Shown one piece after another: positions 1 through 33,124 of a stretch of DNA of 33,124 bases. The position numbers and the translations under genes were made by a program. The stretch's first letter is position 1; each line of letters opens with the position of its first letter. Source of the stretch: a virus; IMG/VR virus record IMGVR_UViG_3300047476_000715, positions 1-33,124 of that record. One strand, given 5' to 3'. The notes below the pieces were generated by a model. That model saw only the letters and a program-made list of their open reading frames with translations. It was not told the origin of the DNA and made no database searches.

Positions 1-316
1 AGTAAGTGTAGTGCATTGGGTAAGGGAAGCGACTAAATACGTTGGTGCTGAACCTATCGTTGTTTCAGTTTACGGAACAATGGCTTGTCAAACTCCAAGT
101 GCAACAGACTTTACTGCATACCCAGATTTAACCTATGAGCAAGTTTGTGGCTGGTTAGACGCAGGATTGGACAAAGAAGCTTTAGACCTTAATTTAGATG
201 CTCAAATAGAGAACATAATCAATCCGCCTATTATCACTTTGCCTTTACCTTGGGCTAACCCTACTCCTAATGAGAGCAATTAAAGACTACTTAATTATCA
301 TTCTAGCGTTCTTTGC
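1..316. repeat. Left copy of the imperfect terminal direct repeat
   Basis: This stretch matches 32809-33124 without gaps, with 16 substitutions at positions 49, 61, 76, 115, 130, 169, 172-175, 177-179 and 187-189. From 190 to 316 the copies are identical for exactly 127 bases. It covers the end of the small tail-associated gene and the start of the next gene. The simplest reading is an assembly overlap of a circular or permuted genome, with a strain variant at the left tip; a true partial gene duplication is the alternative. Confidence 0.95.
2..283 (+). CDS. Small tail-fibre-associated phage protein, 5'-truncated copy
   Basis: The reading frame is open from the window edge, so the GTG at 11 is not a real start: the intact copy at 32741-33091 continues upstream in the same frame. 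Most of the product equals the last 93 residues of that copy, with a GLDKEALDLNLD segment where the other has GLDVASLDANLD. It ends with a proline-rich tail (NPPIITLPLPWANPTP). The family is a small protein commonly found beside phage tail fibres (DUF7936-like, from memory). The stop overlaps the next start (ATG at 270) by 14 bases. The function is unknown; a tail-fibre accessory role is inferred from position only. Confidence 0.8.
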   Translation, partial: VSVVHWVREATKYVGAEPIVVSVYGTMACQTPSATDFTAYPDLTYEQVCGWLDAGLDKEALDLNLDAQIENIINPPIITLPLPWANPTPNESN

Positions 317-851
317 TATGGTTTGGCTATATGAGTCATGCCATAGCTCTGATGCTGTTATAGAGTCTATAAAGACCGATACTGTGTATCAAACAAACGT
401 TTTAACCAGGTGGAAACGAGGAAAAGATATTCCTTATGTTATAATAGCTACTGATACAATACATGATTCCGTACAATATACCGTACATGACACAATACGC
501 ATAATGACCGATTATATGCGTACTTACGCTTATTCTGACACTATTAAAGTAGATTCTAATACCTTTGTCATCAACGACACTATAAGCCAAAATAAGATCC
601 AATCTAGGGGCTTTGAGGCTAAAATAACCGAAAAAACCATACTTACCACCATTACTAAGGCAGCTAAAGCTAAGAATACCCTTTATTTAGGCTTTAGAGG
701 CGATTTAAGCGGCTCAAATGGCTTAGAAGTACTAAGTCCTGGAATCATGCTTAATGCCAAAAATAAGGCTCTAATAGGGCTTAATGTAAATATTAATAAA
801 AATATTAATATAGTCTACTCGGGTAGTGTATATTTTAAAATAGGTAAGTAA
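270..851 (+). CDS. Membrane-anchored periplasmic protein, spanin-like candidate
   Basis: The 193-aa product has a single N-terminal membrane segment (about residues 6-21, LIIILAFFAMVWLY) followed by an extracytoplasmic region rich in Asp-Thr-Val/Ile pairs (TDTVYQT, TDTIHDSV, HDTIRI, SDTIKVD, NDTIS). The C-terminal 60 residues look beta-rich (LYLGFRGDLSG, IGLNVNINKN). It opens the lysis cassette, directly upstream of a holin-like gene (TAATG overlap at 851) and an endolysin. An anchored periplasmic protein in this position could bridge the envelope like a spanin, but there is no obvious lipoprotein partner and no strong coiled coil. The membrane topology is clear; the spanin role is an inference. 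Confidence 0.6.
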   Translation: MRAIKDYLIIILAFFAMVWLYESCHSSDAVIESIKTDTVYQTNVLTRWKRGKDIPYVIIATDTIHDSVQYTVHDTIRIMTDYMRTYAYSDTIKVDSNTFVINDTISQNKIQSRGFEAKITEKTILTTITKAAKAKNTLYLGFRGDLSGSNGLEVLSPGIMLNAKNKALIGLNVNINKNINIVYSGSVYFKIGK

Positions 852-1051
852 TGAAGAAGTTTATAAAGGATATGTTCTCAACTGGTGATGAAGTGAGCTC
901 TAAAAGAGTGGCTGGTATCTTTGCATTAGTATTCGCAATAATTGGGGTATTTACAGCGTTATTATCTCAACCTGCGTTTGAAGCTTTATTAATGTACTCA
1001 GCCACATTACTTTCAGCTAGTGTTGTAACATCAATTTTTAATAAGAAATAA
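851..1051 (+). CDS. Putative holin
   Basis: The 66-aa product has a short charged N terminus (MKKFIKDMFSTGDEVSSKR), two predicted membrane segments (about residues 22-38, GIFALVFAIIGVFTALL, and 44-62, FEALLMYSATLLSASVVTSIF) and a basic end (NKK). Size, two-span topology and position just upstream of an M15 endolysin fit a phage holin that permeabilises the inner membrane at lysis. The start overlaps the preceding stop by one base, suggesting translational coupling. The neighbour at 1062 is another small membrane protein, so which is holin and which is antiholin cannot be told from sequence. Confidence 0.65.
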   Translation: MKKFIKDMFSTGDEVSSKRVAGIFALVFAIIGVFTALLSQPAFEALLMYSATLLSASVVTSIFNKK

Positions 1052-1061
1052 CAGAATAATA

Positions 1062-1256
1062 ATGAGCAATTTTGACCAAATAGATAGCGATTTAACACCT
1101 TTGGGTGCAGTAACAATGGCTATATCATGGCTAGATATTTTAGGAGTAGTAGTATTAAATCCACTACTACAAACTATCGTTTACTTGATGACTATTGTTT
1201 GGTTAGGAATGCAGATGTATGGTTTTATTAAAAAGCAGTTTAGAAAAAAGTTCTAA
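1062..1256 (+). CDS. Small membrane protein, second holin or antiholin candidate
   Basis: The 64-aa product has one long or two short hydrophobic stretches (about residues 14-34 and 36-53, IVYLMTIVWLGMQMYGF) and a basic C-terminal tail (IKKQFRKKF), which would put the C terminus in the cytoplasm. It lies 10 bases after the holin-like gene and 11 before the endolysin. Pairs of small membrane proteins beside an endolysin are often a holin with an antiholin or pinholin. No family was recognised. Confidence 0.6.
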   Translation: MSNFDQIDSDLTPLGAVTMAISWLDILGVVVLNPLLQTIVYLMTIVWLGMQMYGFIKKQFRKKF

Positions 1257-1267
1257 TTTAGTGCATC

Positions 1268-1726
1268 ATGCAAATCACCGCACATTTTAATCTAGCAGAA
1301 TTTACTCGTAGCGAATCAGCTAAAAGACATGGTGTATCTAATCAACCAACTGCTGAACATTTAGAAAACATTAAAATACTTTGTCAAAAAGTATTAGAAC
1401 CAATCAGAATGAAGTTTGGTCCTATTAACATTTCTAGTGGATATAGGAGCAAGGTTCTTAATCATTACATAGGAGGTAGTTTAAGGTCACAGCATTGCGA
1501 AGGCAAAGCAGTAGATATAGACATGGATGGTATGGGAGATGTGCTTAATGTTGACATCTTTGAATACATAAAAAATAGTCTTGAGTTCGATCAGTTGATA
1601 TGGGAGTTTGGAAATCCTTTAAATCCTGATTGGGTTCATGTAAGCTATAATCAAGGGAATAACAGAAAACAAGTGTTGAGGGCTATTAAGGTAAACGGCA
1701 AGACTGCCTACGCACCTTACAAATAA
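1268..1726 (+). CDS. Endolysin, M15 family D-Ala-D-Ala-type peptidase
   Basis: This 152-aa single-domain enzyme is expected to cleave peptidoglycan cross-bridges or stem peptides at lysis. The M15 zinc site is visible: SQHCEGKAVDID gives the first His (about residue 76) and Asp (83), WVHVSY gives the last His (124), and LIWEF carries the probable catalytic Glu (113). SSGYRS (56-61) is the conserved upstream element. The length suits phage M15 endolysins without a wall-binding domain. It has no signal peptide, so release should depend on the holin candidates just upstream. The stop overlaps the homing endonuclease start (TAATG). Confidence 0.93.
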   Translation: MQITAHFNLAEFTRSESAKRHGVSNQPTAEHLENIKILCQKVLEPIRMKFGPINISSGYRSKVLNHYIGGSLRSQHCEGKAVDIDMDGMGDVLNVDIFEYIKNSLEFDQLIWEFGNPLNPDWVHVSYNQGNNRKQVLRAIKVNGKTAYAPYK

Positions 1727-2292
1727 TGGCATACGTTTATAGACATATAAGACTAGATAAGAACGAACCGTTCTATATTGGCATTGGTATAACCGAAAAC
1801 TATATAAGAGCATACAGTAAAAAAAGTAGAAATAAATTATGGAAAACTATAGCTAATAAATCAGGCTATGAAGTTGAAGTAATTTTTGATGACTTATCTT
1901 GGGAAGAAGCTTGTGAAAAAGAAAAGGAATTTATATCATTATACGGTAGGATTGATAACAAAAATGGCATATTATCTAATATGACAGATGGTGGTGACGG
2001 TACAATAGGTATTAAAATTTGGAATAAAGGTAAAAAGCTAAGTCAAAATCATATAGATAATTTATCTAAGTCCCATAAAGGAAATAAGTTAACAAAAGAA
2101 AGTATTCTTAAAGCAATCGAAACTAAAAGAAATACATATTCTAATAAAGGAAGAATTGTAGTTAATGTTCAAAATGGAGTATTTTATAGCTCTGTTTCAG
2201 AAGCAGCTAAACTATACAATATCAAACAACAAACACTATCAAGTAAATTAAATAATAATCTATACAACGACACATTATTTATTTACGCTTAA
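1726..2292 (+). CDS. Free-standing GIY-YIG homing endonuclease with NUMOD3 and NUMOD1
   Basis: The 188-aa product starts with a GIY-YIG nuclease domain (VYRHI at 4-8, FYIGIGI at 16-22, a Glu-rich helix EEACEKEKEFISLYGR at 60-75, NMTDGGDG at 85-92). A NUMOD3-type DNA-binding segment follows (about 99-120, WNKGKKLSQNHIDNLSKSHK) and a C-terminal NUMOD1-type helix-turn-helix (about 146-180). Such enzymes cut an intronless allele of a neighbouring gene and spread their own gene by repair. It sits between the endolysin and the phosphoesterase, neither of which is interrupted, so it is free-standing. It looks intact and more AT-rich than its neighbours, as expected of a recent arrival. Confidence 0.88.
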   Translation: MAYVYRHIRLDKNEPFYIGIGITENYIRAYSKKSRNKLWKTIANKSGYEVEVIFDDLSWEEACEKEKEFISLYGRIDNKNGILSNMTDGGDGTIGIKIWNKGKKLSQNHIDNLSKSHKGNKLTKESILKAIETKRNTYSNKGRIVVNVQNGVFYSSVSEAAKLYNIKQQTLSSKLNNNLYNDTLFIYA

Positions 2293-2316
2293 AACACACA
2301 CCAAAAAACCAAAACC

Positions 2317-3024
2317 ATGAGCAGATCAAAAAATGTTTTAATTGTGGGGGACACCCACGAACCATTTTGTCATCCTCAGTACAAGAACTTTTGCTATGAA
2401 GTAGCTAACAAGTTTCAATGTAGTGAGGTTGTTCATATTGGGGATGAGGTAGACAATCACGCAATCAGTTACCATGAATCTAAACCTGATGGTCATAGTG
2501 CAGGTAGAGAAGCTGACTTAGCACAAGCTGCTATGTACAAATGGTATAAGACTTTCCCTAATGTTAAAGTATGTATTGGTAACCACTCAGCTCTTCATAA
2601 AAGAAAGGCTCAAACAAGCGGTTTACCAGATCGTTTTATTAAGTCCTATGAACAGGCTTGGGATGCTCCTAGAGGCTGGAAATGGGCTTTAGAATGGGAA
2701 ATAGACGGTGTTTTATACACTCATGGTACTGGGTCATCAGGACAAGCAGGAGCAATCAATAGAGCAAGAGATGCTAGACAATCAACTGTCATAGGTCATA
2801 TACACTCATTTGGAGGTGTATTATATAGCTCATCAGATAAAGACATGATATTCGGAATGAACGTAGGCTGTGGTATCGATATTGATGCCTATGCTATGGA
2901 GTATTCACGACCTTTCCCCAAAAGACCCACATTAGGTTGTGGAGTTGTTTTAGATGGCGGAAGAGTTGCTATATTTGTTCCGATGCCTCTAGGCAGTAAG
3001 ATTATTAGGTTGCCAAAAAAGTAA
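2317..3024 (+). CDS. Calcineurin-like metallophosphoesterase
   Basis: The 235-aa product carries all motifs of the two-metal phosphoesterase fold: GDTHEPF (D12, H14), HIGDEVDN (D43, N47), IGNHS (N89, H90), a single His near 136 (YTHGTG) and GHIHS (H161, H163). It could hydrolyse a phosphomono- or diester; the substrate cannot be read from sequence. Phages encode such enzymes near replication or lysis genes, with proposed roles in nucleic acid or signalling-nucleotide turnover. The leader before its ATG (ACACCAAAAAACCAAAACC) nearly equals the one before the tail chaperone gene at 24423. A strong terminator follows at 3046-3090. Confidence 0.88.
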   Translation: MSRSKNVLIVGDTHEPFCHPQYKNFCYEVANKFQCSEVVHIGDEVDNHAISYHESKPDGHSAGREADLAQAAMYKWYKTFPNVKVCIGNHSALHKRKAQTSGLPDRFIKSYEQAWDAPRGWKWALEWEIDGVLYTHGTGSSGQAGAINRARDARQSTVIGHIHSFGGVLYSSSDKDMIFGMNVGCGIDIDAYAMEYSRPFPKRPTLGCGVVLDGGRVAIFVPMPLGSKIIRLPKK

Positions 3025-3045
3025 CTATAGTCTAGTAAATATAAC

Positions 3046-3090
3046 AAAGTGTGTATCATATTGAAAATCAATAAGGTATGCACTTTTTAT
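3046..3090 (+). terminator. Rho-independent terminator after the phosphoesterase
   Basis: A 10-bp stem rich in wobble pairs (3048-3057 with 3075-3084), a single A/A mismatch, a perfect 6-bp stem (TATTGA/TCAATA) and an AAA loop are followed by TTTTATTT. It lies 21 bases past the phosphoesterase stop and closes the late operon. Confidence 0.8.
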
Positions 3091-3109
3091 TTCAGTATCA
3101 ATTAAATCG

Positions 3110-3117
3110 TAAATTTG
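3110..3117 (+). promoter_or_regulatory. Candidate Bacteroidota -7 box, TAAATTTG
   Basis: This is an exact match to TAnnTTTG between the terminator at 3046-3090 and the small gene whose ATG begins at 3119. Similar boxes followed by TA occur at 16944, 21964 and 23342. No clear -33 TTG was found at the expected distance. The ATG lies only one base after the box, so transcription from it would start at or inside the first codons; the true start of the next gene or the promoter call is therefore uncertain. Confidence 0.4.
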
Positions 3118-3118
3118 T

Positions 3119-3280
3119 ATGAACAGAGAAACTGACGTTAAGATTAACCAATTAATGAAAGAAAAGGCTTTTTTAGAGGCTAAATTAGATTTAATTGTAA
3201 GGGAACTAAGATTAACTGTATTAAAAAATAGTATCACAAATGTTAATGCACATCATACAACTGACCGAAGAGGAAGATGA
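3119..3280 (+). CDS. Small helical hypothetical protein
   Basis: A 53-codon frame beginning MNRETDVKINQLMKEKAF has a charged amphipathic pattern (heptad-like Leu/Ile spacing through KLDLIVRELRLTVLKNSI) that suggests a short coiled coil for residues 5-40. The tail past about residue 40 overlaps the next gene by 41 bases in another frame. No family was recognised. It follows a terminator and a TAAATTTG box, so it may lead a separate two-gene transcript. A downstream internal Met (codon 13) is an alternative start. Confidence 0.5.
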   Translation: MNRETDVKINQLMKEKAFLEAKLDLIVRELRLTVLKNSITNVNAHHTTDRRGR

Positions 3281-3512
3281 AAGCTATGAGTTCCAGGATA
3301 ATACTGAGGAATCAGATGCTTATATCAACATCTATCAGGTGGCGAGTGTAACAGGTGACGAAGAAAACAGTGATAGGTGTTTCGTATATATGGCTAACGA
3401 GGATTATTTCTATGTGAATGAATCAGTAGATAGCTTTATTGCTAGGTATCAGAGTATACTTTATGGTTCAGTATTGACTAAGTTTTATGACACTAGAAAT
3501 AGTCATAATTAA
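3240..3512 (+). CDS. Hypothetical protein with small beta-barrel-like pattern
   Basis: The 90-aa acidic product has an acidic N terminus (EEEDESYEFQDNTEESD), then INIYQVASVTGDEE, RCFVYMANEDYFYVNES and VDSFIARYQ. The order (strand with a V.SV turn, strand with an xYxVxES motif, closing helix) resembles small FlbD-like or regulatory beta proteins, but this is only a pattern resemblance. The ATG at 3246 is an alternative start two codons later. It is the last plus-strand gene before the terminators at 3561 and 3683. Confidence 0.6.
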   Translation: MLMHIIQLTEEEDESYEFQDNTEESDAYINIYQVASVTGDEENSDRCFVYMANEDYFYVNESVDSFIARYQSILYGSVLTKFYDTRNSHN

Positions 3513-3560
3513 AATAGCTCTCATGTGTGGTGTGTGATTGTGTGTATGTTTTGGTTAAAG

Positions 3561-3586
3561 TGCTCCCTTAAAAAAGGAGCATTTTT
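3561..3586 (+). terminator. Rho-independent terminator
   Basis: The 6-bp stem TGCTCC/GGAGCA has an A-rich loop and is followed by TTTTT. It lies about 50 bases after the last plus-strand gene of this arm. Confidence 0.8.
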
Positions 3587-3682
3587 ATTTGGTAGAATAA
3601 AACACAATATATAATTTTACATTATTCTAAAAGGAAAGAACCTCCACTACGATCAAATTTTAGAACATTTCGTATTTAGCCC

Positions 3683-3718
3683 AAAGCCTGATTTGCTACC
3701 AACATTTCAGGCTTTTTT
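3683..3718 (+). terminator. Second rho-independent terminator
   Basis: A perfect 9-bp stem AAAGCCTGA/TCAGGCTTT with a 15-nt loop is followed by T residues (GGCTTTTTTAT). Together with the terminator at 3561 it closes plus-strand transcription before the opposing early operon. Between the two lies an 8-bp inverted repeat, TAGAATAA at 3593-3600 and TTATTCTA at 3622-3629. Confidence 0.8.
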
Positions 3719-3729
3719 ATGCCTAAAAT

Positions 3730-3868
3730 TTGCATGAAATTTTCTAATAATTCATGCAATATATTACACTTTTATATATAATTGTAACAAAAATGCACTT
3801 AATATGTTGCATAATGTGTCATAAAATGCACTTTTTGATGTGCTTTTATCCCTTATAAGACACATTAT
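3730..3868. repeat. Two inverted repeats, including a long composite hairpin, between converging operons
   Basis: TTGCATGAA at 3730-3738 pairs with TTCATGCAA at 3751-3759. Then ATAATGTGTC at 3811-3820 pairs perfectly with GACACATTAT at 3859-3868. Inside it, ATAAAA (3821-3826) pairs with TTTTAT (3844-3849) and GCAC (3828-3831) with GTGC (3840-3843), so up to 20 bp can stack with one bulged T on the left and a 9-nt bulge on the right. The motif AAAATGCACTT occurs twice here (3790-3800 and 3823-3833). No gene is seen between 3513 and 3930; the rest is terminators. Confidence 0.65.
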
Positions 3869-3869
3869 A

Positions 3870-3900
3870 AAAAAAGACCCCATTAAGAATAATGAGGTCT
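3870..3900 (-). terminator. Rho-independent terminator of the early (minus) operon
   Basis: Read on the minus strand, AGACCTCATTA-TTCT-TAATGGGGTCT forms an 11-bp stem with one mismatch and a 4-nt loop, followed by seven T. It lies 30 bases past the last minus-strand gene. Confidence 0.85.
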
Positions 3901-3930
3901 AACCTTCTATTTAACTACAAACAAAACATA

Positions 3931-4119
3931 CTACTTTTTGCTATACTGAGAAGCTCCGTAACCTATAGTTACTGCAACAGCTATAACGTATAATGCTCTT
4001 TCATACCATTCCCAAGTTGTTGGGTTATACTTATTAATAATGAAAGCGAATGGTAGATACAAACCTACTAATAAAAGTGTTAAGTTGATTAAAATATCTC
4101 TATAAATTTTTAAGTTCAT
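3931..4119 (-). CDS. Small membrane protein with two spans
   Basis: The 62-aa product has two predicted membrane segments (about residues 10-28, LINLTLLLVGLYLPFAFII, and 41-57, RALYVIAVAVTIGYGAS) joined by a short loop with WEWYER, and a basic end (YSKK). It is the last gene of the early operon, 2 bases after its neighbour. No family was recognised. Small two-span membrane proteins expressed early may act on the host envelope or in superinfection exclusion, but nothing here proves it. Confidence 0.6.
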   Translation of the reverse strand: MNLKIYRDILINLTLLLVGLYLPFAFIINKYNPTTWEWYERALYVIAVAVTIGYGASQYSKK

Positions 4120-4121
4120 AA

Positions 4122-4376
4122 CTAGAAGGGTAATTTTTTATCTGTTGGTTTGTAATCACCTGCTTTAAATGTGTCCATTTCACAATAGAAATCACTTTGT
4201 TCAGGTCCTGCGTTCTTTTTGTCTTTGATAAGGATAGAACACCATCCTTTGTTAGATGCTGCGAATTCGTTAAGCTTCTTTAAGTCTTCAGGACCAAATG
4301 AAACCTTTCTGAATGATCCGTAAGCTGATCTAAGTGTGAAACATCTTCCTAAGAAGTTCTCTTTTTGAGTTGCCAT
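4122..4376 (-). CDS. Conserved-type hypothetical protein of the early operon
   Basis: The 84-aa product is a compact, probably alpha/beta protein: TLRSAYGSFRKVSFGPEDLKKL, NKGWCSILIKDKK and DFYCEMDTF. Small proteins of this pattern (a strand, F..ED...L helix, then a GW-containing strand) recur in phage replication arms, but I know no assigned function. The start is an ATG behind the leader AAACCAAAACAAAAATAAC, typical of this operon. It may bind nucleic acid. Confidence 0.6.
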   Translation of the reverse strand: MATQKENFLGRCFTLRSAYGSFRKVSFGPEDLKKLNEFAASNKGWCSILIKDKKNAGPEQSDFYCEMDTFKAGDYKPTDKKLPF

Positions 4377-4393
4377 GTTATTTTTGTTTTGGT

Positions 4394-4597
4394 TTATAAA
4401 CTATTTTTTAATCCTTCCTTGAATTTCTCTAAGTATAATACAGCATCCATAAGTTCTTGCTGTAAATGCTCAGCCCATTCTTTAGTGTTTAAGTCAGTCC
4501 TATCTAGGTTAGTTCCGTATTTCGTAAAGCCTACATTAGCTCTATCTTTATACTTACTAATCACCGATTCGACTATGCTATCTAACTTATTCTCCAT
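4394..4597 (-). CDS. Small helical protein with MazG-like EExxD pattern
   Basis: The 67-aa product contains SKYKDRANVGFTKYGTNLDR followed by EWAEHLQQELMDAVLYLEKF. This arrangement (R..G..KYGT.L.R and then a helix with E.MDA..YLEK) is a common phage module that resembles the metal-binding helix of all-alpha NTP pyrophosphatases (MazG-like), although at 67 aa it holds only half of such a domain. A role in nucleotide pool cleaning is possible. It overlaps the upstream gene by 11 bases. Confidence 0.6.
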   Translation of the reverse strand: MENKLDSIVESVISKYKDRANVGFTKYGTNLDRTDLNTKEWAEHLQQELMDAVLYLEKFKEGLKNSL

Positions 4598-4799
4598 CTG
4601 CTTTATATTTTCTTACTTGTTCTTTAAGTTGTGCTCTCCATTTAATGTCTACTGTGCCATCGTTTAAGATGTCTTCTACTAGCTTAATAGTTTCAGCAGT
4701 AACGAATTGCTTTTCTTTAGGAACTACTGTAACCTTAACTTCTCTTTTAGTAGTCTTAGTTACTTTTTCTCCTTTGTTTTCTAATTCTTGATTTTCCAT
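4587..4799 (-). CDS. Hypothetical charged protein
   Basis: The 70-aa product is Lys/Glu-rich. The first 30 residues look disordered (ENKGEKVTKTTKREVKVTVV); the rest is probably helical (AETIKLVEDILNDGTVDIKWRAQLKEQVRKY). It overlaps the following gene by 11 bases, so the two are probably translationally coupled. No family was recognised. Confidence 0.5.
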   Translation of the reverse strand: MENQELENKGEKVTKTTKREVKVTVVPKEKQFVTAETIKLVEDILNDGTVDIKWRAQLKEQVRKYKADGE

Positions 4800-4808
4800 G
4801 ATTTTTGT

Positions 4809-4940
4809 TTATTTACCCTGACCACGATATGGTTTTGGTGCAGGGCTATGTTTGTTATAAGATTTCTTTGCCTTACCTAGTTTACGCTTCCCGAAATTTA
4901 CCTTCGTATTCGTCCCAGATGCTGATTTTGCTTTCGCCAT
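4809..4940 (-). CDS. Tiny basic protein of the KRxxGKAKKS..KH type
   Basis: A 43-codon frame encodes a very basic peptide: MAKAKSASGTNTKVNFGKRK then a segment with GKAKKSYNKHSPAPKPYRGQ. The core KRKxGKAKKS.NKHSP...YRGQG is, from memory, a recurrent tiny gene in Bacteroidota phages. Its first 59 bases overlap the 3' end of the VRR-NUC gene in another frame. The basic, Gly/Pro-rich make-up suggests nucleic acid binding. The ATG at 4940 is the only Met in the frame. Confidence 0.7.
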   Translation of the reverse strand: MAKAKSASGTNTKVNFGKRKLGKAKKSYNKHSPAPKPYRGQGK

Positions 4941-5253
4941 TGTCTAAAAATATTGTTAAGTTAATTGTTCCGTCTGATACTTGCTGACATACTAAAGATG
5001 TTCCACCGCACATACCTAAGTGAGTTAAGAACTCTATCTGAGGTACACTTAATCGGTCGCCAATTGCTTTTATCTCAACTGCAATAAACTGACCATAGTT
5101 CTTATGATAGCCTATAATATCAGGTACACCTTTCTTCCCTATAAACGACCTTCCTTTAACAGCTAGGTTGTTATTCCTCCATACTTCATAACCTAAACTA
5201 TCTAAATAATCTATCATCATCTTGGTTAAGTCACTTGCGGTTTTGTATGTCAT
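4882..5253 (-). CDS. VRR-NUC domain nuclease
   Basis: The 123-aa product is a stand-alone VRR-NUC domain of the PD-(D/E)XK superfamily. Visible active-site motifs are GKKGVPDIIGYH (Asp near residue 45), FIAVEIKA (Glu 60, Lys 62) and a downstream Gln in LSVPQIEFL (72). Phage VRR-NUC proteins are structure-selective DNases thought to act on branched DNA, as Holliday-junction resolvase substitutes, during replication or packaging. The placement among recombination and replication genes fits. Its 3' end is shared with the tiny basic gene at 4809-4940. Confidence 0.88.
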   Translation of the reverse strand: MTYKTASDLTKMMIDYLDSLGYEVWRNNNLAVKGRSFIGKKGVPDIIGYHKNYGQFIAVEIKAIGDRLSVPQIEFLTHLGMCGGTSLVCQQVSDGTINLTIFLDNGESKISIWDEYEGKFREA

Positions 5254-5272
5254 ATAAACGAAATTAGTGTAT

Positions 5273-5644
5273 TTAATCGAAACGGATCATTTCCTGAGTA
5301 GGTACTTTTACATATCTTATGCCCTCAACTATCTTTGTTTTACCCCATTTAAAGTATCTTCTTGCCTTTATTCTAAGCATCTCAGCTCGTATAAAGTAGA
5401 TTCTATCTTTAAGGTCAAAGTTGATAGCAAAGAACTCAACTCTTTTATCTGCTATGCCACTAGGTTTACCGTTATCCTCATATTCAAGCCACATATATTT
5501 TTGTTTTAAGGCTTTTGGCTGTTGGATTACTAATACCTTAGTGTTTCTAGCAAACAATAACAATGCCTGGTAAGTGCCATCTTTAGCCTTAGCTTGTTCA
5601 ATATCGAACTTACGAGTATTCTTATAGTTTCTATTTAAGTCCAC
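5273..5644 (-). CDS. Probable PD-(D/E)XK-fold protein, possibly without catalytic residues
   Basis: The 123-aa product begins with a GTG (minus strand, 5642-5644) overlapping the upstream stop by 14 bases: MDLNRNYKNTRKFDIEQAKA. A central segment reads KVLVIQQPKALKQKYMWLEY then EDNGKPSGIADKRVEFFAINF. From memory, a phage nuclease-like family has the pattern E-V-K...GN..IEYE..GKPSGI..T.AD; here the ExK pair appears as LVI, so the active site would be lost. The fold assignment rests on this pattern only. No in-frame ATG exists near the N terminus, which supports the GTG start. Confidence 0.5.
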   Translation of the reverse strand: MDLNRNYKNTRKFDIEQAKAKDGTYQALLLFARNTKVLVIQQPKALKQKYMWLEYEDNGKPSGIADKRVEFFAINFDLKDRIYFIRAEMLRIKARRYFKWGKTKIVEGIRYVKVPTQEMIRFD

Positions 5645-5861
5645 GCCTGTTAGGTAACTTTAGTTGTTTAGCATAAAAGTACAATGTTCTAGTCCCCATT
5701 CCTATAGCTACAGCTATATCAGAAACATCATCATACTTAGCAGTGTCATACCATGCTTTGGTAATGATGCGTTTCTTCATGTTTTCAATGTTTAGGTCTT
5801 CACCTTCAACATATACCACTTCAGGGTATTTTTCTTCAATTAGTGTGATGTTTGTGTCCAT
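5631..5861 (-). CDS. Small helix-turn-helix protein
   Basis: The 76-aa product starts at ATG 5861 (MDTNITLIEEKYPEVVYVEG). A longer in-frame start at 5936 would lie inside the helicase gene, so the start just after the helicase stop was chosen; the leader ACATTAAAAAC is typical of this phage. The C-terminal part, YDDVSDIAVAIGMGTRTLYF then YAKQLKLPNRR, reads as a homeodomain-like helix-turn-helix that should bind DNA. It may regulate the early operon or assist replication; no family was assigned. Confidence 0.65.
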   Translation of the reverse strand: MDTNITLIEEKYPEVVYVEGEDLNIENMKKRIITKAWYDTAKYDDVSDIAVAIGMGTRTLYFYAKQLKLPNRRGLK

Positions 5862-5865
5862 GTTT

Positions 5866-7203
5866 TTAATGTTTATAGTCTTGAAAAGTTGTTGTTTCTC
5901 CGATAAACCTAACTGGTATATTCCCTGTCCTACCATGTCTATTCTTTTCTACTTTAACGATAACTAGGTCATCAGGATTGTATTCCTTACCACCTATTTC
6001 TACAGGTTCTTTCATTTCGTAGTAAGATGGTCGCATAAGCATAATAACTATGTCAGCGTCTTGCTCAATACTACCTGATTCTCTAAGATCAGACAACATA
6101 GGTAGCTTATCAGCTCTTTCCTCTACCTTACGGCTTAACTGAGATAAAGCAATGATTGGAACTTCCAACTCTTTGGCTAAGGCTTTAAGGCTTCTGCTTA
6201 TTAAACTTACTTCCTGCTCTCGGTTTTGGTTTGATTTGCCTTGTCCACTCATTAGCTGAAGATAGTCTAGGAATATAACCTTAATGCCATACTTCTGCTT
6301 CAGAATAGTAGCCTTAGCTCTGAGTTGTGAGATACTGATACCACCAGTATCTTCTATGTAGATGGGGGATTGGATTATCTTGTCATCTGTCTTTAAAAGT
6401 AGCTTTCTTTCGTAGTCGTTCAAATTATTCGTTCTAAGGCGTTTTAAGGGCACTTGACTCGTTATTGACTCTAACCTTTCAACTAGCTGTTCGGAGCTCA
6501 TTTCGAGGCTAAAAATAGCCGTAGGTACGTTATTTAGAATAGCTAAGTGATAAACACTTGAAAGCATCATTGCTGTCTTACCTGCTCCTGGTCTTGCAGC
6601 TATAATACATAGGTCAGGTTTACACCATCCTGCTATAGTATGGTTTAGTTCCTCAAATCCTGTATTAAATCCTAAAAGTTCCCCATTACTAGCTTTATCT
6701 CTAGCGTAGTTGATAGATAATACGATGTCTTCTATGCTTTTTTCATAGATATTGCCATATTCTTGTAAAGCTATAAGTTGACTATTTAGGTCAGAAAGTA
6801 AATCTATAGCTTGACTATCGTTATTTAAGCACTGATTCTCAGCTATTTTAAGCACTTTATAAGCTTCACGCTTCTTATACATCTCAATAACAATCTCAAT
6901 ATGGCTGTTGATATGGTGACTAGAAGTTACATTATCAGTTAACTTAGATAGGTAGAATGCACCACCTACTTCTTGTATATCAGCATCTTGTGAAAGTTTT
7001 TGAGCTACAGTTGATAGGTCTATAGATACGTTAGTATCGTACATATCTTTGATAGCGTTAAAGATTTTTTGGTGCTTAAGGTCGTAGAATATGTCAGCCT
7101 TTAGATGACCTATAACCAATGGAATAGTCCTTTTATCTAAAAGCAGTGCCCCGAGTATGTTAGATTCAATATCTAAGGCTTTTGGTAGGTTTATAGCTAT
7201 CAT
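5866..7203 (-). CDS. dnaB: Replicative DNA helicase, DnaB family
   Basis: The 445-aa product has an N-terminal DnaB domain (about 1-150) and a RecA-like motor: Walker A ARPGAGKT (203-210), FSLEMS (231-236), Walker B VIFLDYLQLM (309-318), LSQLSRKVEERADKLPMLSD (about 353-372), LRESGSIEQDADIV (373-386) and KNRHGRTG near the C terminus, with the arginine-finger region present. It unwinds DNA at the fork as a hexamer. The length is close to bacterial DnaB. Its ATG overlaps the stop of the initiator gene upstream (ATGA at 7200-7203), so the two are coupled. No primase or polymerase was seen in the phage. Confidence 0.96.
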   Translation of the reverse strand: MIAINLPKALDIESNILGALLLDKRTIPLVIGHLKADIFYDLKHQKIFNAIKDMYDTNVSIDLSTVAQKLSQDADIQEVGGAFYLSKLTDNVTSSHHINSHIEIVIEMYKKREAYKVLKIAENQCLNNDSQAIDLLSDLNSQLIALQEYGNIYEKSIEDIVLSINYARDKASNGELLGFNTGFEELNHTIAGWCKPDLCIIAARPGAGKTAMMLSSVYHLAILNNVPTAIFSLEMSSEQLVERLESITSQVPLKRLRTNNLNDYERKLLLKTDDKIIQSPIYIEDTGGISISQLRAKATILKQKYGIKVIFLDYLQLMSGQGKSNQNREQEVSLISRSLKALAKELEVPIIALSQLSRKVEERADKLPMLSDLRESGSIEQDADIVIMLMRPSYYEMKEPVEIGGKEYNPDDLVIVKVEKNRHGRTGNIPVRFIGETTTFQDYKH

Positions 7204-7856
7204 TTAAGTTTAATTTGTGTAGTTATTTTGTTAGTAGGTACTTGTTGGTTAAATTCCTTAGGCTTAATTATCTCATCATAGAATGATTCGTTATTTAAGT
7301 AGGTATCAGGATTCTTTCGGTATTGTTTATCAGGTTGTGCAATCTTATATTCCTTAGTATGTTTAATAGCTTGTGTTCTTTGATCGTCAGTTAGCTTATT
7401 CCATTTAGTTTGTAGTTTAGTTTTACTACCAACCTTCTTATCATATAAATCCCACCATGAATCGAAAGATATATTTATATATTTATTATTAATTGTATTA
7501 TTAAGTATTGTATTATTATCCTTAGCCTTTCCCAAATACCCCTCTTCGACTTTCCGAATACCCCCTTCTCTTTTCCGAATAGGTATTGTGGGTGTCAAAA
7601 TCCTTTGTTTCACTTGTTTACCATCATACAAAAGAAATGTAGTTATATAGCCTTTACTAACCAACTGGCTTACTAACTCACTAATCCTTGATGGGCTCAA
7701 CTGAAAAAACTCGGCAAAATACTTATTACTAGCAAAACAACCCTTTTCTTTATCTAAGCTATCAATCTCTACCAACAATAGCTTTTCCATCCATGTAAGG
7801 TTTTCATCCAACCATACTTCTTTGGGAATCCAAACTCCCTTAAAATCTCTTTCCAT
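7200..7856 (-). CDS. Replication initiator or helicase loader, winged-helix protein
   Basis: The 218-aa product begins MERDFKGVWIPKEVWL. A TTG start 21 bases upstream is possible, but the ATG matches the family start and leaves the hairpin at 7868-7916 in the leader. Residues about 5-75 form a winged helix (LTWMEKLLLVEIDSL, NKYFAEFFQLSPSRISELVS, LVSKGYI). After a polar linker, residues about 130-195 carry FDSWWDLYDKKVGSKTKL then YRKNPDTYLNNESF, a pattern common at the C terminus of phage replisome organisers that contact the helicase. Direct overlap with dnaB supports that role. Confidence 0.78.
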   Translation of the reverse strand: MERDFKGVWIPKEVWLDENLTWMEKLLLVEIDSLDKEKGCFASNKYFAEFFQLSPSRISELVSQLVSKGYITTFLLYDGKQVKQRILTPTIPIRKREGGIRKVEEGYLGKAKDNNTILNNTINNKYINISFDSWWDLYDKKVGSKTKLQTKWNKLTDDQRTQAIKHTKEYKIAQPDKQYRKNPDTYLNNESFYDEIIKPKEFNQQVPTNKITTQIKLK

Positions 7857-7867
7857 AAAATAAAAGT

Positions 7868-7916
7868 GCCCTATCAAGTTCCCCCTACATTGCAGATAGG
7901 GGTTCGTATCAAGGGC
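7868..7916 (-). promoter_or_regulatory. Structured leader hairpin upstream of the replication initiator
   Basis: GCCC/GGGC (7868-7871 with 7913-7916) and CCCCTA/TAGGGG (7882-7887 with 7897-7902) make two GC-rich stems in an otherwise AT-rich genome. The internal loops, TATCAAGTTC and TTCGTATCAA, are 10 nt each and both carry TATCAA. It ends 11 bases before the chosen start codon and could act as a translational control element, protein-binding site or part of an origin. Confidence 0.55.
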
Positions 7917-7949
7917 AATAAGTTCTTAATGAGTCTGCAATACTCATGA

Positions 7950-7957
7950 CAAATATA
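7950..7957 (-). promoter_or_regulatory. Candidate internal early promoter (-7 box TATATTTG)
   Basis: The minus strand reads TATATTTG, an exact TAnnTTTG match, immediately after the preceding gene's stop and about 95 bases upstream of the initiator ATG. No clear -33 TTG was found. It could give the initiator and helicase their own transcript with the structured leader. Confidence 0.45.
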
Positions 7958-8170
7958 CTATTTATCTCTAACTATTCTAAAAATTACATCCCTATTTTTA
8001 TGTTTAAATCTACGCTTTAATAACGGACTAAGTGACTTTTTTATTGCATCTTGGGTAATATTTGTGTTCCTAGAAGCATGAGCCAATGATTTAAACAATA
8101 TTTCAGACTTATCGTCAACATAAATCATCCTCACTGGTACTGAGTTCTCTAATCCTGCAATCTCCATCAT
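7958..8170 (-). CDS. Small NUMOD1-like DNA-binding protein
   Basis: In the 70-aa product, IYVDDKSEILFKSLAHASRN, then TNITQDAIKKSLSP and KNRDVIFRIV. The S-L..A.....I....I...L spacing parallels the NUMOD1 modules at the ends of the two homing endonucleases in this genome (SVSEAAKLYNIKQQTLSSKL; SIKEASEKENINYSTLKAML). A stand-alone DNA-binding module is therefore likely. The start (MM, at 8170 or 8167) overlaps the preceding stop in an ATGA arrangement. Confidence 0.6.
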   Translation of the reverse strand: MMEIAGLENSVPVRMIYVDDKSEILFKSLAHASRNTNITQDAIKKSLSPLLKRRFKHKNRDVIFRIVRDK

Positions 8171-8283
8171 ATATTCCTAAATTTACTAATTATTAATGCT
8201 GTTAAATAGATTGTTATTGCTAATGGAACTGAAATGAACGTAAAGAATAGCAGTTCATAGATAAATATTAGTATTTCTTTCAT
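8167..8283 (-). CDS. Tiny membrane protein (38 aa)
   Basis: A 38-codon frame, MKEILIFIYELLFFTFISVP then LAITIYLTALIISKF, is hydrophobic almost throughout and would span the membrane once or twice, ending basic. Its TGA overlaps the next start (ATGA), a strong sign that it is translated. No family was recognised. It belongs to a series of tiny membrane proteins in this operon. Confidence 0.6.
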   Translation of the reverse strand: MKEILIFIYELLFFTFISVPLAITIYLTALIISKFRNI

Positions 8284-8286
8284 AGG

Positions 8287-8490
8287 TTATTTGTTTTGGT
8301 TATAGGTTTGGTTGTAGTATTCTTCTGCAATATCTCCAAAGCGTTCTGCCCCATAATTAACAGCATCTATTATCTGCTCTTTTTCTTTTTCAATTAGTCT
8401 TTTTTCATTATTCGCTATCCAAGTATCAAAGTCAGTAAACTTATCTATCAAATGGTATAACTCAATCAATTCTTGCATTGCTGTTTTCAT
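8287..8490 (-). CDS. Small helical hypothetical protein
   Basis: The 67-aa product is all-helical in appearance: MQELIELYHLIDKF, NNEKRLIEKEKEQIIDAVNY, then GAERFGDIAEEYYNQTY. The EKEQIIDA..YG......EYYN pattern is familiar from many small phage proteins of Bacteroidota, with no known function. It lies 3 bases from each neighbouring gene, in a tightly packed cluster. Confidence 0.6.
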   Translation of the reverse strand: MKTAMQELIELYHLIDKFTDFDTWIANNEKRLIEKEKEQIIDAVNYGAERFGDIAEEYYNQTYNQNK

Positions 8491-8493
8491 AGT

Positions 8494-8628
8494 TTAATCT
8501 TTTGTGTCTAGTTTATTATAAATAGCATAAGTCATAAACAATATAGCTTCTAATAATCTACCTTTAAAGGCAAAGTATAATGAAATGCTTGAACATACTA
8601 TAGCTGCTATTAAAGAAAATAATTTCAT
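8494..8628 (-). CDS. Tiny membrane protein (44 aa)
   Basis: A 44-codon frame begins MKLFSLIAAIVCSSISLYFA and continues FKGRLLEAILFMTYAIY, with two short membrane segments separated by FKGR, and ends in a charged tail (NKLDTKD). It lies 3 bases upstream of the next gene and right after the terminator at 8637-8700, so it may head the transcript below that terminator. No family was recognised. Confidence 0.6.
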   Translation of the reverse strand: MKLFSLIAAIVCSSISLYFAFKGRLLEAILFMTYAIYNKLDTKD

Positions 8629-8636
8629 GTGTGTAG

Positions 8637-8700
8637 TTTAAAAAACCACCCCAAGTTCCCGAATTACTATTTGGTTAAAAATATTAATATCTTGAGGTGG
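8637..8700 (-). terminator. Internal terminator of the early operon
   Basis: On the minus strand ACCACCTCAAG (from 8700) pairs with CTTGGGGTGGT (to 8644), an 11-bp stem with one wobble or mismatch, around a 35-nt loop, followed by T residues. It lies 11 bases after the stop of the gene at 8711-9175. The large loop makes it either an attenuating terminator or an mRNA-end structure. Confidence 0.6.
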
Positions 8701-8710
8701 TATAAGGTTT

Positions 8711-9175
8711 TTATTTCTTTAAGTTAATCTTAAATGTTGTTGTGCTAATTCTAGGAGCTGGATGTATTACTTCTCCTGTTTCAGGATCTACCATAGCTGT
8801 TGGTAAGGTTCTAAGCATCTTTTCCCTTTCCTTGATAGCAAACTTCATAGACTCTAATTGGTCATTCATCTTGCTCCATGTATGGTCTTGGTCATAGATA
8901 TACTTTACGCCTGACTCAAACTTAGCCATTTCGCTTCCTAATACCTCTGCTTTGCCTCCAGGATATTTACTAAGCTCATCTAGTACTAACTCCTTTAAAT
9001 CGGCTCTAATGCCTTCTAAAAGCTGAACAACAGCCTCAGATTTAACAAGTAACTCTAATGGCGACTCACCAGTTTGTGTAAAGTGATCTACTATCTGCGA
9101 TTTGATTAACTCAATAGCAAATTTGTTAGGCTCAATAGAAGCAAGTTCTACTTTTGGTAATAATGTTAGGTTCAT
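8711..9175 (-). CDS. Hypothetical protein of the recombination cluster
   Basis: The 154-aa product is mostly helical: LVKSEAVVQLLEGIRADLKE, LVLDELSKYPGGKAEVLGSE, KFESGVKYIYDQDHTW, then a helix MKFAIKEREKMLRTLP and a beta tail with PETGEVIHPAPRISTTTFKI. Proteins with this LDEL.KYPGGKAEVLG pattern recur beside annealing protein genes in phages, so a single-strand DNA accessory role is plausible but inferred from context. It is followed by the terminator-like hairpin at 8637-8700. Confidence 0.55.
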   Translation of the reverse strand: MNLTLLPKVELASIEPNKFAIELIKSQIVDHFTQTGESPLELLVKSEAVVQLLEGIRADLKELVLDELSKYPGGKAEVLGSEMAKFESGVKYIYDQDHTWSKMNDQLESMKFAIKEREKMLRTLPTAMVDPETGEVIHPAPRISTTTFKINLKK

Positions 9176-9176
9176 G

Positions 9177-9413
9177 TTAAATGTTTTTGTTTTTTAATTG
9201 TAATGTCCCATGATAATCCATAAAGTTTTCCATAGCCCAAATACTATCTTTATAATGAGTTCCTATAGGCTCTTTTTGAGTATGATTAGGATTATGCAAT
9301 AAAGTGCCCTCATCTTTATTTAAAAATAAAACTATGATTCCAGTATATGTATTAATCATTAATTTAGGGAATGTAATATCAGAATCGTAAGAATGGTTTA
9401 TAGAATGTAGCAT
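9177..9413 (-). CDS. Hypothetical small protein
   Basis: The 78-aa product has beta-rich segments (FPKLMINTYTGIIVLFLNKD, EGTLLHNPNHTQ) followed by IGTHYKDSIWAMENFMDYHG. The pattern (YPKLM...G.IVLF...GEGT.L ... W.M..F.D..G.L) recurs in phage replication arms without known function. It overlaps the annealing-protein gene by one base and lies one base upstream of the next gene. Confidence 0.55.
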   Translation of the reverse strand: MLHSINHSYDSDITFPKLMINTYTGIIVLFLNKDEGTLLHNPNHTQKEPIGTHYKDSIWAMENFMDYHGTLQLKNKNI

Positions 9414-10075
9414 TATTTAAGATTTTCTTTTTTCATTTTTAATACCTTCATCAATGTTTCATCAGCATCGAAGATTTGCTTATATCCATAGTAAATGTCA
9501 GTTAACTGCTTAACCTTAGTACACTTAGCTATTTCCATCATAATATCTTCTCTGCTTGGTACATCATCGATTATTTCAGCTACTACCTCTTGTACTGGCT
9601 TTGAAGGTTTTTTAGGCTCTTCATGAACAAAGTCCATCTCCTCAGCAGGTGTAGCCTCGAATCCTGCAGCTTTCATCAACCATGCTAATAAGTTACGATA
9701 AGCCTTGCCTATTGCTCTTGTCTGTGCCATAGATAGTATTGCATATTCATCAAAATACCTTTTAGTCTTTTCGGCATTGGAACATAAAGCAATACCAGTA
9801 GCAACAACAGCACCTGTATTAATATTACGAACTTCGCAAGTTGCCAAATATTTGATATTCGTTTCATTAGATAAATCTTTAGTGTCTGTAATAATTGGCA
9901 TCAATCCTAGAGAAGCACCAGCAAATTGCCAACCTTCTACATTTACGAATTGTTTGCCTTGAATATTTGAGCTTAAACCTTTTTCTTTTATAAGTTTAGA
10001 TAACTCGTTAGATAATTGTAGCATTGAGTCTTTGTTGATTAACTCATAGCTTGGGCTAGTTGTTTGTAATTCCAT
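9413..10075 (-). CDS. Putative single-strand DNA annealing protein (RAD52/Erf-like)
   Basis: In the 220-aa product, residues about 40-150 form the core: NVEGWQFAGASLGLMPIITD, KYLATCEVRNINTGAVVATG, then YAILSMAQTRAIGKAYRNLL. The VEGW...G..LGL..., A.CEV.N..TG.VV.TG.., SMAQTRAIGKAYR series is shared by a phage family related to RAD52/Erf-type annealing proteins (from memory). The tail (about 155-220) is a charged linker and a helical end. It should pair complementary single strands in recombination-dependent replication; the nearby nuclease fits. Confidence 0.6.
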   Translation of the reverse strand: MELQTTSPSYELINKDSMLQLSNELSKLIKEKGLSSNIQGKQFVNVEGWQFAGASLGLMPIITDTKDLSNETNIKYLATCEVRNINTGAVVATGIALCSNAEKTKRYFDEYAILSMAQTRAIGKAYRNLLAWLMKAAGFEATPAEEMDFVHEEPKKPSKPVQEVVAEIIDDVPSREDIMMEIAKCTKVKQLTDIYYGYKQIFDADETLMKVLKMKKENLK

Positions 10076-10253
10076 TTGTTATTTGATTTGATTGTGTAAA
10101 AAAAGTTGCTTGTTTGATTGGATACTGTTCCCACATCTTAACCATAGCTTCCATAGTTTCATAACTTGATTGGCTGTAGTTCATGTTGTGGATGATTTTA
10201 GCGACAAAGATTTTTTTGTCTACTTCGTTCATGTGTGCGAATGTTGATAGCAT
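10056..10253 (-). CDS. Hypothetical small helical protein
   Basis: The 65-aa product reads MNEVDKKIFVAKIIHNMNYS then YETMEAMVKMWEQYPIKQAT. Short proteins with this KI...M.Y....... W...PIK.A pattern recur in phages without known function. An internal start at codon 8 (MNEVDKK) may be the real one. It overlaps the annealing-protein gene by 20 bases. Confidence 0.55.
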   Translation of the reverse strand: MLSTFAHMNEVDKKIFVAKIIHNMNYSQSSYETMEAMVKMWEQYPIKQATFFTQSNQITNGITNN

Positions 10254-10259
10254 AATTGT

Positions 10260-10634
10260 TTAGTTTGATGATAATGTTAAAAGGTTTTTATTAGCCATGT
10301 TTAAGCCTAACTCTTGTTTCACTTGCTCGTATTGAGCCTTATAAAGTTTCATGAAGCCTAAGTCATTCTCGAAGGTTGTAATGCCATGAATAACGGTAGT
10401 ATGATCCCTTTCGAATACTTGCCCTATCTCTTTTAGTGTCATAGAAAAATAACGTCTAAAAATATAGTAGCACATATTCCTAGCGAATACTAGCTCCTTA
10501 CTACGATCAGGCGTAAATACCTTATACCTATCTACCTTCATAATTTCGCAGACTTTTCTAATAACCTGCTCAAATTTTACTTCTTTTTGCTTAAGTCCTG
10601 GCATAACGTAATAGCTTATTTTTGTTGCTCCCAT
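10260..10634 (-). CDS. Stand-alone DnaA domain IV-like DNA-binding protein
   Basis: In the 124-aa product, residues about 20-100 match the C-terminal DNA-binding domain of DnaA: a first helix VIRKVCEIMKVD, then RSKELVFARNMCYYIFRRYF, LKEIGQVF, and the DnaA signature ERDHTTVIHG (75-84). No AAA+ ATPase domain precedes it. It could bind DnaA-box-like sites at the phage origin, compete with host DnaA, or regulate transcription. The helicase and initiator lie downstream in the same operon. It overlaps the next gene upstream by 19 bases. Confidence 0.87.
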   Translation of the reverse strand: MGATKISYYVMPGLKQKEVKFEQVIRKVCEIMKVDRYKVFTPDRSKELVFARNMCYYIFRRYFSMTLKEIGQVFERDHTTVIHGITTFENDLGFMKLYKAQYEQVKQELGLNMANKNLLTLSSN

Positions 10635-10813
10635 ATTTGGTTTTTAAGTATTTCTAATTTCTTCTCGTAGAATGTTTTGATCAACTCGGTCATCTCGTAA
10701 TCATTGTTCTTTAATCTTGTTTCAATGATGTAACGACTATAGCCTGTAATCTCCATAATCTTCTTCATGTCCCCATACTTAAATAGGCTCTTGTGGTCTT
10801 TGATTTCTAACAT
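10616..10813 (-). CDS. Small helix-turn-helix-like protein
   Basis: In the 65-aa product, YGDMKKIMEITGYSRYIIET then RLKNNDYEMTELIKTFYEKK. The first part reads like a helix-turn-helix (KKIMEITGYSRYIIETRLK), with a helix of the kind found in small Bacteroidota phage regulators. Its 3' end overlaps the DnaA-like gene by 19 bases, so the two may be co-translated. A DNA-binding role is likely, the target unknown. Confidence 0.6.
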   Translation of the reverse strand: MLEIKDHKSLFKYGDMKKIMEITGYSRYIIETRLKNNDYEMTELIKTFYEKKLEILKNQIWEQQK

Positions 10814-10850
10814 TTGTTTTATTTGGTTTTAAAGTGATTGATATGTCTAT

Positions 10851-11339
10851 CTATTTGTAACGTAAAGTTGTTTTATTTTTATTCTGTCCGTTTAACATTG
10901 CTTTTAATGTTGAATAATTTATGTTTTCTTTTTCAGATGCTTCTTTGATAGATCCATAAAATACATTATTTTCCATGTTAATTATTGATCTATTATGTAT
11001 TGTAGAAAATATCTTTCTACATTTATCACTTAAACCAATAGCCCAAGCGTGTACAGTATTCTCACTTGCTGTTACCCATTCAAGGTTTTCTAATCTATTA
11101 TCAGATTTGATACCATTAATATGATTTACTTGGGGTTTTTTATCAGGGTTTGGTATAAAAGATATGGCTAAAAGTCTATGTATAGATATATTTTTCTTCT
11201 TACCACTTTTGCATAATACAACCATTACATAACCATCCTTGTCTAAGCGTGTTTTTAAAAATATGTTTTTTCTTTTGCTAAATACTTGTCCTTTAGTATT
11301 TATAGTGTAATCATCAAATCCTTCAATGTCTTTTTCCAT
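10851..11339 (-). CDS. Free-standing HNH homing endonuclease with NUMOD4 and NUMOD1
   Basis: The 162-aa product shows a NUMOD4-like start (IEGFDDYTINTKGQVFSKRK), IHRLLAISFIPNP, then the HNH core VNHINGIKSDNRLENLEWVT (71-90, His near 73), followed by ASENTVHAW. Residues about 119-150 form a C-terminal NUMOD1 DNA-binding module (NNVFYGSIKEASEKENINYS). It is likely to nick or cut a neighbouring allele and spread by repair. It sits between two small genes with a 2-base gap upstream and 37 downstream, neither of which is visibly interrupted. Confidence 0.9.
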   Translation of the reverse strand: MEKDIEGFDDYTINTKGQVFSKRKNIFLKTRLDKDGYVMVVLCKSGKKKNISIHRLLAISFIPNPDKKPQVNHINGIKSDNRLENLEWVTASENTVHAWAIGLSDKCRKIFSTIHNRSIINMENNVFYGSIKEASEKENINYSTLKAMLNGQNKNKTTLRYK

Positions 11340-11341
11340 GT

Positions 11342-11575
11342 TTATTTTAATTTATTAAATAATCTATTGTGCCTATCTATCGCCTCGATACAAGCATCTA
11401 ATGAGGCGTAATAACTACTTCTCCAGTAATACCATTTGCCATGTAGTATTTGATTGTCCCAAGTAATATACATCCCTTTGTAGGTGTATTGTTTTGACAT
11501 TCGTCCGTTACTGTTTACATAGGTAAACTCTTCTTTGATACCTTTTTTCTTTTGTTCTAGGGTTAGTTTCAGCAT
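11342..11575 (-). CDS. Hypothetical small protein
   Basis: The 77-aa product is aromatic-rich: YTYKGMYITWDNQILHGKWY then YWRSSYYASLDACIEAIDRH. It reads as several short strands followed by a C-terminal helix. The layout (strands ending in a SL..CI.AID.. helix) is common for small phage proteins of unknown function. The start follows the leader AAAACCAACACA. The HNH gene begins 2 bases downstream. Confidence 0.55.
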   Translation of the reverse strand: MLKLTLEQKKKGIKEEFTYVNSNGRMSKQYTYKGMYITWDNQILHGKWYYWRSSYYASLDACIEAIDRHNRLFNKLK

Positions 11576-11611
11576 TGTGTTGGTTTTAGATCTCGTCAGA
11601 GATATGAATTT

Positions 11612-11818
11612 TTACTCTTGCGAGGGTTTTTGATAGATTTTTGTTTCTAATATTTTTGATGTTCTTAGTGGTATGCCATTGCTTAGATTTTCAAATATTG
11701 CATAGGCTTTGTCTTTATCAACATTAATAGATCCGCTAATTAAGACACCTTCTTGCTTTGTGTAGTACATTGTGCTACCTAAGATTTGGTCTGTTTCTTC
11801 TACGAATTCGAATTTCAT
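11612..11818 (-). CDS. Hypothetical small protein
   Basis: The 68-aa product is probably beta-rich at the start (KFEFVEETDQILGSTMYYTK, EGVLISGSIN) followed by a helix (KDKAYAIFENLSNG) and a polar tail. No family was recognised. The four-copy 19-bp repeat at 11850-11918 lies directly upstream, so its expression may be controlled from there. The leader is AACCAAAACTAATAAAACAACAC. Confidence 0.55.
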   Translation of the reverse strand: MKFEFVEETDQILGSTMYYTKQEGVLISGSINVDKDKAYAIFENLSNGIPLRTSKILETKIYQKPSQE

Positions 11819-11849
11819 GTGTTGTTTTATTAGTTTTGGTTAAATTAAT

Positions 11850-11918
11850 GATAAGGCGTAAATAATAGGATAAGGCGTAATTATGACGATAAGGCGTAAA
11901 TATGAAGATAAGGCGTAA
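11850..11918. repeat. Four iterons GATAAGGCGTAA with exact 19-bp period
   Basis: The 12-mer GATAAGGCGTAA occurs at 11850, 11869, 11888 and 11907 without a mismatch, each followed by a 7-base AT-rich spacer (ATAATAG, TTATGAC, ATATGAA). The period is not a multiple of three, and the array fills the 101-base gap between two early genes. It looks like a multi-site protein-binding array: iteron origin, operator or partition-type site. Confidence 0.9.
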
Positions 11919-11919
11919 T

Positions 11920-12126
11920 TCACGTCTTTTTTATATTAAGCTTTGATAATCTAGTAAAGTAAGTTTTTGAATCGCCAATCTTAGCATTGCTCATGTTTTT
12001 TTCGTATTCCAATGGATGAATACAAGTTTTTGTCTGATGGTTGTAGTAGGCTTGTTCACCTTTCTCGATGATTGTACCTGTAATACCGCAACGCATTTTG
12101 TAGCTGAGTGTAATTAATTCGTGCAT
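11920..12126 (-). CDS. Hypothetical small protein
   Basis: The 68-aa product starts MHELITLSYKMRCGITGTII then EKGEQAYYNHQTKTCIHPLE. The arrangement C..tG..I.KGE.A.Y......C.H resembles a reduced treble-clef or PARP-type finger, but with two Cys and two His it is not clearly zinc-binding. It ends at the iteron array (stop 2 bases from the last iteron). Confidence 0.5.
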   Translation of the reverse strand: MHELITLSYKMRCGITGTIIEKGEQAYYNHQTKTCIHPLEYEKNMSNAKIGDSKTYFTRLSKLNIKKT

Positions 12127-12328
12127 GATGTTTTTGTTTGTTTTTAATTGTTTGGTAAAATTAGTAGTTTTTTTGATATCTTTTGAAGTTTTTTGCTAAA
12201 ATTTTGTTAAAGGTTTGTAAAGTTTTTGTGATCCATAAAAATTTTTGTGCCAATAATATGCGTACAACAGATTTTTAGCGAGGGTTTTTGTGTACCTACA
12301 TACCCATCTAGCTTAGCACACCTTAGGG

Positions 12329-12420
12329 GTTTTTGCCTATGGGGAGTTTTTGCCCATGCAAGATTTTTGGCTATGCCAGATTTTTGGTTGCAACTGATTA
12401 TTAGTTGCATAGTCAACTAA
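12329..12420. repeat. Tandem 17-bp repeat (four units) and adjacent hairpin
   Basis: Units at 12329, 12346, 12363 and 12380 follow the consensus RTTTTTGSCYATGSMAG (the last is degenerate). They are part of a wider stretch with further TTTTTG copies (12223, 12242, 12285). TTAGTTG at 12401-12407 and CAACTAA at 12414-12420 form a 7-bp hairpin stem right after the array. The stretch 12127-12589 has no credible gene; beyond the repeats it holds AATGTACTTACATT, a hairpin at 12533-12546. A candidate origin or control region. Confidence 0.75.
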
Positions 12421-12589
12421 TGGTTAAACATCAATGTTTCAACATGGATATTTTACGCAATATGCTGACTAATTGACTAAAATCAATTTAAACGCCATTT
12501 TAAGACGTTTTTAGCCTGTTTAATATGTTGGTAATGTACTTACATTGTTTTTTATTTTTAGGGGCTTATTTTGGCTTAAATTAGCTTTT

Positions 12590-12757
12590 TTATCTTGCTA
12601 AATGTTCGTACCAACTTTGTTTTAATTGGTTAGTGTACGCCTTGAAATCTCTTTTTGCATCTCTTAAGGTCGTTAAATAGTAGACTTTTTTAATAAACTG
12701 ACTGTTAATAATGTCAGTAATTAGTAAACTACCGTTGGGTTGTTTTTCAATTATCAT
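12590..12757 (-). CDS. Small hypothetical protein (55 aa)
   Basis: The 55-codon frame begins MIIEKQPNGSLLITDIINSQ and continues FIKKVYYLTTLRDAKRDFKA, ending YEHLAR. The layout (strand-turn-strand, then an amphipathic helix with DAKRDFKAY) is typical of a small two-strand plus helix protein that recurs in Bacteroidota phages. Nothing is known of its role. It lies between the terminator of the clamp-like gene and the T-rich repeat region. Confidence 0.7.
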   Translation of the reverse strand: MIIEKQPNGSLLITDIINSQFIKKVYYLTTLRDAKRDFKAYTNQLKQSWYEHLAR

Positions 12758-12774
12758 TTTTGTACTGTTTATGG

Positions 12775-12835
12775 TTAAAAAATTTGAACCCTTGCTAGTA
12801 GCGAACTAGATAACCTCTAAAGGTTCAAGGGTTGG
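12775..12835 (-). terminator. Terminator after the clamp-like gene
   Basis: On the minus strand AACCCTTG (from 12833) pairs with CAAGGGTT (to 12787), with a second possible pairing of GAACC/GGTTC, followed by T6. It lies just past the stop at 12841 and upstream of the small gene at 12590-12757, so that gene may depend on readthrough or its own promoter. Confidence 0.6.
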
Positions 12836-12840
12836 GGGTT

Positions 12841-13395
12841 TTAATCTCTTGTAATATCTACAGGCATAAGAATACCGAAAGAAAGGTTTTCAGCATTTCT
12901 AACCTGTATTGTTTTAAGTCTACCAAAAAAGGTATAAATATACTTGTTTTCACTACCTCCCAATGCTTCACAAAGTGTAGACAACAAAGAGGGATTAAAA
13001 CTAATCGTGTCCAGTGCTTCAGTAGGTTGTTCACTTGAATAAATAACACTTTCACAGTCAGGGAAACGCCCAACATGCTGAAATTCTGGTTCGGTTAATA
13101 CCTTAATTGTTCCCAACTTGTTTCCCTTTATGTCGGTAGCTTCTAAATAATTACCAGCATTTAATAAAAAACTAGATCCATTGTAAAATTTATTTTTTTG
13201 CCACTCTTTGCCATCTATGTAAAAATGGTAGTCATCTTTGTTGAGTTCGCTATCTTTCCCAAACAGTTCACAAAGTGGAACTTTTGCTAATATGTGGCAA
13301 TTAGTAGCGTATGCGAACCCTAGTTTTATTTGAATATACCCTAAATGAGGTCTAATTTTGTTTTTTTGTTCAGTTGCTAAATGTAATTTTTTCAT
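12841..13395 (-). CDS. Sliding clamp-like (beta-clamp-fold) protein, putative
   Basis: In the 184-aa product, ATNCHILAKVPLCELFG (about 29-46) resembles the DnaN strand-turn with a T.H.L..V. pattern, then IDGKEWQKNKFY, FPDCESVI, ISFNPSLLSTLCEALGGSEN and a final segment SFGILMPV (about 172-179), like the MP.R-type end of beta clamps. At 184 aa it is about half of bacterial DnaN. Such proteins recur in Bacteroidota phages; a processivity-clamp or clamp-decoy role is inferred from the pattern. No phage DNA polymerase was found here. Followed by the terminator at 12775-12835. Confidence 0.55.
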   Translation of the reverse strand: MKKLHLATEQKNKIRPHLGYIQIKLGFAYATNCHILAKVPLCELFGKDSELNKDDYHFYIDGKEWQKNKFYNGSSFLLNAGNYLEATDIKGNKLGTIKVLTEPEFQHVGRFPDCESVIYSSEQPTEALDTISFNPSLLSTLCEALGGSENKYIYTFFGRLKTIQVRNAENLSFGILMPVDITRD

Positions 13396-13419
13396 GTTGT
13401 TTGTAGTTTTAGTAGTTTA

Positions 13420-13695
13420 TTAATTGTTTTGATCGTCGATTAAGTGTTGGGCAATTTCGTACCAGTTTACTTCAGATACGAAAGCAAGAGCGTAATCTAG
13501 TACCAAAGTACTTTGCACTGTCACATCCTCCAAAGTTTCCATAACGTATTGTTGACACTCTTTAGATAATTGATAAGGATCGCTTTCGTACTTGTTTGGG
13601 TTAAAATCATCGAACCACTCTAAAGCAATTCGCCATGTAGCGTAATTTGTCCAACCGTTGTAAGTTGTTATTTCTTGTTGTGTTGTTTGTGTCAT
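13420..13695 (-). CDS. Conserved phage protein with NGWTNYATW motif
   Basis: The 91-aa product begins with a polar segment (MTQTTQQEITTY), followed by NGWTNYATWRIALEWFDD, a motif shared by many small phage proteins of unknown function (G(W/Y)TN(Y/W)xTW; DUF7249-like, from memory). The rest is acidic and helical (YQLSKECQQYVMETLEDV, LALDYALAFVSEVNWYEI-like, EIAQHLIDD). Its gene is the first full-length one after the micro-membrane cassette. The role is unknown, and the widespread occurrence suggests an early host-interaction or replication function. Confidence 0.65.
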   Translation of the reverse strand: MTQTTQQEITTYNGWTNYATWRIALEWFDDFNPNKYESDPYQLSKECQQYVMETLEDVTVQSTLVLDYALAFVSEVNWYEIAQHLIDDQNN

Positions 13696-13718
13696 TGTGT
13701 TAAGTTTAAAAGGTTTGT

Positions 13719-13823
13719 TTATTTGTTTGTGATTTCTTGCCAGATTGTTTTTGCTAATGTGTAGATAAGAACCGAACCGATAAGTACTAATGTCGCTTCG
13801 ATTATTGTTATTGATTGTCCCAT
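13719..13823 (-). CDS. Micro-membrane protein 1 (34 aa)
   Basis: A 34-codon frame starts MGQSITIIEATLVLIGSVLI and ends TIWQEITNK, with one membrane span (about 5-24). It is one of four consecutive tiny single-span genes (13719-14160) spaced 1 to 11 bases apart. The C terminus ITNK equals that of the gene at 14056. It is the last gene of the cassette, 23 bases from the next full-length gene. No family was recognised. Confidence 0.6.
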   Translation of the reverse strand: MGQSITIIEATLVLIGSVLIYTLAKTIWQEITNK

Positions 13824-13824
13824 G

Positions 13825-13935
13825 TTATTTGAATTTAGATATTAGATAATTAATTACTAATCTAGCCATGTTTGACAAGATAATAACGAATAAAACTAAT
13901 TGAGCAATGAAAAGGATTGTTGATAATGTTTGCAT
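13825..13935 (-). CDS. Micro-membrane protein 2 (36 aa)
   Basis: The 36-codon frame starts MQTLSTILFIAQLVLFVIIL and continues SNMARLVINYLISKFK. It has a single span (about 5-21) and a basic end. Its pattern M(Q/N)T..TI...AQL..F...L.N..RL is shared with the gene at 14056, so the two are probably paralogs created by duplication. The gap to the gene at 13719 is one base. Confidence 0.6.
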   Translation of the reverse strand: MQTLSTILFIAQLVLFVIILSNMARLVINYLISKFK

Positions 13936-13945
13936 GGTTTAAGGT

Positions 13946-14044
13946 TTAAAAGGTTATAAAGTGAATTGATAATTCAAATAATATAGCAATACTAAATGGA
14001 ATTAATAAAGCTAAAATCGTGTAATCTTTGTTAGTTTGTTTCAT
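13946..14044 (-). CDS. Micro-membrane protein 3 (32 aa)
   Basis: The 32-codon frame starts MKQTNKDYTILALLIPFSIA and ends ILFELSIHFITF. One or two weak spans; no similarity to the neighbouring micro-genes was seen beyond size and hydrophobicity. It lies 10 bases upstream of micro-protein 2 and 11 bases after micro-protein 4. The leader AACAAATAAATCAAAACACA before the ATG is of the usual A/C-rich type. Confidence 0.55.
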   Translation of the reverse strand: MKQTNKDYTILALLIPFSIAILFELSIHFITF

Positions 14045-14055
14045 TGTGTTTTGAT

Positions 14056-14160
14056 TTATTTGTTTGTTATTACTGAGTGAATTAATCTAACAACGTTTAC
14101 TAAAAATGCTGTAAAGATTGTTAATTGTGCTACCATTACGATTGTGTTAAATGTGTTCAT
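14056..14160 (-). CDS. Micro-membrane protein 4 (34 aa)
   Basis: The 34-codon frame starts MNTFNTIVMVAQLTIFTAFL and ends VNVVRLIHSVITNK. It is the first gene of the early operon, with a single span (about 6-24). It shares the pattern MxT..TI...AQL..F...L.N..RL with micro-protein 2, and its end ITNK with micro-protein 1. The leader AAACACAATAAAACGCAACA and a TATCTTTG box 40 bases upstream support expression. Confidence 0.6.
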   Translation of the reverse strand: MNTFNTIVMVAQLTIFTAFLVNVVRLIHSVITNK

Positions 14161-14199
14161 GTTGTTGCGTTTTATTGTGTTTTTGTTTGTTTGATAAAT

Positions 14200-14207
14200 C
14201 AAAGATA
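14200..14207 (-). promoter_or_regulatory. Candidate early promoter (-7 box TATCTTTG)
   Basis: The minus strand reads TATCTTTG, an exact TAnnTTTG match, 40 bases upstream of the first minus gene. A TTTTTG at 14230-14235 on the same strand lies 22 bases upstream and could serve as the -33 element. It is the best candidate for driving the early operon. Confidence 0.55.
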
Positions 14208-14293
14208 ATAACTAAATCAATACAAAGTTCAAAAATATTAAAATATTTTAAAATTATTTTTTAGGTATTTATTAGTGTTGTAAGATTAAATTA

Positions 14294-14421
14294 ATAGTAT
14301 TTAATTATCCAATGTTTAATATCTAATTTAATATTGAATATAATATACTATATTAATATAGTAAATTAATTAGTAATTGAATTACTTTTACTATTATAGT
14401 AGTAGTGTATAATAATACTAT
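14294..14421. promoter_or_regulatory. AT-rich operator-like cluster with TACTAT palindromes
   Basis: TACTAT occurs in both orientations six times within 128 bases: ATAGTA at 14294, 14358 and 14396, TACTAT at 14346, 14389 and 14416. The copies at 14346 and 14358 form the perfect 18-base palindrome TACTATATTAATATAGTA (14346-14363), and those at 14389 and 14396 form TACTAT-T-ATAGTA. The region is almost only A and T. It lies between the early and late promoters and may be an operator for both, or an origin unwinding element. Confidence 0.6.
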
Positions 14422-14481
14422 TAGGTTAGTGGGTTTTACTTTTCGTCTTTGAGTCGATCTGCAATCATTAAATTATTCCCT

Positions 14482-14489
14482 TAACTTTG
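14482..14489 (+). promoter_or_regulatory. Candidate late promoter (-7 box TAACTTTG)
   Basis: TAACTTTG exactly fits TAnnTTTG and lies upstream of the whole packaging and structural operon. No -33 TTG at the right distance was found. It would give a leader of about 230 bases before the first late gene at 14720, containing the inverted repeat at 14527-14604. Confidence 0.45.
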
Positions 14490-14526
14490 ACCACCTAAGC
14501 CACCACAAATGATCCAACTAATGAAC

Positions 14527-14604
14527 AGGGGAGTAAGTCATATAGATTATATTATGTTAAGTAACAATGGAAAAATCAATGTTACAACAGCGAAGTCCTC
14601 CCCT
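14527..14604. repeat. Nested inverted repeats upstream of the terminase genes
   Basis: AGGGGAG (14527-14533) pairs with CTCCCCT (14598-14604), and inside it GTAACA (14561-14566) pairs with TGTTAC (14580-14585). The flanking C-rich stretch holds CCCCCTAC at 14620-14627, again at 15723-15730 after the small terminase gene. The region 14161-14719 has no convincing gene besides these control elements. Position fits a packaging recognition site or a late-leader RNA structure. Confidence 0.5.
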
Positions 14605-14719
14605 ACTCCACCACATAGACCCCCTACCCACTTTTTTAGCGTAGAAGGTATAATGCACCTCTTGTGCCCCCCAATTTTCTGATATAAAACAAAGATTTTA
14701 ACATTTTTAAACATTTGAC

Positions 14720-14845
14720 ATGAATTGCTACGTTACATTAGCTTTTGCACTTAAACAGATTAAGCGAGGTAAAAGAAACCTTAATAGGCGTAATATGGTT
14801 AATGGATTGCGTAGGATATGTCGTACACTTAAAATAGGATACTAA
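14720..14845 (+). CDS. Small basic protein at the head of the late operon
   Basis: A 41-codon frame starts MNCYVTLAFALKQIKRGKRN and continues LNRRNMVNGLRRICRTLKIG. It is strongly basic (at least 12 Arg/Lys). Its stop overlaps the start of the zinc-ribbon gene (TAATG at 14843-14847), which argues for real translation and coupling. A nucleic-acid-binding role is suggested by charge only. Confidence 0.65.
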   Translation: MNCYVTLAFALKQIKRGKRNLNRRNMVNGLRRICRTLKIGY

Positions 14846-15039
14846 TGAAAGACACGTTTGGTAAGAAGGAATACGCTTGTAAATGCGGTACAGTGACTGA
14901 AGGGTATGTATGGTTAAGTCAAATCAAGACTACTCAGTTTGAATGCACTAAATGTGGCAAATGGCTTGGATATGGAGAATTAAGCCAAAAGAAGGTCACT
15001 AGCATTATTTCGATACGCACACCAACCAAAAATAGATAA
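14845..15039 (+). CDS. Small zinc-ribbon protein
   Basis: The 64-aa product has two Cys pairs: YACKCGTVTEGYVWL (CxC) and FECTKCGKWLGYGE (CxxC), a compact four-Cys zinc ribbon, then a basic tail. Such proteins often bind DNA or RNA, or act as transcription or assembly helpers. It lies directly upstream of the small terminase (1-base gap), suggesting a link to packaging or late transcription. No closer family was recognised. Confidence 0.72.
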   Translation: MKDTFGKKEYACKCGTVTEGYVWLSQIKTTQFECTKCGKWLGYGELSQKKVTSIISIRTPTKNR

Positions 15040-15040
15040 G

Positions 15041-15598
15041 ATGAATGCACAGTTTAAAGAGATAGCTAAAGAGGCTTTTATCATAGCCTATAAGGAGAAC
15101 TTTGGGAATATTACGATTAGTTGTGAGGCTTCTGGTATTGGAAGAACTCAGTATAAGACTTGGCTGAAGGATGACCCTGAGTTTGCTAAGAGGTTAGCTG
15201 AAATCGAGCCTGAAGAGATTATGCTTGACTTTGGCGAACAGAAGTTGATGGAGAGGATTGCTAGGGGTGATACCTTAGCGACTATGTTCCTATTGAAGAC
15301 TAGAGGCAAGAGAAGAGGATATATCGAAAAGACTGAGGTTTCTCATGAAGGAGATGTGGTTAAGCAGATTACAGTGAATGTTATTAAACCGAACCAAATT
15401 GGAGATGTCATGAAACAAATAGACGGAGATGAGCATAAGAGCTTACCTGAAGGAGAGATAATCAACTTCGATACGCAGACTGAGCCAGGAATGGTAGTAC
15501 CTGCTTACAAAGCTGGTGAAAGTGACGAAATCCCACTTTATAACCATGATTCTGGTGAATTATTGGACATTAACGAAGAAGGAGAGTATGAAGAATAG
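15041..15598 (+). CDS. terS: Terminase small subunit
   Basis: In the 185-aa product, residues about 5-45 form a helix-turn-helix (NITISCEASGIGRTQYKTWL) and residues about 46-100 a helical region with IMLDFGEQKLMERIARGDTL then FLLKTRGKRRGY, the classical small terminase pattern. The C-terminal 80 residues are acidic and probably disordered. It recognises the packaging site and feeds DNA to the large subunit. It sits upstream of terL and downstream of a repeat-rich region that may hold the packaging site. Confidence 0.85.
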   Translation: MNAQFKEIAKEAFIIAYKENFGNITISCEASGIGRTQYKTWLKDDPEFAKRLAEIEPEEIMLDFGEQKLMERIARGDTLATMFLLKTRGKRRGYIEKTEVSHEGDVVKQITVNVIKPNQIGDVMKQIDGDEHKSLPEGEIINFDTQTEPGMVVPAYKAGESDEIPLYNHDSGELLDINEEGEYEE

Positions 15599-15707
15599 TC
15601 AGAATAGCTTTATTTCGCATTTTAAGGCGATTCTAAGGCTTTTAACCTTATGTGTAGTACTATGTGTTCACTTTGGAATTGAAAGGCTTAAATGGGGCTT
15701 AAAGTAG
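15588..15707 (+). CDS. Tiny membrane protein between the terminase genes
   Basis: A 39-codon frame starts MKNSQNSFISHFKAILRLLT and continues LCVVLCVHFGIERLKWGL, with one clear membrane span (about 16-31). The start is preceded by GGAGAGT and overlaps the terS end by 11 bases. The longer in-frame start at 15516 lies inside terS and was not chosen. Its role is unknown, and the location between terminase genes is unusual for a membrane protein. Confidence 0.45.
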   Translation: MKNSQNSFISHFKAILRLLTLCVVLCVHFGIERLKWGLK

Positions 15708-15793
15708 CAAATTATATAGACACCCCCTACCTTCCTATAAAACCAAAAGTTTTCTAATGGTAAACTTCCATCCAATTTTTTAAAATTTTTTCT

Positions 15794-16930
15794 ATGAACG
15801 TCACCACAAACGTAGTCTTCGAAGTCCTACAAAACTCACAAAAGAGAATATCCATCATGCAAGGTGGAACAAGATCTGGTAAAACATACAATGTAATTAC
15901 ATGGTTTATCGTTAAGCTGCTTCAAGAGAAGGGAAAGACGCTGACAATATGTCGTAGCTCCTTACCATCCATCAAAGGTTCGGTTATGCGTGACTTTGTT
16001 GAGATATTGTCTAAATATGGGCTTTATAGCGAAGAGAAGCATAATAAGACCGATAACATCTACTTTTTGGGGAATAATGTGGTAGAGTTTGTTTCTACCG
16101 ACCAACCTCAGAAGATTAGAGGTCGAAAGCGTAATTACCTGTTTATAAACGAGGCGAATGAGGTAAACTACGAATCTTGGATGCAGTTGTCCCTAAGAAC
16201 GACTGAGAAGATAGTAATTGACTACAACCCTTCCGATTACTACTCCTGGATTTACGACAAGGTAGTTCCAAGAGAAGATGCCGACTTTACGATTACGACT
16301 TACCTAGACAACCCATTTTTAGAGAAAGGCATTATTGAAGAGATTGAGAGGCTTAAAGAGGCTGACCATGAATATTGGCGTGTTTATGGGTTAGGAGAGA
16401 GAGCAATATCCCAAGCGACCATTTATACGCACTGGAAGCGTAGAAGGAACTTCCCTGATGGCGGAGATGTGTTCTATGGACTTGACTTTGGCTTTAACAA
16501 CCAAACAGCACTTGTTAGGGTTAAGAACTTTGATGGAGAGTTATTCGTGGATCAGTTAATCTACGATACAAAGATGTCAACAGCTTTGCTGATTGATAGG
16601 ATGCGTTCTTTAGGGCTTGATAGAAACTCAGAGATATATGCCGACCCTGCTGAACCGAAAACCATATCTGAGATTAATAAGGCAGGATTTAACTTAAAGA
16701 GTGCTGTGAAGGATGTTTATGCAGGAATCAACAAGGTTAAGTCATTTCCACTACACATCAAGTCAGAATCTTTAGATTTGCTTGATGAGATTAAAAACTA
16801 TAAGTGGAAGACGGATGCAGATGGCAATACACTTGATGAACCTGTTAAGTTTCGAGATCACTTAATGGACTCTATGAGGTATGCCATATACACAAAATAT
16901 GCGAAAGTTAAAAGAGGATGGGTTGTATAG
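15794..16930 (+). CDS. terL: Terminase large subunit (PBSX/Terminase_3 type)
   Basis: The 378-aa product has an N-terminal ATPase with Walker A GGTRSGKT (24-31) and Walker B YLFINE (115-120), SLRTTEKIVIDYNPS (motif III region) and a C-terminal RNase H-like nuclease with acidic residues at FYGLDFGFNNQTAL (D231), YADPAE (D284) and FRDHLMDSMRYAI (D355, D359). It packages DNA into the procapsid and cuts it. The length is slightly short for the family (about 400-430). Two short repeats of CCCCCTAC lie upstream. Which end type (cos or pac) it makes is not readable here. Confidence 0.95.
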   Translation: MNVTTNVVFEVLQNSQKRISIMQGGTRSGKTYNVITWFIVKLLQEKGKTLTICRSSLPSIKGSVMRDFVEILSKYGLYSEEKHNKTDNIYFLGNNVVEFVSTDQPQKIRGRKRNYLFINEANEVNYESWMQLSLRTTEKIVIDYNPSDYYSWIYDKVVPREDADFTITTYLDNPFLEKGIIEEIERLKEADHEYWRVYGLGERAISQATIYTHWKRRRNFPDGGDVFYGLDFGFNNQTALVRVKNFDGELFVDQLIYDTKMSTALLIDRMRSLGLDRNSEIYADPAEPKTISEINKAGFNLKSAVKDVYAGINKVKSFPLHIKSESLDLLDEIKNYKWKTDADGNTLDEPVKFRDHLMDSMRYAIYTKYAKVKRGWVV

Positions 16931-16943
16931 CATAAAAATTTGT

Positions 16944-16951
16944 TACTTTTG
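16944..16951 (+). promoter_or_regulatory. Candidate promoter before the portal gene (TACTTTTG)
   Basis: TACTTTTG matches TAnnTTTG and is followed by TAAAAATAAT. TTG at 16923-16925 lies 18 bases upstream. The portal GTG follows 17 bases later. Confidence 0.5.
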
Positions 16952-16968
16952 TAAAAATAATATATAGC

Positions 16969-18705
16969 GTGAATTTAACGGACATACTAAAGGCAGCTAA
17001 CCCTTTTCAGAAGAAGGCAGCTCCAAAGGTGACTTTTAACAATCCTTTTACTGACTTCGGTGGATTGATTGGAGGAAGAACACTTTATCCAGAATTAGAC
17101 CAGGAAAAATTTGTACTTGACTATAAAAACAATAGTGAGGTATATGCTATCATCAAACGTATCTCTAAAACTATTTCTACAGTACCTTTCTATGTTTATC
17201 AAGTAAGGAATAAGAAAGAGTTGACAAGATACAAGTCTATGTTGGCTAACGCTACTTCAACAGCAGATATTGCTAAAGCAGAGTTAGTTCGTGTAAAGGC
17301 AGTTGCAGAGATTGCTCAATCACCACTAAACGACTTATTAGAAAAACCAAACGAATACCAGTCATTCTCTGAGTTTATCGAGAGTGCTGTAGGGTATAAA
17401 CTAATTACTGGAAACACTTACATCTGGGCGAACAGACTAGAATCAGGTAAGGTTGCTGAACTTGTTACACTCCCATCTCAATACGTTGCTATCATCTCTG
17501 ATGGTACTATAAATGGGGTTGAAGGTTATTCTTTTACGCTAGTTGGATGGGATCAATTAGATGCGAAAGACGTAATCCATCTAAAATACTTCAACCCTTA
17601 CTTTGACACTAACGGTAATCAACTATACGGTTTATCACCTTTACAGGCTGCTTACAGAACTGTTCAGCGTTCTAACGATGCGAAAGATACATCTGTAGGT
17701 ATGTTGCAGAATCAAGGACCTAAAGGTATCTTATCTGCTGACGAATCAAATGACTTTGGACCAGAAGCAGCAGGAAAGCTTAAAGAAGATTTCTACAATC
17801 AATACGGAACTAAGACACAAGCAGGTATCGTAAAGAATGCAGGTAGAATATTGATTGCAGGTGCAAAGCTTAACTGGATTAACATGGGATTAAGCCCTGT
17901 GGATTTACAGTTATTAGAATCAGAGAAAATTACACTTAGAGAACTTTGTAATGTTTACGGAGTGAACTCTGCGTTGTTTAACGATCCTGATAACAAGACT
18001 TACAACAACATGAAGGAAGCTAAGAAGGAAATGTTGACTCAAGTAGTCCTTCCTGAATTAGTAGCTCTTCGTGATGCGTTTAATAGATTCTTCTCAACAG
18101 AGATTGGTCAAGGTTACTATATCGATTTCGATTTGACAGTATTCCCAGAATTACAAGAGGACATGAAAGAGCTTAGTGCTATCCTTTCACAATCTTGGTG
18201 GATTACTCCAAACGAGAAGAGAGCAGCTATGCGTTATGACACTATGGAAGGAACTGAAATGGATGAGATATTTATCCCAGCAGGTTACTTGCCTATTGAT
18301 GAGTTAACAATGTTGCAAGACCCTAGAGATGCTCAACAGCAAAGTGACTATAATTTGCCACCTGTAAAAAGTGAAGGTTTTTTTTTGAGTAAGAACGAAC
18401 AAGTAGACGAAGTATTCACAAAGTACAAAGCTACCGTTAACATGAGCTACTCAGAATTAGAAGCTTGGTCAAATACAGAGTGTTCTAAGAAAGCATCACT
18501 TGATAGAAGCCCTATCACTAGAAACCTAAGACTATTGTCTAAGAAGAAAGAAGATTGGACTACTAATGATGCAGAAGATGCAAACAGAACTATAAGCTTT
18601 GTGAGCAGAATGAAAGGAGCAGAGCAAGGTGAACCAGCCGCAAAAGGTTGTCCATCTAAAAGAGATATATCACTTAAAAACTGGGCTTACGACCCTTCAA
18701 AATAA
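16969..18705 (+). CDS. Portal protein (HK97 type) with extra C-terminal domain
   Basis: The 578-aa product starts at GTG; no in-frame ATG is near. The core (about 40-460) is a typical HK97-like portal: RISKTISTVPFYVYQV, LVTLPSQYVAII, VIHLKYFNPYF, YGLSPLQAAYRTVQRSN, LGLSP-type segment NMGLSPVDLQLLESEKITLR, and VNSALFNDPDNKTYNNMKEA. Residues about 480-578 are an added domain: VNMSYSELEAWSNTECSKKA, SPITRNLRLLSKKKEDW and a closing ISLKNWAYDPS. A run of nine T (18378-18386, codons 470-473) sits right before the linker; slippage there ends translation within two codons. The portal forms the dodecameric DNA entrance. The C-terminal domain resembles DUF3140, from memory. Confidence 0.85.
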   Translation: MNLTDILKAANPFQKKAAPKVTFNNPFTDFGGLIGGRTLYPELDQEKFVLDYKNNSEVYAIIKRISKTISTVPFYVYQVRNKKELTRYKSMLANATSTADIAKAELVRVKAVAEIAQSPLNDLLEKPNEYQSFSEFIESAVGYKLITGNTYIWANRLESGKVAELVTLPSQYVAIISDGTINGVEGYSFTLVGWDQLDAKDVIHLKYFNPYFDTNGNQLYGLSPLQAAYRTVQRSNDAKDTSVGMLQNQGPKGILSADESNDFGPEAAGKLKEDFYNQYGTKTQAGIVKNAGRILIAGAKLNWINMGLSPVDLQLLESEKITLRELCNVYGVNSALFNDPDNKTYNNMKEAKKEMLTQVVLPELVALRDAFNRFFSTEIGQGYYIDFDLTVFPELQEDMKELSAILSQSWWITPNEKRAAMRYDTMEGTEMDEIFIPAGYLPIDELTMLQDPRDAQQQSDYNLPPVKSEGFFLSKNEQVDEVFTKYKATVNMSYSELEAWSNTECSKKASLDRSPITRNLRLLSKKKEDWTTNDAEDANRTISFVSRMKGAEQGEPAAKGCPSKRDISLKNWAYDPSK

Positions 18706-18710
18706 TAAAT

Positions 18711-19112
18711 ATGGAATTTAAATCATTTGACGAAGCTTTTAAGATTATAGAAGATAACTTATCAGAAAAGAGAGTAAACAAGACTAACCCAAAAGGTATT
18801 AGCCATGCTAACAGTTTAATATCAGGCGGTGATGTTACAAGACCAGCGTCTTGGAAAAGACCATCTGTAGAAATGGAGAATGCTTATATTGAGAAAAATG
18901 GATGGGATGAGTTTTCTAAATGGTTTTTAGGTGTTGATACATCTATGGACAAAGAAACCAAAGGGCACTATGGCTACATATACACTTCTGACTTTAAAAC
19001 AGTAGACAGAGAAGGATTACGAGCAATCAGACAAAGGTCAGCAAAAAACGGACTAAAAGGTGTGTTTGCAGCAGCAGGAAAAATGATTGAAGCAATAGAT
19101 CCAAAAGATTAG
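18711..19112 (+). CDS. Head-locus protein of unknown function
   Basis: The 133-aa product shows SKWFLGVDTSMDKETKGHYG followed by YIYTSDFKTVDREGLRAIRQ and AAAGKMIEAID. The order (W.LG.D...K..Y......DF..V.R..L.AIR.R....G...V..AAG...E.ID) resembles a helical module attached to some phage head-maturation proteases or portals (from memory), here as a separate gene. It is 5 bases after the portal and abuts the minor head protein. A structural or assembly role in the head is inferred. Confidence 0.6.
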   Translation: MEFKSFDEAFKIIEDNLSEKRVNKTNPKGISHANSLISGGDVTRPASWKRPSVEMENAYIEKNGWDEFSKWFLGVDTSMDKETKGHYGYIYTSDFKTVDREGLRAIRQRSAKNGLKGVFAAAGKMIEAIDPKD

Positions 19113-19952
19113 ATGCCTAAAATACTTTATCCATCACAGCAGTTTGCTTTGCAACAAAAGATTGCAAGGAAATCAATCAGAGAGTTTCAGCCTAAAATAA
19201 AACAGGCGTTACAAGCTGACTTTGATAAAGCTGCTCAAATGGTTGAAGCATTAGGAGTAGAACAAGCAGCTAACAATCGTGCAGGATTTTTTACTGGCGA
19301 TAAGATTAATAATATTTTACGAACTTTGTATGAGTCAACTGGCGGTTATACTGCCATGAGATACCAGCAGATGTTTGAAACAACTAAGAAAGCGGAAGAG
19401 ATTGACCTTGACCCTTTAAATATTTTGGATGAGTGGTTGGTATTTATGTTATCTTATTGGACTGCCATTAGCGGACCTAAGATGTATGGCATAGAGAATA
19501 CTACTGAAAACGAAATAGCTCGTATATTAGCGAGTGTTATAAAGTATGGTCAAGAGAATGGATTGTCACAAAACGAGGTAAACAAGTTGGCTATTCAGAC
19601 TCTAAGAGAAGGAAAGATTAATAACGCAAGGAGTTTACTTATAGCAAGAACTGAAAGCCATCAGGCATTAAGTGCAGGTGCTATGGGGGCGGTGAAAGCG
19701 GCAGGTGTTCCAGTATTAAAACAATGGATAGCTGCTGAATATCCAGCTAAGAGTGGTAAGCCAAGATTATGGCACAGAGATTTAGATAGACAAACGAATC
19801 CTGACAACAAAGGTGTAAGAATCCCTGTTAATCAACCATTCCTAGTAAATACTCCTGACTATGGTGTAATAGAGATGCAATATGCTCATGATGCGGCAGG
19901 GTTAGCAGTAAACAACTGTAACTGTAGATGCTGCACAGTGTATATAGCTTAA
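19113..19952 (+). CDS. Minor head protein (Mu F / SPP1 gp7-like)
   Basis: The 279-aa product has an N-terminal helical region and a C-terminal F-domain: ARTESHQALSAGAMGAVKAA, VLKQWIAAEYP, LWHRDLD, DYGVIEMQYAHDAAG and the Cys cluster NNCNCRCCTVYIA. These are the conserved elements of Mu gpF/SPP1 gp7 proteins, which bind the portal and enter the procapsid in small numbers. The length is close to SPP1 gp7. It sits between the portal-associated gene and the protease, the usual order. Confidence 0.88.
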   Translation: MPKILYPSQQFALQQKIARKSIREFQPKIKQALQADFDKAAQMVEALGVEQAANNRAGFFTGDKINNILRTLYESTGGYTAMRYQQMFETTKKAEEIDLDPLNILDEWLVFMLSYWTAISGPKMYGIENTTENEIARILASVIKYGQENGLSQNEVNKLAIQTLREGKINNARSLLIARTESHQALSAGAMGAVKAAGVPVLKQWIAAEYPAKSGKPRLWHRDLDRQTNPDNKGVRIPVNQPFLVNTPDYGVIEMQYAHDAAGLAVNNCNCRCCTVYIA

Positions 19953-19962
19953 ATAAACAAAT

Positions 19963-20727
19963 ATGAGTAACTTTTATAAAAAGAAAGCGGTAAGTGGTGC
20001 TCCAGTAGATATGGAGGATGGTAGCAGAATAATCACTGTCTACTATTCTGCGTTTGGTAATGTGGACAGCGATGGCGATGTTATTGTGCCAGGTGCATTC
20101 ACTAAAACCCTAAAAGAAAACGGACCTAATGCTAAGAATAGAATCTGGCATTTATTTAACCACTCAACTGAAAAGCCAATCGCTAAGCCATTTGAAATGA
20201 TGGAAGATGGATTTGGTTTAAAGGCTAGAGTAAAGATGCCTAATACAACATTAGGTAACGATACTTATGAGTTGTATAAAGAAGGTCATATCACAGAACA
20301 TAGCATCGGCTTCCAGACAATCAAGTCACAAGCGAAGTCAGGCTATAACGAAATCAATGAAATAAAATTGTTTGAGGGTAGTTCAGTATTGTGGGGTGCA
20401 AACGCAAATACGCCTACAGTTGGAGTGAAGAGTCAAATTAAGTCTGTTCTTGTGGATGAGATGGGTAAAACTATCAAGTCTTTAAGAAACGGTCACTTTA
20501 CTGACGAAACATTCGAATTGTTAGAACTTAAACTTAAACAGTTACAACAATATCTTGCTGAGATGGAAGAAGAAGAGTCAGTCGACCTTGAAGAACAACC
20601 GCAAACATCTTCTGAAGGCACAGTCGAAATGCCAGAGGAAGAAGCATTGGAGGAAGAGGAAGACCCGATGATTTCCGTTGAAATCGAGATAAACAAATAT
20701 TTACAATCATTTAAAATTTTCAACTAA
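19963..20727 (+). CDS. Prohead protease (HK97 type, S78)
   Basis: The 254-aa product has a protease domain (about 15-150): YYSAFGNVDSDGDVIVPGAF, catalytic His in HLFNHSTEKP (H67), catalytic Ser in EHSIGFQT (S114), and LFEGSSVLWGANANTP. The C-terminal 90 residues are acidic and coiled (EEEESVDLEEQ, EEALEEEEDP), a scaffold-like tail, so protease and scaffold may be fused. It cuts the capsid delta domain and itself during maturation. It overlaps the capsid gene (TAATG). Confidence 0.9.
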   Translation: MSNFYKKKAVSGAPVDMEDGSRIITVYYSAFGNVDSDGDVIVPGAFTKTLKENGPNAKNRIWHLFNHSTEKPIAKPFEMMEDGFGLKARVKMPNTTLGNDTYELYKEGHITEHSIGFQTIKSQAKSGYNEINEIKLFEGSSVLWGANANTPTVGVKSQIKSVLVDEMGKTIKSLRNGHFTDETFELLELKLKQLQQYLAEMEEEESVDLEEQPQTSSEGTVEMPEEEALEEEEDPMISVEIEINKYLQSFKIFN

Positions 20728-21893
20728 TGGTAGAAGAAATCAAAAGTGCTTTCGAAGGCGTAAAGACCGAAGTAAACGGTGCTATCGATACACTAAAATC
20801 TGAAAACGCAGTTGCGGTAGAAGGATTAAAATCAGAATTAGAAGAATTAAAATCTCAAGTTGCTGTAGTGAAAGACGCTGCTGACAAATTAGAGGCAAAA
20901 AACAATCGTAAGACAATGAGTGAAAATCAAGTAAAAGGGTTCAATGCAACTCTTGCTGAAGCAATCGAGAAGAATGCTGACAGCATCGCAAAATTAGGTC
21001 GTGGTGAGCAGAAGCGTTCTGGCTTTATCTTAGACACTAAGGCAGTAGGTAACATGACTGAAGCAGTTAACTTAACTGGTGACATCCAAAGACAATATGC
21101 TCCTCAAGTATATGCTCTTCCTTCTCGTAAGGTGCATTTGAGAAGTTTATTACCAGTAGGTACAATCTCTACAGGTTTATTCACTTTCCCTAAGGAAACT
21201 GGTGGTGAAGGTAGTGCAGCTCCTCAAACTCAAGGTTCTGCTAAATCTCAAATCGATTTCGATATCACAATGACTGATGCTCCTGCACAGTACATCGCTG
21301 GTTTAGTAAGAATCTCTCGTCAAATGTTAGATGACGTTCCTGCTATGACTTCTTTCTTACAAGCTCGTTTGTTAGAGAAGTATTTATTAGCTGAAGATGC
21401 TCAGTTATTGAACGGTGATGGTACAGCTCCAAACTTAACTGGTTTGACTATCAATGCTGCTACTCCAACTGGTGCTGCAACTGTAGACGTTGAGCAATTA
21501 GTACAAGCTATTGCACAAGTTTCTGCTAGTAACTATACTGCTAATGGTATTTTGATCAACCCAACTGACTGGGCTAACATCGTTAACACTAAGAACACTA
21601 ACGCTGCTTACAGCTTACCTGCTTCTACAGTTGTTACAACTGATGGCAACTTGTCTATCGCTGGTATCCCTGTGTTCCAATCTACAGCTATCGCTGCTGA
21701 TAAGTTCTTAGTGGGTGACTGGGCTATGGGTGCTCAAATCATGCAAAATCAAGGTATCTCTGTTCAATTCTCTGAAATGGATAGCGACAACTTCCAAAAG
21801 AACTTGATTACTGTAAGAGTTGAAGCTCGTATTGCATTCCCTATCTACTACAACAGTGCGTTTGTATATGGTGATTTCGGTAACGTAGCTTAA
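20727..21893 (+). CDS. Major capsid protein (HK97 fold)
   Basis: The 388-aa product has an N-terminal coiled-coil delta domain (about 1-75, ALDTLKSENAVAVEGLKSEL-like repeats) that the protease should remove, and an HK97-fold body: LPSRKVHLRSLLPVGTISTG, SAKSQIDFDITMTDAPAQYI, ARLLEKYLLAEDAQLLNGDG, ASNYTANGILINPTDWANI and the spine/E-loop end VRVEARIAFPIYYNSAFVYG. Codons are strongly biased, as expected for an abundant protein. It is followed by a terminator and a promoter-like box, so the head genes form one unit. Confidence 0.95.
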   Translation: MVEEIKSAFEGVKTEVNGAIDTLKSENAVAVEGLKSELEELKSQVAVVKDAADKLEAKNNRKTMSENQVKGFNATLAEAIEKNADSIAKLGRGEQKRSGFILDTKAVGNMTEAVNLTGDIQRQYAPQVYALPSRKVHLRSLLPVGTISTGLFTFPKETGGEGSAAPQTQGSAKSQIDFDITMTDAPAQYIAGLVRISRQMLDDVPAMTSFLQARLLEKYLLAEDAQLLNGDGTAPNLTGLTINAATPTGAATVDVEQLVQAIAQVSASNYTANGILINPTDWANIVNTKNTNAAYSLPASTVVTTDGNLSIAGIPVFQSTAIAADKFLVGDWAMGAQIMQNQGISVQFSEMDSDNFQKNLITVRVEARIAFPIYYNSAFVYGDFGNVA

Positions 21894-21913
21894 TCTTAGA
21901 TTAACCTAATATA

Positions 21914-21945
21914 GAGGGGTAGCCTAAAAAGCTGCCCCTTTTTTA
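21914..21945 (+). terminator. Rho-independent terminator after the major capsid gene
   Basis: GGGGTAGC (21916-21923) pairs with GCTGCCCC (21931-21938; one G-T wobble), with a loop of seven bases, followed by TTTTTT. It should limit transcription past the capsid gene, uncoupling abundant capsid from connector genes. Confidence 0.88.
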
Positions 21946-21963
21946 TGTCCGCTATATTTTAGT

Positions 21964-21971
21964 TATTTTTG
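21964..21971 (+). promoter_or_regulatory. Candidate promoter for the connector/tail operon (TATTTTTG)
   Basis: TATTTTTG matches TAnnTTTG and is followed by TAGAAATAA, as at the portal and the gene at 23365. It lies right after the capsid terminator and 16 bases before the connector start. No clear -33 TTG was found. Confidence 0.5.
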
Positions 21972-21987
21972 TAGAAATAATGGCATA

Positions 21988-22533
21988 ATGCAAATAGTAA
22001 GAGATATAACGACCACCGTAGCTCCAACAGCAGTTGTGGTTACCTTAGCTGAAGCTAAAAACTACCTTAGAGTTGATTACAATGAGGATGATGATTTAAT
22101 TACTGCTTTAATCAATACAGCTCAGACTAGACTTGAGCAATACGCAGGAGTTGCTATGACTGCTAGAACACTTAAAGTTGTAGCTTATGTAGATGCTTTT
22201 ATAGAGCTTCCATATACGCCTACTAACACTATTTCTAAAGTAGAATATTGGGATAATAATGCTTGGGTTGAAATGGAAGTTGGCGAATATTACGTTTTAG
22301 GTGACACTACTAAGAAGGTGTACTTAACTAGCATATTTGATAACGAGTTTAGATTCACTTATACTTGTGGTTATACTACCACTCCTCAGACAATGAAGAC
22401 TGCCCTTTTAAAGATGATTTCAGACCTATATGAGTACAGAGAATCTTCAGTTGAAGCAACTAAGCCATCGGCTAATTTGATGACCGCATATGAGCTTATG
22501 AAGCCATTTAAACGCATAAACGTAATTATCTAA
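21988..22533 (+). CDS. Head-tail connector (HK97 gp6-like)
   Basis: The 181-aa product is mostly helical: VVTLAEAKNYLRVDYNEDDD, LITALINTAQTRLEQYAG, WDNNAWVEMEVGEYYVLG and TTPQTMKTALLKMISDLYEY. The L.EAK.YLRVD...DD..I..LI..A....E.Y.G start is the signature of the gp6 adaptor family that forms the ring under the portal. The length is near the family norm. It overlaps the next gene by one base. Confidence 0.88.
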   Translation: MQIVRDITTTVAPTAVVVTLAEAKNYLRVDYNEDDDLITALINTAQTRLEQYAGVAMTARTLKVVAYVDAFIELPYTPTNTISKVEYWDNNAWVEMEVGEYYVLGDTTKKVYLTSIFDNEFRFTYTCGYTTTPQTMKTALLKMISDLYEYRESSVEATKPSANLMTAYELMKPFKRINVII

Positions 22534-22853
22534 TGATAGGCAAATTACATAATAGAATAACATTTAAGAGTAAAACAGGTGTATCTGACGGTGCAGGTGG
22601 TTATGTAAATACCCTTGCTGACTATTATACTTGTTGGGCTCAAATGTCAACAGATAGTAACACCAGAACTAATATATCTGGAACTGATGGCATAAAAGAT
22701 GATATTACATTTAGAATTAGATATACAACATCAAAAACATTTGATAAGAAGTTGGTTATCAGCTTCCAAAGCAAATTATATATGATAAATTCTATCATAA
22801 ATGAAGGTGATAATAATAAGTATTTTTTAATAGGATGCTCAACACTTAAGTAA
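22533..22853 (+). CDS. Head closure protein (SPP1 gp16-like, Phage_H_T_join)
   Basis: The 106-aa product begins MIGKLHNRITFKSKTGVSDG and continues with GGYVNTLADYYTCWAQMS, then TFRIRYTTSKTFDKKLVISF, ending MINSIINEGDNNKYFLIGC. The order R.TF......D..GG.......T.WA.......... FR.RY is the signature of head-closure (stopper) proteins, which seal the portal exit. The length is typical. It is fused at the stop/start to both neighbours (TAATG). Confidence 0.85.
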   Translation: MIGKLHNRITFKSKTGVSDGAGGYVNTLADYYTCWAQMSTDSNTRTNISGTDGIKDDITFRIRYTTSKTFDKKLVISFQSKLYMINSIINEGDNNKYFLIGCSTLK

Positions 22854-23320
22854 TGTTTATAGAAGTAAGAGGTATTGGTAAATTAAAAAGGAAATTTGCA
22901 ACTGGATTTGTTAGCTTTAAATCACACGTTATCAATGAGTTAAACACAATGGTAAAAAATATTGAAGGAGAAGCCAAGTCTGATGCTTCAAATTTACCAT
23001 ATTTAAAAGCTAATTCTAGTTATGAAAGAACAAATTACTTAGCAAATAGTATAGTTTCAATACCTTATAACGGCACTTTTGCTTCAGTAGTAGTAAATGC
23101 AAAATATGGACCTTATGTAGAATTTGGTACAGGTACTGGATTTGGCATTCAAAAATATAAATACAATTTAACTACTAAACATATATTACCTTACGCTTCA
23201 ATATTTAAAGGGTCAGGTGGCAAAAACAGCAATATGGGTTATAGAACTTATTTATTCAAAAATTTTGAAATTGAATACACTAAAGCTTTAAAGGGTATTA
23301 AAAACTTTAAATTGCAATAA
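22853..23320 (+). CDS. Neck/tail completion protein (HK97 gp10-like)
   Basis: The 155-aa product has helices (FKSHVINELNTMVKNIEGEA) and the family hallmark VVVNAKYGPYVEFGTGTG followed by KYNLTTKHILPYASIFKGSG. The A.YGPYVEFGTGTG stretch identifies HK97 gp10-like proteins, which join heads to tails. The length is usual. It overlaps the previous gene by one base. Confidence 0.88.
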   Translation: MFIEVRGIGKLKRKFATGFVSFKSHVINELNTMVKNIEGEAKSDASNLPYLKANSSYERTNYLANSIVSIPYNGTFASVVVNAKYGPYVEFGTGTGFGIQKYKYNLTTKHILPYASIFKGSGGKNSNMGYRTYLFKNFEIEYTKALKGIKNFKLQ

Positions 23321-23341
23321 GTTCAATTAAATATATTTCGC

Positions 23342-23349
23342 TAAATTTG
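23342..23349 (+). promoter_or_regulatory. Candidate promoter (TAAATTTG)
   Basis: TAAATTTG followed by TACAAAATCA has the same core as the box at 3110. It lies 15 bases upstream of the small gene at 23365. The nearest TTG (23312-23314) is 27 bases upstream, too far for a canonical -33 element. Confidence 0.4.
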
Positions 23350-23364
23350 TACAAAATCAATACC

Positions 23365-23517
23365 ATGACTATTACACTAAACGAAGAGCAGGTAAAACAA
23401 TTAGATGCGTATTTCCAAGAATTACCAACTAAATATGGTTTACCTTTAATTCAGTTCTTATCAAAACTTGCTCAAGAGCAAAATCCTGAGGAAGTAAAAG
23501 CAGAAACAGAAGCTTAA
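23365..23517 (+). CDS. Small helical protein (50 aa)
   Basis: A 50-codon frame starts MTITLNEEQVKQLDAYFQEL and continues PTKYGLPLIQFLSKLAQEQN, with an acidic tail. It reads as two amphipathic helices. The stop overlaps the next ATG (TAATG), which supports translation. It lies between the neck and tail-completion genes. The function is unknown. Confidence 0.7.
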   Translation: MTITLNEEQVKQLDAYFQELPTKYGLPLIQFLSKLAQEQNPEEVKAETEA

Positions 23518-23945
23518 TGAAAGATTGCGGATTAGCTATAAGAAAGGCTTATGTAGATAAGTTAACCTCAGAGAGTTTTTCTTTGGGTGTTTATGATACT
23601 ATTGCACCTGACGAAGTAGAGCCGCCATTCTTACTTATAAGCAGTCAAACATCTGGAGAAAATAGTGATAAACAAAGCTACCACTTTGACGTTACTATTC
23701 AATTTGATGTTGTTTATAGAACATTTAAGTCAGGTGAAGTTGGGCAAAAGTCGGTAGACCAGTGGGCTAACGAATTGTTAGAGATCATAGGCGTTAATGT
23801 ACCTGACTATCCAGATGCTTCTCCTGACTTTAAAATAGTTACTCGTAAAATGACAAGCAATAATGCTACATTTGATTATGTAAATGAAGCTTATATTTTT
23901 AGAAGAGTAATTACAATGGAACATTTTGTGAATCAAATATTATAA
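23517..23945 (+). CDS. Tail terminator/completion-like protein
   Basis: The 142-aa product starts MKDCGLAIRKAYVDKLTSES and has DTIAPDEVEPPFLLISSQTS, HFDVTIQFDVVYRTFKSGEV and a C-terminal beta segment (YIFRRVITMEH). The VYD.I.P.......PF.LIS sequence with later DV.I.F.VVY is a signature of tail completion proteins located between the gp10-like gene and the tail tube gene. It should cap the tail tube. The length fits. Confidence 0.7.
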   Translation: MKDCGLAIRKAYVDKLTSESFSLGVYDTIAPDEVEPPFLLISSQTSGENSDKQSYHFDVTIQFDVVYRTFKSGEVGQKSVDQWANELLEIIGVNVPDYPDASPDFKIVTRKMTSNNATFDYVNEAYIFRRVITMEHFVNQIL

Positions 23946-23966
23946 AAAAAGCTAAAATAAAATAAA

Positions 23967-24401
23967 ATGGCAACAACAGGCGTATTTAATGGTACTCAAT
24001 TAGTGGTACTTGTAGGAACTGAAGTAATTGCTCATGCAACTTCTTGTTCTTTAACAGTAAGTGCTGACTTACCAGATGCAACAACTAAACAAAGCGGTGG
24101 ATGGGCAGAAGAAATTGGCGGATTACGTTCTTGGTCTATCACTACAGACGGTCTTGCTACAGTTGAACCAACAGGTACAAGTTATGTAGTAGGAGATATT
24201 TTTTCTGCTTTAAACGGAAGAACTGCTGTAACAGTTAAGTTTACAACAGCTAATGGTAATACAGTTGTAACTGGTGATTTAGTTTGGTCTGGTTCTGCTT
24301 TCGTAGAGAGCTTAGACATCACTGCTGATATGGAAAGCCCAGTTACTTACTCTGCATCTTTCACAGGAACAGGACAATTAACTCAGGCTACAAACTCATA
24401 A
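23967..24401 (+). CDS. Major tail tube protein
   Basis: The 144-aa product has a tail-tube pattern: FNGTQLVVLVGTEVIAHATS, CSLTVSADLPDATTKQSGGW, RSWSITTDGLATV, TVKFTTANGNTVVTGDLVWS and ADMESPVTYSASFTGTGQLT. The G....LV....I.HATS..L......DATTK.S.GW.E...G.RSW...T.GL pattern is that of TP901-1/Bacteroidota phage tube proteins. It should form the hexameric tube stacked inside the tail. It is followed by an A/C-rich leader and the chaperone gene. Confidence 0.88.
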   Translation: MATTGVFNGTQLVVLVGTEVIAHATSCSLTVSADLPDATTKQSGGWAEEIGGLRSWSITTDGLATVEPTGTSYVVGDIFSALNGRTAVTVKFTTANGNTVVTGDLVWSGSAFVESLDITADMESPVTYSASFTGTGQLTQATNS

Positions 24402-24422
24402 TAACACCAAAAAAACCAAAAC

Positions 24423-24794
24423 ATGAGAGGACATTACGAACTATCCCTAAGCGATGGGACTAAGATACCTATGAGATTTTGTACATGGTCTTTAAAGAGA
24501 TTCTGTCAACTTCAAGGTATTGGACCATCTGAAATAGGAGAAGCTTTAAGTGGATCTAGCCAACTAGACGCTATGACTAATTTAATTAAGGCTGCGGCAG
24601 AATATCCTTTGTATAAAGAAGGTATAACGCCAAAAATTAGTGAATTAGATGTATGTGATTGGATAGATGATATTGGAGGTATAGCAAGTGAAAAATTTCA
24701 AAATATTATTACTGCTTTATCTGATAGTATGAATAGTGGAATTGAGTCTACTCCAGTAAAGAAAGGCAAAGGTTCTGATGTAAAAAAAAATTAG
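24423..24794 (+). CDS. Tail assembly chaperone, zero-frame product (gpG-like)
   Basis: The 123-aa product starts MRGHYELSLSDGTKIPMRFC and has a helical body with IKAAAEYPLYKEGITPKISE then CDWIDDIGGIASEKFQNIIT and a basic end (KKGKGSDVKKN). The position between the tail tube and tape measure genes, and the slippery A9 at its end, identify a gpG-type chaperone that holds the tape measure during tail assembly. The leader ACACCAAAAAAACCAAAAC before its ATG matches the one at 2317. Confidence 0.8.
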   Translation: MRGHYELSLSDGTKIPMRFCTWSLKRFCQLQGIGPSEIGEALSGSSQLDAMTNLIKAAAEYPLYKEGITPKISELDVCDWIDDIGGIASEKFQNIITALSDSMNSGIESTPVKKGKGSDVKKN

Positions 24795-25102
24795 AGTGGA
24801 TTGAAATTGAAAGATATACAATGGGGGAGTGCCAAGTGCTTCCCCATTTGTTTTGGGATATGACGATGGCAGAGGTTGATTTTGTATGGTATGGATACCG
24901 TCATAAGGAAGAACAAGAATGGTTAAGAACAAGATGGCAAACCACTATTCTAATTAACATACAACTACCAAAAGGGAAAAAAGTCAAAGCACACGAGCTT
25001 TTACCACTTGACTGCGATAATCGTAACTTTGTAAAGCAGAGGGTTATGACTAATGATGAACTGCAAGAGGTATTAAAAAAGTATAACAATATTAAAGTTT
25101 AG
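24423..25102 (+). CDS. Tail assembly chaperone frameshift fusion (gpGT-like), about 226 aa
   Basis: A -1 slip on A AAA AAA (24782-24788, in the zero frame GTA AAA AAA) joins residues 1-122 of the upstream product to a -1 frame that stays open to 25102: LEWIEIERYTMGECQVLPHL then FWDMTMAEVDFVWYGYRHKE. The fused C-terminal part is acidic at first, then WY/HKE-rich, as in lambda gpT-type extensions. The reading frame has an ATG at 24821, but this alone would give a short protein; the open frame from the slip site favours frameshifting. The rare fusion joins the tail tube and tape measure. Confidence 0.8.
24782..24788 (+). promoter_or_regulatory. Programmed -1 ribosomal frameshift site (A AAA AAA)
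   Basis: Nine A residues (24782-24790) hold the slippery heptamer A AAA AAA in the zero frame, just before the stop at 24792-24794. The -1 frame after the slip is open for another 104 codons. The arrangement matches the tail chaperone slippery sites of siphoviruses. Confidence 0.85.
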
Positions 25103-25107
25103 ATAAA

Positions 25108-27099
25108 ATGGCAGGAGAAGATTTACTACAAATTAGGGTTACAGCAGACTTTAAACAAGCTGAAGAATCATTTTTAAAATTAAGTAAAACTGCTACTACT
25201 TTTGAATCTGACATTAGAAAGATTTCTGCCAACGTAAGCAGAGAGTTTAATAAAATAGAAGGAAGTGCCGAATTATTTGGCAATTCAACTACTGTAGTTG
25301 CCGATAAGATGAAGGTTCTTAAAAATGCTATGGAAAATCTAATGTCTTTAGGTTTCCAGGCTATGAATCCTCATGTTCAAAAGTTAAAGGCACAATATGA
25401 CGAATTAGGTAAATCAATATCAGGAGTTGCACCATCCGTAGAAAAATCAAGTAAAAAATTATCAGGTTCTAATAAGACAATGATGAGCTTGTCTTTAATA
25501 TTACAAGATTTACCTTATGGATTTAGAGGTATTCAGAATAACTTACCAGCCTTAGTTGGAAGTTTTGCTGCTGCTACTGGAGCAATCTATTTAGGGTTTT
25601 CTGCATTAATTGCAATTACAACCGCATATGAAAAGGAAATAGTTCAATTAATATATGGTTTAGATGAAGTTTCTGCTGCAAACAAAAAGATGAATGAATC
25701 TGTGGCAGATAATGTTGGTCAAGCTAAATCTCAAATAGCTTCAGATCAAGCTTTATTAAAAATAATTAACGATACAACACAAAGTACTGATAATAGAAAA
25801 AAAGCTTTAAAAGAATTAAAAGAGGAATATAAGGGTAATTTAGAATTACAAAAATTAGATATTACTGATGGTGATAAACTAGCAACAGTTTATAATAAAA
25901 TATCAAATGCTTTAATAAGAAAAGCTAGAGCAACTGCATATGCACAATTAATAGCAGAAGAAGAGGCTAAGGTTTTAAAATTAGAAACACAACAAGGAGA
26001 AGAGGTAGTAAAAAACTTAGGCTTCATGGGCACAGCCTATGGATTAGTCACTTCTGGAATTGGTGGTTTTACAGCATCTGCAAATATAGTAACTGCTGCC
26101 TTTAATAAACAATCTAAAGAAATTAGTACATCGAAAGCAAATATTGCCTTATATACTGAAAAACTAAATGAAAATACTGAAGCACAAATAGAAAATGCTG
26201 ATGCTGCTTCATTGGATACAACTGTTACAAAAGCAAAAGGTGATAAGGCTGCAAAAGAAGCTGCTAAATTAGAGGCATTTGCTGCTAAAAGAAGGGCTAT
26301 GGCAGGTGGTGATATTGAAGTTATTAAAGAGCCAGAATTAGACCCAAAAGAAAGAGCTAAAGCATTTGCAGAGAAGATGGCATTCGATAAAAAAATGTCA
26401 AAAGAAAGAGTTGATATGCTAAAAGAGCAATATCAATTAGAAGTATCTGAAGCTGAAGGTAGCTTTGAAAAAATAAAGTTAGCAGAAGAAAATATGAGAT
26501 TAGCCCTTAATCAAGGGTTTATGGATGGTACAATAAAGCTATCAGAATATCTTAATGCTATATTAGAATTAAGAAAAAAATCAAATAAAACTGTTACCGA
26601 AGAAGGCAAAGCGGCTACACAAGAAATGATGAAAATGGGTGTAGGTATAATGTCTGCACTTGGACCTGCCTTAGATATGTTATTAGATAAAGGTGCATCA
26701 TTAGGTGAGGTTTTGAAATCAGCATTTCAAGGTATAATCAAACAATTAATTAAAGTTGCTATTGCAGCAGCTATTGCAGTGGCATTATTATCAGTTATAT
26801 TCCCAGACAAAGTAGCTAAAGCAGGTGGGGCACTAAAAATGTTTGGTAATCTAACTGCAGGTGGGATGGGATTAGGTGCTCAATTATTTGCTAACGGTGG
26901 TATTATATCAGGACCAACACTAGGGTTGATGGGAGAATATCCTGGTGCAGCAAATAACCCTGAAGTTGTAGCTCCATTAGATAAATTACAATCACTAATG
27001 GGTGGTGGCGGCGGAGGTACTCTAGAAACTAGAATAAGCGGTAACGACTTATTAATATTAATGAACAAAGCAGGTAGAAACAATAACAATACGTTCTAA
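25108..27099 (+). CDS. Tape measure protein
   Basis: The 663-aa product has long helical stretches, hydrophobic segments at about 150-175 (SFAAATGAIYLGFSALIAIT) and 547-567 (KVAIAAAIAVALLSVIF), and a C-terminal Gly-rich stretch (GGGGGGTLETRISGNDLLIL, about 631-650). Position after the chaperones and the helical, membrane-active content fit a tape measure, which sets tail length and may open the membrane during DNA entry. At 663 aa it would give a rather short tail of about 100 nm, using the usual 1.5 angstrom per residue. It overlaps the next gene by one base. Confidence 0.87.
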   Translation: MAGEDLLQIRVTADFKQAEESFLKLSKTATTFESDIRKISANVSREFNKIEGSAELFGNSTTVVADKMKVLKNAMENLMSLGFQAMNPHVQKLKAQYDELGKSISGVAPSVEKSSKKLSGSNKTMMSLSLILQDLPYGFRGIQNNLPALVGSFAAATGAIYLGFSALIAITTAYEKEIVQLIYGLDEVSAANKKMNESVADNVGQAKSQIASDQALLKIINDTTQSTDNRKKALKELKEEYKGNLELQKLDITDGDKLATVYNKISNALIRKARATAYAQLIAEEEAKVLKLETQQGEEVVKNLGFMGTAYGLVTSGIGGFTASANIVTAAFNKQSKEISTSKANIALYTEKLNENTEAQIENADAASLDTTVTKAKGDKAAKEAAKLEAFAAKRRAMAGGDIEVIKEPELDPKERAKAFAEKMAFDKKMSKERVDMLKEQYQLEVSEAEGSFEKIKLAEENMRLALNQGFMDGTIKLSEYLNAILELRKKSNKTVTEEGKAATQEMMKMGVGIMSALGPALDMLLDKGASLGEVLKSAFQGIIKQLIKVAIAAAIAVALLSVIFPDKVAKAGGALKMFGNLTAGGMGLGAQLFANGGIISGPTLGLMGEYPGAANNPEVVAPLDKLQSLMGGGGGGTLETRISGNDLLILMNKAGRNNNNTF

Positions 27100-29045
27100 T
27101 GGCATTTATAAACCCAAAATACGAGATTATATTTGATGATGTATATGCCAAGCCTGGCGATACAAACGTCACCTATAGGGCTCAGATTTACAAAGACGGC
27201 TATTCTAGCAGTACAATATACCCATTGACTGCATCCAATAGTCCTTTTATAATAGAAACTGTAGATACAAAAGGTAACGCCTATACGCCAATAATGTCAA
27301 CAAGGGCAACCTTAAACATAGTAAAGAACGAATATCAAAGCACTAACTATGCTGAGTTATTACAAGACTTCTTTACTGCTGATGATAATGACTATATGAT
27401 AGTTGTTACCAAAGGCACATACGATGGTTCTTATACATGGGGAACTGTAATATGGAGAGGGTTTTTTATACCTGTAGATAGTGTTCAGTTCTCTCCTGTA
27501 GCTCTAAATAGCTTGTCATTGACCTTTGTTGATGGTTTAGCTAGAACTAAGAACAAGAAATACTACTTTAACCTTACAAATGGTATAGGTTTTAACTCAG
27601 AAGATCAAGTAAGCTTAAAAGATTTACTTATTGATTGTTTTGCTAAAACTGAGTTTACCTTAGATGTATGGATTAACGAATACTATAAAACAGCAAATAT
27701 TGCTTCTAGAAACATAGAGAATATGTATCTAAAGAAGAACTACTTAATGGAGCAATATGGAGAATATTTAAACTACTATGACATATTAGAATATGCTTGT
27801 AATAGGTTTGGATGGGAGTGCTTCTACAAAGAAGATAAATGGTATTTAACTTGCTATGGTGCTTTAACTAGAGAAACAAGCATAGCTTACTATGTTTACA
27901 ATAGCTCAGGTGTATATCAATCTACACAAACAGTAGGTAATACAACTAGCGTTGCTGTTGATTCGACTAACAACTATAAACAAATTGGGCAGTCGTTAAT
28001 GGTTAGTTTTAATAGAGCACAAAAGTCATACACTCAATTTAGTCCTATTTACAATGTAAAGCAACTTGTTTCTAATGGATGGTTCTTGTCATGGTCAGGA
28101 ACTAACAATGTAGATACATGGATAGAAACAGGTATGGTTGTGTCAAAGCTTGACCCTACTTATGGTGGATTATATACAGAAGATGTTACTTCTAATGCTA
28201 GCGAAACTAGCAGAGCTGTTAGGTCGTTTGGTAACGATGTAAAAGCAGGTGATTATTTAAACATAAGATGGTCAGATTACAAGTTTAATTGTACTGCGAG
28301 ATATTGGGTTAGGATTATCCCTGCAGACAACTCTGCTTCTCAATATCTTAACAATAGTGGTGAATTTACAACAACAGTAGTTTATCTTAATGATTTCCCT
28401 GTAGGATTTCCTAAACAAGTTTTAGTGCCTATTGATGGGTCTATTGATGTTGTTATTTACAGACCTCTAGATGGTGGTGGTACTCCTTATCTTGAGCTAT
28501 ATTACTTCTTAGTTCAAAACGTAGGTCCAGTATCTCAGATTTATAACTATGACTCATATAGAGAAATAGGAAGTATAAACACTCAGTTTAAGCCTGAAGA
28601 AGGAGATAACTTCTCTTTAGGATTTATGTATAATGACATATTTAAGAATACTGATTCAGGAGCAAGAGCTGCTGATCAACCAAAAGATGTTTCGGCATCT
28701 TCTTATGTTGGTATGTATACTGATATAGCTAACGCAGGTTTTGCTAATCAGTTTGGTAGAGGTACATCAGGAAGCACTGAATTATTTACTTTAGTTGCTC
28801 AAGATATTGGTATAGACCAAGTGCAGACTCAGACAGTAATAGAAGGTCAATTTAAGAGTATAGGGTATTGGCTAAACAGCAAGTTTACATACTCTTATGA
28901 TGGCACTAATACACATACTTACTTATTGAAGTCTTTTAAATGGGACTTAAAACAAGCAACACAAGAGTCTGTGCTTAAAAAGATTAATTATACAGGAACA
29001 ACTATAATAATAGATATATTTAAAAACTTAAATACTAGGAAATAA
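27099..29045 (+). CDS. Distal tail / baseplate hub protein
   Basis: The 648-aa product begins AFINPKYEIIFDDVYAKPGD and has an extended beta-rich body with IWRGFFIPVDSVQFSP, YDILEYACNRFGWECFYKED and a final FTYSYDGTNTHTYLLKSF. The architecture (N-terminal Dit-like beta part, a central hub-like part of about 100-230, then long beta domains) is that of Bacteroidota siphovirus tail-tip proteins that bind the tape measure and side fibres. There is no lytic domain. Assignment relies on position after the tape measure gene and on the fold impression. Confidence 0.65.
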   Translation: MAFINPKYEIIFDDVYAKPGDTNVTYRAQIYKDGYSSSTIYPLTASNSPFIIETVDTKGNAYTPIMSTRATLNIVKNEYQSTNYAELLQDFFTADDNDYMIVVTKGTYDGSYTWGTVIWRGFFIPVDSVQFSPVALNSLSLTFVDGLARTKNKKYYFNLTNGIGFNSEDQVSLKDLLIDCFAKTEFTLDVWINEYYKTANIASRNIENMYLKKNYLMEQYGEYLNYYDILEYACNRFGWECFYKEDKWYLTCYGALTRETSIAYYVYNSSGVYQSTQTVGNTTSVAVDSTNNYKQIGQSLMVSFNRAQKSYTQFSPIYNVKQLVSNGWFLSWSGTNNVDTWIETGMVVSKLDPTYGGLYTEDVTSNASETSRAVRSFGNDVKAGDYLNIRWSDYKFNCTARYWVRIIPADNSASQYLNNSGEFTTTVVYLNDFPVGFPKQVLVPIDGSIDVVIYRPLDGGGTPYLELYYFLVQNVGPVSQIYNYDSYREIGSINTQFKPEEGDNFSLGFMYNDIFKNTDSGARAADQPKDVSASSYVGMYTDIANAGFANQFGRGTSGSTELFTLVAQDIGIDQVQTQTVIEGQFKSIGYWLNSKFTYSYDGTNTHTYLLKSFKWDLKQATQESVLKKINYTGTTIIIDIFKNLNTRK

Positions 29046-29749
29046 TGGCATCAGTAATAAACGGAACTAATATACTTCTTTATCAATATGACCCTGAAAC
29101 AGAAGAGGGTGTCCCATTTGGTGCAGCTACAAACTGTACTTTTAGTACTAGCGTAGACCAGGTGGAAGTTACCACTACTAATAGTGAGTCATATAAAGAG
29201 TATTTAGGCTCTCAGATTAGTTGGAATATATCTGCTGATGGATTTATAGCTCTTAGCGACTACTCTTACTTATTTTTACTAAATAAGCTTCAAAGTAAAG
29301 AGCAAATAGTAGTTAAGTTTCAGATTGATAACGATAATGGAGATGGCTCAGAAACTTTAGGTTATAGCGTATTTACAGGATTAGCAAATATTGTTAATTT
29401 GGATATGACTGGTCCAGTAGAAGGTGCTGCTACTTATAGCGTGTCTTTACAAGGTACAGGGGAATATACCGTATCTGGTACTCAAGTTACTCCTGGCGGC
29501 ATTGTTATAGAAACTTCAAATGTTACTATGCACCAATACACAGCCTTTGGAGGGGAAACTACAATTACTATTACTGCACTTATAGGTGGTATAATATTGT
29601 CAGTTACAAGAGGCGGTATGGAGGTTAGGTCAATAGCAACTTCAGGATCTCCAACAGGTGATAACGTTTCATTTAATGCTAGTACAGGAGTTCTTACCTT
29701 TGGCAGAGCTTTAGAGGCGGATGAGTTTGTTAGAATAATTGCAAAATAA
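29045..29749 (+). CDS. Second tail-tube-fold protein with C-terminal adhesin-like domain
   Basis: In the 234-aa product, residues 1-145 repeat the tail-tube pattern (INGTNILLYQYD, GAATNCTFSTSVDQVEVTTT, QISWNISADGFIALSDYSYL, SVSLQGTGEY) seen at 23967-24401, including ..T.... GAATN CTFS. Residues about 155-234 form another beta domain (HQYTAFGGETTITITALIGG then GGMEVRSIATSGSPTG). This may be a tail-tip tube, collar or side-fibre attachment protein. It lies directly between the hub and the fibre. Confidence 0.7.
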   Translation: MASVINGTNILLYQYDPETEEGVPFGAATNCTFSTSVDQVEVTTTNSESYKEYLGSQISWNISADGFIALSDYSYLFLLNKLQSKEQIVVKFQIDNDNGDGSETLGYSVFTGLANIVNLDMTGPVEGAATYSVSLQGTGEYTVSGTQVTPGGIVIETSNVTMHQYTAFGGETTITITALIGGIILSVTRGGMEVRSIATSGSPTGDNVSFNASTGVLTFGRALEADEFVRIIAK

Positions 29750-29769
29750 TAGTTAAAATTTATATATAA

Positions 29770-32739
29770 ATGAGTGCACAGTTACAGGTAACAGGTGAAG
29801 CAAAAATAAGGGACATACAAGGTCCAGTAGTGGCTGATAGTGGTGTAATAACTGCTTTAGATGGTGCAGCCAATCAATATGTAAGAGGGGATGGGACTTT
29901 AGCTATTTTCCCAACTTCAGCTGGTGGTGGTAGTTCAGTTTCTTATTACTTAAACGGAAGTGTCAATCAAGGTACTTTTAGTGGTTCTACTTATTACCAA
30001 ATGAGTAAAGACGCAATTACTGGAACTGGAACAAACTTTTCTACTTCAACTAATGGTTTGATTGCTCAATTTATTACTGATGCTAACGATCCTGATGTAG
30101 TTTCAATTCCAAGTGGAAACTGGAACATTGAATTTTATATGGGTGTAAGTGCTTCAAGTGGTTCTTTAGCTTCATTTTATGTAGAGATTTACAAATATGA
30201 TGGTTCGGCATTTACATTGATAGCTACAAACGTTGCTACTCCAGAATTTTTAACCAATACTACAACTGTTGACGCATACTTTACGAGTGTTGCAATGCCT
30301 ACAACGGCTTTAGCTTTAACGGATAGATTAGCGGTTAAGATTTATGCAAACGTAGCTTCAAAGACAGTTACTTTATATACTGAAGATAATAGGCTTTGTC
30401 AAATAGTAACTACTTTTTCAAAAGGTATTCTTTCGATTAATAACTTAACCGACCAATCACAAAACTTAACTGTTGGCACAAGTGGGACAAACTTTGCTAT
30501 CGTTTCAAGTGGGGATACGCATACTTTTAACCTACCTGTGGCTTCTGATACAAATACTGGTAAATTAAGTTCTACTGATTGGGTAATCTTTAATAATAAG
30601 CAGGACTTTTTAACTGACCCAGTAACAGGAACAGGTAATACAAACTATGTACCCTTATTTACTGGCACAAGTACAATAGGAAATAGCATCATCTATCAAG
30701 ATGGAGTAAAAATAGGTATAATGAATGCTTCACCAACTACAACATTAGATGTTATTGGTGGTGGTAATTTCTCTGGTTCTATTGGTGCATTGAGTTTTAT
30801 TAAAAGTGGCGGTACGTCAAGCCAGTTCTTAAAGGCAGATGGTTCAGTTGATTCTAATACATATTTAACTACATCAAGTGCAGCATCTACATACGTTCCT
30901 TATACTGGAGCAACTACATTTGTTAATTTAGGCACTCAATTATTTTATTCTGGTGGTGTAGCGGTAGAAAATGCAGGTAACGGACTTATTTCAACAGATG
31001 GTTCGTTAAGTGCAGGTAAGGGAATATTCTTAACTAATACTATTAGTGGTGGTCAATGGTCAAGCGGAACAACTAATTTAGTTGCAAGAAATAGCGGCTT
31101 TTTAATCACTCGTAGTGCTGGTGGTGGTTTATTAATCTTTGATTCAGCAGTAACTTATGACTATACTTTTCCAAGTTCAAACGGAACAATAGCTTTAACA
31201 TCTAACCTTTCAAGTTACTTACCTTTAAGTGGTGGTACGCTTACTGGTGCTTTAAGTGGTACAAGTGCTACGTTTAGTGGTGGAGTTACAAGTAATGCGA
31301 CAACAAGTGTTTCATTTTATAGTGGAACTTATGTATCAAATACTTTAGGTGATGGAAGCTTTGCTACATATTCTGGTAGAATTAGAGAAAATGCAAGTTA
31401 TGCCCTTAATATTGATTTATATGATAGAACGGCTGCAACTTGGAGAACTCCTTTATCATTTAACAATACTGGCGGTGCTGCTACGTTTTCAAGTAGTGTA
31501 ACGGCTGCGGGTACTGCATCAACTCCTACATTTTGGGCTAAAGGTGGAATGGACGGCTCTGGAACTGGAAAAGGAAATATAAGGTCAAGTGATAGTGGAG
31601 GCTCAAATTATTTTGATTTTGGTAGAGATAATTTAACAACGGGCAATTTTGTTTTAACAAGCAATGGCGGAAGTCCTTTATTGTCAGTTACTACAAGCGG
31701 AGCTGCTACGTTTTCAGCAGGAATAACTGCTGGAAGTGGTACATCAAGCGGATATGCAACATTAAATTTAATTGATAGTGGAACTGGGAGTGCAAGATAT
31801 GCATCAATTAGAAAAAATTATGATAGTCCATTTGATTTAAGAATAAGAGCATCTAATTCGGATTCTGCTGCACCTATTGTATTTGATTTAAGTAATGCAG
31901 TTGAGGCAATGAGAATCACTTCGGGGGGCAATGTATTAATGAATACTACTCAAAACTCAATGACGGGTGGCTTTACTGATACTACTTTATTAATTAAGCA
32001 AAAGGCAGATGGAGGTGCAGGTGGTGGATTACAAATTGAGGCAAATGGTTCGGATAATATTGCATTTTTTGGTTTTGATGGCAGTGCTTTTAAAATTGGT
32101 ACATCTTATAGGTCAAGTGGAAGTTATCAGCCAATAACTTTTTCAACCGCAGGAAGCGAAAGATTAAGAGTTACTTCTGGTGGACAATTAGTAGTAGGTG
32201 GCACAAGTTCAATATTTCAAACTTCTGGTAGGGGTGTTATTGAAGTTAATGGTTCAAGTAATTCAATATTTGGATTAGCAGCAGGTGGTGTAGAAAAGGG
32301 GTATGTTTATCATTCTGGTTCAAGTATGTATTTAAACCAATCTGTATATGGAGGTCAATTATATGCAGTATCTTATGGTAACGGAGTATATTTAGCAACT
32401 AATGCTACATCTTGGACTTCTGCTTCGGACGAAAGACTAAAAGATATTAACGGAACTATTGAAAATGCAGTAGATAAATTAAAAACATTAAGGGCGGTAA
32501 ACTTTAGTTGGAAAAAAGATGATAGTAAGAAAGAAAATTTAGGTTTAATTGCTCAAGAAGTAGAAAAAGTATTTCCACAAGTAGTAGATAAAAACAAATT
32601 ACCATCAAAAGCAGATGAGGTACAAACAGATGAAACTGAATATTTAGGTGTAAGATACCAAGAATTAGTGCCAGTTTTGATAGCTGCAATTCAAGAACAA
32701 CAAGTACAAATAGAAGAACTAAAAGCTAAAATAAAATAA
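29770..32739 (+). CDS. Tail fibre with C-terminal S74 auto-processing chaperone
   Basis: The 989-aa product has an N-terminal attachment region (QLQVTGEAKIRDIQGPVVAD), a BppU-like beta domain (about 60-215), then repeated Ser/Thr/Gly-rich segments with ATFS..V.A motifs, and an S74 domain at about 885-989: SDERLKD (S886, K891 of the Ser-Lys dyad), AVDKLKTLRAVNFSWKKDD, LIAQEVEKVFPQVV, GVRYQELVPVLIAAIQEQQV. The S74 domain trims itself off once the trimer is folded. It is the probable receptor-binding fibre. The last helix (VQIEELKAKIK) is a coiled-coil trimer stem. Confidence 0.9.
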   Translation: MSAQLQVTGEAKIRDIQGPVVADSGVITALDGAANQYVRGDGTLAIFPTSAGGGSSVSYYLNGSVNQGTFSGSTYYQMSKDAITGTGTNFSTSTNGLIAQFITDANDPDVVSIPSGNWNIEFYMGVSASSGSLASFYVEIYKYDGSAFTLIATNVATPEFLTNTTTVDAYFTSVAMPTTALALTDRLAVKIYANVASKTVTLYTEDNRLCQIVTTFSKGILSINNLTDQSQNLTVGTSGTNFAIVSSGDTHTFNLPVASDTNTGKLSSTDWVIFNNKQDFLTDPVTGTGNTNYVPLFTGTSTIGNSIIYQDGVKIGIMNASPTTTLDVIGGGNFSGSIGALSFIKSGGTSSQFLKADGSVDSNTYLTTSSAASTYVPYTGATTFVNLGTQLFYSGGVAVENAGNGLISTDGSLSAGKGIFLTNTISGGQWSSGTTNLVARNSGFLITRSAGGGLLIFDSAVTYDYTFPSSNGTIALTSNLSSYLPLSGGTLTGALSGTSATFSGGVTSNATTSVSFYSGTYVSNTLGDGSFATYSGRIRENASYALNIDLYDRTAATWRTPLSFNNTGGAATFSSSVTAAGTASTPTFWAKGGMDGSGTGKGNIRSSDSGGSNYFDFGRDNLTTGNFVLTSNGGSPLLSVTTSGAATFSAGITAGSGTSSGYATLNLIDSGTGSARYASIRKNYDSPFDLRIRASNSDSAAPIVFDLSNAVEAMRITSGGNVLMNTTQNSMTGGFTDTTLLIKQKADGGAGGGLQIEANGSDNIAFFGFDGSAFKIGTSYRSSGSYQPITFSTAGSERLRVTSGGQLVVGGTSSIFQTSGRGVIEVNGSSNSIFGLAAGGVEKGYVYHSGSSMYLNQSVYGGQLYAVSYGNGVYLATNATSWTSASDERLKDINGTIENAVDKLKTLRAVNFSWKKDDSKKENLGLIAQEVEKVFPQVVDKNKLPSKADEVQTDETEYLGVRYQELVPVLIAAIQEQQVQIEELKAKIK

Positions 32740-32740
32740 T

Positions 32741-33091
32741 ATGACAGAATACAAATGGATAATTAACCAAATGAACTGCGTTCCACAAGAGGGGCAATTA
32801 ATTGATGTAGTAAGTGTAGTGCATTGGGTAAGGGAAGCGACTAAATACGTTGGTGCAGAACCTATCGTGGTTTCAGTTTACGGCACAATGGCTTGTCAAA
32901 CTCCAAGTGCAACAGACTTTACGGCATACCCAGATTTGACCTATGAGCAAGTTTGTGGCTGGTTAGACGCAGGATTAGATGTGGCTTCTTTAGATGCTAA
33001 TTTAGATGCTCAAATAGAGAACATAATCAATCCGCCTATTATCACTTTGCCTTTACCTTGGGCTAACCCTACTCCTAATGAGAGCAATTAA
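32741..33091 (+). CDS. Small tail-fibre-associated phage protein, intact copy
   Basis: The 116-aa product starts MTEYKWIINQMNCVPQEGQL and has IDVVSVVHWVREATKYVG, VVSVYGTMACQTP, FTAYPDLTYEQVCGWLDAGL and the Pro-rich end NPPIITLPLPWANPTP. The family is widespread next to phage tail fibres (DUF7936-like, from memory). It starts 1 base after the fibre gene. The window-start copy differs in 16 bases; compare residues GLDVASLDANLD here. A fibre-associated or accessory role is inferred from position. Confidence 0.85.
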   Translation: MTEYKWIINQMNCVPQEGQLIDVVSVVHWVREATKYVGAEPIVVSVYGTMACQTPSATDFTAYPDLTYEQVCGWLDAGLDVASLDANLDAQIENIINPPIITLPLPWANPTPNESN

Positions 33092-33124
33092 AGACTACTT
33101 AATTATCATTCTAGCGTTCTTTGC
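32809..33124. repeat. Right copy of the imperfect terminal direct repeat
   Basis: Matches 1-316 without gaps (300 of 316 identical). The final 127 bases, 32998-33124, are fully identical to 190-316. With one copy removed, the genome would be 32,808 bases. Confidence 0.95.
33078..33124 (+). CDS. Start of the spanin-like gene, 3'-truncated by the window edge
   Basis: The first 15 codons (MRAIKDYLIIILAFF) are identical to those at 270-314 of the left end, overlapping the preceding stop by 14 bases in the same way. It is the same gene seen again in the terminal overlap, not a second gene. Confidence 0.85.
   Translation, partial: MRAIKDYLIIILAFF

What the first reader, a model, noticed from the sequence alone, without database searches (positions are those of the whole stretch)
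13719..14160. Cassette of four tandem micro-membrane proteins at the promoter end of the early operon
Four consecutive frames of 34, 36, 32 and 34 codons, each with a membrane segment and an A/C-rich leader, are packed with gaps of 1, 10 and 11 bases. The second and fourth share a pattern (M.T..TI...AQL..F...L.N..RL), and the first and fourth share the end ITNK, so duplication is likely. They would be the first phage products made. Together with the tiny genes at 8167 and 8494, this is a large investment in sub-50-residue membrane proteins, which may target the host envelope or block superinfection.
Basis: partly seen in the sequence, partly recalled or inferred. Interest (0 to 1): 0.75.

Follow-up and report, generated by a model that had tools for sequence, protein, structure and literature searches.

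The report
Conserved micro-membrane gene pair in phages
The four tiny membrane-protein genes are real; two of them form a gene pair found in about 120 related, uncultured Bacteroidota-type phages, sit next to an early promoter and match no known family, so they probably act on the host membrane at the start of infection, although how is not shown.

Summary
Four minus-strand ORFs of 34, 32, 36 and 34 codons (s1-s4, in transcription order) lie at 14160-13719 with gaps of 11, 10 and 1 bases, each with one hydrophobic segment. No shuffle in 5,000 gave more than two such ORFs. The last two, here called A (s3) and B (s4), form a two-gene pair: 59 of 59 regions upstream of the small terminase (58 relatives plus the window) have B and 54 have A. 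Selection is strongly purifying: pN/pS 0.28 (A) and 0.29 (B), p<1e-34. Starts carry the A(-3), A(-6), A(-12) signature of Bacteroidota translation, and a TATCTTT promoter box lies 27-49 nt before the first member in 71 of 124 units. s1 is an A paralogue; s2 is an accessory gene with one clear homologue. Membrane halves of B are swapped between phages while A and B's tail stay the same. No Pfam or PHROG family matches. A lysis role is unlikely: endolysin and holin-like genes are elsewhere, in late orientation. Most likely they are early inner-membrane effectors; superinfection exclusion and host-enzyme modulation remain inferences.

The parts
14056..14160 (-). s1, 34 aa, MNTFNTIVMVAQLTIFTAFLVNVVRLIHSVITNK; extra copy of family A
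   Evidence: A-family HMM E=1.2e-16; homologue in L004, pN/pS 0.41 for that pair; two A copies also in L140
13946..14044 (-). s2, 32 aa, accessory single-pass membrane microprotein
   Evidence: one clear homologue, L160 MKNTNKRDYTLLALSIPFTIAVLFEVAIHFINL, at the same place 10 nt before A (E=3e-13; pN/pS 0.36)
13825..13935 (-). s3, 36 aa, family A, first gene of the conserved pair
   Evidence: 54 of 59 regions have family A; pN/pS 0.28, p=2e-39; single helix 2-35, pLDDT 93
13719..13823 (-). s4, 34 aa, family B, second gene of the conserved pair, with the K-T-I-W-Q-E tail
   Evidence: 59 of 59 regions have family B; pN/pS 0.29, p=1e-35; single helix 7-33, pLDDT 90
14200..14226 (-). predicted early promoter, TTTG-N15-TATCTTTG, less than 50 nt before the s1 ATG
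   Evidence: only match in the window, 0.13 expected by chance; same box 27-49 nt before the first A/B gene in 71 of 124 units
14161..14199 (-). A/C-rich stretch between promoter box and s1, including the predicted short 5' leader
   Evidence: A at -3, -6 and -12/-13 before A and B starts, as in F. johnsoniae
13420..13695 (-). DUF7249 protein (91 aa), next gene in the operon
   Evidence: PF23907, E=1.8e-7
12841..13395 (-). 184-aa protein with a weak RusA-like resolvase match
   Evidence: phrog_3007, E=2.6e-7

Best explanation
The cassette encodes early inner-membrane effectors of a probably virulent Bacteroidota phage. A short leader brings the small genes into translation first, A and B one right after the other. 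Each is one helix, inserted with a very short N-terminus outside and a K/R-bearing amphipathic C-terminus at the cytoplasmic face. A and B most likely work together in the membrane, directly or on the same target. The constant B tail (K-T-I-W-Q-E) would do the common job, and the swapped membrane half of B would set which membrane partner is recognised. The most likely purpose is to change the newly infected cell's inner membrane so that competing phages cannot deliver their DNA (superinfection exclusion), with modulation of a host membrane enzyme as the close alternative. s1 and s2 are variable extra members. Shown: coding, conservation, pairing, promoter-box position, mosaic exchange. Inferred: topology, timing of expression, physical partnership, target, exclusion.
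For: Coding: pN/pS 0.28 and 0.29 over 26 and 27 disjoint pairs, and the start-site signature. B is present in every one of 59 regions fetched by neighbouring genes, not by B itself, so it matters to this clade. A and B are nearly always adjacent, from 20 nt overlap to 7 nt gap, and their amino-acid distances correlate with each other (Spearman 0.64) but hardly with TerL (0.14 and 0.23), so they travel together. The promoter box lies 27-49 nt upstream in 71 of 124 units. Each is a continuous helix, with the charge balance favouring C-in in 85-88% of sequences. Fast allelic replacement: in pairs with TerL pS 0.02-0.25, median pS is 0.67 (A) and 0.65 (B) against 0.12-0.27 for backbone genes. Identical A proteins are followed by B of different membrane class, and B of different class can share tail and 30-nt 3' flank. 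Such exchange fits a specificity or arms-race role.
Against: No experiment and no homologue of known function. The neighbouring DUF7249 and DnaA-C-like genes are just as exchanged, so the diversity belongs to the whole promoter-proximal segment and is not specific to A/B. Exclusion proteins are better known from prophages, and no integrase was seen here. Helix contact between A and B was not testable.
Confidence: 0.4

Rival explanations
1. A and B are small subunits or inhibitors of a host membrane enzyme or division/envelope complex, slowing or redirecting the host rather than excluding phages.
For: Early position; single-pass peptides with a conserved interface tail. A precedent is Gp11 of S. 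aureus phage PhiNM1, an early 53-aa membrane protein that binds MurG and DivIC and blocks division (PMC11237401).
Against: An essential host target would favour sequence stability, whereas membrane halves of B are swapped among near-identical phages. No sequence relation to a known modulator.
Confidence: 0.3
2. They anchor or organise phage DNA replication at the membrane.
For: Same operon as a DnaB-type helicase and a DnaA-C-like HTH protein; cytoplasmic amphipathic tails.
Against: DnaB belongs to the conserved backbone while A/B belong to the exchanged segment; tails are about ten residues.
Confidence: 0.1
3. They are membrane-active toxin-like peptides of the type I toxin sort that depolarise the host.
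For: Size and hydrophobic single-helix build resemble such peptides (own knowledge).
Against: Strong early production would harm the phage's own factory; no antitoxin gene was seen, though no dedicated search for an antisense RNA was made.
Confidence: 0.08
4. They are a holin/antiholin or pinholin pair for lysis.
For: Two adjacent short hydrophobic genes; a few members give weak hits to holin or Hol-Tox models (E 0.05-0.08).
Against: The endolysin (1268-1726, phrog_894, E=1e-36) and two holin-like membrane ORFs just before it (851-1051, 1062-1256) lie in late orientation, on the other strand, and both holin-like ORFs are conserved.
Confidence: 0.07
5. Leader peptides or a regulatory RNA, with no protein function.
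For: First genes after a promoter with a short leader.
Against: Amino-acid-level purifying selection; conserved hydrophobic cores in 92 A and 105 B sequences.
Confidence: 0.02

Closest known systems
Gp11 of Staphylococcus phage PhiNM1 (53 aa)
   Same: early gene, very small membrane protein, acts on host envelope proteins
   Different: two predicted helices against one, Gram-positive host, single gene; no sequence comparison was run
Phage superinfection-exclusion membrane proteins (T4 Imm/Sp, P22 SieA)
   Same: inner-membrane phage products that stop incoming DNA; T4 also uses a two-gene set (own knowledge; P22 SieA abstract)
   Different: the known ones named here are larger (own knowledge); exclusion not tested here
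Catalogued phage small genes (over 2 million, review PMC11323111)
   Same: short, uncharacterised phage genes
   Different: here a defined two-gene pair with promoter box, selection test and exchange pattern; whether the pair is already a cluster in those catalogues was not tested
Phage holins (including small class and Hol-Tox)
   Same: small, hydrophobic
   Different: place and orientation differ; lysis genes are elsewhere

Membership tests
Phage holin/antiholin | located with endolysin, late orientation | tested here: not met
   endolysin at 1268-1726 + strand; cassette on - strand at the head of the replication operon
Phage holin/antiholin | match to a holin family model | tested here: not met
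   no match for the window proteins; best for any member E 0.05-0.08
Superinfection-exclusion protein | inner-membrane location | tested here: inconclusive
   one strongly hydrophobic helix with C-in charge bias; not localised by experiment
Superinfection-exclusion protein | expressed early in infection (or from a prophage) | tested here: inconclusive
   conserved promoter box directly upstream of the replication operon; no expression data
Superinfection-exclusion protein | blocks a second phage | not testable with these tools
   needs plating or DNA-entry assay
Superinfection-exclusion protein | sequence homology to Imm, Sie or similar | tested here: inconclusive
   no Pfam or PHROG match, but such families are diverse and fast-evolving
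Gp11-like early host inhibitor | growth arrest and binding of MurG/DivIC | not testable with these tools
   expression experiment needed
Type I toxin | antisense RNA antitoxin | not tested
   no dedicated search made

The most novel reading that the evidence does not exclude
A and B form a two-part membrane exclusion system of virulent phages built from helices of about 35 residues, in which the interchangeable membrane half of B sets specificity and the constant tail is the effector. It would be among the smallest heteromeric immunity systems, with type switching by module exchange.
Probability: 0.2. Interest if true: 0.8.

Novelty: new member of a known kind. Interest (0 to 1): 0.55.

Why it matters
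Genes this short are usually not called or not named, yet B was present in every one of the 59 regions that could be examined and A in 54 of them. A conserved pair of 30-40-residue membrane proteins, first in line after an early promoter, is a compact and testable model for how phages change the host membrane in the first minutes, and the natural exchange of B's membrane half offers ready-made natural variants for finding what it recognises.

Tried and rejected
TerL searches of cellular genomes found no relative, so the host is inferred only. DNA similarity to named phages gave only homing-endonuclease matches, and DUF7249 gave none. Distant DUF7249 phages (L021-L061) have no A/B. A strict TAnnTTTG promoter search was only mildly enriched (33 of 124 units against 18% of shuffles), so the box was redefined from the relatives as TATCTTT[A/G]; because it was chosen after looking, its position count is descriptive. 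ITNK sharing between s1 and s4 was rejected as evidence of duplication. Folds are single helices, so no fold search was run.

Full report
Observation. On the minus strand the four frames are, in transcription order, s1 14160-14056, s2 14044-13946, s3 13935-13825 and s4 13823-13719, with gaps of 11, 10 and 1 bases. All have a single hydrophobic core; in 5,000 shuffles of the region under a dinucleotide model none held more than two ORFs of this kind, while the real sequence holds four.

Where it lies. The window is a virus record from IMG/VR. Its two ends share 316 bases at 300 identities, so it is probably a nearly complete or circular genome of about 32.8 kb. Rightward genes encode packaging, head and tail; leftward genes encode DUF7249, a weakly RusA-like protein, a DnaA-C-like HTH protein and a DnaB helicase. 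No integrase was seen among the proteins scanned, so a virulent life is likely but not proven. Named phages are distant: TerL at most about 35% identical to phages of Bacteroides and Parabacteroides, capsid 35% to Flavobacterium phage 11b and Cellulophaga phage phi10:1. With the translation signals below, this points to a Bacteroidota host.

Relatives. Scans with DUF7249 and TerL brought 139 loci. Taking every distinct locus with the small terminase and at least 1,300 bases beyond it gave 59 regions, including the window: all 59 encode family B (s4) and 54 encode family A (s3 or s1 type). These loci were chosen by other genes, so the prevalence is not circular. Two DNA-pattern scans added more; 115 of 119 further loci with a match have A then B and 4 have B alone (some are different pieces of contigs already counted). 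After removing duplicates there are 124 distinct units. A and B overlap by up to 20 nt or are at most 7 nt apart when adjacent. In L004, which has the s1 type of A, another short ORF lies between. Where A is missing, other ORFs or a gap stand in its place.

Selection and translation. Between disjoint closest pairs, A has 235.9 nonsynonymous changes in 2,226 sites against 224.1 synonymous in 594 (pN/pS 0.28, p=2.3e-39), and B 0.29 (p=1e-35). Before A starts, adenine is at -3 in 84%, -6 in 75%, -12 in 94%; before B starts in 90%, 90% and 89%. Ribosome profiling of Flavobacterium johnsoniae found adenines at -3, -6, -12 and -13 to promote initiation (PMC6847099).

Promoter. TTTG-N15-TATCTTT occurs once in the window, just before s1, and the same arrangement is visible in relatives. 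In 71 of 124 units the TATCTTT[A/G] box lies 27-49 nt before the first A/B gene; in 32 it lies farther away, with other ORFs between where this was looked at. The box was defined after inspection, so this is a description and not a test.

s1 and s2. s1 is an A paralogue (E=1.2e-16); an s1-type copy occurs in L004, and L140 has two A copies. s2 has one clear homologue, in L160, at the same place 10 nt before A, where another 33-aa membrane ORF precedes it: L160 thus also carries four membrane microgenes in a row, as does L149 with a different pair. The slot between promoter and A-B therefore receives different small membrane genes in different phages.

Exchange. In pairs with nearly the same TerL (pS 0.02-0.25) median pS is 0.12-0.27 for TerL, TerS, portal and early backbone genes (9413, 8711, the 38-aa gene at 8167), but 0.67 for A, 0.65 for B, 0.67 for DUF7249 and 0.68 for the DnaA-C-like gene. 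The promoter-proximal segment as a whole is thus replaced often, and A-B is its constant member at the promoter end. B has two common membrane classes. Three A proteins occur with both classes, and pairs such as L198 and L227 share tail and 30-nt 3' flank while their membrane halves are 47% identical. This is best read as recombination on both sides of the membrane half.

Structure. A and B are each predicted as one helix (2-35 and 7-33, mean pLDDT 93 and 90). For single helices such confidence says little beyond helicity. Charge balance favours a C-terminus inside in 85% of A and 88% of B sequences; this is a rule of thumb, not a measurement.

Function. Lysis is unlikely: the endolysin and two holin-like ORFs lie together in late orientation. 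No member matches a known family convincingly. What remains is an early action at the inner membrane. Exclusion of competing phages is preferred because of early position, membrane site, clade-wide retention and exchange of the membrane half. Modulation of a host membrane enzyme is nearly as likely, with Gp11 of PhiNM1 as a precedent. The weak point is that the exchange is shared by neighbouring genes.

Noticed in passing
8167-8283 (- strand): 38-aa membrane ORF (MKEILIFIYELLFF...) conserved in 31 distinct related sequences; a real gene in the conserved part of the early operon.
   Followed up: partly
8494-8628 (- strand): 44-aa membrane ORF conserved in five distinct relatives at 68-86% identity.
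   Followed up: partly
851-1256 (+ strand): Two holin-like membrane ORFs (66 and 64 aa) directly before the endolysin, conserved in L147 and L240.
   Followed up: partly
1-316 and 32809-33124: The contig ends share 316 bases with 300 identities; not an exact repeat, so a variant-containing circular assembly or a true near-repeat.
   Followed up: no
14341-14368: AT-rich 28-nt palindrome (93% self-complementary match) in the divergent intergenic region; similar ACTATATTAATATAGTA stretches stand before the promoter in several relatives.
   Followed up: no
10851-11339 and 1726-2292: Two homing-endonuclease-type genes (HNH/NUMOD4; phrog_314), the second directly after the endolysin.
   Followed up: no
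L149 and L160, upstream of A: Other phages carry different extra membrane microgenes (31, 33 and 33 aa) in the slot before A-B, giving independent four-gene cassettes.
   Followed up: partly

What the first reader, a model, noticed from the sequence alone, without database searches (positions are those of the whole stretch)
18376..18390. T9 run at the junction of portal core and extension: possible production of two portal forms
In the portal gene, GGT TTT TTT TTG gives a T TTT TTT heptamer in frame (18378-18384), right where the core portal ends and the extra domain begins. A slip in either direction meets a stop within two to four codons (GFFFE-stop or GFF-stop), leaving a normal-length portal of about 472-474 residues. 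Ribosomal or transcriptional slippage could thus set a ratio of short to long portal subunits in the ring. The same genome uses an A9 for its tail chaperone.
Basis: partly seen in the sequence, partly recalled or inferred. Interest (0 to 1): 0.65.

Follow-up and report, generated by a model that had tools for sequence, protein, structure and literature searches.

The report
Slippery T9 makes two portals
A run of nine T's in a bacterial virus's DNA-gateway gene is kept unchanged across its relatives while the DNA around it drifts, which suggests the virus deliberately misreads it to make a short and a long form of the gateway protein.

Summary
The T9 run (18378-18386) is real, in frame (GGT TTT TTT TTG), and sits where a PF04860 portal core ends and a roughly 105-residue helical domain begins. 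One T9 in one gene is unremarkable: 1991 of 20000 synonymous shuffles of the gene contain one. Its conservation is not. A codon-blind scan of IMG/VR found 78 contigs encoding the junction peptide; 78 of 78 carry exactly T9. Across 60 distinct genes the five junction codons show the fewest synonymous changes of any five-codon window. Losing or gaining one T gives a stop within 0-6 codons (79 of 79). Close relatives (93.8-97.2% core identity) lack the domain and end naturally at residue 467, and the extension switched on or off at least 8-9 times on the portal tree, so the short portal is a working protein. The same phages keep an exact A9 in their tail chaperone (80 of 80).

Best reading: a selected slippage site yielding 53- and 65-kDa portals, probably by RNA polymerase slippage; ribosomal slippage is not excluded. 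No RNA or protein was measured. The domain is a promiscuous head-protein module. New variant of a known kind.

The parts
16969..18369 (+). portal core, 467 codons; same end as the natural short alleles of relatives
   Evidence: PF04860 6e-62; short alleles stop after PPVK
18370..18387 (+). linker SEGFFL holding the slippage site; lies in a disordered stretch of the model
   Evidence: whole-portal model pLDDT <50 at residues 438-476, model of low overall confidence; GFFL absent from every other carrier of the domain in alignment A3
18378..18386 (+). T9 slippage site (GGT TTT TTT TTG)
18386..18388 (+). TGA met if one T is lost (+1 frame): GFF-stop, 472 aa
   Evidence: EGFF-stop in 79 of 79 junctions
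18390..18392 (+). TAA met if one T is gained (-1 frame): GFFFE-stop, 474 aa
   Evidence: stop 1-6 codons after GFFF in 79 of 79 junctions
18388..18702 (+). C-terminal extension, helical DUF3140-like domain, 105 residues
   Evidence: PF11338 28.6 bits, cut-off 25, scanned alone; model pLDDT 92
18711..19112 (+). 133-aa gene, second swappable cassette between portal and MuF gene
   Evidence: present or absent independently of the extension; phrog_34096 5e-6
19113..19952 (+). MuF-like head morphogenesis gene; directly follows the short portal in cassette-less relatives
   Evidence: phrog_2468 7e-25
24782..24790 (+). A9 in the tail assembly chaperone gene (24423-24794), companion slippage site
   Evidence: 80 of 80 relatives A9

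Best explanation
The T9 is a selected, programmed slippage site. Most gene products are read straight through into the extension and give the long portal (578 aa). When RNA polymerase (more likely) or the ribosome slips on the run, reading leaves the frame and meets a stop almost at once, giving a short portal of 472-474 aa, practically the same as the natural short portal of sister phages. A 12-subunit portal ring (ring size from general knowledge) would then hold a mixture, with only some subunits carrying the helical domain. Because that domain is found attached to, or encoded next to, proteins that build the head (portal, MuF, prohead protease, protease-capsid fusions), it probably works inside the procapsid at the portal vertex. 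Shown: the sequence, its conservation, the stops, the natural short alleles, the domain's promiscuity. Inferred: that slippage occurs, at which level, the ratio, and the mixed ring.
For: 78 of 78 contigs exactly T9 in a scan that allowed any Phe and Leu codon in EGFFLSK[NS]E. A second scan allowing 6-12 bases at the run found 77 places, all of the T9 length, so no T8 or T10. In 60 distinct genes, F471 and F472 are the only two of 18 conserved Phe columns with no synonymous change, and L473 has one (TTG to TTA, which keeps T9), against a mean of 5.2 changes per conserved column over 422 columns; an extension-only tree gives the same picture. T9 survives different flanks: GAT GAT T9 GGAAAG in L053 and L121, GAA GAT T9 GAG in L105. 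GFFL is missing from all other carriers of the domain. Stops in both other frames at 79 of 79 junctions. 29 of 95 sampled portals are short alleles, with at least 8-9 switches on the tree. Companion A9 in the chaperone, 80 of 80. Control: an A9 in the terminase gene of the same phages is broken by synonymous changes in 7 of the 40 genomes with the same QKKI peptide.
Against: No RNA-seq, proteomics or reporter data. Distant portals fused to the same domain do without any run: L354 ends with the domain, and L330, L336 and L384 are portal-domain-MuF fusions, so a mixture is not a general need. The terminase A9 kept in 33 of 52 genomes suggests that nine-base runs are not very costly in this host, so slippage may be modest. 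Flanking codons E469 (GAA) and K475 (AAG) are also invariant, which homopolymer slippage alone does not explain.
Confidence: 0.75

Rival explanations
1. Same outcome, but the ribosome slips (-1) on the U UUU UUU heptamer; the run has no special effect on RNA polymerase.
For: In-phase heptamer; the chaperone site of the same genome is of a type usually translational in phages (passages in PMC5009743 and PMC9965538).
Against: No downstream structure (z -0.16) and no convincing covariation in 15 relatives (1 of 13 predicted pairs). The full T9 is kept, including the two T's of the Leu codon beyond the heptamer, although CTN makes up 38% of Leu codons in these genes. Exactly nine at both sites.
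Confidence: 0.33
2. The run is conserved for other reasons (codon preference, the FFL residues themselves, a DNA or RNA signal) and does not slip to any useful extent.
For: A T9 arises in 10% of synonymous shuffles; nine-base A runs are tolerated in the terminase gene of relatives.
Against: Phe codons are 60% TTT and Leu codons 23% TTG across these genes, yet the site never loses its T9; FFL is not part of the domain elsewhere; no terminator-like hairpin upstream.
Confidence: 0.14
3. A contingency locus: replication slippage on T9 switches whole genomes between long and short portal.
For: Short alleles exist in nature.
Against: No T8 or T10 among 77 places; all 29 short alleles lack the domain altogether rather than carrying a shifted run. 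Contigs are consensus sequences, so rare variants are invisible.
Confidence: 0.05
4. The TTG at the end of the run (18385-18387) is an internal start giving a free domain, like the separate gene of L122-L203.
For: In other phages the domain is a separate gene just after the portal; TTG is in phase.
Against: One of 78 contigs has TTA instead; the start idea does not explain exactly nine T's.
Confidence: 0.03

Closest known systems
Thermus thermophilus dnaX (A9 transcriptional slippage; passage in PMC1088944)
   Same: Nine-base homopolymer late in a coding sequence; straight reading gives the long protein and slippage gives a shorter functional form.
   Different: Here a T9 in a phage portal gene; slippage not measured.
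Ig-like domains added to phage virion proteins by frameshifting, e.g. phage T3 coat protein (passages in PMC5009743 and PMC9965538)
   Same: A promiscuous accessory domain carried by only some copies of a head protein through recoding.
   Different: Helical DUF3140-like domain; on the portal; the domain is in the zero frame and slippage removes it rather than adds it.
Tail assembly chaperone frameshift (lambda G/GT type; cited)
   Same: Same genome has an A9 there in the same codon phase.
   Different: There slippage extends the product; in the portal it truncates it.
Shigella mxiE, spa33 and mxiA slippage (passages in PMC5009743 and PMC1088944)
   Same: mxiE slips on a run of U's; spa33 and mxiA yield truncated products.
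   Different: Bacterial secretion genes, not a virion ring.

Membership tests
Programmed transcriptional slippage site (dnaX type) | Run of nine or more A or T inside a coding sequence | tested here: met
   T9 at 18378-18386
Programmed transcriptional slippage site (dnaX type) | Run conserved at the nucleotide level beyond the protein's need | tested here: met
Programmed transcriptional slippage site (dnaX type) | Slipped frames give a defined alternative product | tested here: met
   79 of 79 junctions stop within 6 codons in both frames; by sequence only
Programmed transcriptional slippage site (dnaX type) | mRNAs of variable run length | not testable with these tools
   no RNA reads
Programmed -1 ribosomal frameshift site | In-phase slippery heptamer | tested here: met
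   T TTT TTT 18378-18384
Programmed -1 ribosomal frameshift site | Downstream stimulatory structure (common, not obligatory) | tested here: not met
   z -0.16; 1 of 13 pairs with a compensatory change
Frameshift-appended Ig-like domain | The appended domain has an Ig fold | tested here: not met
   model is helical, pLDDT 92
HK97-type portal (PF04860) | Profile match over the core | tested here: met
   6.1e-62
DUF3140 (PF11338) | Score above the curated cut-off of 25 bits | tested here: inconclusive
   28.6 bits for the extension alone but 23.0 within the whole protein

The most novel reading that the evidence does not exclude
RNA polymerase slippage on a cassette-borne T9 sets how many subunits of the portal ring carry an interior helical domain, so that a nominally homomeric ring is built as a controlled mixture; the domain cassette moves on and off portals by recombination and brings its own slippage site along.
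Probability: 0.5. Interest if true: 0.78.

Novelty: new variant of a known kind. Interest (0 to 1): 0.68.

Why it matters
Portal rings are treated as rings of identical subunits. If this reading is right, a large group of environmental phages builds mixed portal rings, with the ratio written into a nine-base run. It would be a recoding case in a portal gene, which my literature searches did not turn up (open-licence PMC papers only). It also gives a natural experiment: near-identical phages with long-plus-short, short-only, and (in a more distant group) separately encoded domain.

Tried and rejected
Terminator: no GC-rich hairpin before the run (z 0.64). Ribosomal pseudoknot or hairpin: none found. 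Incidental codon bias: rejected by the synonymous-change analysis. Phase variation: no T8/T10. Fold of the extension: Foldseek gave no PDB match at E <= 0.001; the aligner's second look gave 14 chains with Z of 2 or more, the best 2.8; the one clear match in the viral library is the HSTV-2 prohead protease (E 5e-6), which the sequence search had already found. PDB by sequence: nothing convincing. The whole-portal model is of low confidence (pLDDT 63) and is used only to note that the linker is disordered. A genome-contig scan found one relative, L268, in a record titled Paceibacterota. DUF3140: no paper found. Kuravirus 'two isoforms' concern the capsid protein, not the portal. The skin-phage paper mentions slippage for topoisomerase and tape measure proteins, not portal.

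Rows dropped: the tree left out L122 and L123 (different portal family), L252 (same contig as L067), and L067 and L068 (5' ends cut). In one search, L099, L119, L120 and L122 gave no core match beside the extension match; the one 'T3' locus there should be L123, inferred from its coordinates (core ends 4939, domain starts 5001), where the domain is a separate gene. In one search, 53 of 57 matched loci gave a row and one of those (L061) was empty.

Full report
What is there. The window is a 33-kb record of a tailed phage with the head-gene order terminase (15794-16930), portal (16969-18705), 133-aa gene (18711-19112), MuF-like gene (19113-19952), S78 protease (19963-20727) and capsid (20727-21893). 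G000 is a virus record. The portal gene reads GGT TTT TTT TTG at 18376-18387, a run of nine T's. It and the A9 at 24782-24790 are the only A/T runs of 8 or more in the window. The nearest annotated isolates by portal are Cellulophaga phages at 34-35% identity, so the host is probably a member of the Bacteroidota (inference).

Is it more than chance? The T9 alone is not: 1991 of 20000 synonymous shuffles of the gene contain one, and dinucleotide shuffles of the window give more T8 than are seen. Conservation is the test. One search found 261 relatives of the whole protein and kept 80. Every fused junction held has nine T's: 103 of 103 loci, with some contigs held twice; the one further locus in that count should be L123, where the domain is a separate gene. 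To avoid choosing by sequence, I scanned IMG/VR for the peptide EGFFLSK[NS]E with Phe and Leu in any codon (Ser only as AGY): 78 contigs, 78 with T9, the Leu codon being TTG in 77 and TTA in 1. Neighbouring codons vary in the same set (AGT 45, AGC 33; GAG 39, GAA 39). Three further contigs with other flanks (L053, L121: GAT GAT T9 GGAAAG; L105: GAA GAT T9 GAG) also have T9. A scan with 6 to 12 bases allowed at the run found 77 places, all of T9 length.

Synonymous changes were counted by parsimony on a tree of 60 distinct genes (65 genes before removal of duplicates). Over 422 conserved degenerate codon columns the mean is 5.2 changes, and 36 columns have none. Of 18 conserved Phe columns only 471 and 472 have none. 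Residues 469-473 form the least changed five-codon window of the gene (1 change; next best 3). Recounting on a tree of the extension alone (56 distinct sequences) gives 0, 0 and 1 for F, F and L against a mean of 4.9. A control comes from the same genomes: the terminase gene of many relatives has an incidental A9 in the codons for QKKI; of the 40 genomes with that peptide, 33 keep A9 and 7 break it synonymously (52 genomes informative, 19 without A9 in all). The chaperone A9 is unbroken in 80 of 80 relatives.

What slippage would make. Loss of one T gives EGFF-stop in 79 of 79 junctions (78 contigs and the window). Gain of one gives a stop after EGFFFE (45), EGFFFEQE (30), EGFFFEQERKD (3) or EGFFFK (1). 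The short products are 53.1 and 53.4 kDa, the long one 65.1 kDa, and the window's portal cut at the natural short end (residue 467) would be 52.5 kDa.

Natural short portals. Thirteen loci (L069-L080, L082; core identity 93.8-97.2%) stop after PPVK at residue 467; sixteen (L251, L253-L267) lack the extension too. In 27 of these 29 the MuF gene follows directly; in L069 and L253 the 133-aa gene stands between. Of 69 fused rows (window included, L252 repeating L067's contig), 53 have extension plus 133-aa gene, 12 have the extension only, and 4 are cut by the contig end. So extension and 133-aa gene are two cassettes that come and go separately. On a tree of 95 portal cores (66 fused, 29 short) the extension changed state at least 9 times, at least 8 by well-supported branches. 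The sample is the best-scoring hits of two searches, not a census.

The domain. Alone it matches DUF3140 at 28.6 bits (cut-off 25); within the whole protein it scores 23.0. The model is helical with pLDDT 92 and has no convincing PDB counterpart. Relatives of the domain occur as a separate gene between portal and 133-aa gene (L122, L123) and as a separate ORF without a nine-base run nearby in the 80 loci (a few have an A7), in portal-domain-MuF fusion proteins (L330, L336, L384), at the end of another portal without a run (L354), before a protease-capsid fusion (L347), and in halovirus prohead proteases. In the 35-sequence alignment A3 the GFFL stretch (or DFFL in L053) is present only in the T9 portals. 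In the whole-portal model the linker is in a low-confidence stretch (residues 438-476; model pLDDT 63, so this is weak).

How it probably works. Straight reading gives the long portal; slippage gives a short portal equivalent to a natural allele; both would enter the ring. I favour RNA polymerase slippage because exactly nine bases are kept at both sites, because the T's of the third codon are kept although the heptamer does not need them, and because no stimulatory structure is found. The passage on Thermus dnaX describes the same logic with an A9 and 50% short product (PMC1088944), and that paper's abstract takes nine bases as the length at which selection against runs becomes evident in many bacteria. 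Against a high rate: relatives tolerate an A9 in the terminase gene. Ribosomal slippage on U UUU UUU gives the same products and is not excluded. The location of the domain inside the procapsid is inferred from the company it keeps.

Literature. Searches for portal protein with transcriptional slippage, frameshift, isoforms or programmed ribosomal frameshift brought up no portal case in the listings, nor in the passages I read of PMC6095929 and PMC9965538; the other listed papers were not opened. The library is open-licence PMC only. The recoding review PMC5009743, of which the first 300,000 characters are held, does not contain the word portal, nor does the main text of the GeneTack survey PMC3711429.

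Limits. No transcripts, proteins or reads were examined; contigs are consensus sequences; many contigs may come from similar samples, so counts are not independent events, which is why the tree-based counts matter more than 78 of 78.

Noticed in passing
window 24423-25102: Tail chaperone with exact A9 (GTA AAA AAA AAT TAG); -1 reading fuses it to the next ORF; 80 of 80 relatives keep A9.
   Followed up: yes
window 18711-19112; L069, L253: 133-aa gene is a second independent cassette between portal and MuF gene; it and a relative match the start of phrog_34096, head maturation protease.
   Followed up: partly
terminase gene of relatives, e.g. L004:3869: A9 in the codons for NSQKKIS in 33 of 52 relatives, absent from the window (CAAAAGAGA); broken synonymously in 7.
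   Followed up: yes
L347:3998-6118: Single protein with the DUF3140-like domain, S78-like protease and capsid regions; several similar loci.
   Followed up: partly
L330, L336, L384: Portal, DUF3140-like domain and MuF fused in one polypeptide of about 880 residues.
   Followed up: partly
window 18373-18375 and 18391-18393: Codons E469 (GAA) and K475 (AAG) beside the run are also invariant in the 60 genes where the residue is kept; unexplained.
   Followed up: no
L011:10515, L036:10515, L483:1142: A9 near the start of a small gene (MGKFKINVQGFEYVKKKLD...) of relatives.
   Followed up: no
L268: A contig binned as Paceibacterota carries a virus-like protein with the domain, 56% identical; possibly a mis-binned virus.
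   Followed up: no
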